DNA of 39,889 bases from Bacteroidota bacterium (GCA_003153435.1 PLYR01000049.1:1-39889), one strand, 5' to 3'. Shown: positions 1-39,889, counted from the stretch's first letter. Notes: generated by a model from the letters alone, not told the origin. Numbers and translations: made by a program.

Positions 1-200
1 ATCCCCATCTGCATCTGATTATCTCTCCATTTCTTAGCCTCTTCCCGCCATTTCATCGCTTTATCGAAGTCCTTGTAATTGGCAACTAAGGTAAACCCGT
101 CCTTGTATAATCTTTCACAAATTGCGCTCCCGATTCCTCCTGTGCCTCCAGTTATTAGCGCAACTTTATTATTTTTTACAATGCTATTCTGTTCTTTCAT
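1..200 (-). CDS. phaB: Acetoacetyl-CoA reductase (PhaB-like SDR), N-terminal part
   Basis: This is the first 66 codons of a short-chain dehydrogenase; the rest lies beyond the left edge. After a short lead (MKEQNSIVKNNK) comes beta-strand 1 and the dinucleotide-binding motif VALITGGTGGIGSAI, the TGxxxGxG signature of classical SDR enzymes. The following segment GFTLVANYKD resembles the cofactor-selecting loop of PhaB-type reductases. PhaB reduces acetoacetyl-CoA to (R)-3-hydroxybutyryl-CoA, the monomer used by PHA synthase. The gene lies 67 bases downstream of the PHA synthase on the same strand, which favours PhaB over the related fatty-acid enzyme FabG. The catalytic Ser-Tyr-Lys residues are outside the window, so the PhaB/FabG choice rests on context and the N-terminus alone. 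Confidence 0.75.
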   Translation of the reverse strand, partial: MKEQNSIVKNNKVALITGGTGGIGSAICERLYKDGFTLVANYKDFDKAMKWREEAKKWRDNQMQMG

Positions 201-267
201 AAAATTGAATCTGAATAAAATATAGAATTCGTTAAGCAGGAGATCTGAGTTCAGATTCCTTTCTGGT

Positions 268-2061
268 TTAACCTTTTTCAGTTACATATCTGCCAGGGGC
301 AGGTTCGATCACAGGAAACTCTTTGCTCCCTTCTGCAACAGGTGCTGGAATTTGTTTTCCTGATTTATCGCTCATCCATTGCTCCCAACTAAGCCACCAG
401 CTTCCTTCGCCTTGTTTGGCTGTTTTCTGCCAGGTTTCAAACCCTTCTCCCAGTTTTCCGCCAAACTTAAAGTTGTATTTGTGTTTCACAGAAGGTGCAT
501 TAATTGCACCCATGATGTGACCAGAATCTCCTAAGATGTATTCAACGGGACCGCTAATCAGTTCCGTAGTGGTGAAGGCTGTTCTGCAAGGAGCAATATG
601 GTCTTCAATGGTACCGACAACATAGGCTGGAACATCAATTCTTCCTAAATCAAGCGGAACATTAAACATTCGAAGTGCATTTTTTATCCGGAGTTTATTT
701 TCAAACAACATATTCCGGAGGTAATAGGTATACATTTTTCCAGGCAGGTTTGTGTTGTCGGCAGTCCAGAATAAAACATTGAAAGCAGAAGGGTTCTTTC
801 CTTTGAGGTAGTTATTGGAAACATAATTCCATACCAGTTCATTTGCACGAATGGTATTGAACGCCTGGGCCATGTCAGACCCTTTTAACACTCCTCCTGT
901 AGAAAGTTCTTTTTCAAGTTTAGTGACCAGAGCTTCATCAATAATGGCTCCCATAGGTCCGATGTCTGTAAAGTCGAGCATGGTAGCCAGGAAGGTAACT
1001 GCATTCACAGTATTCTTCTCTGCATCAGCAGCAGGGAATGTTTTTTCTTTTGTCTTCAGTATGGAAAGTGTCATTCCAAGCAAGGTGCCGCCCAGGCAAT
1101 ATCCAAGAGCATTGACCTGTTTGGAGCCACAAATTTTACGTGCCACTTCAAACGCCTTAATGGCTCCCTTTTCTATGTACTCTTCGAAACCGAGGTACCC
1201 CATTGCGGAGGTTGGGTTTTTCCAGGAGATCATAAATACAGTCTGACCTTTTTTAACTGCAAATTCCACCAGAGATTTATCAGGGTGAAGGTCGAGTATA
1301 TAATATTTATTTATCCAGGGTGGAAGTATGACTAAAGGTAATTCAGCAACCTTCTTGGTCAGAGGCGTGTACTGAATCAACTGCATGATTTCATTTTCAA
1401 AAACAACAGACCCTTTTGTAATAGCAAGGTTTTTTCCTACTTCGAAAGCCTGATCATCAGTCTGAGTGATACGTCCTTTCTGCATATCAGAAAGCAAATT
1501 CTGAAACCCATCAATAATGCTCTGCCCTTTCGTATCAGCAGCAAGCTTGAGAGCTTCAGGATTAGTTATGAGAAAGTTGGATGGAGCCAGTGCATCAATC
1601 CATTGTTTGGTATAAAAATTAAGCTTTTCCTTTGATTTTGGATCAAGATCAACAGAGTTGAATATTTCCGTAATCAGTTGGGATATGAGTAGGTAATTCT
1701 GTTTGATAAAATCAAAATAGTAAGGAGATTCATCCCATTCCGGAGCTGAAAACCTGCGGTCTCCTGCAGGCGGGCTGATCACCGGAGTGTAGCTTTTTTC
1801 TTTGTCCAATTGCCTCTCAGCAATTCGTTTAGAAAGCTCAATCTGACTCTGCAAGAAATTAAGGTAGCTGGTCTGGGTTTTTTGGATTGCGTCTTTATCA
1901 GAAACCAATTTACTGGATACCTGAAGATAAGAGGAAGCGAATTCCTGGTATGTCTTCATATATTCAGGGAAATTAGCAATATAATTCTGGGCAAGCTCCT
2001 GTCCGGCCTTAGCCATCTCGCTCGTCAATTCCTGTAACTTAGCTGCTTCCATCTTGTCCAT
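268..2061 (-). CDS. phaC: Class I poly(3-hydroxyalkanoate) synthase
   Basis: The 597-residue product has the length and layout of class I PHA synthases, which polymerise (R)-3-hydroxyacyl-CoA on the surface of storage granules. Residues 1-100 are a helical N-terminal domain. An alpha/beta-hydrolase core follows, with the lipase-like box GYCLGG placing the nucleophile at Cys322. The partners are Asp487 (in GTIEDH) and His515 (in GDSGHI). Both the spacing and absolute positions nearly match the Cys319/Asp480/His508 triad known from the Cupriavidus necator enzyme. The C-terminus contains the conserved tryptophan-rich run GSWWLSWEQWM. It is followed by a phaB-like reductase and preceded by two phasin-like genes, all on the minus strand, so the cluster forms a storage locus. 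The start at 2061 gives a normal N-terminus. No Shine-Dalgarno sequence is evident. Confidence 0.95.
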   Translation of the reverse strand: MDKMEAAKLQELTSEMAKAGQELAQNYIANFPEYMKTYQEFASSYLQVSSKLVSDKDAIQKTQTSYLNFLQSQIELSKRIAERQLDKEKSYTPVISPPAGDRRFSAPEWDESPYYFDFIKQNYLLISQLITEIFNSVDLDPKSKEKLNFYTKQWIDALAPSNFLITNPEALKLAADTKGQSIIDGFQNLLSDMQKGRITQTDDQAFEVGKNLAITKGSVVFENEIMQLIQYTPLTKKVAELPLVILPPWINKYYILDLHPDKSLVEFAVKKGQTVFMISWKNPTSAMGYLGFEEYIEKGAIKAFEVARKICGSKQVNALGYCLGGTLLGMTLSILKTKEKTFPAADAEKNTVNAVTFLATMLDFTDIGPMGAIIDEALVTKLEKELSTGGVLKGSDMAQAFNTIRANELVWNYVSNNYLKGKNPSAFNVLFWTADNTNLPGKMYTYYLRNMLFENKLRIKNALRMFNVPLDLGRIDVPAYVVGTIEDHIAPCRTAFTTTELISGPVEYILGDSGHIMGAINAPSVKHKYNFKFGGKLGEGFETWQKTAKQGEGSWWLSWEQWMSDKSGKQIPAPVAEGSKEFPVIEPAPGRYVTEKG

Positions 2062-2138
2062 GTTGATGTTTGTTCTTTAAGTATTGTCGGTTATTATTTG
2101 GGTGAGCAAAGGAACGATTTTTTTCGCTAAAGAAACAG

Positions 2139-2204
2139 AAGGCCTAATAGCAAACACCTCATTCCGGGATGATTCCGGAACGAGGTGCAGCATCTTCAGG
2201 CCTT
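2139..2204 (-). terminator. Large hairpin between the phasin genes and phaC
   Basis: An inner stem pairs CACCTCATTCCGG (2155-2167) with CCGGAACGAGGTG (2175-2187) over a 7-base loop, with one imperfect position that becomes a G-U wobble in minus-strand RNA. An outer pair AAGGCCT (2139-2145) and AGGCCTT (2198-2204) can extend it. In minus-strand RNA the structure is followed by a moderately U-rich run (ctgtttcttt). It lies 65 bases after the phasin stop and 78 bases before the phaC start. It would act as a terminator or partial attenuator, letting phasins be made in excess of synthase; this role is inferred. Confidence 0.6.
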
Positions 2205-2268
2205 TAGCCATATAAAATTAACGGAAGTTTAATAAGCCAGTAGCCTAAAACATGCTCCTACTGTAATA

Positions 2269-2865
2269 TCAAGCCTTTTCCTTGTGGCTTTGTTTCCACC
2301 AATCAGAAGCCCATTCGGTGAATTTGTTCAGTCCTTTGGTCTGGATTGAAAACAAAGATTCAAGCTGGGAATTGATTGTTTCTCCGAACTTCTCGTTGAA
2401 ATTCAAAGCAAGGTTAGTATGTCTGTTATAGAAATCAAGGATTTCCTTGGTATTCTTAATAGTCAGTTGACGGGATGCTTCAAAGTTATCCTGGATAAGT
2501 TGAAGGACCTTGTCATAATTTTTGCCATCAGATTCTTTGATTGCATCTACCAAACGCGTGTTGAAATCTACGTTCAGCTCCATCTGACGCGTGTAAGAGT
2601 TAATGATGCTGTCAAGTGTATCCTCAGCAAGCTCAATGGATTTCCCAAAAGTCTTTTTCATGCTGGTGGTCACAGAATCATCGATAGCCTGCTCATCGAG
2701 TTGTTTCTTAATAGAATCAACCAGTTTCTTATTAGAATCAAGAGCAGATCCAAGATATTTTGAGTTTGTGTCAATCAGTTCGCGGATAGTTTCTTTTGAT
2801 TTTTCCGCAGTGCCGTTAATGATCCCTTTGATCTTCTCGGCTTTTTCATTCAATGTGGTTTTCAT
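2269..2865 (-). CDS. Phasin-like PHA granule-associated protein
   Basis: The product has 198 residues, no signal peptide and no membrane segment. It is rich in Lys, Glu, Ser, Thr and Asn, and appears almost wholly alpha-helical with long amphipathic stretches. The C-terminus has the aromatic segment FTEWASDWWKQS, similar to the ends of many phasins. Phasins coat PHA granules and control their number and size. I recognise the type from composition, length and position rather than from an exact motif. It sits 20 bases downstream of a second phasin-like gene and upstream of PHA synthase, which strongly supports the role. A hairpin follows the stop codon. Confidence is high for a granule-associated protein and lower for any named phasin subfamily. 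Confidence 0.75.
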   Translation of the reverse strand: MKTTLNEKAEKIKGIINGTAEKSKETIRELIDTNSKYLGSALDSNKKLVDSIKKQLDEQAIDDSVTTSMKKTFGKSIELAEDTLDSIINSYTRQMELNVDFNTRLVDAIKESDGKNYDKVLQLIQDNFEASRQLTIKNTKEILDFYNRHTNLALNFNEKFGETINSQLESLFSIQTKGLNKFTEWASDWWKQSHKEKA

Positions 2866-2885
2866 GTTCCCGTTTTTTTAAATAA

Positions 2886-3602
2886 TTAAATTGTTGTTTT
2901 TTCTTTCTTAGCTGTTCCATTGGTTGCTTTAATGACCGTAGGGGTCTTTTCAGCGGCCTGATTCATAAAATCTGACCATAGTTTCATGTTCTGATTTACC
3001 ATGCTGGTTAATTCCTTATTCAGCCCTGTAAATACCTCCAGTGCACTTTTGCCCTGAGTTTCTGAATGCTTTGTTAAGGTCTCACGGAATGTGTTGAATG
3101 ACTCCTGAGTTGAATGGAAGCTTTTTTCAAAGTCCTTTTTCAGTTTAGCGGTCATCTCTTGTCCGTCTTTGGTTGTTTCTGTAAACTGACTCTGAAGGGT
3201 ATCAGCAAATTTTTTGTTGAATTCTTCAATCGTCTTTGCTTCCTTTACATAGGATTCAAAGAGTTCGTTTATATTTTCTTTTGAAAATGCCTCAGGCCCT
3301 TTCAATTTGCTGAATTTTGTAAAATTTTCGAGCGTGGTCTTGGAGATAGATGCAACACTGTCTAGATTCTTTCGGGTGATCTCTTTCATTTCAGACATGA
3401 GTTTATTCGTTTTCTCAGTCATTTCCTTACCAAGGGTTCCAAATCCTGTATTCAGGCTACTATTCACAATTGCAGAAGCAGACTCAACTTGTTTCATATA
3501 AACATCAGCAGCCATTTTAGTAGTTTCCTGAAACCACTTCATTGAATCGTTCATTGTTTTCTGAAATGATTCCGCACCTTCCTGAAATTTGTCCATGCTC
3601 AT
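2886..3602 (-). CDS. Phasin-like PHA granule-associated protein, first gene of the cluster
   Basis: This 238-residue cytoplasmic protein is predicted to be helical throughout. Early repeats of the type FQKTMNDSMKWFQETTKMA and a long Lys/Glu/Thr/Ser-rich amphipathic middle are typical of phasins. A short basic end (residues about 218-238: Thr, Lys, Ala, Pro) resembles tails seen on some phasins and nucleoid-associated PHA proteins. It is the promoter-proximal gene of the PHA cluster, with an exact TATCTTTG promoter box 63 bases upstream of the start. The two phasin-like proteins share composition but not an obvious alignment, so they look like separate paralogues or functionally distinct coat proteins, not a recent duplication. 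The nearest alternative is a generic coiled-coil protein, which the context makes unlikely. Confidence 0.75.
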   Translation of the reverse strand: MSMDKFQEGAESFQKTMNDSMKWFQETTKMAADVYMKQVESASAIVNSSLNTGFGTLGKEMTEKTNKLMSEMKEITRKNLDSVASISKTTLENFTKFSKLKGPEAFSKENINELFESYVKEAKTIEEFNKKFADTLQSQFTETTKDGQEMTAKLKKDFEKSFHSTQESFNTFRETLTKHSETQGKSALEVFTGLNKELTSMVNQNMKLWSDFMNQAAEKTPTVIKATNGTAKKEKTTI

Positions 3603-3664
3603 GTTGCTGTCTTTTATTTAGATTAAATTGAATTTTAGTGGGATAAAACTTATTTTTTGTGCTA

Positions 3665-3672
3665 CAAAGATA
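3665..3672 (-). promoter_or_regulatory. Bacteroidota -7 box for the phasin operon
   Basis: The minus strand reads TATCTTTG, an exact match to the Bacteroidota consensus TAnnTTTG. Transcription would begin near 3657, leaving a leader of about 55 bases before the start at 3602. A TTGG lies upstream at a shorter distance than the usual -33 element, so the -33 match is weak. The remaining 3673-3979 is AT-rich and holds no gene I can support. Near matches on the plus strand lie at 3780-3787 (TATATTCG) and 3941-3948 (TACCTTCG); the latter could serve the glycosyltransferase gene. Confidence 0.5.
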
Positions 3673-3979
3673 TGTTTATTTAGTTTCCAACAGAATTTTG
3701 TTGAAAACTTTAGGATCAATCTCAATATTTAATTATCATTTCCATTAAACTACGCCAGGCGCTTTTGAATTTCAATAAATATATTCGCCAAAAGTAATTC
3801 TAACTGTTAAGTAATAAAATGACAATGGTCAGGAGTTTGAGAATTTAACGATGAAGCAGAAGATTTGAATTTAAGTTTTGGTTTAACATATTCATCTTTA
3901 CAATATTAAGAGCTTTCTCAATGCCTATCCGGAATCTATTTACCTTCGCCCAGATTGAATAATACTCATTAATCTTGCT

Positions 3980-5539
3980 ATGAACTGGAAGGTAACTTTG
4001 GAAGATTTCAAGAAATCGAGTTATTTCCCCCGATTTTCCGGTTGGGCCTTTCTCTCTCTCTTTATAGTTTTATGCCTGGTATATAATTACCCCCATATTC
4101 TTTCTTTATCCCCACAAAGCGTGCACCAATGGAGGCAGTGCGATTGTCTTTCAATTACTCTTAACTATTATCAGGATCATACCAGTTTTTTTCAGCCTTC
4201 GGTGCATTATTTAGGGAGAGATGGAACTGGAAAAACAGTAAGTGATTTTCCATTGATCTATTTTTTTGTTGCCCAGTTATGGAAAATATTCGGGCAACAT
4301 GAATTCATCTTCAGATTATTGAATCTTATTCTGTTTTTCTTTGGTATGTTCGCTTTGTTCCGACTTTTTGAGCTATGGTTGAAAGACTCTGTCCTGGCTT
4401 TGATCTTCCCGTTTTTTTTATTTACCTCACCGGTTATTACCTATTATGCAAATAACTTTCTGATGAATGTGCCCGCATTGTCATTGGGCATGATCGGTTT
4501 ATATTTCTTTTTCAGGTTTCTGGGTACCTCAGAAAGCAGGCATTTCATTCTTTTCTGCCTGTTTTATTCGTTGGCAGGATTGTTAAAAATCTCCTCCCTT
4601 TTAAGCTTTTGTGGAATATGCGCTTTGTTTCTGCTGGAAGTGATCTCTATTCAAATCAGACCTGACCGAAAAATATTCTCCCGACCGTTTACTCAGGGAG
4701 TATTGCTTGCTGCAGTCTTCATCATTCAATTGATCTGGTATTCCTTTGCTGCCTATTACAATAACCGATATAACAGCGGAATTTTCCTGGTTGGCACCCT
4801 CCCGTTATGGGAATTGAACTCCGGGCAGGTTAGAGAAGTTATCCAAGCAGTGAGGCATCATATTGATTGGGATTATTTTCGGAGAGAGACTCAGATCCTG
4901 CTTGTTTGCATGTTTGTGCTGGTGCTTTGCTATTACAAACAAATGAGCCGAACTCTATTTGTGATTCTGGTGGTCATGACATTTGGGATGGCTTCTTATC
5001 TGATTCTGTTTTTTCAGGCATTGAAGGATCATGATTACTACACAACAGACCTGTTTATTTTAGTACCGGTCATCCTACTTGCTTTCCTTAGTGTTCTCCA
5101 AACAAAATTTCCAGGAGTTTACAATTCGCTTCTGTTTCGTTTTGTTGCAATAATATTCCTAATCCATAATATAGATTTCGACAGAATGCGGATGGAGGGG
5201 CGATACGGATCCGAAGGCTGGGAAAATAGAATATATTTAGACCACCTTCAACATTTCGAAACAATAGGGCCTTACCTGCGTGGACTTGGAATCAAAAAAG
5301 AAGACCCTGTACTTAGTTTATCAGATAATAGCATCAATATATCCTTGTATTTGATGAATCAGAAAGGCTGGACGAATTATGGAATAGGGATGGACAGTTC
5401 ACTAATTCGTGAAAAAATAAGGATGGGAGCCCGGTATCTTTTTCTCTATGATGAAGAAAGCAAAATGAACAAATCATTGCAACCATTCCTTCATAGGCCA
5501 ATCGGAACGTATAAGACCATCGAGATTTATAAGCTGTAA
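3980..5539 (+). CDS. GT-C family membrane glycosyltransferase (PMT/ArnT-like)
   Basis: The 519-residue protein has about ten hydrophobic membrane segments. The first, at residues about 22-44, is followed by an external loop carrying HQWRQCD (residues 49-55). This matches the H-x-W-R-Q-x-D signature common in bacterial GT-C glycosyltransferases of the ArnT/PMT group, in which the loop acid is catalytic. These enzymes use a polyprenyl-phosphate sugar and act on the periplasmic face of the inner membrane, on lipid or protein acceptors. The C-terminal 110 residues are a soluble extracytoplasmic domain. The gene stands alone, converging with the oligopeptidase gene (35-base gap). A near-consensus TACCTTCG box lies at 3941-3948. 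The acceptor cannot be told from sequence. Confidence 0.75.
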   Translation: MNWKVTLEDFKKSSYFPRFSGWAFLSLFIVLCLVYNYPHILSLSPQSVHQWRQCDCLSITLNYYQDHTSFFQPSVHYLGRDGTGKTVSDFPLIYFFVAQLWKIFGQHEFIFRLLNLILFFFGMFALFRLFELWLKDSVLALIFPFFLFTSPVITYYANNFLMNVPALSLGMIGLYFFFRFLGTSESRHFILFCLFYSLAGLLKISSLLSFCGICALFLLEVISIQIRPDRKIFSRPFTQGVLLAAVFIIQLIWYSFAAYYNNRYNSGIFLVGTLPLWELNSGQVREVIQAVRHHIDWDYFRRETQILLVCMFVLVLCYYKQMSRTLFVILVVMTFGMASYLILFFQALKDHDYYTTDLFILVPVILLAFLSVLQTKFPGVYNSLLFRFVAIIFLIHNIDFDRMRMEGRYGSEGWENRIYLDHLQHFETIGPYLRGLGIKKEDPVLSLSDNSINISLYLMNQKGWTNYGIGMDSSLIREKIRMGARYLFLYDEESKMNKSLQPFLHRPIGTYKTIEIYKL

Positions 5540-5574
5540 GGGCTACCTGGACAGGAAGAGGGGAGAGCGGGACT

Positions 5575-7701
5575 TTAACTTTTCCCGTACTTCATACCGA
5601 GGTTAAAAAAAACGAAACTCCACATATCTGTAAATTCATCAATCTGCTTGGAGGTGGGTTTCCCTCCCGCATGTCCGGCATTTATGTCGATCCGGATAAG
5701 GATGGGCTGGTCACTCCGGTTTTTATCCTGAAGAGTGGCTGCAAATTTAAAGGAGTGAGCGGGCACCACTCTATCATCATGATCTCCGGTTAGGACCAGG
5801 GTTGCCGGATATGGAGCTTCCTTCACATTATGTAAAGGTGAATATTTAAAAAGGCATTTAAACTCCTCTTCATTACTACTAAGTCCATAATCACCGGCCC
5901 ATGCTTTTCCGATTGTAAAAAGGTGATAACGTAGCATATCAAGAACACCAACAGTTGGCAAAGCCACTTTCGCCAGGTCTGGCTTTTGAGTCATGACAGC
6001 TCCGATCAGCAGACCTCCATTGGAGCGACCATGAATAGCAAGTTTCTCATGCGAGGTGTATTTTTCATTGATCAGGTATTCAGCGGCAGCGATGAAGTCA
6101 TCAAAAACATTCTGTTTCTTACATTTTATCCCTGCTTTATGCCAGTCTTCTCCATATTCACCTCCTCCTCGCAAGTTTGCCACTGCATATACACCACCGT
6201 TCTCCAGGAAAATTGCGCGATCGATCCTGAACTCAGGGGTATAGCTCACATTAAACCCTCCGTATCCGAATAGAAAGGTAGGATTATTTCCGTCCAGCTT
6301 GGTTCCTTTTTTGCAGGTAATAAACATGGGAATCTTAGTACCATCCTTGCTGGAGTAAAATACTTGCTTGGTTTCCAACTCATCGGAATTGAAATCAATT
6401 ACCGGTTTGCTATAAACGGTCAGAGCATAGGTACTAATATTGTATTGATAAACTATAGGAGGAGCAATATAAGTGGTAAAAGAAAAAAAGAAAAGAGAAT
6501 CTTCCCGATCCGAATTGAGGTTGCCTATAGTTCCCAGACCTCCAGGCTCAATTTGCCGTTCTTCTTTCCCTTCTTTAGAATATAAGTACAGTTTGTTTGT
6601 TACATCTTTCAGATAATTTACAACCAGTTTGTTTTCTGTAACCTTGACAGTCTCCAGCAGGTCGTTTTTTTCTGGAATCAGAGTTTTCCATGCAGCTTCT
6701 CCCGGGTTGTTCAGATCGACTGTAATAAGCCGGTATTTGGGTGCCTTTCGGTTTGTTTTGATGTACAAGGTTGATTTTATCTGATCGATCACTTTATATT
6801 CGCTCTCAAACGTTTCACTGATCGTTATAAAAGGGGAGTCCTTTCTGGTAAGGTCTTTCACTCTCAATGATCCTCCACTGGTTGATTCACTCGAATAAAG
6901 GTAAAGATGAGTTTCATCCTCTGAAACCTCTGCAAAATGACCTTGTTTAGGATGCTCCTTGTCTTCAAAGAACAAAATATCCTGACTCTGATCTGTTCCT
7001 GTGTGATGATACCAGATTTTCTGGTTTTCGTTTTTTGCAGTCATTTCTTTTCCGGCGCCAGGAGCATCAAAACGCCCGTAATAAAAGCCATCTCCCTTCC
7101 AGGCAATTTCTGAGAATTTCACCCATTCGAGCCGGTCTCCAAGCACTTTACCGGTTTCAATTTCCATGATCTGTATGGTTTCCCAGTCAGATCCCGCCTT
7201 ACTGGTAGCATAAGCAAGGTATTTGCCATCTTTAGACAGGCTGATTACCGATAAGGATACTGTTCCATCGGCTGACAAGGTGTTTGGATCCAGTAATATT
7301 CTGGATACTCCCTGGCTTCCTTCCCGAATCATTAAGACACTCTGATTTTGCGTTCCTGAATTATAATAATAGAGATAATACTTTCCTTTGTGGAAAGGAG
7401 TTCCAACTTTCTCAAAGGACCATATTTTAGTGAGTCTGTCCCTGATCTTTTCACGATATGGAATTTTGGAGAGGTAATCGTATGTAACCTCATTTTCTTT
7501 TTTGACCCATGCCTCCGTTTCTTCCGAATGGTCATTTTCAAGCCAGCGGTAAGGGTCGAATACTGTATTTCCGAAGTAGATATCTTTCTGATCAGATTTT
7601 TGAGTTGCCGGATAAATCAATTTTCCATAGGATTGAGATTGGATACTTGAACAGTTGAGCAGGAGGCCTGCGAGAAACAAGGTTAAGGAGAGTCTTTTCA
7701 T
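5575..7701 (-). CDS. Prolyl oligopeptidase family serine peptidase (S9A), predicted lipoprotein
   Basis: The 708-residue product has the two-domain plan of prolyl endopeptidases: an N-terminal beta-propeller (about residues 85-430) and a C-terminal alpha/beta-hydrolase. The nucleophile is Ser560 in GRSNGG, the acid Asp642 in GDHDDRVVP (with the substrate-binding Arg644), and the base His677 in AGHAGG. These positions nearly coincide with 554/641/680 of the porcine enzyme. The N-terminus is a lipoprotein signal (hydrophobic run ending LLLNC), predicting Cys17 lipidation and an envelope location, whereas mammalian POP is cytosolic. It should cleave short peptides after proline. An exact TATTTTTG promoter box on the minus strand at 7719-7726 gives a very short leader. 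Confidence 0.93.
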   Translation of the reverse strand: MKRLSLTLFLAGLLLNCSSIQSQSYGKLIYPATQKSDQKDIYFGNTVFDPYRWLENDHSEETEAWVKKENEVTYDYLSKIPYREKIRDRLTKIWSFEKVGTPFHKGKYYLYYYNSGTQNQSVLMIREGSQGVSRILLDPNTLSADGTVSLSVISLSKDGKYLAYATSKAGSDWETIQIMEIETGKVLGDRLEWVKFSEIAWKGDGFYYGRFDAPGAGKEMTAKNENQKIWYHHTGTDQSQDILFFEDKEHPKQGHFAEVSEDETHLYLYSSESTSGGSLRVKDLTRKDSPFITISETFESEYKVIDQIKSTLYIKTNRKAPKYRLITVDLNNPGEAAWKTLIPEKNDLLETVKVTENKLVVNYLKDVTNKLYLYSKEGKEERQIEPGGLGTIGNLNSDREDSLFFFSFTTYIAPPIVYQYNISTYALTVYSKPVIDFNSDELETKQVFYSSKDGTKIPMFITCKKGTKLDGNNPTFLFGYGGFNVSYTPEFRIDRAIFLENGGVYAVANLRGGGEYGEDWHKAGIKCKKQNVFDDFIAAAEYLINEKYTSHEKLAIHGRSNGGLLIGAVMTQKPDLAKVALPTVGVLDMLRYHLFTIGKAWAGDYGLSSNEEEFKCLFKYSPLHNVKEAPYPATLVLTGDHDDRVVPAHSFKFAATLQDKNRSDQPILIRIDINAGHAGGKPTSKQIDEFTDMWSFVFFNLGMKYGKS

Positions 7702-7718
7702 GAAAAGAAGGTAAAACT

Positions 7719-7726
7719 CAAAAATA
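7719..7726 (-). promoter_or_regulatory. Bacteroidota -7 box for the prolyl oligopeptidase
   Basis: The minus strand reads TATTTTTG, matching TAnnTTTG. Transcription would start near 7712, about 11 bases before the start codon at 7701. A near match on the other strand, TATATTCG at 7824-7831, could drive the divergent surface-protein gene. Confidence 0.4.
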
Positions 7727-7849
7727 GCAAATTCCCATCTACTTTTGGTATAGAGAACTTGTAGTTAGGTCGGGAACTGTCTGATGTTCGTCTATTTAGC
7801 TTTGATTCTTGGTTGAATTAAGCTATATTCGAAGCTCCTAAAATTTAAG

Positions 7850-10800
7850 ATGAAGAAATTTCAAGCACTCATTCTGATTATTCTTACGTTTTCTTTCCAG
7901 GGCTTTGCTCAGCAGGGCAAGGATGGAGTGAAAACAGTAGCAGCCGCAAACACTATTGTGAATGAGTATACCCACCTTACTGCTGACGCTCCGGCAGGCT
8001 CAACAGTGATTACCGTAAATGCGAGTGGACTAAATGTCAATGCCAGATTTGCTGGGCCCCTTGCAGCTGGCGACCTGATTCTGATTTATCAGGCCCAGGG
8101 TGCGAAGCTCAACGGAGTGATAAACAATACCGCTGGGGTTCCAAATGACAGCAGTTGGGGTGCGGTAGTGAATTATGAGAACTGTGGTTTATATGAGTTT
8201 CAGGAGGTTTCGTCTGTTCCCAATTCGACCACCATTACACTGGATTGTGCACTACTAAACAGCTATTCTGATACTGGGATGGTGCAAGTTGTAAGGATTC
8301 CCAGATATCAATCCCTTACGATAAACGCAGCTGGTGTTATGACCGCACAGGCTTGGAATGGAGTGGCCGGTGAAGGTGGAATCCTGGTTGTAGAAGTACA
8401 GGGGAATACCGTGGTAAATGGGAAAATGGATGTCACGGGTCTTGGATTCAGAGGTGGGGTTGAATTGGATAATAACTCAAATTACGGGGGAGGTTTTTTC
8501 TCTTCGATCTCTTCCGGTGAAGGAGAGGATAAGGGTGAAAGTATCGCCGGGTATGAAACAAAATACGATCCGCTTGGTGGACACCGTTGTAGCGGTGCTC
8601 CGGCCAATGGAGGCGGAGGAGGAAGATGCCATAATGCCGGTGGAGGTGGTGGATCCAATGCCGGAATCATTCTGAATTGGAATGGAAAAGGGAATGCTGA
8701 TAATTCGGTTCCAAGCTACATAACAGCCTGGAATCTGGAAGCAGCAGGATTCGCGACTCATACTTCTTCCGGAGGAGGAAGAGGAGGATATACCTTTGCT
8801 GCAAACGTAAAAGATCCGACAGTGGTTGGCCCGATCAATGCAGCCTGGGGTGGGGATGCGAGAAGACCGAGTGGTGGATTGGGTGGTCGTCCATTGGATT
8901 ATACGACTGGAAGAATTTTTTTCGGAGGAGGGGGTGGTGCAGGTGATCAGGATAATAGCTTAGGAGGTCCAGGAGGAAAAGGAGGAGGAATAATATATGT
9001 TTTGAATTACGGAACGATTTCAGGAACCGGAGGCCAGATCAATGCAAATGGTGCTGCTGGAGGGAATTCGGTGAACAGCTTTTTTAATAATGCTTCTGAT
9101 GGGTGTGGAGGAGCCGGTGGCGGAGGGGCCATTATCATTAATTCGGTAGGGGCTGTTTCCGGTTTTACCGCATCAGCAAATGGTGGTGTTGGTGGTAATC
9201 AGACAGTGGTCGCTTCTACAAATGAGTCGGAAGGACCTGGTGGAGGAGGTGGAGGAGGGTATATTGCTATATCTAACGGAGCCATTGTTCAGAGTGCTTC
9301 CGGAGGGGCTAATGGAATCAGCAATTCGCCTGCAGTGAAGACTAAATTTCCATCCAACGGAGCTACGATCGGAGGAGCAGGAACAACCGGTCAAACGATT
9401 AGCAATTTTACGATCTCCACACGTACAGATACAATTTGTGCCGGATCAACAGCCAGCCTTTCTGCCACACTTAATGGAACAGTCCCCGCTGGAACTACCA
9501 TTATGTGGTACACAACACCGGCAGGTGGAGTCTCCATAGGAAGTGGAAATCCGTTCATTACTCCGGTGATCAATTCAACGACCGTCTATTATGCCGGAAC
9601 TTGCCCAGGTACCTACCGTGTTGCTGATACCGTGAAGGTGCTTCCACCTCCAACAGCCAATGCCGGCTCAAATGTTACGGTTTGCAGTGGAGGTTCGACG
9701 ACACTTACTGCTACCGGAGGAGGAACTTATTCCTGGTCCCCTTCTACAGGATTAAGCAGTACTACCACTGCGAGTACCGTTGCATCACCAGCATCAACCA
9801 CCACCTATACCGTAACAGTTTCTTTCGGAGCCGGTTGTTCGAATAGCGCAACGGTAACTGTAACTGTGGGTGGAAGCATGACTTTAAGTACAAGCCCTAA
9901 TACCTCAATGTGTTTGGGTGGTGCCGGAGTGAACTTATCCGCAACAGGGGCGACCACCTATTCCTGGTCACCTTCAACCGGACTGAGTTCTACTAATATC
10001 TCCAACCCGGTTGCGACACCAGCTTCTACAACAACCTATACGGTGACCGGCTCGACAGGCTCCTGCAGCGGATCAAGTACCGTTATAGTTACGGTTAATC
10101 CTCTTCCAACTGCCAATGCCGGAAGCAATACCTCATACTGTACCGGAGGATCCACAACACTGAACGGAAGTGGCGGAACAACTTATTCGTGGTCGCCCGC
10201 AGCCGGACTGAGTAATTCCGGTATTTCTAATCCAGTTGCCAATCCTACTTCCACTACTACTTATACCCTTACAGTCACAGATGCGAATGGCTGTTCAAAC
10301 ACAGCATCTGTTCAAGTAACTGTAAATCCCTTGCCCGTCATAACGGTATCGGGAGCGCTCTCTATCTGTTCAGGTAGTTCAACTTCATTAACCGCAGGTG
10401 GGGCGACGAGCTATTCCTGGACCCCTGCCGCTGGCTTAAGCAGTACAACCACTCAGAATACTATAGCTGCCCCATCAAACAGTATGACCTATACGATAAC
10501 AGGAACCGATGCGAATAACTGTACAAATTCCACAACCGCTACTGTAGTGGTTCATTCGCTTCCGGCCGTTGGTGTTTCCTCTCCTATAACGAGTACTTGT
10601 GCTCCAGGGTGCATTTCATTCAATGGAATAGATTCTTCAGGAAACTGTAGCACCGTATTATACAACTACGGTGATGGCAATACAGGAAGCAGCACAGGCC
10701 ACTGTTATTCCACCCCTGGTAGCTACTCGGTCGTATTTTCCTGCACAGATGCCAATGGGTGTGTAGGTTCGGTTACAAGAGCGAATTATATTCAGATACT

Positions 10801-11344
10801 CCCTACTCCCGAAGCAGCCTTTACTACTTCATCACTTGTTATATCTTACAGTGGAAACAAGCCTGATAGTGTATGCTTTAATAATACTTCAACCGGGGCT
10901 GTTAATTGGCTTTGGAATTTTGGGAATGGAACTTCTTCCAGTTCGCAACTCCCATGTGTTTCTTATGCCGATAGTGGTACCTACTGCGTGACCCTAGTTG
11001 TGGGCGGAGCTTCAGGATGTCAGGATACAGCTCTCTCTTGCATCAGATTAGAGAAAAGGGCAGAGGTAACCTACAACATTCCGAACGTGTTCAGCCCCAA
11101 TGATGATGGCTTTAATGATTATTTTTTCATAAAAAATTCAGGCTTAAAAGCATTGGATTGTAAGATATATGACCGATGGGGGAGGCAATTATATGAAATC
11201 AATTCCCTCGCAGGGTCGTGGGATGGAACGGATAAAGGTCAAAAGGTCGTTGACGGGGTCTATTACTTCCTGCTTAACATGACCGCTCTGGATGGAACAC
11301 AGAAAGAAGAAACAGGTTTCATTCAACTTATCCGGAACAATTAA
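7850..11344 (+). CDS. Large secreted surface protein with glycine-rich, Ig-like, PKD and gliding-motility C-terminal domains
   Basis: The 1164-residue product starts with a Sec signal peptide ending FQGFAQQ. Residues about 170-500 are glycine-rich, with several GGGGG runs separated by short hydrophobic strands, suggesting a parallel beta-solenoid. Four Ig-like repeats then begin at about residues 601, 677, 753 and 829, a period of exactly 76 residues, each with YSWSP/YSWTP, a TTYT motif and paired cysteines. Two PKD-like domains follow (from about 905 and 985; the second with WLWNFGNG). Residues about 1073-1164 form the gliding-motility-associated C-terminal domain (NVFSPNDDGFND, YDRWG, WDG, DGVYYF), a type IX secretion signal. 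No enzyme motif is visible; an adhesin or matrix role is likely. Confidence 0.9.
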   Translation: MKKFQALILIILTFSFQGFAQQGKDGVKTVAAANTIVNEYTHLTADAPAGSTVITVNASGLNVNARFAGPLAAGDLILIYQAQGAKLNGVINNTAGVPNDSSWGAVVNYENCGLYEFQEVSSVPNSTTITLDCALLNSYSDTGMVQVVRIPRYQSLTINAAGVMTAQAWNGVAGEGGILVVEVQGNTVVNGKMDVTGLGFRGGVELDNNSNYGGGFFSSISSGEGEDKGESIAGYETKYDPLGGHRCSGAPANGGGGGRCHNAGGGGGSNAGIILNWNGKGNADNSVPSYITAWNLEAAGFATHTSSGGGRGGYTFAANVKDPTVVGPINAAWGGDARRPSGGLGGRPLDYTTGRIFFGGGGGAGDQDNSLGGPGGKGGGIIYVLNYGTISGTGGQINANGAAGGNSVNSFFNNASDGCGGAGGGGAIIINSVGAVSGFTASANGGVGGNQTVVASTNESEGPGGGGGGGYIAISNGAIVQSASGGANGISNSPAVKTKFPSNGATIGGAGTTGQTISNFTISTRTDTICAGSTASLSATLNGTVPAGTTIMWYTTPAGGVSIGSGNPFITPVINSTTVYYAGTCPGTYRVADTVKVLPPPTANAGSNVTVCSGGSTTLTATGGGTYSWSPSTGLSSTTTASTVASPASTTTYTVTVSFGAGCSNSATVTVTVGGSMTLSTSPNTSMCLGGAGVNLSATGATTYSWSPSTGLSSTNISNPVATPASTTTYTVTGSTGSCSGSSTVIVTVNPLPTANAGSNTSYCTGGSTTLNGSGGTTYSWSPAAGLSNSGISNPVANPTSTTTYTLTVTDANGCSNTASVQVTVNPLPVITVSGALSICSGSSTSLTAGGATSYSWTPAAGLSSTTTQNTIAAPSNSMTYTITGTDANNCTNSTTATVVVHSLPAVGVSSPITSTCAPGCISFNGIDSSGNCSTVLYNYGDGNTGSSTGHCYSTPGSYSVVFSCTDANGCVGSVTRANYIQILPTPEAAFTTSSLVISYSGNKPDSVCFNNTSTGAVNWLWNFGNGTSSSSQLPCVSYADSGTYCVTLVVGGASGCQDTALSCIRLEKRAEVTYNIPNVFSPNDDGFNDYFFIKNSGLKALDCKIYDRWGRQLYEINSLAGSWDGTDKGQKVVDGVYYFLLNMTALDGTQKEETGFIQLIRNN

Positions 11345-11361
11345 TGAATCCCTGGGACTGC

Positions 11362-11910
11362 CTACTCCTTCAAAATCCGACCAGACTGGAAGTAATATTT
11401 TAGATAATAGGCTTCATTCAGGTCGTCAATCATCACTCCTTTTTTGACTGTAGCATGGACGAATTTATTGTTTACCAGGTAAACTCCTACATGTGAAACT
11501 TTATCGGATTCGATTTTAAAAAAGATAAGGTCTCCTTCTTTTAGTTCTCCTTTTGAAACAACCGTACATTGTTTGAATAAGCTGGCAGAGGATCCTGCAA
11601 TGGTCCTGTCGAACGCAGTCTTGTATAAGACTGTTGCAAACCCTGAGCAGTCAATCCCTGATTTATTCTTTCCTCCATAAAGATAGGGGGTTCCGGTCCA
11701 CTCTTCTATAAAAGAGTAGAGCGTGATATTGCTAATCTCTTCAGGCTTTATTCCAAGAATAGGTGCATATTTCTTCCGTAAAAGATCCGCTTTTGAATTT
11801 ATTTCGGTCTGCTTATTATCTGTCCTCGTCGCTTTTCGTGTTGAATGACAGGAACTGACAAGTATGATGAGGAGAATAATCCGAAGCAGGCTGTGAAGGG
11901 AAGACTTCAT
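11362..11910 (-). CDS. NlpC/P60 family cell-wall peptidase, lipoprotein
   Basis: I set the start at 11910, giving 182 residues beginning MKSSLHSLLR. This yields a clean lipoprotein signal with lipobox VSSC (Cys21); the in-frame ATG at 11949 would add 13 polar residues before the signal. The C-terminal half is a C40 papain-like fold: the nucleophile is Cys88 in IDCSGF, with His140 in SHVGVY and His152 in FVHATV, preceded by the GTPYLYGG strand. These enzymes cleave D-Glu-diamino-acid bonds in peptidoglycan stem peptides. It would act in the periplasm, anchored to a membrane. It converges with the surface-protein gene with a 17-base gap and no visible terminator. Confidence 0.9.
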   Translation of the reverse strand: MKSSLHSLLRIILLIILVSSCHSTRKATRTDNKQTEINSKADLLRKKYAPILGIKPEEISNITLYSFIEEWTGTPYLYGGKNKSGIDCSGFATVLYKTAFDRTIAGSSASLFKQCTVVSKGELKEGDLIFFKIESDKVSHVGVYLVNNKFVHATVKKGVMIDDLNEAYYLKYYFQSGRILKE

Positions 11911-12020
11911 ACAGACAAAATTACGTTGCCTGCCATAAGTGGGTGACAATTAACCTATGGGAGTTTCCACCGCCCTCCTGTTCATAACCAATAGAGAGGA
12001 ACGAAAAAATTTACAAAAAA

Positions 12021-12044
12021 GTCCCGAGTTTAGCATCTCGGGAC
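12021..12044 (-). terminator. Perfect hairpin with a minus-strand T-run, in a gene-free gap
   Basis: GTCCCGAG (12021-12028) and CTCGGGAC (12037-12044) form a perfect 8-bp stem over an 8-base loop. Read on the minus strand it is followed by TTTTTT and a further AT-rich run, a good Rho-independent terminator. No annotated minus-strand gene lies upstream within the 11911-12339 gap (429 bases). What it terminates is unknown. On the plus strand it is followed only by cttatttt, so that direction is weaker. Confidence 0.6.
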
Positions 12045-12243
12045 CTTATTTTGACATGGCAAAAAATGAGCAATAGAAAAGCCCTTTTCCAGCTTCATTT
12101 TTTATAGCTCAAAGATGAGGTTTCAACACGTTTGGAGAATTACAGAATTGTTGCTTTAATATTAATTTGTTCGGGAGATAACCGGTATTCCTTATGTTGT
12201 TTATCAGTATAAATCCATATTTTTTAGTTTAAGCTAAATTTTC

Positions 12244-12251
12244 TACTTTTG
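12244..12251 (+). promoter_or_regulatory. Bacteroidota -7 box for the YfiR-TPR-phosphatase operon
   Basis: TACTTTTG matches TAnnTTTG exactly. The start of transcription would be near 12258, giving a leader of about 80 bases to the chosen start at 12340. An AT-rich run with TTTTTTAG lies where a -33 element is expected, but it is not a clean match. Confidence 0.5.
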
Positions 12252-12339
12252 GTTGTTCAGAAACAGCTTTTCCTCCTAATCAAATCAAACTTCGGTACGG
12301 CTGAAGGAAATGAGAGAGCCGGGTTCTGTTTTGCAGACT

Positions 12340-12867
12340 ATGAGAAAATTGCTGTTCATCATTATGGGCTTTCTTATTCTTTCTGCATTCCAGCAGAGAG
12401 AAGATGCGGCCATTATGAACGCACATGTCAAGGCTATTTTCCTTTACAATTTCACTAAACAAATTGAGTGGCCCTCTGATTATAAGAGCGGAAATTTTGT
12501 AATTGGTGTTTACGGAACTTATGTGCCTCTTCTCAATGAACTAAATAAGATGGCCAGTACGAAAACCGCTGGTACTCAGAAATTCGAGATTAAGGAGATT
12601 ACCTCCATCGAGAGCGCTGCTAAGTATCACATTTTGTTTGTTTCTACAGATAAGATGGCGCAGTTCGGTGAAATAACCTCAAAGCTTAAAGGACATGGTA
12701 CATTGCTTGTTACGGAAAAGGAAGGAATGACGAAGAAAGGCTCAGCCATTAACTTTGTAGTGGTTGACAGTAAGATAAAATTTCAGCTAAGTAAGACAAA
12801 TGCTGAAAAGCAACAATTAAAGGTTAGTCGTGATTTGGAAGCTTTTGCAGTAAAAGAGAATGATTAA
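12340..12867 (+). CDS. YfiR family (DUF4154) periplasmic protein
   Basis: The chosen start at 12340 gives MRKLLFIIMGFLILSAFQQ, a normal Sec signal peptide; the in-frame ATG at 12310 would put ten polar residues in front. The mature part of about 155 residues shows the YfiR/DUF4154 pattern: AHVKAIFLYNFTKQIEWP near the N-terminus, FVIGVYG, the ISSxxxAxxxHILFVS-like strand (here YHILFVST), GTLLVTE, and INFVVVDSKIKFQLS near the end. In Pseudomonas aeruginosa YfiR is a periplasmic repressor of the HAMP-GGDEF protein YfiN. Here the gene overlaps the next one by 8 bases and shares an operon with a HAMP-PP2C phosphatase, so it may be that protein's periplasmic regulator (inference). Confidence 0.85.
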   Translation: MRKLLFIIMGFLILSAFQQREDAAIMNAHVKAIFLYNFTKQIEWPSDYKSGNFVIGVYGTYVPLLNELNKMASTKTAGTQKFEIKEITSIESAAKYHILFVSTDKMAQFGEITSKLKGHGTLLVTEKEGMTKKGSAINFVVVDSKIKFQLSKTNAEKQQLKVSRDLEAFAVKEND

Positions 12868-13774
12868 ACGATCAAAATATCTCCTGCTGATTGCACTATT
12901 CTGTGTTTGCGGAAGCATGCGCATTACTGCACAAAAGAATGCAGATTTTGTGGCTGCACTAAATTATGTGAACCTTAAACAGGCCGACAGTGCACGCGCT
13001 CGCGTTGATAAAGCCATGCGCGATTCTGTCGTTGCAAAAGATGCTCAATCATGGTATGTGAGAGGATTTATTTACAAATTTTATTATGTAAATAAAGAGG
13101 CTGATAACCAAACCTCTCCAGCTCGTGCGGAGGCGCTCCGTTCTCTGAGGAAGGGTCTTTCCATGTTGCCAGACACCGCTAAAACATTAAGAGAGTCTAT
13201 TAATCTTCAAATGAAATCACTCGCAGCGAAATATCATAACGATGCGGCAAGATCATTGGATACATCCAATTACAAAATACCTGTTCAGAATTTTGCCATA
13301 TATATGGACATCATGAAGCAGATTGAACCTGGCATGAACCTAAAACCTGCGGAGATAGAGATTAATCTGGCTCTTTCAGCTATTTATTCAAGTTTGTATA
13401 CTGCAAGTCCTAAAACCAGAGCGAATATTCTCGAAATGAACAAAGCAGCGCTTCTAAAGGTGTTGAGCCTCGATCCAAACAATGTTAGCGCGAACTACAA
13501 TATGGGGATATTGTATTATAATCAGGCGGTTTTTCTGATTAATAATTCGGATTATGAGACCCCGCTTACCTCTTTGAATGGTATTCAGGATGACCAGGTA
13601 CAGCTTTTTAAACAATCCCTTCCATTCACCGAAAAGGCGTATCAACTCAACCCCAAAAAGGAAGAGACCTTACAGGCTCTTTCTGGCATTTATTTTGGGT
13701 TGAATGACTATGACAAGTCAAAACTGTTTCAGGAAAAGCTCGATGAGCTGAGAAAAGAACAGAAAAAACATTAA
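12860..13774 (+). CDS. Secreted TPR-like protein of the YfiR-phosphatase operon
   Basis: The 304-residue protein has a signal peptide ending near RITAQ and then an all-helical region. Repeat-like helical pairs occur at about residues 30-60 (ALNYVNLKQADSARARVDKA), 185-215 (ILEMNKAALLKVLSLDPNNVSANYN) and 250-300. The last two carry the tetratricopeptide hallmarks of a DPNN-type turn and YNMGILYYNQA. TPR arrays bind protein partners. The start codon lies inside the end of the preceding gene (ATGATTAA overlap), so the two are translationally coupled. The next gene follows after 39 bases. It is probably periplasmic and could be an adaptor between the YfiR-like protein and the membrane phosphatase (inference). 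I recognise no enzyme motif. Confidence 0.75.
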   Translation: MIKRSKYLLLIALFCVCGSMRITAQKNADFVAALNYVNLKQADSARARVDKAMRDSVVAKDAQSWYVRGFIYKFYYVNKEADNQTSPARAEALRSLRKGLSMLPDTAKTLRESINLQMKSLAAKYHNDAARSLDTSNYKIPVQNFAIYMDIMKQIEPGMNLKPAEIEINLALSAIYSSLYTASPKTRANILEMNKAALLKVLSLDPNNVSANYNMGILYYNQAVFLINNSDYETPLTSLNGIQDDQVQLFKQSLPFTEKAYQLNPKKEETLQALSGIYFGLNDYDKSKLFQEKLDELRKEQKKH

Positions 13775-13813
13775 TTGATCGCTAGTATCAATTGACAGAC
13801 CTTAGAAACCACT

Positions 13814-15628
13814 ATGAAGTTTAGATTTTCTATTGGGCGTAAGATCAGTTTAGGCTTCGCAATTCTCATCATCCTTACGCTGATAGGTTTTGGTGCTACT
13901 TTGCTCACTCTGAAAACGAGCAGTAATATCAACAGGGAAATCACCCAATTGTACACCCCCTCTGTAGGTGCTTTACGTGAACTGAGTCTGATGGTAGTCA
14001 GATCTAAAATGCTTATAGAGAACTGGCTTCATACTCCGAAAGATAGTGAAGACAAAGGCAAGCTCAAAAAACTCCTCCAGGGTGAATATCCGGAACTGAA
14101 AGATAAAATACTCAACCTTGCTTACAATAAGACCAAGGAAGTTAATTTACCCGAGTGGAATGACTCCGCAAAGGCTGAGATTATGGCAATCTTAAGCCTT
14201 TCAGAGAAACTTTGGGATGCTCAGAGGGATGTCATGTCACAACTTAATTCCTTCGACAGTTATCAGGATGCGATGCTGACTATGACGAATCAGAACGAAG
14301 TGGAAGATGTTGATGGAAGTATCAATGTTGAAACTCGACTGATCCTGACCAAACTGGATGCGTTGATTGCCCGTCAGCAGAAGAGTGCTACAGACAAGAG
14401 TGAAGAAATGCGGTTTTCATTTCAGAATTTGCAGACGGTAGTAATTACCCTAGGTATTGCCCTTCCTCTCGGAGGAATTTTGATTGCATTGTTCACCGTG
14501 CAAACCATAGTCAGGCCAATCAAAGAAATCCGCAAGATAATTCTTGATATGGGGATTGGTTATATGCCTAAGCAAAAGATCAAGAACAGGAATGATGAAA
14601 TAGGGGAAATGTCTGTTGCTCTGAACGGATTAATTGATGGTCTTAAGTCAACTATAGAATTTGCTGATGAAGTCGGGGCTGGAAACTTTGACTCCTATTA
14701 TAAACCGCTAAGTAGTGAGGATGCCTTGGGACATGCACTCCTGAAGATGCGTACTGATCTTGCTGAAAATGAACGTATCCTTGAAGCCAAGGTGATTGAA
14801 CGCACAGAAGAGGTGGTCCGGCAAAAAGAAGAAATTGAAATTCAGAGTGGAAAGCTTCAGATTCTCTATAAACATGTTACAGACAGTATACGATATGCTA
14901 AGAGGCTTCAAGACGCAATACTTCCTCCGGTTACTGTAGTCAAACAACTCCTCCCGGATTCATTTATTCTCTTTAAACCCAAGGATATTGTAAGTGGAGA
15001 TTTTTATTGGTTAAATAAAAAAGGAAACCGAATACTTGTAGCTGCTGTCGATTGTACCGGTCACGGCGTACCGGGGGCGTTCATGTCACTCGTTGGGAAT
15101 AATATGCTGAATCAAGTTGTTAAGGATAATGAGGTCATTGATGCAGGCGATGTGCTTAATAAATTAAATACGCTTGCTGCCGCAACCATAAGCCAGAAGT
15201 CGGAAGATGGAGCGATTCGGGATGGAATGGATCTTACGCTCTGTATCATTGATCAGGAGAACATGACTCTGGATTACGCCGGTGCCAATAACCCGCTCTA
15301 TTTTTTCAGAAATGGGGAATATCAGGAAGTAAAAGCTGATAAATTTCCAATTGGATATTACTCAGAGGTTGCAAAGAGTTTTACCAATAAGAAATTGAAA
15401 ATTCAGAAAGGTGATACCTATTACATATTCTCCGATGGATATGCTGATCAATTCGGCGGCCCGAAAGGGAAGAAATTTATGGTTAATCAGTTCAGAAGTC
15501 TCCTGAACCGTATTCATAAACTCCCGATGGATAAGCAAAAGGAGATTTTGAATCAGACTATTGAAACTTGGAGAGGTGGCCTGGAACAGGTTGATGATAT
15601 ACTCCTTATTGGTTTCCGCTTCAGTTAA
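13814..15628 (+). CDS. Transmembrane HAMP-PP2C (SpoIIE-type) serine phosphatase
   Basis: The 604-residue protein has a membrane segment at about residues 11-32, a helical periplasmic region (33-206) resembling the four-helix bundle of chemoreceptors, and a second membrane segment at 207-230. A HAMP domain (231-283) starts with VRPIKEI and includes the DEIG motif. A coiled coil (about 315-352) follows, then a SpoIIE/PP2C phosphatase from about 360 to the end. The phosphatase shows DSIRYAKRLQDAILP, GDFYWL (Asp396), DCTGHGVPGA (Asp413), DGMDLT, SDGYADQFGG and DDILLIGF. These enzymes remove phosphate from serine, usually on anti-sigma antagonists. The membrane sensor layout and the upstream YfiR-like and TPR genes suggest a periplasmic signal controls the cytoplasmic phosphatase. 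It converges with the MaoC gene (12-base gap). Confidence 0.9.
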   Translation: MKFRFSIGRKISLGFAILIILTLIGFGATLLTLKTSSNINREITQLYTPSVGALRELSLMVVRSKMLIENWLHTPKDSEDKGKLKKLLQGEYPELKDKILNLAYNKTKEVNLPEWNDSAKAEIMAILSLSEKLWDAQRDVMSQLNSFDSYQDAMLTMTNQNEVEDVDGSINVETRLILTKLDALIARQQKSATDKSEEMRFSFQNLQTVVITLGIALPLGGILIALFTVQTIVRPIKEIRKIILDMGIGYMPKQKIKNRNDEIGEMSVALNGLIDGLKSTIEFADEVGAGNFDSYYKPLSSEDALGHALLKMRTDLAENERILEAKVIERTEEVVRQKEEIEIQSGKLQILYKHVTDSIRYAKRLQDAILPPVTVVKQLLPDSFILFKPKDIVSGDFYWLNKKGNRILVAAVDCTGHGVPGAFMSLVGNNMLNQVVKDNEVIDAGDVLNKLNTLAAATISQKSEDGAIRDGMDLTLCIIDQENMTLDYAGANNPLYFFRNGEYQEVKADKFPIGYYSEVAKSFTNKKLKIQKGDTYYIFSDGYADQFGGPKGKKFMVNQFRSLLNRIHKLPMDKQKEILNQTIETWRGGLEQVDDILLIGFRFS

Positions 15629-15640
15629 TCAACCCCTCGA

Positions 15641-16060
15641 TCAGGGCATAAGCAGCTTAGCCTCTCCAACAATTACAACTTCCCCTTTAGCGTTGGTGCA
15701 ACGAGTACTAAAAGTTCCAATCCGTTTCTCTTCAACCAATGCCGTCAATTCTACCTCTGCGACAATTACTTCATCCAGGAATACAGGTTTCACAAACTTC
15801 AGGGTTTGACCAAGATAGATTGTGCCTTTCCCAGGATAAATTGTTCCGAAAATTGTAGAAAACAGGGCGGAGGTAAGCATTCCATGAACCACTACCTGTT
15901 TAAAGATAGATTCTGCTGCTGCTTCCCGATTGATGTGAATGGGATTTACATCACCAGTCAATTTAGCAAAGGCATTTACATCCTCAAAACTGAATGATTT
16001 GGAATATTGTTGCTTGGTTCCAATGACGTATTTTTTAGTGTCTGAAAGTTGATCGCTCAT
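15641..16060 (-). CDS. phaJ: MaoC-like (R)-specific enoyl-CoA hydratase (PhaJ type)
   Basis: The 139-residue product is a single hot-dog domain of PhaJ length. The hydratase motif is plain: FAKLTGDVNPIH, with catalytic Asp37 and His42, followed by VVHGMLTSALFSTI and the strand PGKGTIYLGQTLKFVKPV. Such enzymes hydrate trans-2-enoyl-CoA to (R)-3-hydroxyacyl-CoA. That would supply monomers from fatty-acid breakdown to the PHA synthase encoded at 268-2061, although the genes are 13 kb apart. MaoC proteins also serve other CoA pathways, so the symbol is tentative. A near-consensus TACTTTTA box on the minus strand at 16089-16096 may drive it. Confidence 0.8.
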   Translation of the reverse strand: MSDQLSDTKKYVIGTKQQYSKSFSFEDVNAFAKLTGDVNPIHINREAAAESIFKQVVVHGMLTSALFSTIFGTIYPGKGTIYLGQTLKFVKPVFLDEVIVAEVELTALVEEKRIGTFSTRCTNAKGEVVIVGEAKLLMP

Positions 16061-16132
16061 GAAGTCTGTTTGATTAATTACGAGTGCTTAAAAGTAGGTC
16101 ATTTTTCGGGAGGACCGAAATTGGTTTTTATT

Positions 16133-16140
16133 TATCTTTG
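16133..16140 (+). promoter_or_regulatory. Bacteroidota -7 box for the barrel-like protein gene
   Basis: TATCTTTG matches TAnnTTTG exactly, 30 bases before the start at 16170. Transcription would begin near 16147, leaving a leader of about 23 bases. Confidence 0.5.
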
Positions 16141-16169
16141 CGCCGTCTTAATAATAGCCTTAACAATCG

Positions 16170-16970
16170 ATGAAAAAAATACTCCTTGCTTTTTTATGCA
16201 TACTCTGTATCCATTCTGCCTGGTCGCAGGATAGCCTTGTTAAGAAAAGAAAAATTGTGAGGAATGGCAGTTTCTATTTTTCGTGGGGTTATAATGCAGA
16301 GTGGTATACCCATAGCAATATCCATATTTCACAACCGGGTCTCAATACCAATTTTACGTATATGAATGTCCTTGCCACCGACCATAGAGGCTGGGACGAT
16401 CATCTTCTTCAAAAACAGCTCACCATCCCTCAATACAATTACCGTCTTGGCTATTTCTTCAATGAGAAGCAGGACTGGGGATTTGAAATAAACTTTGACC
16501 ACACAAAGTATGTGGTTACTCCTGATCAATCTGTTCGCGTCAAAGGAACTATAAATGGAAGAGCTGTGGATACAACGATTGTGACTGGTGAACATACCCT
16601 CCTCTGGATGCTAAATAATGGTGCTAACTTCCTTCAGTTTAACATCGTCAGGAAACTCAGGATTGTCGACAAAATGAATCACAATGTTCAATTCGATTGC
16701 TTGCTTAAAGCCGGGATCGGTCCTGTGATTCCTCATGTGCAGAATACCATTTTCGGAAATGCGAATAACCCGAATTTTCAGTTTGGGGGATATAACATTG
16801 ATGCAGATCTTTCCTGGAGGGCGACCATGCTGAAGCATATATTCCTTGAATTTCAGAGCAAGGCAGTCTATGGTCAGTATTTCGGACTGAAGGTGTACGA
16901 CGGACTTGCCGATCAACACTTTGGTTGCTTTGAAGTTGCGCTCGTGCTCGGAGCCTGCTTCAATCTCTAA
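16170..16970 (+). CDS. Outer-membrane beta-barrel-like protein, function unknown
   Basis: The 266-residue product starts with a clear signal peptide (MKKILLAFLCILCIHSAWSQ). The rest is a series of short amphipathic strands rich in aromatic residues, such as GSFYFSWGYNAEWYT, YNYRLGYFFNEKQDWGFEINFDHTKY and IFLEFQSKAVYGQYFGL, with polar turns. The final residue pattern (FEVALVLGACFNL) suits a barrel-closing strand. It is probably an outer-membrane barrel, but I cannot assign a substrate or named family. Its stop codon overlaps that of the convergent AMP nucleosidase gene by 4 bases. Confidence 0.7.
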   Translation: MKKILLAFLCILCIHSAWSQDSLVKKRKIVRNGSFYFSWGYNAEWYTHSNIHISQPGLNTNFTYMNVLATDHRGWDDHLLQKQLTIPQYNYRLGYFFNEKQDWGFEINFDHTKYVVTPDQSVRVKGTINGRAVDTTIVTGEHTLLWMLNNGANFLQFNIVRKLRIVDKMNHNVQFDCLLKAGIGPVIPHVQNTIFGNANNPNFQFGGYNIDADLSWRATMLKHIFLEFQSKAVYGQYFGLKVYDGLADQHFGCFEVALVLGACFNL

Positions 16971-17743
16971 TCCTCAAATCTCAGGTGTTTTACCGTGAGG
17001 CCGTTGTTAATGAGCTCATGCAGTGAATCTATACCAATCTGCAGGTGGGGAGTGACATAGTCGTTCGTCACCTTGGCATCACTGGCGGCTGTTTTAACAC
17101 CTTCAGGGTTCATGGGCTGATCAGAAACCAACAGGAGAGCACCAGATGGAATCTTATTATAGAAACCCACGGTAAAAATGGTCGCTGTTTCCATATCAAT
17201 ACCCATCACTCTCAGTTTGCGTAAATAATCTTTAAATTCTTCATCATGCTCCCACACCCTGCGGTTGGTAGTATAGATTGTTCCTGTCCAGTAATCCAGA
17301 TTATGGTTACGAATGGTGGTAGATATAGCTTTCTGAAGGTTAAAGGCCGGAAGTGCAGGCACTTCAGGGGGGAAATAGTCGTTCGAGGTTCCTTCCCCAC
17401 GAATCGCTGCAATCGGCAGGATCAGGTCACCTAACTGGTTCTTCTTCTTCAGTCCTCCGCATTTTCCGAGAAACAGACAGGCTTTTGGCTCAATTGCACT
17501 CAAGAGATCCATAATGGTTGCGGCACCTGCACTCCCCATTCCAAAATTGATGATTGTTATTCCATTGGCAGTAGCGGTTTGCATAGGTTTGTCAAGACCA
17601 ATAATCTCGACATTGTGCCACTCTGCAAAAAGTTTTATGTAATGGCTGAAATTGGTCAGTAAGATGTATTTTCCAAAGGCTTTAAGCGGAGTTCCGGTAT
17701 AACGAGGGAGCCAGTTATTGACGATTTCTGCTTTTGTCTTCAT
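16967..17743 (-). CDS. amn: AMP nucleosidase
   Basis: From the chosen start (MKTKAEIVNNWLPRYTG) the product has 258 residues, the size of the short Bacteroidota AMP nucleosidases that lack the long N-terminal domain of the E. coli enzyme. It belongs to the nucleoside phosphorylase fold: NFGMGSAGAATIMDLL, LFLGKCGGL, and the late ribose-binding MGIDMETATIF followed by LLLVSDQP. The reaction splits AMP into adenine and ribose 5-phosphate, helping to set adenylate levels. In-frame ATGs lie at 17764 and 17803. The promoter box at 17780-17787 puts the transcript start near 17773, which excludes 17803 and leaves almost no leader for 17764, so 17743 is preferred. Confidence 0.9.
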   Translation of the reverse strand: MKTKAEIVNNWLPRYTGTPLKAFGKYILLTNFSHYIKLFAEWHNVEIIGLDKPMQTATANGITIINFGMGSAGAATIMDLLSAIEPKACLFLGKCGGLKKKNQLGDLILPIAAIRGEGTSNDYFPPEVPALPAFNLQKAISTTIRNHNLDYWTGTIYTTNRRVWEHDEEFKDYLRKLRVMGIDMETATIFTVGFYNKIPSGALLLVSDQPMNPEGVKTAASDAKVTNDYVTPHLQIGIDSLHELINNGLTVKHLRFED

Positions 17744-17779
17744 AGAAGGAGGGGTTTTTTTCATAAGAGGAAATATTTT

Positions 17780-17787
17780 CAAATATA
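17780..17787 (-). promoter_or_regulatory. Bacteroidota -7 box for amn, decides the start codon
   Basis: The minus strand reads TATATTTG, an exact TAnnTTTG match. The transcript start predicted near 17773 rules out the start codon at 17803 and favours 17743. It is back to back with a plus-strand box at 17818-17825. Confidence 0.55.
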
Positions 17788-17817
17788 GGTAGAATAAACA
17801 CATTGGTAACAGTTCGG

Positions 17818-17825
17818 TATCTTTG
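17818..17825 (+). promoter_or_regulatory. Bacteroidota -7 box for the HsdR-N-like gene
   Basis: TATCTTTG matches TAnnTTTG exactly. Transcription would begin near 17832, only about 7 bases before the GTG start at 17839, so the message would be nearly leaderless. The box is 30 bases from the opposite-facing amn box. Confidence 0.5.
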
Positions 17826-17838
17826 ATGAAAATCGCTT

Positions 17839-18285
17839 GTGGAGCAATTGAATTTCCCCTTGTATAAATTCAGGCTGAGGAAAGATCAAATCTTTGATCC
17901 GGCCAGAAAGAAGTTTGTTGCTTTAACCCCGGAAGAGTGGGTCAGGCAGCATGTAATCAGATTCCTTTTGGAGACAGGAGGTTATCCACTTTCTTTAATG
18001 GGAGTAGAGGTGCCTATAGAGCTCAATACTCTTAAGAAAAGGGTAGATATACTGGTGCATGGGCGAGATGGAAGACCCCTTCTGATTGTTGAATGCAAAG
18101 CACCTTCCGTTCAAATTTCTCAGACGACCTTCGATCAGGCTGCACGTTATAACCTTAAAGCCGGAGCATCCTATTTTTTATTATCAAACGGTCATAAGCA
18201 TTATTGCTGTAAGGTCGGTGGAGTAGGAGAAACTTATGTTTTCCTGAAGAGCCTGCCCTCGTTTTCGGAGATCGGATTCATCTGA
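17839..18285 (+). CDS. Small PD-(D/E)XK nuclease-like protein (type I restriction HsdR N-terminal domain family)
   Basis: The 148-residue product begins with GTG and reads MEQLNFPLYKFRLR. It carries ARKKFVALTPEEWVRQHVIRFLL, typical of the stand-alone HSDR_N-like proteins found in Bacteroidota. The nuclease core is RVDILVHGRDGRPLLIVECKAP, giving Asp70 and the Glu85-x-Lys87 pair of the PD-(D/E)XK fold, followed by TTFDQAARYN. There is no helicase or motor domain and no methylase or specificity gene nearby, so it is not a restriction system. The family's role is unknown to me; DNA repair or processing is plausible. The GTG start lies 14 bases after a promoter box; the ATG at 17826 is out of frame. 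Confidence 0.8.
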   Translation: MEQLNFPLYKFRLRKDQIFDPARKKFVALTPEEWVRQHVIRFLLETGGYPLSLMGVEVPIELNTLKKRVDILVHGRDGRPLLIVECKAPSVQISQTTFDQAARYNLKAGASYFLLSNGHKHYCCKVGGVGETYVFLKSLPSFSEIGFI

Positions 18286-18371
18286 TATCCACAGAATAAC
18301 AGGATGTTTGAATATCCGGACGATTTTGTTAATTTTAGTAAAATTTCATCTCAAATCCATCTGACCTTCTA

Positions 18372-21269
18372 ATGAAAAAAATTACTGCTCTCTGTTTCAG
18401 CGCAATCTTGGGTGCCTCTACCATGCTTGCTCAGGTTCCAAAATCTTCGACGCTTAAGCACATTAAGCACTTCAGCATTCCTGCCGGAGTCACCATGGAT
18501 GAGTTTATTCCACAAACCATCGTTCTGAAAGTGAAGCCACAGTACAGAAACCAATGTTCTGCAAATGCCATCAACAATGCAGTCTTCAATTCTGTGTTGA
18601 GCTCCATCGGTGGTACCGGACTTGGTCAGGTGTTTCCACATACTCCTGCTCCTGAAATGGAGTTCAATAAGTATGGACAACGAATGATCGATTTATCTCT
18701 TACTTATTCCTTCAAATATACTTCAACTCTTGGCCTGGTTAAGCTTATCAATATGCTTGAGGATTTGAATCTCTTCGAGTATGTGGAGCCCATGCCACTT
18801 CCTAAAATTGTGGGAACCACAAACGACCCCTATGCGGTTAATGGAGTCACAAACAATCACCAGTACAATATCTTTACTATCAAAGCCGCAGGAGCAGGTA
18901 CCAGCGGATGGGATATTTCAAAAGGAGATACCAATGTGGTTATTGGAATTACAGATACAGGTACAGAACTGACCCATCCCGACCTTAATCCAAACATCAA
19001 ACGGAACATGGGAGAAATACCTAATAACGGAATAGATGATGATCATGATGGGTACATTGACAATTACCTTGGCTGGGATCTGGGTATGAATGATAATGAC
19101 CCGACCTGGCAAGGGAATGCACATGGGGTGCATGTTTGTGGTATTGCAGATGCCGCAACCAATAACTCTGTCGGGATAGGCGGTGTAGCTTATAAATGCA
19201 AATTTCTTCCGGTTAAAATTGCCGACGCAACAGGTGCTCTTACTCAGTCGTATCAAGGTATTACTTATGCAGCCGATCACGGTGTTAAGATAATTAACTG
19301 CTCCTGGGGTGGAACTTTCGGTGGAAGTTACGGTCAAAGTGTGATTGACTATGCTACGGTAAACAAAGACGTGCTTGTGGTTTGTGCTTGCGGTAACAAC
19401 GGTATACAACAGGATTTCTTTCCCGCCTCATTTGATAAGGTTATGAGTGTTGCCTCAACAGATAATAATGACTACTTATCAGGCTTCTCCAATTACAGCT
19501 TTAATGTAGGTGTGTGTGCCCCCGGAAGCAATATTTTTTCGACCTGGAACGGAGGAACCTATTCTCAACTCAGCGGAACTTCCATGGCCTCTCCTTGTGC
19601 TGCCGGAGTATGTGCTATGATTCGGGCTTATTATCCTGCCTATAATGCATATCAGACGGCCTCCCGTTTAAAACAGACGGCTTACAACATATACCCTGTT
19701 GGCGGAAATGCATCTTATGCAGGTATGCTAGGAACTGGACGAGTGGATATGTATGCCGCACTTACCGCGGCCTCGGGTCCATGGATCATTGACACAGCCT
19801 TGCAGATTGTTGACCATAATGATGGGATCTGGAATATTGGAGATACACTCCGGATTGGCGATACTTACCTGAACACCCTTTCTCCGACCACAAACCTCAC
19901 GGCGACATTGTCTTGTGCATCGCCCTATGTCCAGATTCAGATGCCGACTGTAACACTCGGAGTAATAGGTACGATGGCTACTAAGAACAATTACGGTAAT
20001 CCCTTCATGGCTAAATTAATCGGCAGTCCCCCTGTTAATACTCCCGTGAACTTTAAAATTACCTATTCCGACGGTACGTTTACGGCAAGTCACACCTTTA
20101 CACTCACCATCAATGATGATTATATCAATATAGCCATCAATGATGTAGGAACAAGTATCACCAGTAAGAGCCTTACCGGATTCAATGATAACCCGAACCA
20201 GACTCAAGGCCTTGGATTTCAATATCTCACTTATGGGAACGTATTATATGAAGGAGGCTTAATGGTTGGAACTTCACAAAATCAGGTTTCCAGCAATGTG
20301 CGGGGTAATCCTAATCCGAGTGTTTCGTTTATAGATATGGAAAGGGTTGCACAAAGAATCCCTTCTGTTGTCTCCGATTTTGATGCTGCTGGTGAATACA
20401 CGGATGCAGGAGCAACGCTCCCTATGAAAATAAAGGTACTTCAGAAAGATTATGCATGGCAATCGCTTGGAAATCGCAAGTTTGTAATGCTTCAGTACTA
20501 CATCAAAAACATGAATACCGATACAACAACGTTGCGTAACCTCTATGCCGGATTGTTTATGGATTATGATATTACCGCTGCAACAGCCAGTACCAACAAA
20601 GATTCAGTCGACAACACTAACCGTATGGGTTATGGATATAGTACTGTTGCTCCAAAGATTTATGCAGGCACCAAACTCCTTTCTCACACAGCACCCTTTG
20701 TCCACTATGGAATTGATAATATGACAGGTGGAGGAGGAGGAATAGATATTTCAGCTGGATATTCAGACGGGAACAAATATCTGACTCTTTCAACAAACCG
20801 TTCCAGTGCAGGAAATGGCACCTCGGCTGGGAATGATATCTGTGACGTCACGAGTTCCGGTCCGTTTACAATCCTCCCTGGAGACTCCATACAGGTGGCA
20901 TTTGCTGTAATTGCAGGAGATAACCTTGCTGATATTCAGCTGAGTGCTCTGAATGCACAGAATCTCTATGACAATCCGTTATTTGCTGTAAACGAACAGC
21001 CAATTGCTTTTGCATCTATGCGTACTTATCCAAACCCTTCTTCCGGAACAAGTTATATAGATCTTAGCTCTTCTTTAGAACTTCAGAATGCTGATCTTAG
21101 TATCTACGACCTTCAAGGAAGGGTAGTGGCCACCCTCTATAATGGAACACTCAAATCCGGAGATCATCGGTTCGTCTTCAATTCAGCTAACCTTGCACCT
21201 GGTATCTATGCTTGCAGATTTACGACGGAAAAGGGCGTGGTAAGCAAAAAGCTGGTGGTTACGAAGTAA
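18372..21269 (+). CDS. Subtilisin-like S8 serine protease with type IX secretion sorting domain
   Basis: The 965-residue protein has a signal peptide (MKKITALCFSAILGASTMLAQ), a propeptide-like region (about 25-150) and an S8 catalytic domain. The triad is Asp195 (ITDTGTEL), His251 (NAHGVHVCG) and Ser404 (GTSMASPCAAG), with the oxyanion Asn in CACGNNG. The region from about 470 to 870 is beta-rich and of unclear type. The last 80 residues are a type A T9SS sorting domain (TYPNPSSGTSYIDL, LSIYDLQGRVV, APGIYACRF, KLVVTK), so the enzyme should be exported through the outer membrane and released or anchored at the surface. It likely digests extracellular protein. A strong terminator follows at 21292-21322. 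Confidence 0.93.
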   Translation: MKKITALCFSAILGASTMLAQVPKSSTLKHIKHFSIPAGVTMDEFIPQTIVLKVKPQYRNQCSANAINNAVFNSVLSSIGGTGLGQVFPHTPAPEMEFNKYGQRMIDLSLTYSFKYTSTLGLVKLINMLEDLNLFEYVEPMPLPKIVGTTNDPYAVNGVTNNHQYNIFTIKAAGAGTSGWDISKGDTNVVIGITDTGTELTHPDLNPNIKRNMGEIPNNGIDDDHDGYIDNYLGWDLGMNDNDPTWQGNAHGVHVCGIADAATNNSVGIGGVAYKCKFLPVKIADATGALTQSYQGITYAADHGVKIINCSWGGTFGGSYGQSVIDYATVNKDVLVVCACGNNGIQQDFFPASFDKVMSVASTDNNDYLSGFSNYSFNVGVCAPGSNIFSTWNGGTYSQLSGTSMASPCAAGVCAMIRAYYPAYNAYQTASRLKQTAYNIYPVGGNASYAGMLGTGRVDMYAALTAASGPWIIDTALQIVDHNDGIWNIGDTLRIGDTYLNTLSPTTNLTATLSCASPYVQIQMPTVTLGVIGTMATKNNYGNPFMAKLIGSPPVNTPVNFKITYSDGTFTASHTFTLTINDDYINIAINDVGTSITSKSLTGFNDNPNQTQGLGFQYLTYGNVLYEGGLMVGTSQNQVSSNVRGNPNPSVSFIDMERVAQRIPSVVSDFDAAGEYTDAGATLPMKIKVLQKDYAWQSLGNRKFVMLQYYIKNMNTDTTTLRNLYAGLFMDYDITAATASTNKDSVDNTNRMGYGYSTVAPKIYAGTKLLSHTAPFVHYGIDNMTGGGGGIDISAGYSDGNKYLTLSTNRSSAGNGTSAGNDICDVTSSGPFTILPGDSIQVAFAVIAGDNLADIQLSALNAQNLYDNPLFAVNEQPIAFASMRTYPNPSSGTSYIDLSSSLELQNADLSIYDLQGRVVATLYNGTLKSGDHRFVFNSANLAPGIYACRFTTEKGVVSKKLVVTK

Positions 21270-21291
21270 TTCGACCTATAAAATAAGTAAA

Positions 21292-21322
21292 CGGGCAGAT
21301 TTTTCTGCCCGCTTTTTTTTTC
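21292..21322 (+). terminator. Rho-independent terminator after the S8 protease gene
   Basis: CGGGCAG (21292-21298) pairs with CTGCCCG (21305-21311) over a 6-base loop, followed by C and a run of about nine T residues. This is a textbook terminator 22 bases after the stop codon. Confidence 0.92.
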
Positions 21323-21339
21323 TTACCGGTTGTAATGTG

Positions 21340-21347
21340 TAGATTTG
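21340..21347 (+). promoter_or_regulatory. Bacteroidota -7 box that decides the DUF5606 gene start
   Basis: TAGATTTG matches TAnnTTTG. Transcription would begin near 21354. The in-frame ATG at 21345 lies inside this box and so cannot be used; the next ATG, at 21366, has a short leader of about 12 bases. Confidence 0.5.
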
Positions 21348-21365
21348 CGATACAAAAAAAAGAAC

Positions 21366-21917
21366 ATGGACTTAAGCGGAGTAATATCAATATCTGGAAT
21401 GAGCGGACTTCATAAAGTAATCGCTCAAACAAAGAATGGCGTGATTGTAGAATCTCTTGCCGACAAAAAACGGTTTCCTGCTTATTCTAGCAGCCGTATC
21501 AGTGCACTGGAGGATATTAGTATCTATACCAAAGGTGAAGATATGCCCCTTCGGGATGCACTCGGTAAAATATTTGAAAAGGAAAAAGGAAACCCTGCAC
21601 CAGACCACAAAGTGAGTGATAAAGAATTGCTCACTTATATGGAAACAGTGATTCCTGAATACGATAAAGACCGGGTTCATACTTCGGATGTCCGCAAATT
21701 GATCAATTGGTATAACCTTCTTCAGAAAACGGATCTTCTAACCAAAGAGCCTAAGAAAGATGATGGGGAGCATACCGAAATCCCTAAAGTTGGAAGTGAT
21801 GCAGAGAAACCCAAACCCTCAGCGAAGAAATCAGCCCCAGCCGGTGGAAAGAAACTGATGAAGACAGACGCTCCTAAAGTGAAAGTAGTGACTGCCCGGA
21901 AATCTGGTGCAGCTTAA
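21366..21917 (+). CDS. DUF5606 family protein
   Basis: From 21366 the product has 183 residues beginning MDLSGVISISGMSGLHKVIAQ, then NGVIVESLADKKRFPAYSSSRISALEDISIYT. This matches my recollection of DUF5606, a conserved Bacteroidota cytoplasmic family without known function. The N-terminal 55 residues look like a small SH3-like beta barrel, then a helical segment (about 60-125). The last 50 residues are low-complexity and rich in Lys, Pro and Ala, ending KVKVVTARKSGAA. The basic tail suggests nucleic-acid or ribosome contact (inference). It is followed after 55 bases by the oligopeptidase gene, possibly in one transcript. Confidence 0.8.
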   Translation: MDLSGVISISGMSGLHKVIAQTKNGVIVESLADKKRFPAYSSSRISALEDISIYTKGEDMPLRDALGKIFEKEKGNPAPDHKVSDKELLTYMETVIPEYDKDRVHTSDVRKLINWYNLLQKTDLLTKEPKKDDGEHTEIPKVGSDAEKPKPSAKKSAPAGGKKLMKTDAPKVKVVTARKSGAA

Positions 21918-21972
21918 AGCCAGAATCAACTTCCTCATCCGAATCTTTCAGGGACCAATCTTTATTTGATAC

Positions 21973-23706
21973 ATGAACGAAGTTCCAGATGATATTGTAG
22001 TCGTTCCCGAAAAAAAGATAAGAAAATTCCTTCCGGAGGATTTCAGTATTACAACCTGGACTAATCTTGAACCGTATTTCATTCAACTAGATAAACGGGT
22101 GATTGGTAGCCTGGAAGAACTGGAAAAGTGGCTTCTGGATGTGAGTGAATTAGAGTCTGTTTTCCAGGAAGATCAGGCATGGAGGTATATACGTATGACC
22201 GGCGATACTGAAAACCGTGAATATGAAGAGGCCTTTAATTATTTTGCTTCTAAGCTCGAACTTCCATCCGCACCCTACTTCAATTCCTTCCATAAACACC
22301 TCCTATCCTCCCGTTTTTGTTCCCTGTTACCTGCTGATAAGTACTCCATCTTTCTTCGGTCAATAAAGCGAGAGATTGAAATCTACCGCCCTTTGAATGT
22401 CCCCCTTCTCACCAGGATTGATGTGATGAGCCAGGAGTATGCCAGGATCATTGGATCAATTACCGTGGTTATCAGGGATAAAGAGATGACGCTGCAGCAG
22501 GCCTCGAATTTATTCAAAAGCGTTGATAGAAACCTTAGAGAACAAACCTACCGCCAGGTTCGTGAGCTCCGGCTGGCGCGCCGGGAGTCACTTGATTTAC
22601 TCTTTGATAAACTTCTGGAGCTTAGGAACCAGGTTGCGTTGAATGCCGGATTTGTCAATTTCAGGGACTATTGTTTTGCAGCCCTTGGCCGATTTGATTA
22701 TACGGCAGAAGATTGTTTTCTGCTTCATCATTCCGTTTCAGAAGAGCTCACCCCATTAATTGGAGAGTTTGATCTGCGGAGAAAGGAAATGTTAGGGCTG
22801 GATAAACTCAGACCATGGGACAGCGAAGTGGATCTTCTTGGCAGACCACCCCTTGCACCTTTTAATAACGCAGAAGAACTGATTGAAAAAACAATACAAT
22901 GTTTTAATCGTATTGACCCTGAGTTTGGAAGATATATACGTATCATGAACAAAATGGGGCATTTCGACCTGGACTCACACAAAGGAAAAGCTCCTGGCGG
23001 TTATAACTATCATCTGCCGGAAACGGGAGTCCCTTTTATTTTTATGAATTCTGTCGGTTCGCTGCGCGATCTGGTGACAATGGTACATGAAGGTGGTCAT
23101 GCAATCCATTCATTCCTTTGCAGGGGCCTACCTTTAAAAGAGGATAAAGATGTTCCTTCCGAAATCGCTGAACTGGCTTCCATGAGTATGGAACTGTTGA
23201 GTATGGAACACTGGGATGTTTTCTTTTCCAATAAAGAAGATCTCAAAAGGGCCAAAATGGAACAAATGGAAAAAGTCCTTCGGTCTCTCCCCTGGATTTG
23301 TTTAGTGGATAAATTCCAGCATTGGATTTATGAGCATCCTATTCATACACATCAGGAACGGGGTGAAAAATGGAGGGAATTAGCTTCCGGCTTTGAAAGT
23401 AAGGTCATTGACTGGAGTGGATTCGAAGATGGAAGAGAAAGTGATTGGCATAAACAACTCCACATATTTGAAGTTCCCTTCTATTATATTGAATATGCTT
23501 TTGCGCAATTGGGAGCCATTGCTGTTTGGAGAAATTACAAACGTAACCCTGACGAATCAATCCTCAAATACAAAAAGGCGCTCAGCCTTGGTTATACACG
23601 CTCTATCGGAGAGCTATACGAAGTGGCTGGTGTAAACTTTGAATTCTCCAGATCCTATGTAAGGGAACTGGTTAATTTTGTGAGGGAAGAAATCCGGAAA
23701 CTTTAA
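21973..23706 (+). CDS. M3 family oligoendopeptidase
   Basis: The 577-residue cytoplasmic protein is a zinc metallopeptidase of family M3 (PepF/thimet type), close to the usual 560-600 residues for PepF. The zinc site is HEGGHAIHSF with His372, Glu373 and His376; the third ligand should be a Glu in the downstream SEIAELASMSMELL stretch. The N-terminal region (about 50-210) is helical, including the LSSRFCSLLPADKYSIF and RLARRESLDLLFDKLLELRNQVALNAGF segments typical of the family. The C-terminus (FYYIEYAFAQLGAIAVW and YEVAGVNFEFS) holds the substrate-binding region conserved in PepF. It degrades peptides of roughly 6-20 residues inside the cell. The M1 start is supported by the normal family N-terminus. 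Confidence 0.93.
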   Translation: MNEVPDDIVVVPEKKIRKFLPEDFSITTWTNLEPYFIQLDKRVIGSLEELEKWLLDVSELESVFQEDQAWRYIRMTGDTENREYEEAFNYFASKLELPSAPYFNSFHKHLLSSRFCSLLPADKYSIFLRSIKREIEIYRPLNVPLLTRIDVMSQEYARIIGSITVVIRDKEMTLQQASNLFKSVDRNLREQTYRQVRELRLARRESLDLLFDKLLELRNQVALNAGFVNFRDYCFAALGRFDYTAEDCFLLHHSVSEELTPLIGEFDLRRKEMLGLDKLRPWDSEVDLLGRPPLAPFNNAEELIEKTIQCFNRIDPEFGRYIRIMNKMGHFDLDSHKGKAPGGYNYHLPETGVPFIFMNSVGSLRDLVTMVHEGGHAIHSFLCRGLPLKEDKDVPSEIAELASMSMELLSMEHWDVFFSNKEDLKRAKMEQMEKVLRSLPWICLVDKFQHWIYEHPIHTHQERGEKWRELASGFESKVIDWSGFEDGRESDWHKQLHIFEVPFYYIEYAFAQLGAIAVWRNYKRNPDESILKYKKALSLGYTRSIGELYEVAGVNFEFSRSYVRELVNFVREEIRKL

Positions 23707-23714
23707 TTAAATTG

Positions 23715-23722
23715 TATATTTG
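23715..23722 (+). promoter_or_regulatory. Bacteroidota -7 box for the DinB-family gene
   Basis: TATATTTG matches TAnnTTTG exactly. Transcription near 23729 gives a leader of about 28 bases before the start at 23757. It sits just 9 bases after the oligopeptidase stop codon. Confidence 0.5.
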
Positions 23723-23756
23723 AAAAGTTGGTTCCAATCTCATATATATCAGATCT

Positions 23757-24269
23757 ATGAAGCACCCAGATAAAAGTGAATATCATGAATATTTTGAACA
23801 ATATATCAGACTTATTCCCGGTGAGAATGTGATCCGGGCACTGGAAGGCCAGATGTTGGAATTGCAGGCACTTGTTTCAGATCTTCCTTCAGAAAAGGAA
23901 GATTATGCATATGCTCCTGGAAAATGGACTATAAAGGAGGTTATCGGTCATCTCATTGATTGTGAAAGGATCTTTGGGTATAGAGTGTTAAGATTTGCCA
24001 GAGGGGATAGTAAAGAATTGCCTGGCTTTGATGATGAAATGTATGTGCCTGCAGGGAAATTCAACAAACGAAGCTTTTATGATCTGGCTCATGAATTCTC
24101 GGTATTGAGAGAGGCAAATATTATTCTCTTTAAAACGCTTGATGAAGAAGCTCTATCCCGAAACGGTATTTCTGATGGAAAGTCGATGAGTGTGCGAGCT
24201 CTTATTTATTCTATTGCAGGCCATTCTGCTCATCACGTCAGAACTATTAAATCGAGGTATCTGGATTAA
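23757..24269 (+). CDS. DinB family putative metal-dependent protein
   Basis: The 170-residue protein is a four-helix bundle of the DinB/DinB_2 superfamily. Its three metal-binding histidines are visible as His65 (in VIGHLIDCERIFGYR), His156 and His160 (in AGHSAHHVRTIK). The segment YAPGKWTIKEVIGHL is a hallmark of the family. Relatives include thiol transferases (bacillithiol or mycothiol S-transferases) and proteins of unknown activity, so the substrate here is open. It has its own promoter box. Its last 23 bases overlap the 3' end of the convergent MATE gene, so the two transcripts should be complementary at their ends. Confidence 0.88.
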   Translation: MKHPDKSEYHEYFEQYIRLIPGENVIRALEGQMLELQALVSDLPSEKEDYAYAPGKWTIKEVIGHLIDCERIFGYRVLRFARGDSKELPGFDDEMYVPAGKFNKRSFYDLAHEFSVLREANIILFKTLDEEALSRNGISDGKSMSVRALIYSIAGHSAHHVRTIKSRYLD

Positions 24270-25605
24270 CCCTTGTAATTTTTTCAAATCTCCATAAAAG
24301 GCCAAGCGCGGAAAAACTGAGTCCTATGATGAACCCGTACCAGACCCCAGTAACACCCAATCCAAAATAGAGGCCAAGGAAATAACTGGAAGGAAGCCCA
24401 ATAACCCAATAAGCAACCAGGGTTAGAATAGTCGGAAATTTGGTATCATTCATGCCTCTCAAGGCCCCAAGACCCACCACCTGAATTCCATCTGAGAGCT
24501 GAAAAAACGCTGCAATTATTAATAAGCCTGAAGCAATTTTGAGTACTTGGGGGTCTTCACTCAGAACAGCCGCAAGGCTATCGCGGCATAAGATAAAAAG
24601 GACTGCACAGAAAAGCATTAATGCCGCCACGAGCATCAACCCTGAAAATCCTGCTTTTCTCACTTCCTGTAAATTCTTTCTTCCGGATTCATTGCCCACC
24701 CTGACCGCTACAGCGGCGCTTAGGCCGCTTGCAAACATATATGTACAAGCTGCTATAGTCAATGCAACCTGGTGGGCTGCTTGTTTGACGGTGCCCAGGG
24801 TTCCCACCATTAACCCTGCAAAGCTAAAAGCCCCTACTTCAAATATAAACTGAAGGCCAATAGGAATACCGGTAAGGAGAATTTCACCGATAACCTTCCA
24901 GGAAACCCCTTTCATCTTAAAGCCTTCCCGGTATATTTGGAATGAAGGTTTGAAATAAATATAAAGAAGCATTCCCAGTCCCATTGCTACCCTGGCAAAA
25001 AAACTACCCCAGCAGGCTCCCATCACACCCATTGGACGAAATCCGAAATGCCCGAAAATGAGGGCATAATTAAAGAGGACATTCAAAAGGTTTCCTCCAA
25101 GGCTCACGACCATAGCCATTCGAGTATCACTCAGACCTTCCGCAAACTGTTTACAGGCAGAAAAAAGGCTTAATGGTACGAGAGAAAAGATCATCACATT
25201 CATGAATGGGATAGCAATTTCAACCACATCTGGATCCTGATTGAGGTGGCGAAGCAGAGGGGAGACAAATAATAAGAAAAGGAATAAAACAACTCCGGTT
25301 AATACACTTACGAGAATCCCATTCCGGAGGAGTTCGGTAATCCTTCCAGGTTTCTTTGCCCCATCTGCTGCGGCTACCAGCGGTGTAATGCCAAACCCTA
25401 CTCCAAGAGCAAAACAAAGGACGAGCATATACAGACTGTTCGTGATATTCATAGCAGCCTGGGCACGTGATCCAATACCCTCGATATGCCCAACCATGGC
25501 CGTATCGACAAATCCGACCATCATGTGACCAAGCTGCCCGAAACAAACAGGCAATGCAAGATTTATTGTTTTACGGATATGATAAGAATAGGAATGAACC
25601 TGCAT
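24247..25605 (-). CDS. MATE family multidrug efflux transporter (NorM-like)
   Basis: The 452-residue protein has about 12 membrane segments in two homologous halves, the normal length for MATE exporters. Family features include NLALPVCFGQLGHMMVGFVDTAMVGHI at the start, FGITPLVAAADGA, and the mirrored LQFIFEVGAFSFAGLMVGTLG with AAHQVAL and RVGNESG in the second half. MATE proteins export cationic drugs or metabolites in exchange for sodium or protons. It is the last gene of a minus-strand set with DUF523 (24-base gap) and TPM (20-base gap). A near-consensus TACCTTTA box at 25614-25621 may give it an extra promoter. Its 3' end overlaps the DinB gene by 23 bases. Confidence 0.93.
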   Translation of the reverse strand: MQVHSYSYHIRKTINLALPVCFGQLGHMMVGFVDTAMVGHIEGIGSRAQAAMNITNSLYMLVLCFALGVGFGITPLVAAADGAKKPGRITELLRNGILVSVLTGVVLFLFLLFVSPLLRHLNQDPDVVEIAIPFMNVMIFSLVPLSLFSACKQFAEGLSDTRMAMVVSLGGNLLNVLFNYALIFGHFGFRPMGVMGACWGSFFARVAMGLGMLLYIYFKPSFQIYREGFKMKGVSWKVIGEILLTGIPIGLQFIFEVGAFSFAGLMVGTLGTVKQAAHQVALTIAACTYMFASGLSAAVAVRVGNESGRKNLQEVRKAGFSGLMLVAALMLFCAVLFILCRDSLAAVLSEDPQVLKIASGLLIIAAFFQLSDGIQVVGLGALRGMNDTKFPTILTLVAYWVIGLPSSYFLGLYFGLGVTGVWYGFIIGLSFSALGLLWRFEKITRVNPDTSI

Positions 25606-25629
25606 AAGGGGGGTAAAGGTAAGGGATAT

Positions 25630-26268
25630 CTAACCCTTCCCGTGGAAATAATTTCTGTACCAGTCAGTCTCATGAAAGTCCAAGGCTTGTTGCTGGACAA
25701 TGTGCGTTGGGTCAAGCTTTTTGAAAAAATGTTCAAGAGTCTGGTAATCGCGCTGCGAGATAACCTGAAATCCGTTTCGGATTAATAATGCAGCACAAAC
25801 ACCAGGGCCTTCCCTGTAATGAGTCAGTTCAGACTTTCGATGTCCATTATAGATCACCTGAGTGCCACAGGCTGCGCTGGTGTCTGTTAGTATTGCCAGG
25901 TGGACCTGATGTTGGGTCGCAAGAGCAAGCATCCTTTCGGCAGCATGAATCATTGCGGCAGTCCAATCCTTCCCTGACTCTGTTATAACTTTGGCTTTGC
26001 CGGATAGTACATCGAACCCATCTCCCCCATGAATATTACAAAGTTCCCTGGGTGTTCCGAAAGAAAAATCTTCTGGACAGAAGCTATGGGCATGAAGATT
26101 TTTGTTAGCAAGTAATTTGAGCATGATCGGGTATTCGCCATAGGAAGTACCATCAAATCCGCACAGTGTACCGCTTAGACAGGAGCTTACCATCACATGA
26201 ATCGGATTTTCCTGGCTTGGATCCGGAAGGTTGTCTATATAATTACGGATTCTCTGATGTTTGTCCAT
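25630..26268 (-). CDS. DUF523 family protein
   Basis: The 212-residue cytoplasmic protein carries the DUF523 cysteine pattern: SCLSGTLCGFDG (Cys30, Cys36), SFCPEDFSFGTPRE (Cys64) and a later SAACGTQVIY. The arrangement suggests bound metal or an iron-sulfur centre. No reaction is established that I know of. Residues 155-212 extend past the DUF523 core with a helical tail (TLEHFFKKLDPTHI). It lies between the TPM gene (20 bases upstream) and the MATE gene (24 bases downstream), all on the minus strand, probably as one operon. The neighbours do not give a clear shared pathway. Confidence 0.82.
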   Translation of the reverse strand: MDKHQRIRNYIDNLPDPSQENPIHVMVSSCLSGTLCGFDGTSYGEYPIMLKLLANKNLHAHSFCPEDFSFGTPRELCNIHGGDGFDVLSGKAKVITESGKDWTAAMIHAAERMLALATQHQVHLAILTDTSAACGTQVIYNGHRKSELTHYREGPGVCAALLIRNGFQVISQRDYQTLEHFFKKLDPTHIVQQQALDFHETDWYRNYFHGKG

Positions 26269-26288
26269 GCTTCTGGGAGAAACGTCTT

Positions 26289-26849
26289 TTATTTCATTTC
26301 AAGAATGCGTATTATTTCAGTAACGCCGTCAATCATTCCTTTGCCTGGATTTCCGGCTTTGAATGAAGGAATCATTAACTCATTGACAATCTTATGACAG
26401 AGAGCATTATTCAGTTTCTTCTCAATTCCCAGACCAGTGGCAATCCTCACTTCACGGAGTGCTTTGCTATAGATAATGGTTACACCGTTGTTTTTATCTT
26501 TGTCGCCCACCCCCCATGCATTTGAAAGGTCTCTGGTGAAATCTGCCATATAGGCATAAGGAGCTATACTCGAAATGGTTACAATGGATATCTGATTTGT
26601 AGTTTTGTTATTGTGATCTACGATTAGCTTCGTGAGCCTGGCTTCGGTGGCACTGTCGAGTACTTCCTCGAAATCATTGACCCAACCTATGGCATCCGGA
26701 AATTTTGACGTGTCAGCAGCAGCCTTTGTATTTTGATGTGTTTTGGCCGGACTGCCGGTTTGTGCTTCAGTGATAGAAGCGAATGCTCCAAAAATAAGAA
26801 AGAGAAAAATGTATTTCAGGAAAAATGAGTTGTGAATATTTGTGTTCAT
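26289..26849 (-). CDS. TPM domain protein, secreted
   Basis: The 186-residue product has a signal peptide (hydrophobic run to SITEAQ) and a single TPM (DUF477) domain: WVNDFEEVLDSATEARL, TTNQISIVTISS, LSNAWGVGDKDKNNGVTIIYS, REVRIATGLGIEKKL and GMIDGVTEIIRIL. The domain is known from thylakoid TLP18.3 acid phosphatase and from envelope proteins of unknown role. The C-terminal membrane helix and glycine-rich tail found on many bacterial TPM proteins are absent, so this one should be soluble in the periplasm. A near-consensus box TAAATTCG on the minus strand at 26880-26887 could be its promoter. It heads the TPM-DUF523-MATE set. Confidence 0.88.
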   Translation of the reverse strand: MNTNIHNSFFLKYIFLFLIFGAFASITEAQTGSPAKTHQNTKAAADTSKFPDAIGWVNDFEEVLDSATEARLTKLIVDHNNKTTNQISIVTISSIAPYAYMADFTRDLSNAWGVGDKDKNNGVTIIYSKALREVRIATGLGIEKKLNNALCHKIVNELMIPSFKAGNPGKGMIDGVTEIIRILEMK

Positions 26850-26929
26850 TTTGAAGAATCGAATAAAGTTTAGCTTGTACGAATTTACGTATTTATACCA
26901 GATGATTGTAGCTTTCCTGGATTGTTAAA

Positions 26930-29053
26930 TCAAAATTTCATTCTCAGGTTACACTGTACTTCAGATTTGTGCCGTCCGTTAATTTGATTAAGAGTACCAA
27001 TACCTATTACCTGGCGGTCGTCATAAAAGGTACGTGTAAAACTCAGGGATATCTGAATTTTCCGAAAAGTTTTGGTCTGTATCAAACCGGTGAACCGGCT
27101 TCCTCTGCCTGAATAAGATGGGGTGGAATAGGTTCCTGGAACTCCTTGTTCATAAGCATAGATCCTTGTGTTACCTGAGGGAGTATCAAAAATAGTATAA
27201 GATCCGGTAAGGGAAAAAGGGCGTTTCTTTGGCTTAATGCTAAAAGAAGCAGAAAGCAAGAAGCCCTGTTCGAGTGATTGAACACTGTCTGTCTTCCAGA
27301 TTAACTCCACCCGGGTTTTTAAACGAATGACAGTACTTGGTTGGGTTATTATGTTTAGACGATAATTGGTCTGGATTCCGGGAAGTGGGAAATTGATTTC
27401 ATCGGGATCATTCGCAGCTGGAGGATCAAGAGCGGAAAGCTTCCTTCTGAAAAACAAATAAATTTCAGTTCGCTTATCCGGGTTCCAGGAAATTTTTGCA
27501 AAGAAATCATTCCCGGTAACAGGTGCATCAACCCTGTATTTCAACCAGGGGTAGGAGACGTAGTCACAAAAAACGGAGATGCTTAACTGGCTTCGGGGTT
27601 TTAGCGTCAATCCCCAATAAATACCCTGTTCATTACTCGTTTTACCACCTTCAGAGAATGCATTTGAAAAGAAACTATGATATGCAGGTGAGTAGTTCCT
27701 GTAAAGAATCGTAAAGCTCATCCGGGGATCGGCTGCTACTAATACTCCCTGAAGAAATGCGGTATTTGGATGTTCTCTCTGGTCTTTGCTCAGGGCTCCT
27801 TCCCCAAAAAAAATCAAGTTTCGGATCACCAGATTATAATCGGCCCCAGCATTCATTAATTCCTTTCCTCTGAATTCAAAAAGGTTGTAGGGTACAGGTT
27901 TCGGTTCCACATCGGCACCAAATCGTGTTTGCATTGCGGTAACACCCATCACTAATTTATGAAGAGAGAGAGCAAGATGACCTCCGGCAGTTTCCTCTGG
28001 AAGTGTATTCGCACTTTGAAGCTCAGAAGGGGTAGCATGAATTCCTGTAGTTTGAATAGTGCGTACGGTCATTACCTTGCCTCCTATGCTGGTATCACTC
28101 ACCGTAGCATCGAGCAGTTTATAAGAATAGAAAGCAGTTGCTTCCAGTAATCCGAACCGCAGGCTCACACCACCACCCCTAAGGTTTCTGGTTTTTGATG
28201 AAGAAGTATATGGCTTTAATCCTGCTCCGGTTCGCTCCACTATACAGGCTTCCGCTGTTTTGGAAAGCGCCAGTCCCGACCAGGCTACGAGGCCTTGCCC
28301 GAAACTCATTGCAAAATCACCGAAAGCAAGGGCCTTGATTATGCCTTTTGTTTGAATAAAAAGATGCATTGAATAAAAATCAAACCCTTTACCAGACTGG
28401 CCAACCGAAAAACGTTCTCCAGGGTCTTTTCGTCCGCTAAATCCTAGACTGGTAAGATTGGGAATACTTGATTGATATGATGCTAATACCTGATCGGGAC
28501 TGCCGACAAAGCGGGAACCAGAATTAGCGGATCGGGAGTTAGGAAGAGTGTATCCCTTTTGTGTTTCCAGTACTCTTGCATACCTCAAATCGAATTGTTG
28601 AGAGGTGTTTTTGAGAAGGTCCTTCAAGCTCTGGTATGTATCGGATTCCCGTGTGATGACACGAACATAAGGAAGAATCGTCCGAATGCTAGGAATATCA
28701 AAATACTCAATAGACTGTAATTCATAAATGCTGAGCAGTGGGCCATTGATATGTATATGTTCCAGTAAGGCATTTATTTGAATCGGATTAAGTAATCCAA
28801 GTTCCTGTAAACCTTCCTTCCCAGCAGTATTAATGTTGAGCTGATGATTCCTAAAATAGACCAGGTTCTCAAACAGCTCGCTGTAATCTTCATCTTCTGC
28901 GCCGCTAGCCTCACTTTGCATCTCCAAGTTCTCCTGCATCACTTCGGTGAGCATGTATTCTGGCTCCTTCAGAATAAGGGAATCTACCTGGGCATGCACC
29001 GATTGAAAGGAAAACTCAATTATCAAACAAACAACAAACCGGAATGTTCTCAT
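26930..29053 (-). CDS. Helix-hairpin-helix outer-membrane barrel-like protein
   Basis: The 707-residue protein has a signal peptide (to VHAQ), an acidic linker and a ComEA-like helix-hairpin-helix region at about residues 72-131 (LNINTAGKEGLQELGLLNPIQ, then SIYELQSIEYFDIPSIRTI). The remaining 570 residues are rich in aromatic, alternating beta-strand segments such as GFDFYSMHLFIQTKG and QISLSFTRTFYDDRQ, as expected for a large outer-membrane barrel ending in a basic phenylalanine (CNLRMKF). Proteins of this kind occur in many Bacteroidota, and their function is not known to me. The start codon overlaps the upstream gene stop (ATGA), so it is translationally coupled to the barrel-like protein at 29050-29883. 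Confidence 0.78.
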   Translation of the reverse strand: MRTFRFVVCLIIEFSFQSVHAQVDSLILKEPEYMLTEVMQENLEMQSEASGAEDEDYSELFENLVYFRNHQLNINTAGKEGLQELGLLNPIQINALLEHIHINGPLLSIYELQSIEYFDIPSIRTILPYVRVITRESDTYQSLKDLLKNTSQQFDLRYARVLETQKGYTLPNSRSANSGSRFVGSPDQVLASYQSSIPNLTSLGFSGRKDPGERFSVGQSGKGFDFYSMHLFIQTKGIIKALAFGDFAMSFGQGLVAWSGLALSKTAEACIVERTGAGLKPYTSSSKTRNLRGGGVSLRFGLLEATAFYSYKLLDATVSDTSIGGKVMTVRTIQTTGIHATPSELQSANTLPEETAGGHLALSLHKLVMGVTAMQTRFGADVEPKPVPYNLFEFRGKELMNAGADYNLVIRNLIFFGEGALSKDQREHPNTAFLQGVLVAADPRMSFTILYRNYSPAYHSFFSNAFSEGGKTSNEQGIYWGLTLKPRSQLSISVFCDYVSYPWLKYRVDAPVTGNDFFAKISWNPDKRTEIYLFFRRKLSALDPPAANDPDEINFPLPGIQTNYRLNIITQPSTVIRLKTRVELIWKTDSVQSLEQGFLLSASFSIKPKKRPFSLTGSYTIFDTPSGNTRIYAYEQGVPGTYSTPSYSGRGSRFTGLIQTKTFRKIQISLSFTRTFYDDRQVIGIGTLNQINGRHKSEVQCNLRMKF

Positions 29054-29883
29054 GCCTTTGGATTGAAAACATAACCGATGCTAATCCCAGTATTAAATCC
29101 CAGAATTGGGTGTAAGGAGACAACAGTATCAATAATTAAATTCTTCATCCGGAATCCGGCTCCGAAGCAGAACATGGTTGGGTTGCCGTTGAGGCCTGCT
29201 CTGACAATCAGACTTTGAACAAGGGAATATTCAAATCCTCCGCGGAAAATGGGTAGATTAGCGTTGTCTTTTTCTGTTTCTGCCGCGAGATTAATTTTTT
29301 GGGAAAGGCAGTACAGCAACCCTGCACGCAGGACAGTTGGATAACGTTCATCATTATATTCCGCAAGAGACGTCCGGGTTGGGTTATTGAGATGCAGACC
29401 CAGTTTGAGATTTTTGGATAGGAGGACTTCCAATCCCAGTTCTCCCGCAACTGCATTTCTTGTTCCATAGCCTTCTGCAATACCCGTGCGCAGGTAATCA
29501 AGCTGCATTCCGGCAGAACAATGTGAGCCTATCTTCAGTGCATAAGCAAGTCCGATTTTATTTTCCTGATAATCTTGAGACCCAAAGGAGGAAAGATTGA
29601 GTCCGATGGTTCCCTTGTATAAAGGAATCGCATATGCTACTCCTCCGGTCTGTAAATCGGTTAACCCGAAAGGGACTTCAAAGGAAGAGGAGAGCTCGGT
29701 TTTTTTGATAAAGGCTAATCCGGCCTGATTATGTCTGGTACACCAGACATCTTCAAGGCAGAGGCCGGCATCACCCATTCCTGCCGCACGGGCTCCACCT
29801 GCCAGGTTGTCGTTGCCAGCGGTTAAGCTATTCAAGCCAAAAACAAGAAGGAGCAGTAAGGGGCAGATTGCTCTTGATTGCAT
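29050..29883 (-). CDS. PorV/PorQ-like outer-membrane protein
   Basis: The 277-residue product has a signal peptide (to SLTAG) and then the sequence GGARAAGMGDAGLCLEDVWCTRHNQAGLA. That start is typical of the PorV/PorQ and FadL-like barrels of Bacteroidota, in which an N-terminal plug precedes the first strands. Regular amphipathic strands follow, and the protein ends GISIGYVFNPKA. PorV and PorQ serve type IX secretion, but this protein is shorter than PorV, and the T9SS core genes are not in the window, so a role in T9SS is unproven. It is the first gene of a coupled two-gene unit with the helix-hairpin-helix barrel protein (4-base ATGA overlap), which implies the two are made in matched amounts. 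Confidence 0.7.
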   Translation of the reverse strand: MQSRAICPLLLLLVFGLNSLTAGNDNLAGGARAAGMGDAGLCLEDVWCTRHNQAGLAFIKKTELSSSFEVPFGLTDLQTGGVAYAIPLYKGTIGLNLSSFGSQDYQENKIGLAYALKIGSHCSAGMQLDYLRTGIAEGYGTRNAVAGELGLEVLLSKNLKLGLHLNNPTRTSLAEYNDERYPTVLRAGLLYCLSQKINLAAETEKDNANLPIFRGGFEYSLVQSLIVRAGLNGNPTMFCFGAGFRMKNLIIDTVVSLHPILGFNTGISIGYVFNPKA

Positions 29884-30004
29884 GCTTATTCGTTTTTGGA
29901 CGAATTAAAGTGCAATCAACAGGAGTAGCAAATGGAGTTGGTGACTAATTTAAGTATTCGGTCATGAATTTCAGAGTTCGACTGAACTTCAAAATGTAAG
30001 TTGC

Positions 30005-30517
30005 TTATTCAACCCTATACTCGAATTTATGGCTTTTCAATTCCTCATTAGCCTTCAGAATCTTATTCTTCAATCCTTCTTTGAATTTGATGACCTTATT
30101 CAGCAGCTTATCATCTCCAGTTGCGAGAATCTGTACACTCAGGATTCCTGCATTCTGGCCTCCGTCTAAGCCTACGGTTGCAACCGGAATACCGGGAGGC
30201 ATCTGGACAATAGAGAGGAGAGAATCCCATCCATCAATTGAAATGCTGGATCGACAGGGAACCCCAATCACAGGAACAGGCGTGAGAGCAGCCACAACAC
30301 CAGGCAGATGGGCGGCACCTCCGGCTCCGGCAATGATTACACGAATGCCTCGCACGTGAGCTTTGCTTGCAAAATCCATCACCGCCTCGGGAACCCTGTG
30401 TGCGGAGAGGGCATTGATTTCGAAAGGAATCTGAAATTGGTCAAGGATTTTAGCTGCTTCCTGCATGACAGGCATGTCGGATGTGCTTCCCATGATGATA
30501 CTGACAAGTGGTTTCAT
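30005..30517 (-). CDS. purE: N5-carboxyaminoimidazole ribonucleotide mutase
   Basis: The 170-residue protein is a class I PurE. It shows IIMGSTSDMPVM (residues 7-18), the catalytic ALSAHRVPE (His40), and IAGAGGAAHLPGVVAALTPVPVIGVP, then SLLSIVQMPPGIPVATVGLDGGQNAG. PurE converts N5-CAIR to CAIR in purine synthesis and normally works with PurK, which is not in the window. The last 20 residues are a charged helix (LKNKILKANEELKSH) seen in longer PurE proteins. It diverges from hpt, a purine salvage gene, across a 106-base gap, placing synthesis and salvage side by side. I see no clear TAnnTTTG box for it. Confidence 0.95.
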   Translation of the reverse strand: MKPLVSIIMGSTSDMPVMQEAAKILDQFQIPFEINALSAHRVPEAVMDFASKAHVRGIRVIIAGAGGAAHLPGVVAALTPVPVIGVPCRSSISIDGWDSLLSIVQMPPGIPVATVGLDGGQNAGILSVQILATGDDKLLNKVIKFKEGLKNKILKANEELKSHKFEYRVE

Positions 30518-30602
30518 ATATGTGGAATTAGGGGTTTGTCGTGATTTAGGTCTGATTCGGGCATGAAATTACGAAATACTTAAGATTCTCATCCATTTTA
30601 AC

Positions 30603-30610
30603 TAGATTTG
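30603..30610 (+). promoter_or_regulatory. Bacteroidota -7 box for hpt
   Basis: TAGATTTG matches TAnnTTTG exactly. Transcription would begin near 30617, only about 7 bases before the start codon at 30624. Confidence 0.45.
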
Positions 30611-30623
30611 CCACCCTAAGCCT

Positions 30624-31157
30624 ATGAAAAGCATCCTGATACACAATAAAGCCTTCAAGCTTTATATCCGTGCCGAAGAAATCAAAGTAGCCATCTCTAA
30701 GATTGCCTCTCGTATGAATGCCGAGTTGAGGGATAAAAAACCGCTCTTTATCGCAGTTCTGAATGGCTCTTTTGTGTTCGCCGGGGACTTGCTCAGGCAA
30801 CTGAATTTGGAATGTGAGATATCTTTCGTCAAACTATCTTCCTATGAAGGGGTATCTAGCACCGGAAAAGTTAAAGAATTGATTGGATTAGACCGCGATA
30901 TTAAGGGACGGACCATCGTCGTCATTGAGGATATTGTAGACACCGGAGTAACGCTCGATATGCTCTACAATCAGCTTCAAGCCTGCGGCCCGGCTGAGAT
31001 CCGGACAGCTACTTTACTTTTTAAACCAGCCGCTTATACAAAAAGCATCAAGGTAGATTACCCCGCCATGGAAGTGCCAAATGACTTTCTGGTTGGGTAT
31101 GGACTGGATTACGATGGATTAGGCCGGAATTTGGGTGATATTTACAAAGCAGAGTGA
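30624..31157 (+). CDS. hpt: Hypoxanthine phosphoribosyltransferase
   Basis: The 177-residue protein is of usual length for bacterial HPRT. The PRPP-binding loop is VVIEDIVDTGVTL (residues 99-111, with Glu102, Asp103, Asp106, Thr107 and Gly108). It also has AVLNGSFVFAGDL, the flexible loop VKLSSYEGVSSTGKV, and the late VPNDFLVGYGLDYDG that closes on the purine ring. It salvages hypoxanthine or guanine to IMP or GMP in the cytoplasm. It is followed after 75 bases by adenylate kinase in the same direction. In some Bacteroidota these two domains are fused in one protein; here they are separate genes. Confidence 0.95.
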   Translation: MKSILIHNKAFKLYIRAEEIKVAISKIASRMNAELRDKKPLFIAVLNGSFVFAGDLLRQLNLECEISFVKLSSYEGVSSTGKVKELIGLDRDIKGRTIVVIEDIVDTGVTLDMLYNQLQACGPAEIRTATLLFKPAAYTKSIKVDYPAMEVPNDFLVGYGLDYDGLGRNLGDIYKAE

Positions 31158-31232
31158 CTTTTTCGAAAGGAAATTACTAATATTGTACGACCAATTTTAA
31201 AGTAAAACCACACAAATTAATCTCTCATTCAC

Positions 31233-32294
31233 ATGTTAAACATTGTTTTATTCGGTCCCCCAGGTGCTGGCAAAGGCACACAGTCGAAAAAACTGATTGA
31301 CAAGTATCATCTCATTCACCTTTCAACAGGTGATATTCTTCGGGCTGAAATTGAACAAGGTACCTATCTGGGTCTTGAAGCTAAACAACTCATGGATCAG
31401 GGTATCCTGGTTCCTGACCATATCGTAATAGGCATGATCCGGAGTAAACTGGACTATAATAAACATGCCAACGGTTTTATCTTTGATGGTTTTCCGCGTA
31501 CTATCGCCCAGGCTGAAGCACTTGATAAACTCCTTGCTGAGAGAAATACAACAATACACATGATGCTCGCGCTGGAGGTGGAGAAAGAAGAACTCCTGAA
31601 GCGGATGCTTGGACGTGCCATGGAATCAGACCGGGCAGATGATAAAGACACTGTGGTTCACCAAAGGAGAATCGATATTTACAATAAGGAAACTGCGCCT
31701 TTGAAAGATTTCTACTCTGCCCAGGGCAAATTCTATTCTGTCTACGGAGTAGGAAGCGTAGATGAAATATTTGATGAACTCTGTAGTGTCATAGACATGA
31801 GTCAGGGCAATGCACATGGGTCTCATTCTATTGTGGATGATTATCCCCGTCACTATAACCCTGTGGTGATTCATCCTGATTCACCAGAAGAAGCCAAGCA
31901 ACGCAAAGTGGCAGCAGAAAAAGAAATCAAAGCTGGATTCAATTCCAGGAAAGAAGAAACAGCCCCAGTACGGAACACCTTTGTTCCTAAGCCTGCAGCG
32001 AAAGCTCCGGCTAAACCGGAAGTCAAAAAGGCTTCACCAGCAAAGGCTGTTAAGAAAACCGCTCCTAAAAAAGTAGCACAGAAAAAGGTGGCAAAAAAGG
32101 TTGTTAAGAAAACTGCACCTAAGAAAGTAGCAAAAAAGGCAGCACCTAAGAAAACAGCACCCAAAAAGAAGGTTGTCGTCAAAGCAAAAAAAGCAAACCC
32201 TAAGAAAGCTTCCAAACCGGCCCCGAAAAAAGCAAGCAAGTCTGTGACCAAGAAGAAGGTTGCTAAACCTGCAAAGAAAAAGGGTAAACGTTAA
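31233..32294 (+). CDS. adk: Adenylate kinase with a long lysine-rich, histone H1-like C-terminal tail
   Basis: Residues 1-190 are a complete short-LID adenylate kinase: the P-loop GPPGAGKGT (8-16), STGDILR, GFIFDGFPRT, LGRAMESDRADD and VVHQRRIDIYN. It converts ATP and AMP to two ADP. A linker follows (about 191-250), and the last hundred residues are low-complexity repeats such as KKTAPKKVA and KKAAPKK. I count 42 lysines in residues 251-353, the rest mostly Ala, Pro and Val, as in histone H1 tails and bacterial AlgP or Hc1-like proteins. The tail is in frame with no break, and codons look native. It might hold the enzyme on DNA, RNA or polyphosphate (inference). A hairpin follows the stop. 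Confidence 0.95.
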   Translation: MLNIVLFGPPGAGKGTQSKKLIDKYHLIHLSTGDILRAEIEQGTYLGLEAKQLMDQGILVPDHIVIGMIRSKLDYNKHANGFIFDGFPRTIAQAEALDKLLAERNTTIHMMLALEVEKEELLKRMLGRAMESDRADDKDTVVHQRRIDIYNKETAPLKDFYSAQGKFYSVYGVGSVDEIFDELCSVIDMSQGNAHGSHSIVDDYPRHYNPVVIHPDSPEEAKQRKVAAEKEIKAGFNSRKEETAPVRNTFVPKPAAKAPAKPEVKKASPAKAVKKTAPKKVAQKKVAKKVVKKTAPKKVAKKAAPKKTAPKKKVVVKAKKANPKKASKPAPKKASKSVTKKKVAKPAKKKGKR

Positions 32295-32326
32295 GCCGGG
32301 AATTTTTCTGATAATATTCAATCACT

Positions 32327-32354
32327 TTAACCCCGGCCGTTAAGTCGGGGTTAA
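32327..32354 (+). terminator. Hairpin between adk and obg
   Basis: TTAACCCCG (32327-32335) pairs with CGGGGTTAA (32346-32354) around a 10-base loop. The following sequence (tcatttaagag) lacks a proper T-run, so it may be a weak terminator, an RNA stability element or a partial attenuator ahead of obg. Confidence 0.4.
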
Positions 32355-32375
32355 TCATTTAAGAGGGACAAAGCT

Positions 32376-33392
32376 GTGGACTCGAATTTTGTAGATTATG
32401 TCAAAATATGCTGCCGTTCCGGAAATGGAGGTGCCGGTTCTGTGCACCTTCATCGCAGCAAACTAACAGCTTTCGGTGGACCTGACGGTGGCAACGGTGG
32501 CAGGGGAGGACATATCATTCTCAGGGGCAATAAACAAATCTGGACACTTATACACCTCAAATATCGCAAACATGTGCTTGGAACCGATGGCGAGAAAGGT
32601 GGCAGCGCCCAGCGAACAGGTGCAGAAGGAAAAGATGAAATACTGGAAGTGCCACTGGGAACAGTTGCAAGAGATGCAGAAACCGGGGAGGTAATGTTTG
32701 AAATTACGGAGGATGGCGAAGAGCGCATCCTTGTACACGGTGGACGAGGAGGAAAGGGTAACGAACATTTCAAGAATTCGGTTGTTCAAACCCCACGTTT
32801 TGCCCAGACGGGAGAACCCGGAAAGGAAGAGTGGAAAATACTCGAGCTTAAATTGCTTGCGGATATTGGTCTTGTGGGCTTCCCGAATGCAGGTAAGTCA
32901 ACCCTCCTCTCTGTTGTGTCGGCAGCCAAACCGGAAATTGCCAATTATCCATTTACAACACTCGTTCCTAATCTGGGAATCGTAAAATATAGGGATTACC
33001 GCTCGTTTGTAATGGCAGATATTCCTGGAATAATTGAAGGAGCTCATGAAGGCAAGGGGCTGGGACTTCGTTTTCTGCGTCATATAGAACGGAACTCCAT
33101 GTTATTGTTTCTAGTGCCTGCAGATAGTAATGATATTATAAAGGATTATAAAATTCTGTTGAAAGAACTTCAGTTGTTCAATCCGGAGCTTTTAGATAAG
33201 AAGCGTATTCTGGGCATCTCCAAATCGGATCTCCTGGATGAAGAACTAACTATTGCTATTAAAAAAGACCTGAATAAGCGTTTCAAAGAAAAGAAAACAG
33301 TTCCTTTTATGTTTTTCTCTTCGGCATCTATGCAAGGGATTATGGAGCTGAAGGACCTGATCTGGAACCGCCTGAATGAAGAGATTGTCTAA
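32376..33392 (+). CDS. obg: GTPase Obg/CgtA
   Basis: The 338-residue protein has the glycine-rich Obg domain (residues 1-158; [34 protein letters not shown]) and the G domain (about 160-335). G1 is GFPNAGKST (168-176), G2 TTLVPNLG (194-201), G3 [16 protein letters not shown] (215-230), and G4 appears as SKSD. The C-terminal OCT domain of some Obg proteins is absent, as usual in this phylum. Obg is an essential ribosome-associated GTPase. It begins with GTG at 32376, preceded at a suitable distance by AGAGGG; the reading [11 protein letters not shown] fits family N-termini, so the GTG is trusted. Confidence 0.95.
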
Positions 33393-33410
33393 CCTGATAA
33401 CAAGAGCTCT

Positions 33411-33977
33411 GTGTCGTTTTTCGAAACTATTGGAAATATAGATAAGAAAATTTTTCTCAGGCTAAATGGCATGCATAATGTCCAGCTTGATAACCTCATG
33501 TACTGGATGAGCAATGAAGTAATCTGGGTACCCTTCTATCTATGTCTTATCGGACTTGTCATCTATTTTTTCCGTCAGAAAAGCTGGGTTATAATTATTT
33601 TCCTGATTTTGCTTATTACTTCTACAGATCAGACAAGCGGGCTGATCAAACGTTCAGTACAAAGACCCAGGCCCTGTCATAATACAGAGATCGGACCCTT
33701 GGTGCATATTGTAAAAGATTGTGGAGGGAAATACGGATTCATCTCTTCGCATGCTGCTAACACCTTTGCGCTCGCTATTTTTATGACCCTTTTGTTGGTT
33801 CATAAATACGAATATGTGGGTTGGCTCTTTTTTCCATGGGCAGCGCTTATCTCTTTCAGTAGGATTTACCTTGGAGTTCATTATCCGGCAGATATATTAG
33901 GAGGAGCTTTGCTGGGTTTATTCCTGGGTTATTTGTTTTTCAGAGTTTGTAAAAAAATCTCACATTTAGCGATATGA
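33411..33977 (+). CDS. PAP2 family membrane phosphatase
   Basis: The 188-residue protein has about five membrane segments and the three PAP2 motifs: KRSVQRPRP, then SSHAANTFA (catalytic His), then RIYLGVHYPADILGG (catalytic His in the last). Such enzymes remove phosphate from lipid phosphates, commonly undecaprenyl pyrophosphate or phosphatidic acid, at the outer face of the inner membrane. The start is GTG at 33411, 18 bases after the obg stop; MSFFETIGNIDKKIFLRLNG is a normal family start. The stop codon overlaps the CrcB start (ATGA), so the two genes are translationally coupled. Confidence 0.9.
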   Translation: MSFFETIGNIDKKIFLRLNGMHNVQLDNLMYWMSNEVIWVPFYLCLIGLVIYFFRQKSWVIIIFLILLITSTDQTSGLIKRSVQRPRPCHNTEIGPLVHIVKDCGGKYGFISSHAANTFALAIFMTLLLVHKYEYVGWLFFPWAALISFSRIYLGVHYPADILGGALLGLFLGYLFFRVCKKISHLAI

Positions 33978-34339
33978 ATAAACTGCTCGTCGTCTTTATC
34001 GGAGGAGGAATCGGTTGCTTGGCCAGATACGGAATTGCTCAGTTAAACCGTCAGATGCCTGTAGTCACATTTCCTGTAGCTACACTCATTTCAAATACTC
34101 TCAGTTGTCTCATTGTTGCTATTGCTCTTGGCCTTTTTGCTGAAAAAATGCAAGCACAACCGGCTCTCTACTTGCTGGTCATTACAGGCTTTTGCGGAGG
34201 CTTTTCTACATTTTCTGCGTTTAGCCTGGAAACGGTGCAGTTGATCAGGGATGGTCACTCCTTGATTGCTTTAGTGAATGTTGTTGTCAGCCTTTCTCTT
34301 TGTCTCGGGGTCATCTTTTTTCTCTCCAAAAACAACTAA
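33974..34339 (+). CDS. crcB: Fluoride channel CrcB/Fluc
   Basis: The 121-residue protein has four membrane segments and the CrcB signatures GGGIGCLARYGIA, ISNTLSCLIV and TGFCGGFSTFSAF. Fluc channels work as antiparallel dimers that let fluoride leave the cytoplasm. The family usually has an Asn in the G-x-x-x-N helix; here the corresponding stretch is LISNTLSC. Its ATG lies within the PAP2 stop codon (4-base overlap). I found no fluoride riboswitch upstream, as expected for a downstream gene in an operon. Confidence 0.93.
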   Translation: MNKLLVVFIGGGIGCLARYGIAQLNRQMPVVTFPVATLISNTLSCLIVAIALGLFAEKMQAQPALYLLVITGFCGGFSTFSAFSLETVQLIRDGHSLIALVNVVVSLSLCLGVIFFLSKNN

Positions 34340-34420
34340 ATCAGAAGAAGGCCTTTGCTGAATTGTAACGTTTCCGATATCTCCCGTTTTATGTACTTTT
34401 ATCCCTGAAAACCGATATTA

Positions 34421-36085
34421 ATGAAAATACTTACCCTCAAATCTTTGTTCCTGGTCTGCCTTGCTTATAGCTCTGTATTGACCGCTCAAACGAAAACGAT
34501 TGCCAAACCTCTGCCTGAAGCACCCAAACTCATTGTGGGGATTGTAGTGGATCAGATGCGATACGATTATCTCTATCGCTTCATGGATAAGTTTGGTGAA
34601 GATGGTTTCAAACGACTGATGAAAGAAGGCTTCAATTGCAGGAATACCAACTATAACTATACTCCTACAGAAACCGGTCCCGGACATGCTTCCATCTTTA
34701 CCGGTACCACTCCCTGCATTCACGGAATTGTAGGTAATAACTGGTATGACAGAGTGAGCGAGAAAGGTGTTTATTGCTCGGATGATAAATCAGTAAAAAC
34801 AGTAGGAGCTGTCAGTGATGCTGGGCAAATGTCGCCTAAAAACATGATTGCAAGCACCATCACCGATGAAGTGCATATTGCGTCGAATATGTATTCTAAA
34901 GTCATTGGTATTGCTCTGAAAGATCGTGGAGCCATATTACCTGCAGGACATACGGCTAATGCGGCATACTGGTACGATTCTTCCGGAGCCTGGATCTCCA
35001 GTACCTGGTATATGAAGGAGCTGCCTACCTGGGTGCAGGACTTTAATAAGAAAGAACTCCCGAAGAAATATCTTAGTAAGAGCTGGAATACATTGATTCC
35101 CTTGGATAAATACATGGACTGTTATCCGGATAATAATAAATATGAAAGCAAATTCAAGGGTGAATCTGCCCCTACATTTCCTCATGATCTTCCTGGCCTG
35201 ATGGCAGCCAATAAGAACCTGGACATGATCCGCTATACCCCCTTCGGCAACTCCCTGACAAAAGATTTTGCAATGGCTGCCATTGAAGAAGAACATATGG
35301 GCATGGGTTTTGCTACCGATTTCGTCACGATAAGTTTTTCTTCAACAGATTATATTGGTCATTTCTATGGACCACGCTCCATAGAATTGGAAGATACATA
35401 CTTGCGCCTGGATAAAGACATTGCCGAGCTTCTACATTTTCTGGATAAATACATTGGGAAAGAAAATGTTTTGATGTTTCTCACCGCCGATCATGCAGTG
35501 GTAGATGTTCCTCAATTGCTTGTCGATAAAAAAATGCCTGCAGGATATTTCAATTATAAGATTGCTATCGATTCGTTGAAGAAGCATCTTAATGCCACGT
35601 ATGGGGATACGCTCATACAAGCATATTATAATAAACAGATTTATCTGAATCACTCCGCCATTGAAAAGAAGAAATTGAATGAACAATCAATAGAGGGTGA
35701 TGTGGCGGATTTCATGCTCCGCTTCGACGGCGTGCTTCAGACTCTCACTGCTAATACCTTGGAACGAACAGGATTTAATACGGATGATGCAAGAAGCTTT
35801 GTACAAAATGGGTTTCAGCCCAAACGCTGCGGAGATGTGATGCTTATCTTCCAAACCGCTTGGATCGAGTCAGACCGAAGAGTAGGCACCACCCATGGAA
35901 GCAGCTATTCGTATGATACACATGTGCCCTTGCTTTGGTATGGATGGGCCGTTCACCCTGGAAGTAGTGTGGATGTGACACGGACTATTGATATTGCTCC
36001 TACTGTTTCTTTACTGCTGAATATTCCATTCCCTGACGGTTGCACTGGAAAACCAATCCCTGCTGTTCTGAACAGTGCTAAATGA
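34421..36085 (+). CDS. pafA: PafA-type alkaline phosphatase
   Basis: The 554-residue protein has a Sec signal peptide (to SVLTAQ) and belongs to the alkaline phosphatase superfamily with a threonine nucleophile. Metal ligand Asp44 is in VVDQMRYDY, the nucleophile is Thr85 in TETGPGHAS, and Asn106 is in GNNW. The monoesterase-specific pair Lys167 and Arg169 (LKDRG) lies at a constant offset from the Lys162/Arg164 of the Elizabethkingia enzyme. Further ligands occur in FSSTDYIGH, LTADHA and GTTHGSSYSYDTHVPLL. PafA hydrolyses phosphate monoesters in the periplasm and is independent of the phosphate-starvation response in relatives. There is no T9SS tail. The MFS gene start overlaps its stop (ATGA). 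A near-consensus TACTTTTA box is at 34394-34401. Confidence 0.93.
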   Translation: MKILTLKSLFLVCLAYSSVLTAQTKTIAKPLPEAPKLIVGIVVDQMRYDYLYRFMDKFGEDGFKRLMKEGFNCRNTNYNYTPTETGPGHASIFTGTTPCIHGIVGNNWYDRVSEKGVYCSDDKSVKTVGAVSDAGQMSPKNMIASTITDEVHIASNMYSKVIGIALKDRGAILPAGHTANAAYWYDSSGAWISSTWYMKELPTWVQDFNKKELPKKYLSKSWNTLIPLDKYMDCYPDNNKYESKFKGESAPTFPHDLPGLMAANKNLDMIRYTPFGNSLTKDFAMAAIEEEHMGMGFATDFVTISFSSTDYIGHFYGPRSIELEDTYLRLDKDIAELLHFLDKYIGKENVLMFLTADHAVVDVPQLLVDKKMPAGYFNYKIAIDSLKKHLNATYGDTLIQAYYNKQIYLNHSAIEKKKLNEQSIEGDVADFMLRFDGVLQTLTANTLERTGFNTDDARSFVQNGFQPKRCGDVMLIFQTAWIESDRRVGTTHGSSYSYDTHVPLLWYGWAVHPGSSVDVTRTIDIAPTVSLLLNIPFPDGCTGKPIPAVLNSAK

Positions 36086-37260
36086 ACCGAAAAAGAGTCT
36101 TTACAAGAACAGTTCTGTTATTGGGTTTTGTCAGCCTTTTCAACGACATATCCAGTGAGATGCTTTACCCGGTTATGCCGATTTACCTCAAATCCATTGG
36201 TTACAGTGCATTGTGGATAGGAATCTTGGAAGGGATTGCAGAGGGAACGGCTGGTCTGTCCAAGGGCTATTTCGGAAGGCTTTCGGATGCTAAAGGCAGA
36301 AGGATGCCCTTTGTTCAACTGGGTTATTTTCTTAGCTCCTTCGCCAAATCAGCGGTCATTCTTTTTCTCAATCCTGTTTGGATTCTTGGCTGCAAGGTAA
36401 CCGACAAGCTTGGTAAAGGGATCCGGACCGGTGCAAGAGATGCCGTTTTATCGGATGAATCTTCCAAAGAAAACCGTGGCCGCGTATTTGGTTTTCACCG
36501 GGCAATGGATACTCTGGGTGCGGCGATTGGTCCTCTGCTGGCATTGATCTGGCTAGGATTTCATCCCGGCAGTTATAAGGTTCTCTTTTATGCCGCTTTC
36601 ATTCCTGCCATAATAGGGGTTTTCTGTACCTTTCTGGTGAAAGAAACAGGAGTTCAGCCTGTTATGTCAGTTGAAAAAAAACCTTTTTTTTCTTTTTTTC
36701 CATACTGGAAACAGAGTAACTCCGCATTCCGCAAAATTGTTGGGGGATTATTCATCTTCGCACTCTTCAACAGCTCCGATGTATTTCTCCTCCTTATGGC
36801 CAAGCAACATGGGTTGAGTGATATGCAGGTGATTGGCGTGTATGTATTCTATAACCTGGTTTATGCTTTATTCTCTGTGCCATTCGGGATCCTCGCAGAT
36901 AAATGGGGTAAGAAACAAAGTATGTGCATTGGCCTGGTCTTTTTTGTGGTTACCTATTTAGGTATGTCCCAACAGGGAGGAATTGTATCAGTCATTGTTT
37001 TATTCTTTTGCTACGGTCTGTATGCGGCTGCTACCGATGGGGTATCCAAGGCCTGGATTAGTAACCTGGTGCCCAAGGAAGAAACAGGTTCCGCTTTGGG
37101 GTTGTTAGCCGGCGGTGTAAGCCTTGCGGCGATATTTGCCAGTACAACTACCGGTTTGATTTGGAAATTTGGGCAGGGGCAGATGGCTTTAATGGTTACG
37201 GCTGGGGTTGCCGGACTGGTATTGGTTTATTTTATGGTATCTGTAAAGGAAAATCACTGA
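36082..37260 (+). CDS. Major facilitator superfamily transporter
   Basis: The 392-residue protein has about 12 membrane segments and the MFS loop 2-3 signature GYFGRLSDAKGRRMPFVQLGY, repeated in degenerate form in the second half (GILADKWGKKQS). The first helix includes the acidic NDISSEMLYPVMPIYL segment. The family resembles general MFS exporters without a substrate I can name. Its start codon lies within the pafA stop (ATGA), so the two are translationally coupled, and it may move a product of PafA action, though that is only a guess. The following lipoprotein gene has its own near-consensus promoter overlapping this gene's end. Confidence 0.9.
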   Translation: MNRKRVFTRTVLLLGFVSLFNDISSEMLYPVMPIYLKSIGYSALWIGILEGIAEGTAGLSKGYFGRLSDAKGRRMPFVQLGYFLSSFAKSAVILFLNPVWILGCKVTDKLGKGIRTGARDAVLSDESSKENRGRVFGFHRAMDTLGAAIGPLLALIWLGFHPGSYKVLFYAAFIPAIIGVFCTFLVKETGVQPVMSVEKKPFFSFFPYWKQSNSAFRKIVGGLFIFALFNSSDVFLLLMAKQHGLSDMQVIGVYVFYNLVYALFSVPFGILADKWGKKQSMCIGLVFFVVTYLGMSQQGGIVSVIVLFFCYGLYAAATDGVSKAWISNLVPKEETGSALGLLAGGVSLAAIFASTTTGLIWKFGQGQMALMVTAGVAGLVLVYFMVSVKENH

Positions 37261-37291
37261 AATGTATATCTTCGGTCTAAATTCACCTGCT

Positions 37292-37927
37292 ATGAAAAAA
37301 TTCATCTTGTTATTCCTAACAGGAATTGTCTGTATTTCCTGTTCCCAAAAGCCTTCCCGGGAAACCGGAAAGCTAGATGATTCAACCGCTATTCGCAAGC
37401 AAACATTGAGTGAAGAGCTTCCTCCCGCTTCTGATATCCGACAGTTTCGGTGGTTCTATAGTGGATTTGTGAAGTTTGTTTCCCTGCATGCCGATACGTT
37501 GATGAACAAGCTCATTCATCCTGAATTCGGACTGCATATAATCGAATCTCAGGGTGCGTTGCCGCATGTGACACATGTAAAAGATTTCGCTGAGTTCAAA
37601 ACAATGAATAAGAAATCATTCTATGATTTTGATCCTCGCCTCTTAGTCTGCGATCCAAAAGAAGAAGAACTGCCAAAGCCCGATTGCAATGCAAAAGACC
37701 TCTACTCCAAAACAGGATGTTTTACCAGGGAAATTAATCCTTTGAAAGACACAAAGTTGTGGGAGTTCTGTAACCTTTCTACAGACCAGAAAGAGCTTGT
37801 GTTGCGCGCTGCTGAAACCATTACCCGAACGGTCGTGGTAACAGCGAATTATACCTACTATTTCTCTCTTATCAAAGGCGGCTGGTGGCTGACCTTTATC
37901 GACATGCGAAAGCCATGTGAAGCGTAA
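37292..37927 (+). CDS. Putative lipoprotein of unknown function
   Basis: Starting at 37292 the product has 211 residues with the lipoprotein signal MKKFILLFLTGIVCISCS (lipid Cys17). The in-frame ATG at 37262 would add ten residues and overlaps a near-consensus promoter box (TATCTTCG, 37267-37274), so it is rejected. The mature part reads as an alpha/beta domain with a region resembling a nuclear-transport-factor-2-like fold (FVSLHADTLMNKLIHPEFGLHI) and paired cysteines at VCDPKEEELPKPDCNA and GCFTREI. I do not recognise a family. The C-terminus (VVVTANYTYYFSLIKGGWWLTFIDM) suits the last strands of such a fold. It converges with the aldolase gene, stop to stop, with a 1-base gap. Confidence 0.75.
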   Translation: MKKFILLFLTGIVCISCSQKPSRETGKLDDSTAIRKQTLSEELPPASDIRQFRWFYSGFVKFVSLHADTLMNKLIHPEFGLHIIESQGALPHVTHVKDFAEFKTMNKKSFYDFDPRLLVCDPKEEELPKPDCNAKDLYSKTGCFTREINPLKDTKLWEFCNLSTDQKELVLRAAETITRTVVVTANYTYYFSLIKGGWWLTFIDMRKPCEA

Positions 37928-37928
37928 A

Positions 37929-38954
37929 CTACTTCAATGATTTTAATTCTATAATCGTTTTTTCGAGCATTTCATCGGTAAAATCGAGATGGGTGACAAA
38001 ACGGATCGTTTGTTTTCCAAATCCGGTACTGATAATATCTTTTGATTTGAGCCTGGCAACCAGATCTTCACTTTTCATTTTATCTGAAAGTGTGAAGATA
38101 ATGATATTGGTATCTACTGGAAGGATGCTCTCTATGAAAGGAAGTGATTTTAATACTTCTCCCAGTTCTTTAGCTCGTGCGTGATCTTCTGTTAAGCGCT
38201 TTACATGATTATCAAGGGCATAAATGCCTGCTGCAGCCAGATAACCGGCTTGGCGCATTCCTCCTCCGAATACTTTGCGTACCCTCCTGGCTTTTACTAT
38301 AAACTCTTTTGACCCAAGTAATACCGACCCTACAGGGGCTCCTAATCCCTTAGAAAGGCAAACAGAAACGGAATCAAATAATTTTCCTGCATCCTGAGCT
38401 GAATATTTTGATTCAACAAGTGCATTGAATATCCGAGCCCCGTCCAGATGGTATTTAAGAGAATATTTTTTGCAGGTTTCCGCTATTTCTTTCATGCCTG
38501 AAAGTGAATAATAACTTCCGCCGCTTCGGTTACATGTATTTTCAATTGAAACAAGGCTTGTACGGGTGAGCCAGTCGAACGAGGCATTGATATTTTCTTC
38601 CACCTGCTTTGCGCTCATCCTTCCACGGTCGCCGACTTGTAGTTTAGCCTGAGCGCCAGAGTTGAATGCAATACCTCCGCCTTCATAATTATATATATGG
38701 CAGGTGCTCTCGCAGATCACTTCATCACCAGGCTGAGTATGTACTTTGATAGCGATCTGATTAGTCATCGTACCTGAAGGGCAAAAGATTCCGGCTTCTT
38801 TTCCGAAAAGAGCAGCCGTTTTTTCTTCGAGAGCAATAACAGTAGGGTCTTCATTAAATACATCATCTCCGACTTTAGCGGAGAACATCGCATCCTTCAT
38901 CTCTTTTGTAGGACGTGTAACAGTATCAGATCTTAAATCAATAGTCATATCCAT
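37929..38954 (-). CDS. ltaE: Low-specificity L-threonine aldolase
   Basis: The 341-residue protein is a fold-type I PLP enzyme of the threonine aldolase / beta-eliminating lyase family. The N-terminus [14 protein letters not shown] and [12 protein letters not shown] are hallmarks. His86 ([10 protein letters not shown]) should stack on the cofactor, Asp171 and Arg174 sit in [10 protein letters not shown], and Lys202 in [12 protein letters not shown] binds PLP. It splits L-threonine or L-allo-threonine to glycine and acetaldehyde. An in-frame Met3 start (MTIDLRSDT) is equally possible. It lies 38 bases downstream of the VOC gene on the same strand, so both may share one transcript from the promoter at 39405-39412. 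Confidence 0.93.
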
Positions 38955-38992
38955 TCTTTTTATTGCAAACTGGAAAGCCAGCTGCCGGTGAT

Positions 38993-39370
38993 TTACAATT
39001 CATCTTCAGCAAATGTCAGAACATACCCATTAGGATCCTGAATGCTGAACTCTGTGGCGCCATAAAAAGTCTTCGCAAGGGGAGTGAGGTATTTAGCTTT
39101 TCCCTGCAGATCATTAAACATCTTCCGGATTTGTTTTACACGGATGTAAAAGAGCAATGACCCGCCCGGTGCACGGTTTATTTCAGGCAATTCTTTACCG
39201 AGACTGGAATACGTTTGAAACATAAAGGTGACCTCACCATTAGTCATCATTACCCAATCCGGAGCACCCTTTTCAGGTACACTCATAGTAATAGCGAAAC
39301 CAAGTTGCTTGTAGAAGTCAATGGTTTTTGCGATATCCGAGGTAAAGATATTCGGGCTTATACTTTCCAT
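38993..39370 (-). CDS. VOC family (glyoxalase/bleomycin resistance-like) protein
   Basis: The 125-residue product has the paired beta-alpha-beta-beta-beta units of the vicinal oxygen chelate fold: [19 protein letters not shown] at the start, [29 protein letters not shown], and [19 protein letters not shown] at the end. VOC proteins include glyoxalase I, dioxygenases and drug-binding proteins; substrate cannot be told from sequence. A canonical metal site is not obvious beyond the C-terminal Glu of FAED. It probably heads a two-gene unit with threonine aldolase. Confidence 0.85.
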
Positions 39371-39404
39371 TTGTCACAAATTATTTGTTTTAATCAAGTG
39401 CACT

Positions 39405-39412
39405 CAAATATA
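39405..39412 (-). promoter_or_regulatory. Bacteroidota -7 box for the VOC-aldolase unit
   Basis: The minus strand reads TATATTTG, an exact TAnnTTTG match. Transcription would begin near 39398, giving a leader of about 28 bases before the start at 39370. Confidence 0.5.
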
Positions 39413-39511
39413 ATCAAATTGAAAAGACAGCTTGGTCGCTAATGCTTGATTTGCCAGAATATAACCTTTTATCAAAGGCAAATTGCTGGTTTTCAGCATA
39501 ACAGAGTCTGT

Positions 39512-39889
39512 TCAATAAACTGTGTCACAAAATACAGACTCTGCTTCTCCATAAACACACTCTACTTCTTCATAAATACACTCTGCTTCTTCATAAACAC
39601 ACTCTATCTCTTTATAGATACACTCTGCTTCTCTATAAACACACTCTGCTTCTCTATAAATACACTCTACTTCTTCATAAACACACTCTATCTCTTTATA
39701 GATACACTCTGCTTCTCTATAAACACACTCTGCTTGTTCATAGATACACTCTGCTTCTCTATAAATACACTCTACTTCTTCATAGATACACTCTGCTTCT
39801 CTATAAACACACTCTACTTCTTCATAGATACACTCTGCTTCTCTATAAATACACTCTGCTTCTCTATAAATACACTCTACTTCTTCATA
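39512..39889 (-). CDS. Possible C-terminal part of a heptapeptide-repeat protein encoded by the array
   Basis: On the minus strand one frame stays open from the right edge through the whole array and ends at a TGA (39512-39514) after a unique tail (ESVFCDTVY). It reads as seven-residue repeats of Tyr-[Arg/Glu/Lys]-Glu-[Ala/Val/Ile]-Glu-Cys-[Ile/Val], about 17 in the window. A cysteine every seventh residue and an acidic character would be unusual. Against coding: one plus-strand frame is open too (Thr-Leu-Leu-Leu-[Tyr/His]-[Lys/Arg]-[His/Tyr]), and differences between units fall on first and second codon positions as well as third. Any start codon lies beyond the edge. I rate this a possibility only. 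Confidence 0.2.
   Translation of the reverse strand, partial: YEEVECIYREAECIYREAECIYEEVECVYREAECIYEEVECIYREAECIYEQAECVYREAECIYKEIECVYEEVECIYREAECVYREAECIYKEIECVYEEAECIYEEVECVYGEAESVFCDTVY
39538..39889. repeat. Strict 21-bp tandem repeat array (minisatellite) running off the right edge
   Basis: Sixteen complete units and one partial unit follow each other with no spacer, every one exactly 21 bases long. The consensus is ACTCTGCTTCTCTATAAACAC. Positions 1-5 (ACTCT), 14-16 (ATA) and 20-21 (AC) do not vary; nearly all changes elsewhere are transitions (G/A, C/T). Three main variants appear: GCTTCTCTAT, ACTTCTTCAT and ATCTCTTTAT at positions 6-15. A higher-order pattern is visible: units 4-5 equal units 8-9 (84 bases apart), and units 12 and 14 are identical (42 bases apart), so the array grew by copying blocks. 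The period, a multiple of three, leaves one frame open on each strand. The array has no separating unique spacers, so it is not CRISPR. Its right end is outside the window. Confidence 0.97.

Follow-up and report, generated by a model that had tools for sequence, protein, structure and literature searches.

YfiN, the membrane receptor of the YfiBNR system of Pseudomonas aeruginosa, carries a CHASE8 domain. This system, also known as YfiBNR/TpbB, consists of periplasmic YfiR, a HAMP-type inner-membrane receptor with a GGDEF domain and the OmpA-like lipoprotein YfiB, and it involves disulfide cysteines (PMC2837407, PMC4655355). In a second system of the same organism, SiaA and SiaB act as a phosphatase/kinase couple on T68 of SiaC, and the cyclase SiaD is activated by SiaC lacking the phosphate (PMC7647112, PMC8457831, PMC12834913). 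In Pseudomonas, cyclic di-GMP and biofilm control are known to receive input from YfiR-type proteins as well as from the Sia switch. While the SiaABC-type pathway and the YfiR-type input are thus each known, their union without cyclic di-GMP, as considered here, is new. In the open-access literature, to which the search was confined with subscription papers outside its scope, no paper was found that joins YfiR and SpoIIE or describes a run of DUF4154, TPR and PP2C genes, and DUF4154 and DUF1987 are hardly mentioned there.

Here, we describe such a run of genes for a DUF4154/YfiR-like protein, a TPR protein and a HAMP/PP2C phosphatase (hereafter, the triad) in a stretch of 39,889 nucleotides from a Bacteroidota bacterium (GCA_003153435.1, PLYR01000049.1:1-39889), which is referred to as the window. 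We consider it likely that the run forms an envelope-to-cytoplasm unit, in which the DUF4154 and TPR proteins would provide the input and the SiaA-type phosphatase would act on SiaC.

The gene run and its products

The features of the run and the evidence for each of them are as follows.

12244-12251, + strand: Bacteroidota-type -7 promoter-like box TACTTTTG, pattern TAnnTTTG (sequence)
12310-12867, + strand: open reading frame of the DUF4154/YfiR-like protein gene, probable start 12340 (PF13689, 1.5e-30)
12860-13774, + strand: TPR protein gene, secreted TPR superhelix (TPR_17, 7.6e-7; AlphaFold2 model)
13814-15628, + strand: gene of the SiaA-like membrane receptor phosphatase, with sensor bundle, HAMP, coiled coil and PP2C (SpoIIE, 7.7e-19; NF038263)
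13850-14494, + strand: TM1 (residues 13-31), periplasmic helical bundle and TM2 (209-227) of the phosphatase (hydropathy; AlphaFold2 long helices 7-73 and 169-247)
14495-14647, + strand: HAMP domain, residues 228-278 (PF00672, E 0.02, below the cut-off, correctly placed)
14723-14920, + strand: cytoplasmic coiled coil, the linker from HAMP to PP2C (helix 304-369; strong conservation in triads)
15023-15622, + strand: PP2C/SpoIIE catalytic domain of SiaA type (metal-site motifs GDFYW, DCTGHG, SDG and DDI present)

Open reading frames and Pfam matches placed the three genes in a tight + strand run at 12310-15628, where an initial annotation, made from the sequence alone, had located them, and the 8-base overlap that it gave for the DUF4154 and TPR genes is exact (12860 versus 12867). 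Its promoter box was also found, but the evidential weight of the box is low, because the pattern occurs 38 times in the window, the two strands combined, and such a box alone is weak evidence. In the third gene, the two membrane segments, the helical region between them, the coiled coil and the SpoIIE/PP2C domain were all confirmed by hydropathy, AlphaFold2 and Pfam; the HAMP domain stands in the right position, although its match falls under the Pfam cut-off.

The DUF4154 gene probably extends from 12340 to 12867 and encodes 175 amino acids, because its close relatives, which are 173-176 amino acids long, begin at the second ATG. The protein matched NF053591 (YfiR_like_TOL0243) at 3.3e-31 with 108 bits, against a cut-off of 125 bits, and the NCBIfam YfiR equivalog with 14 bits, against a cut-off of 85. 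A phmmer search with the DUF4154 protein alone found no relative of solved structure. The mature window protein contains zero cysteines, and at most one cysteine was present in 66 of the 76 triad DUF4154 proteins. Hydropathy indicated an export-type N-terminal hydrophobic segment in both the DUF4154 and the TPR protein. The latter, in which no lipobox was found, was modelled confidently as all-helical by AlphaFold2 (pLDDT 93.8), and its model gave only generic TPR-like matches in the PDB.

When the phosphatase was modelled with AlphaFold2 (mean pLDDT 83), a helical bundle was followed by the HAMP region, an extended coiled coil and a PP2C fold; with a pTM of 0.45, the orientations of these domains are unreliable. 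The region between TM1 and TM2 was modelled as all-helical, and CHASE8 had no match in the five triad sensors examined. Residues 279-603, that is, the part past HAMP, matched the NCBIfam SiaA model NF038263 at 3.2e-68 with 230.8 bits, which lies below the NCBIfam cut-off of 700 bits and does not extend the assignment to the full-length SiaA architecture including the sensor. When the PP2C domain was compared with solved structures, SiaA was nearest by sequence (120 bits; 6k4e, 1.3e-33), followed by SpoIIE with 28 bits, and SiaA-PP2C was also best by fold in Foldseek (6k4e, E 8e-19, TM 0.89), followed by RssB (2.5e-11). By sequence and by modelled fold, the catalytic domain of the window phosphatase is of SiaA type. 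Its residues D396, D413, D541, D594 and D595 were invariant across 64 triads.

Conservation of the triad and DUF4154 fusions

The DUF4154 protein of the window was searched against 295 genomes of the class, with relatives in 112, and the DNA around approximately 100 DUF4154 loci was taken for classification of the neighbours by profiles built from the window proteins. As a result, the triad was found in 78 loci of the class sample, belonging to about 20 families as counted from the table. In these loci, the gaps from the DUF4154 to the TPR gene ranged from -58 to +53 and were mostly from -8 to +24, those from the TPR to the phosphatase gene were mostly 0 to 50, and the genes flanking the triad differed between lineages. 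In a second collection, composed of named genome contigs, some of which were common to the first sample, the run was present in 75 of 80 loci; in the other five, the DUF4154 gene was wholly or partly absent, at least four of these loci being cut or nearly cut by the contig end. The gene order of the triad is far beyond chance, and the search for a conserved YfiR-TPR-HAMP-SpoIIE order in Bacteroidota, which the initial annotation had proposed as a check, came out in its favour in both collections. Nearly all carriers of the triad are metagenome-assembled Bacteroidota, with labels including Flavobacteriales, Cytophagales and Bacteroidia. A few triad record titles (Bifidobacterium breve, Saccharibacteria) look like mislabelled bins. 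Two loci are incomplete, one having DUF4154 and TPR genes without the phosphatase (L114) and the other DUF4154 and phosphatase genes without the TPR gene (L194), which suggests that some parts of the triad are dispensable.

In eight loci (L118-L125), DUF4154 and PP2C were fused in a single polypeptide, for which hydropathy indicated a layout of DUF4154, a long coiled coil, one transmembrane segment (approximately 307-361), a coil and PP2C. A second DUF4154 fusion at L119 had the same layout, with a class III nucleotide cyclase at the end. The fusions with PP2C indicate that a phosphatase receptor receives its periplasmic input through the YfiR-like domain, and the fusion with the cyclase shows DUF4154 to be a portable input. 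The predicted coupling of a YfiR-like periplasmic input to a phosphatase output is well supported, because the triad is conserved and DUF4154-PP2C fusions occur. It had already been proposed in the initial annotation that a YfiR-like regulator is combined here with a phosphatase output replacing GGDEF, and the proposal has gained from the conserved order, the natural fusions and the result for GGDEF in 30 triad genomes given below.

Other DUF4154 genes of the class adjoin TonB receptors, and it might thus be supposed that the DUF4154 and TPR proteins only share their expression with the phosphatase and have envelope tasks of their own, without regulating it. We regard this as very unlikely, because the fusions of DUF4154 with PP2C and with the class III cyclase place the domain at the periplasmic input end of a transmembrane receptor and because the near-zero gaps are kept in the 78 loci while the neighbours vary. 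Furthermore, the sensor and DUF4154 distances remained correlated after the catalytic domain had been controlled for (partial r 0.48), which agrees weakly with co-evolution and is, as weak evidence, also against mere co-expression.

Candidate substrate and effector of the phosphatase

The genome of the window contains 6 SiaC and 5 SiaB genes, and its canonical SiaC matched that of P. aeruginosa at 2.6e-21 and kept the NTSS phosphosite motif. SiaB and SiaC are not adjacent to the triad in this genome. In relatives, SiaB-SiaC lies upstream of the triad within one genus (L087 and L088; L103 has SiaB only, as an open frame) and downstream of it in Cytophagales-type MAGs (L240, L241, L258 and L259), with gaps of about 5-75 bases, and the order at L194 is DUF4154-PP2C-SiaB-SiaB-SiaC. 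The chance expectation of such linkage is approximately 0.1-0.2 genomes per 100, by a rough estimate that assumes 3000 genes and some four SiaBC pairs in each genome. Of the triad genomes in the class sample, all 76 also have SiaC, compared with 97 of the 219 others (Fisher p 4e-22, with phylogeny not corrected for). Nine sampled genomes have DUF4154 without SiaC, and no triad was found in the seven of them that were read (G012, G024, G067, G103, G111, G219 and G291, of which G103 and G111 were read partly; G033 and G119 were left unread); the neighbours of DUF4154 in those SiaC-less genomes are mostly TonB-receptor or kinase-like.

The window genome has 42 SpoIIE domains, and 9 of 10 other SpoIIE-family proteins in it gave 167-230 bits with the SiaA model. 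A SiaA-like PP2C is thus common in the lineage, so that the domain type cannot by itself assign SiaC to the window phosphatase, and it is the SiaB/SiaC gene runs in relatives that carry this assignment. A PP2C tree did not resolve the triad phosphatases as one clade and, being poorly resolved, was of no help in grouping them with the SiaBC-linked ones. The most likely substrate of the phosphatase, judged from gene order and sequence, would be a SiaC-type threonine phosphoprotein. The initial annotation had expected serine dephosphorylation and settled on no target, naming STAS proteins as candidates for a test; the SiaB/SiaC runs, the SiaA-type PP2C and the invariable presence of SiaC in the triad genomes point instead to the SiaC threonine.

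It would be conceivable that the phosphatase targets a STAS protein of the genome and thereby governs a partner switch, anti-sigma or other, in the manner of RsbU/SpoIIE systems, since the genome has three STAS domains, two of them in short open frames (118 and 129 amino acids), and the catalytic domain belongs to the SpoIIE Pfam family. This seems unlikely, however, in that the domain is nearest by sequence and fold to SiaA, not SpoIIE/RsbU, and the SpoIIE/RssB-like phosphatase of the genome is a different one, L003. Moreover, it is SiaB-SiaC that adjoin DUF4154/phosphatase genes, in three arrangements, and an unsystematic look met no STAS gene there.

With regard to the output, a search for GGDEF domains gave no match in the window genome and in 29 other triad genomes (30 of 30), while control genomes gave matches. 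No SiaD-type cyclase would therefore be available in them, and the earlier expectation of an output other than cyclic di-GMP is upheld. This result bears on a strict YfiBNR scheme, in which an outer-membrane partner, in this case the TPR protein, sequesters a DUF4154 repressor that controls cyclic di-GMP. Such a scheme could draw on the place of DUF4154 in the periplasmic family of YfiR and on the HAMP membrane partner, but its cyclic di-GMP part is already refuted, the run has no OmpA-like lipoprotein gene comparable to that of YfiB, the TPR protein lacks a lipobox, the sensor is modelled as all-helical and has no CHASE8 match, and the mature DUF4154 protein of the window has no cysteine. In addition, a fused DUF4154 cannot be released and sequestered, so that sequestration of the YfiB type is not to be presumed in the present case. 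Nor can the redox/sequestration mechanism of YfiBNR be transferred, given the sensor, the missing YfiB-like gene and the missing cysteines; the plain reading of the phosphatase as a YfiN with another output fails on the same points, and we consider the strict scheme extremely improbable.

Returning to the reading in which SiaC is the target, a candidate effector was found in the Cytophagales-type runs, where the gene after SiaC (ORF6) encodes a protein of 168-183 amino acids with a coiled coil and a hydrophobic C-terminal half, the L258 copy of which gave no match in Pfam. In the stalk of SiaD, the residues that reportedly contact SiaC include R80 I81 S82 D83 R84 Y85 Q86. ORF6 has the motif K/R-V-S-D-K-L-Q, and many of its relatives have [S/G]-D-R-[L/M]-Q in the equivalent position. 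Relatives of ORF6 were found in 25 of the 295 genomes, directly after SiaC in most loci examined. The ORF6-type small coiled-coil membrane protein is the best candidate for the SiaC effector, only in the lineages having it. Comparison of ORF6 with the PDB gave chance-level matches only, with no match to SiaD, and the window genome yielded no relative. A strict SiaC-binding-motif pattern had 13 matches in that genome, of which the lone in-frame one, in a universal-stress-type protein, is probably due to chance.

Proposed mechanism and comparison with known systems

In the proposed mechanism, the DUF4154 and TPR proteins would be exported to the periplasm and there influence the helical-bundle sensor, presumably by contact, and the change in the sensor would be transmitted via HAMP and the coiled coil to the SiaA-type PP2C. 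The PP2C would then strip from the conserved SiaC threonine the phosphate placed by a SiaB-type kinase, and SiaC without phosphate would bind its effector. The direction of control, activation or repression, is one that we infer, and the YfiR-like protein is assumed to be a repressor of the phosphatase. On a wider scale, the evidence seems to us evenly balanced as to a Bacteroidota-wide route in which YfiR-type domains, separate or fused, gate SiaA-type phosphatases feeding a SiaB/SiaC threonine switch without cyclic di-GMP, and SiaC acts on an undescribed coiled-coil membrane family with the SiaD stalk motif. If this is true, the YfiR input and the Sia switch would each be a portable module, joined where no GGDEF was found. 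It would also provide a function for many DUF4154, TPR and PP2C genes of Bacteroidota, and SiaC would become a testable target for some of the approximately 40 phosphatases per such genome.

Compared with other DUF4154 genes of Bacteroidota, which have a histidine kinase or TonB receptor as neighbour, as at L134, where DUF4154 ends 1 base before the gene of a CHASE8-HAMP histidine kinase, the triad has the same periplasmic domain as an input component but a different output, and the TPR gene of the triad family is absent from those loci. With YfiBNR/TpbB, it has in common that the gene of a periplasmic DUF4154/YfiR-type protein accompanies that of a HAMP-type inner-membrane receptor, whereas PP2C takes the place of GGDEF as output, a helical-bundle sensor without a CHASE8 match that of the YfiN sensor, and a TPR protein that of YfiB, and the disulfide cysteines are missing. 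Compared with SiaABC(D) of P. aeruginosa, the sensor domain is another one, DUF4154 and TPR are extra periplasmic proteins, and no SiaD/GGDEF protein was found, some relatives having instead the coiled-coil membrane protein with the SiaD-like stalk motif. The two are alike in the HAMP receptor with two TM segments and a PP2C of SiaA type and in having SiaB and SiaC in the genome, which in Cytophagales-type MAGs are in the same run, in the order SiaA-like, SiaB and SiaC.

Phosphatases and switch proteins in the window genome

The genome to which the window belongs (4.0 Mb) contains 42 SpoIIE/PP2C domains, and 9 of 10 sampled phosphatases, the window's own not being counted among the 10, were of the SiaA type. 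The switch-side inventory of the whole genome was smaller (6 SiaC, 5 SiaB, and 3 STAS domains), and many phosphatases may converge on a few switches.

In relatives, a family of coiled-coil membrane proteins is encoded immediately 3' of SiaC and carries a SiaD-like SiaC-binding motif.

L240:9831-10337, gene after SiaC
L241:7197-7706, gene after SiaC
L258:9837-10349, gene after SiaC
L259:7688-8239, gene after SiaC
L291-L310, further loci of the family

These proteins are candidate SiaC effectors in place of diguanylate cyclase.

Other features of the window

268-3602, minus strand, PhaC-like polymerase and phasin-like genes (assigned by eye)
31233-32294, adenylate kinase-like protein (by eye)
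39446-39889, short repeat array, reading frames open on both strands to the window end

The PhaC-like/phasin-like group lies in a Bacteroidota genome. The adenylate kinase-like protein has, by eye, a long, histone H1-like C-terminal tail rich in lysine, alanine, and proline, and the array units include INTLYFF and CIYREAE.

DUF4154 with other outputs

L119:6263-12168, tandem genes for a DUF4154-PP2C fusion, a DUF4154-class III cyclase fusion, and a TPR-class III cyclase
L134:3780-7647, DUF4154 gene followed 1 base downstream by a CHASE8-HAMP-PAS histidine kinase gene

The sole clear departure from the triad was a DUF4154-TPR pair lacking the phosphatase gene downstream (L114:5162-6771). As indicated by the tandem L119 genes, DUF4154 is a portable periplasmic input domain. 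The L134 pair corresponds to YfiR/YfiN in a histidine-kinase version.
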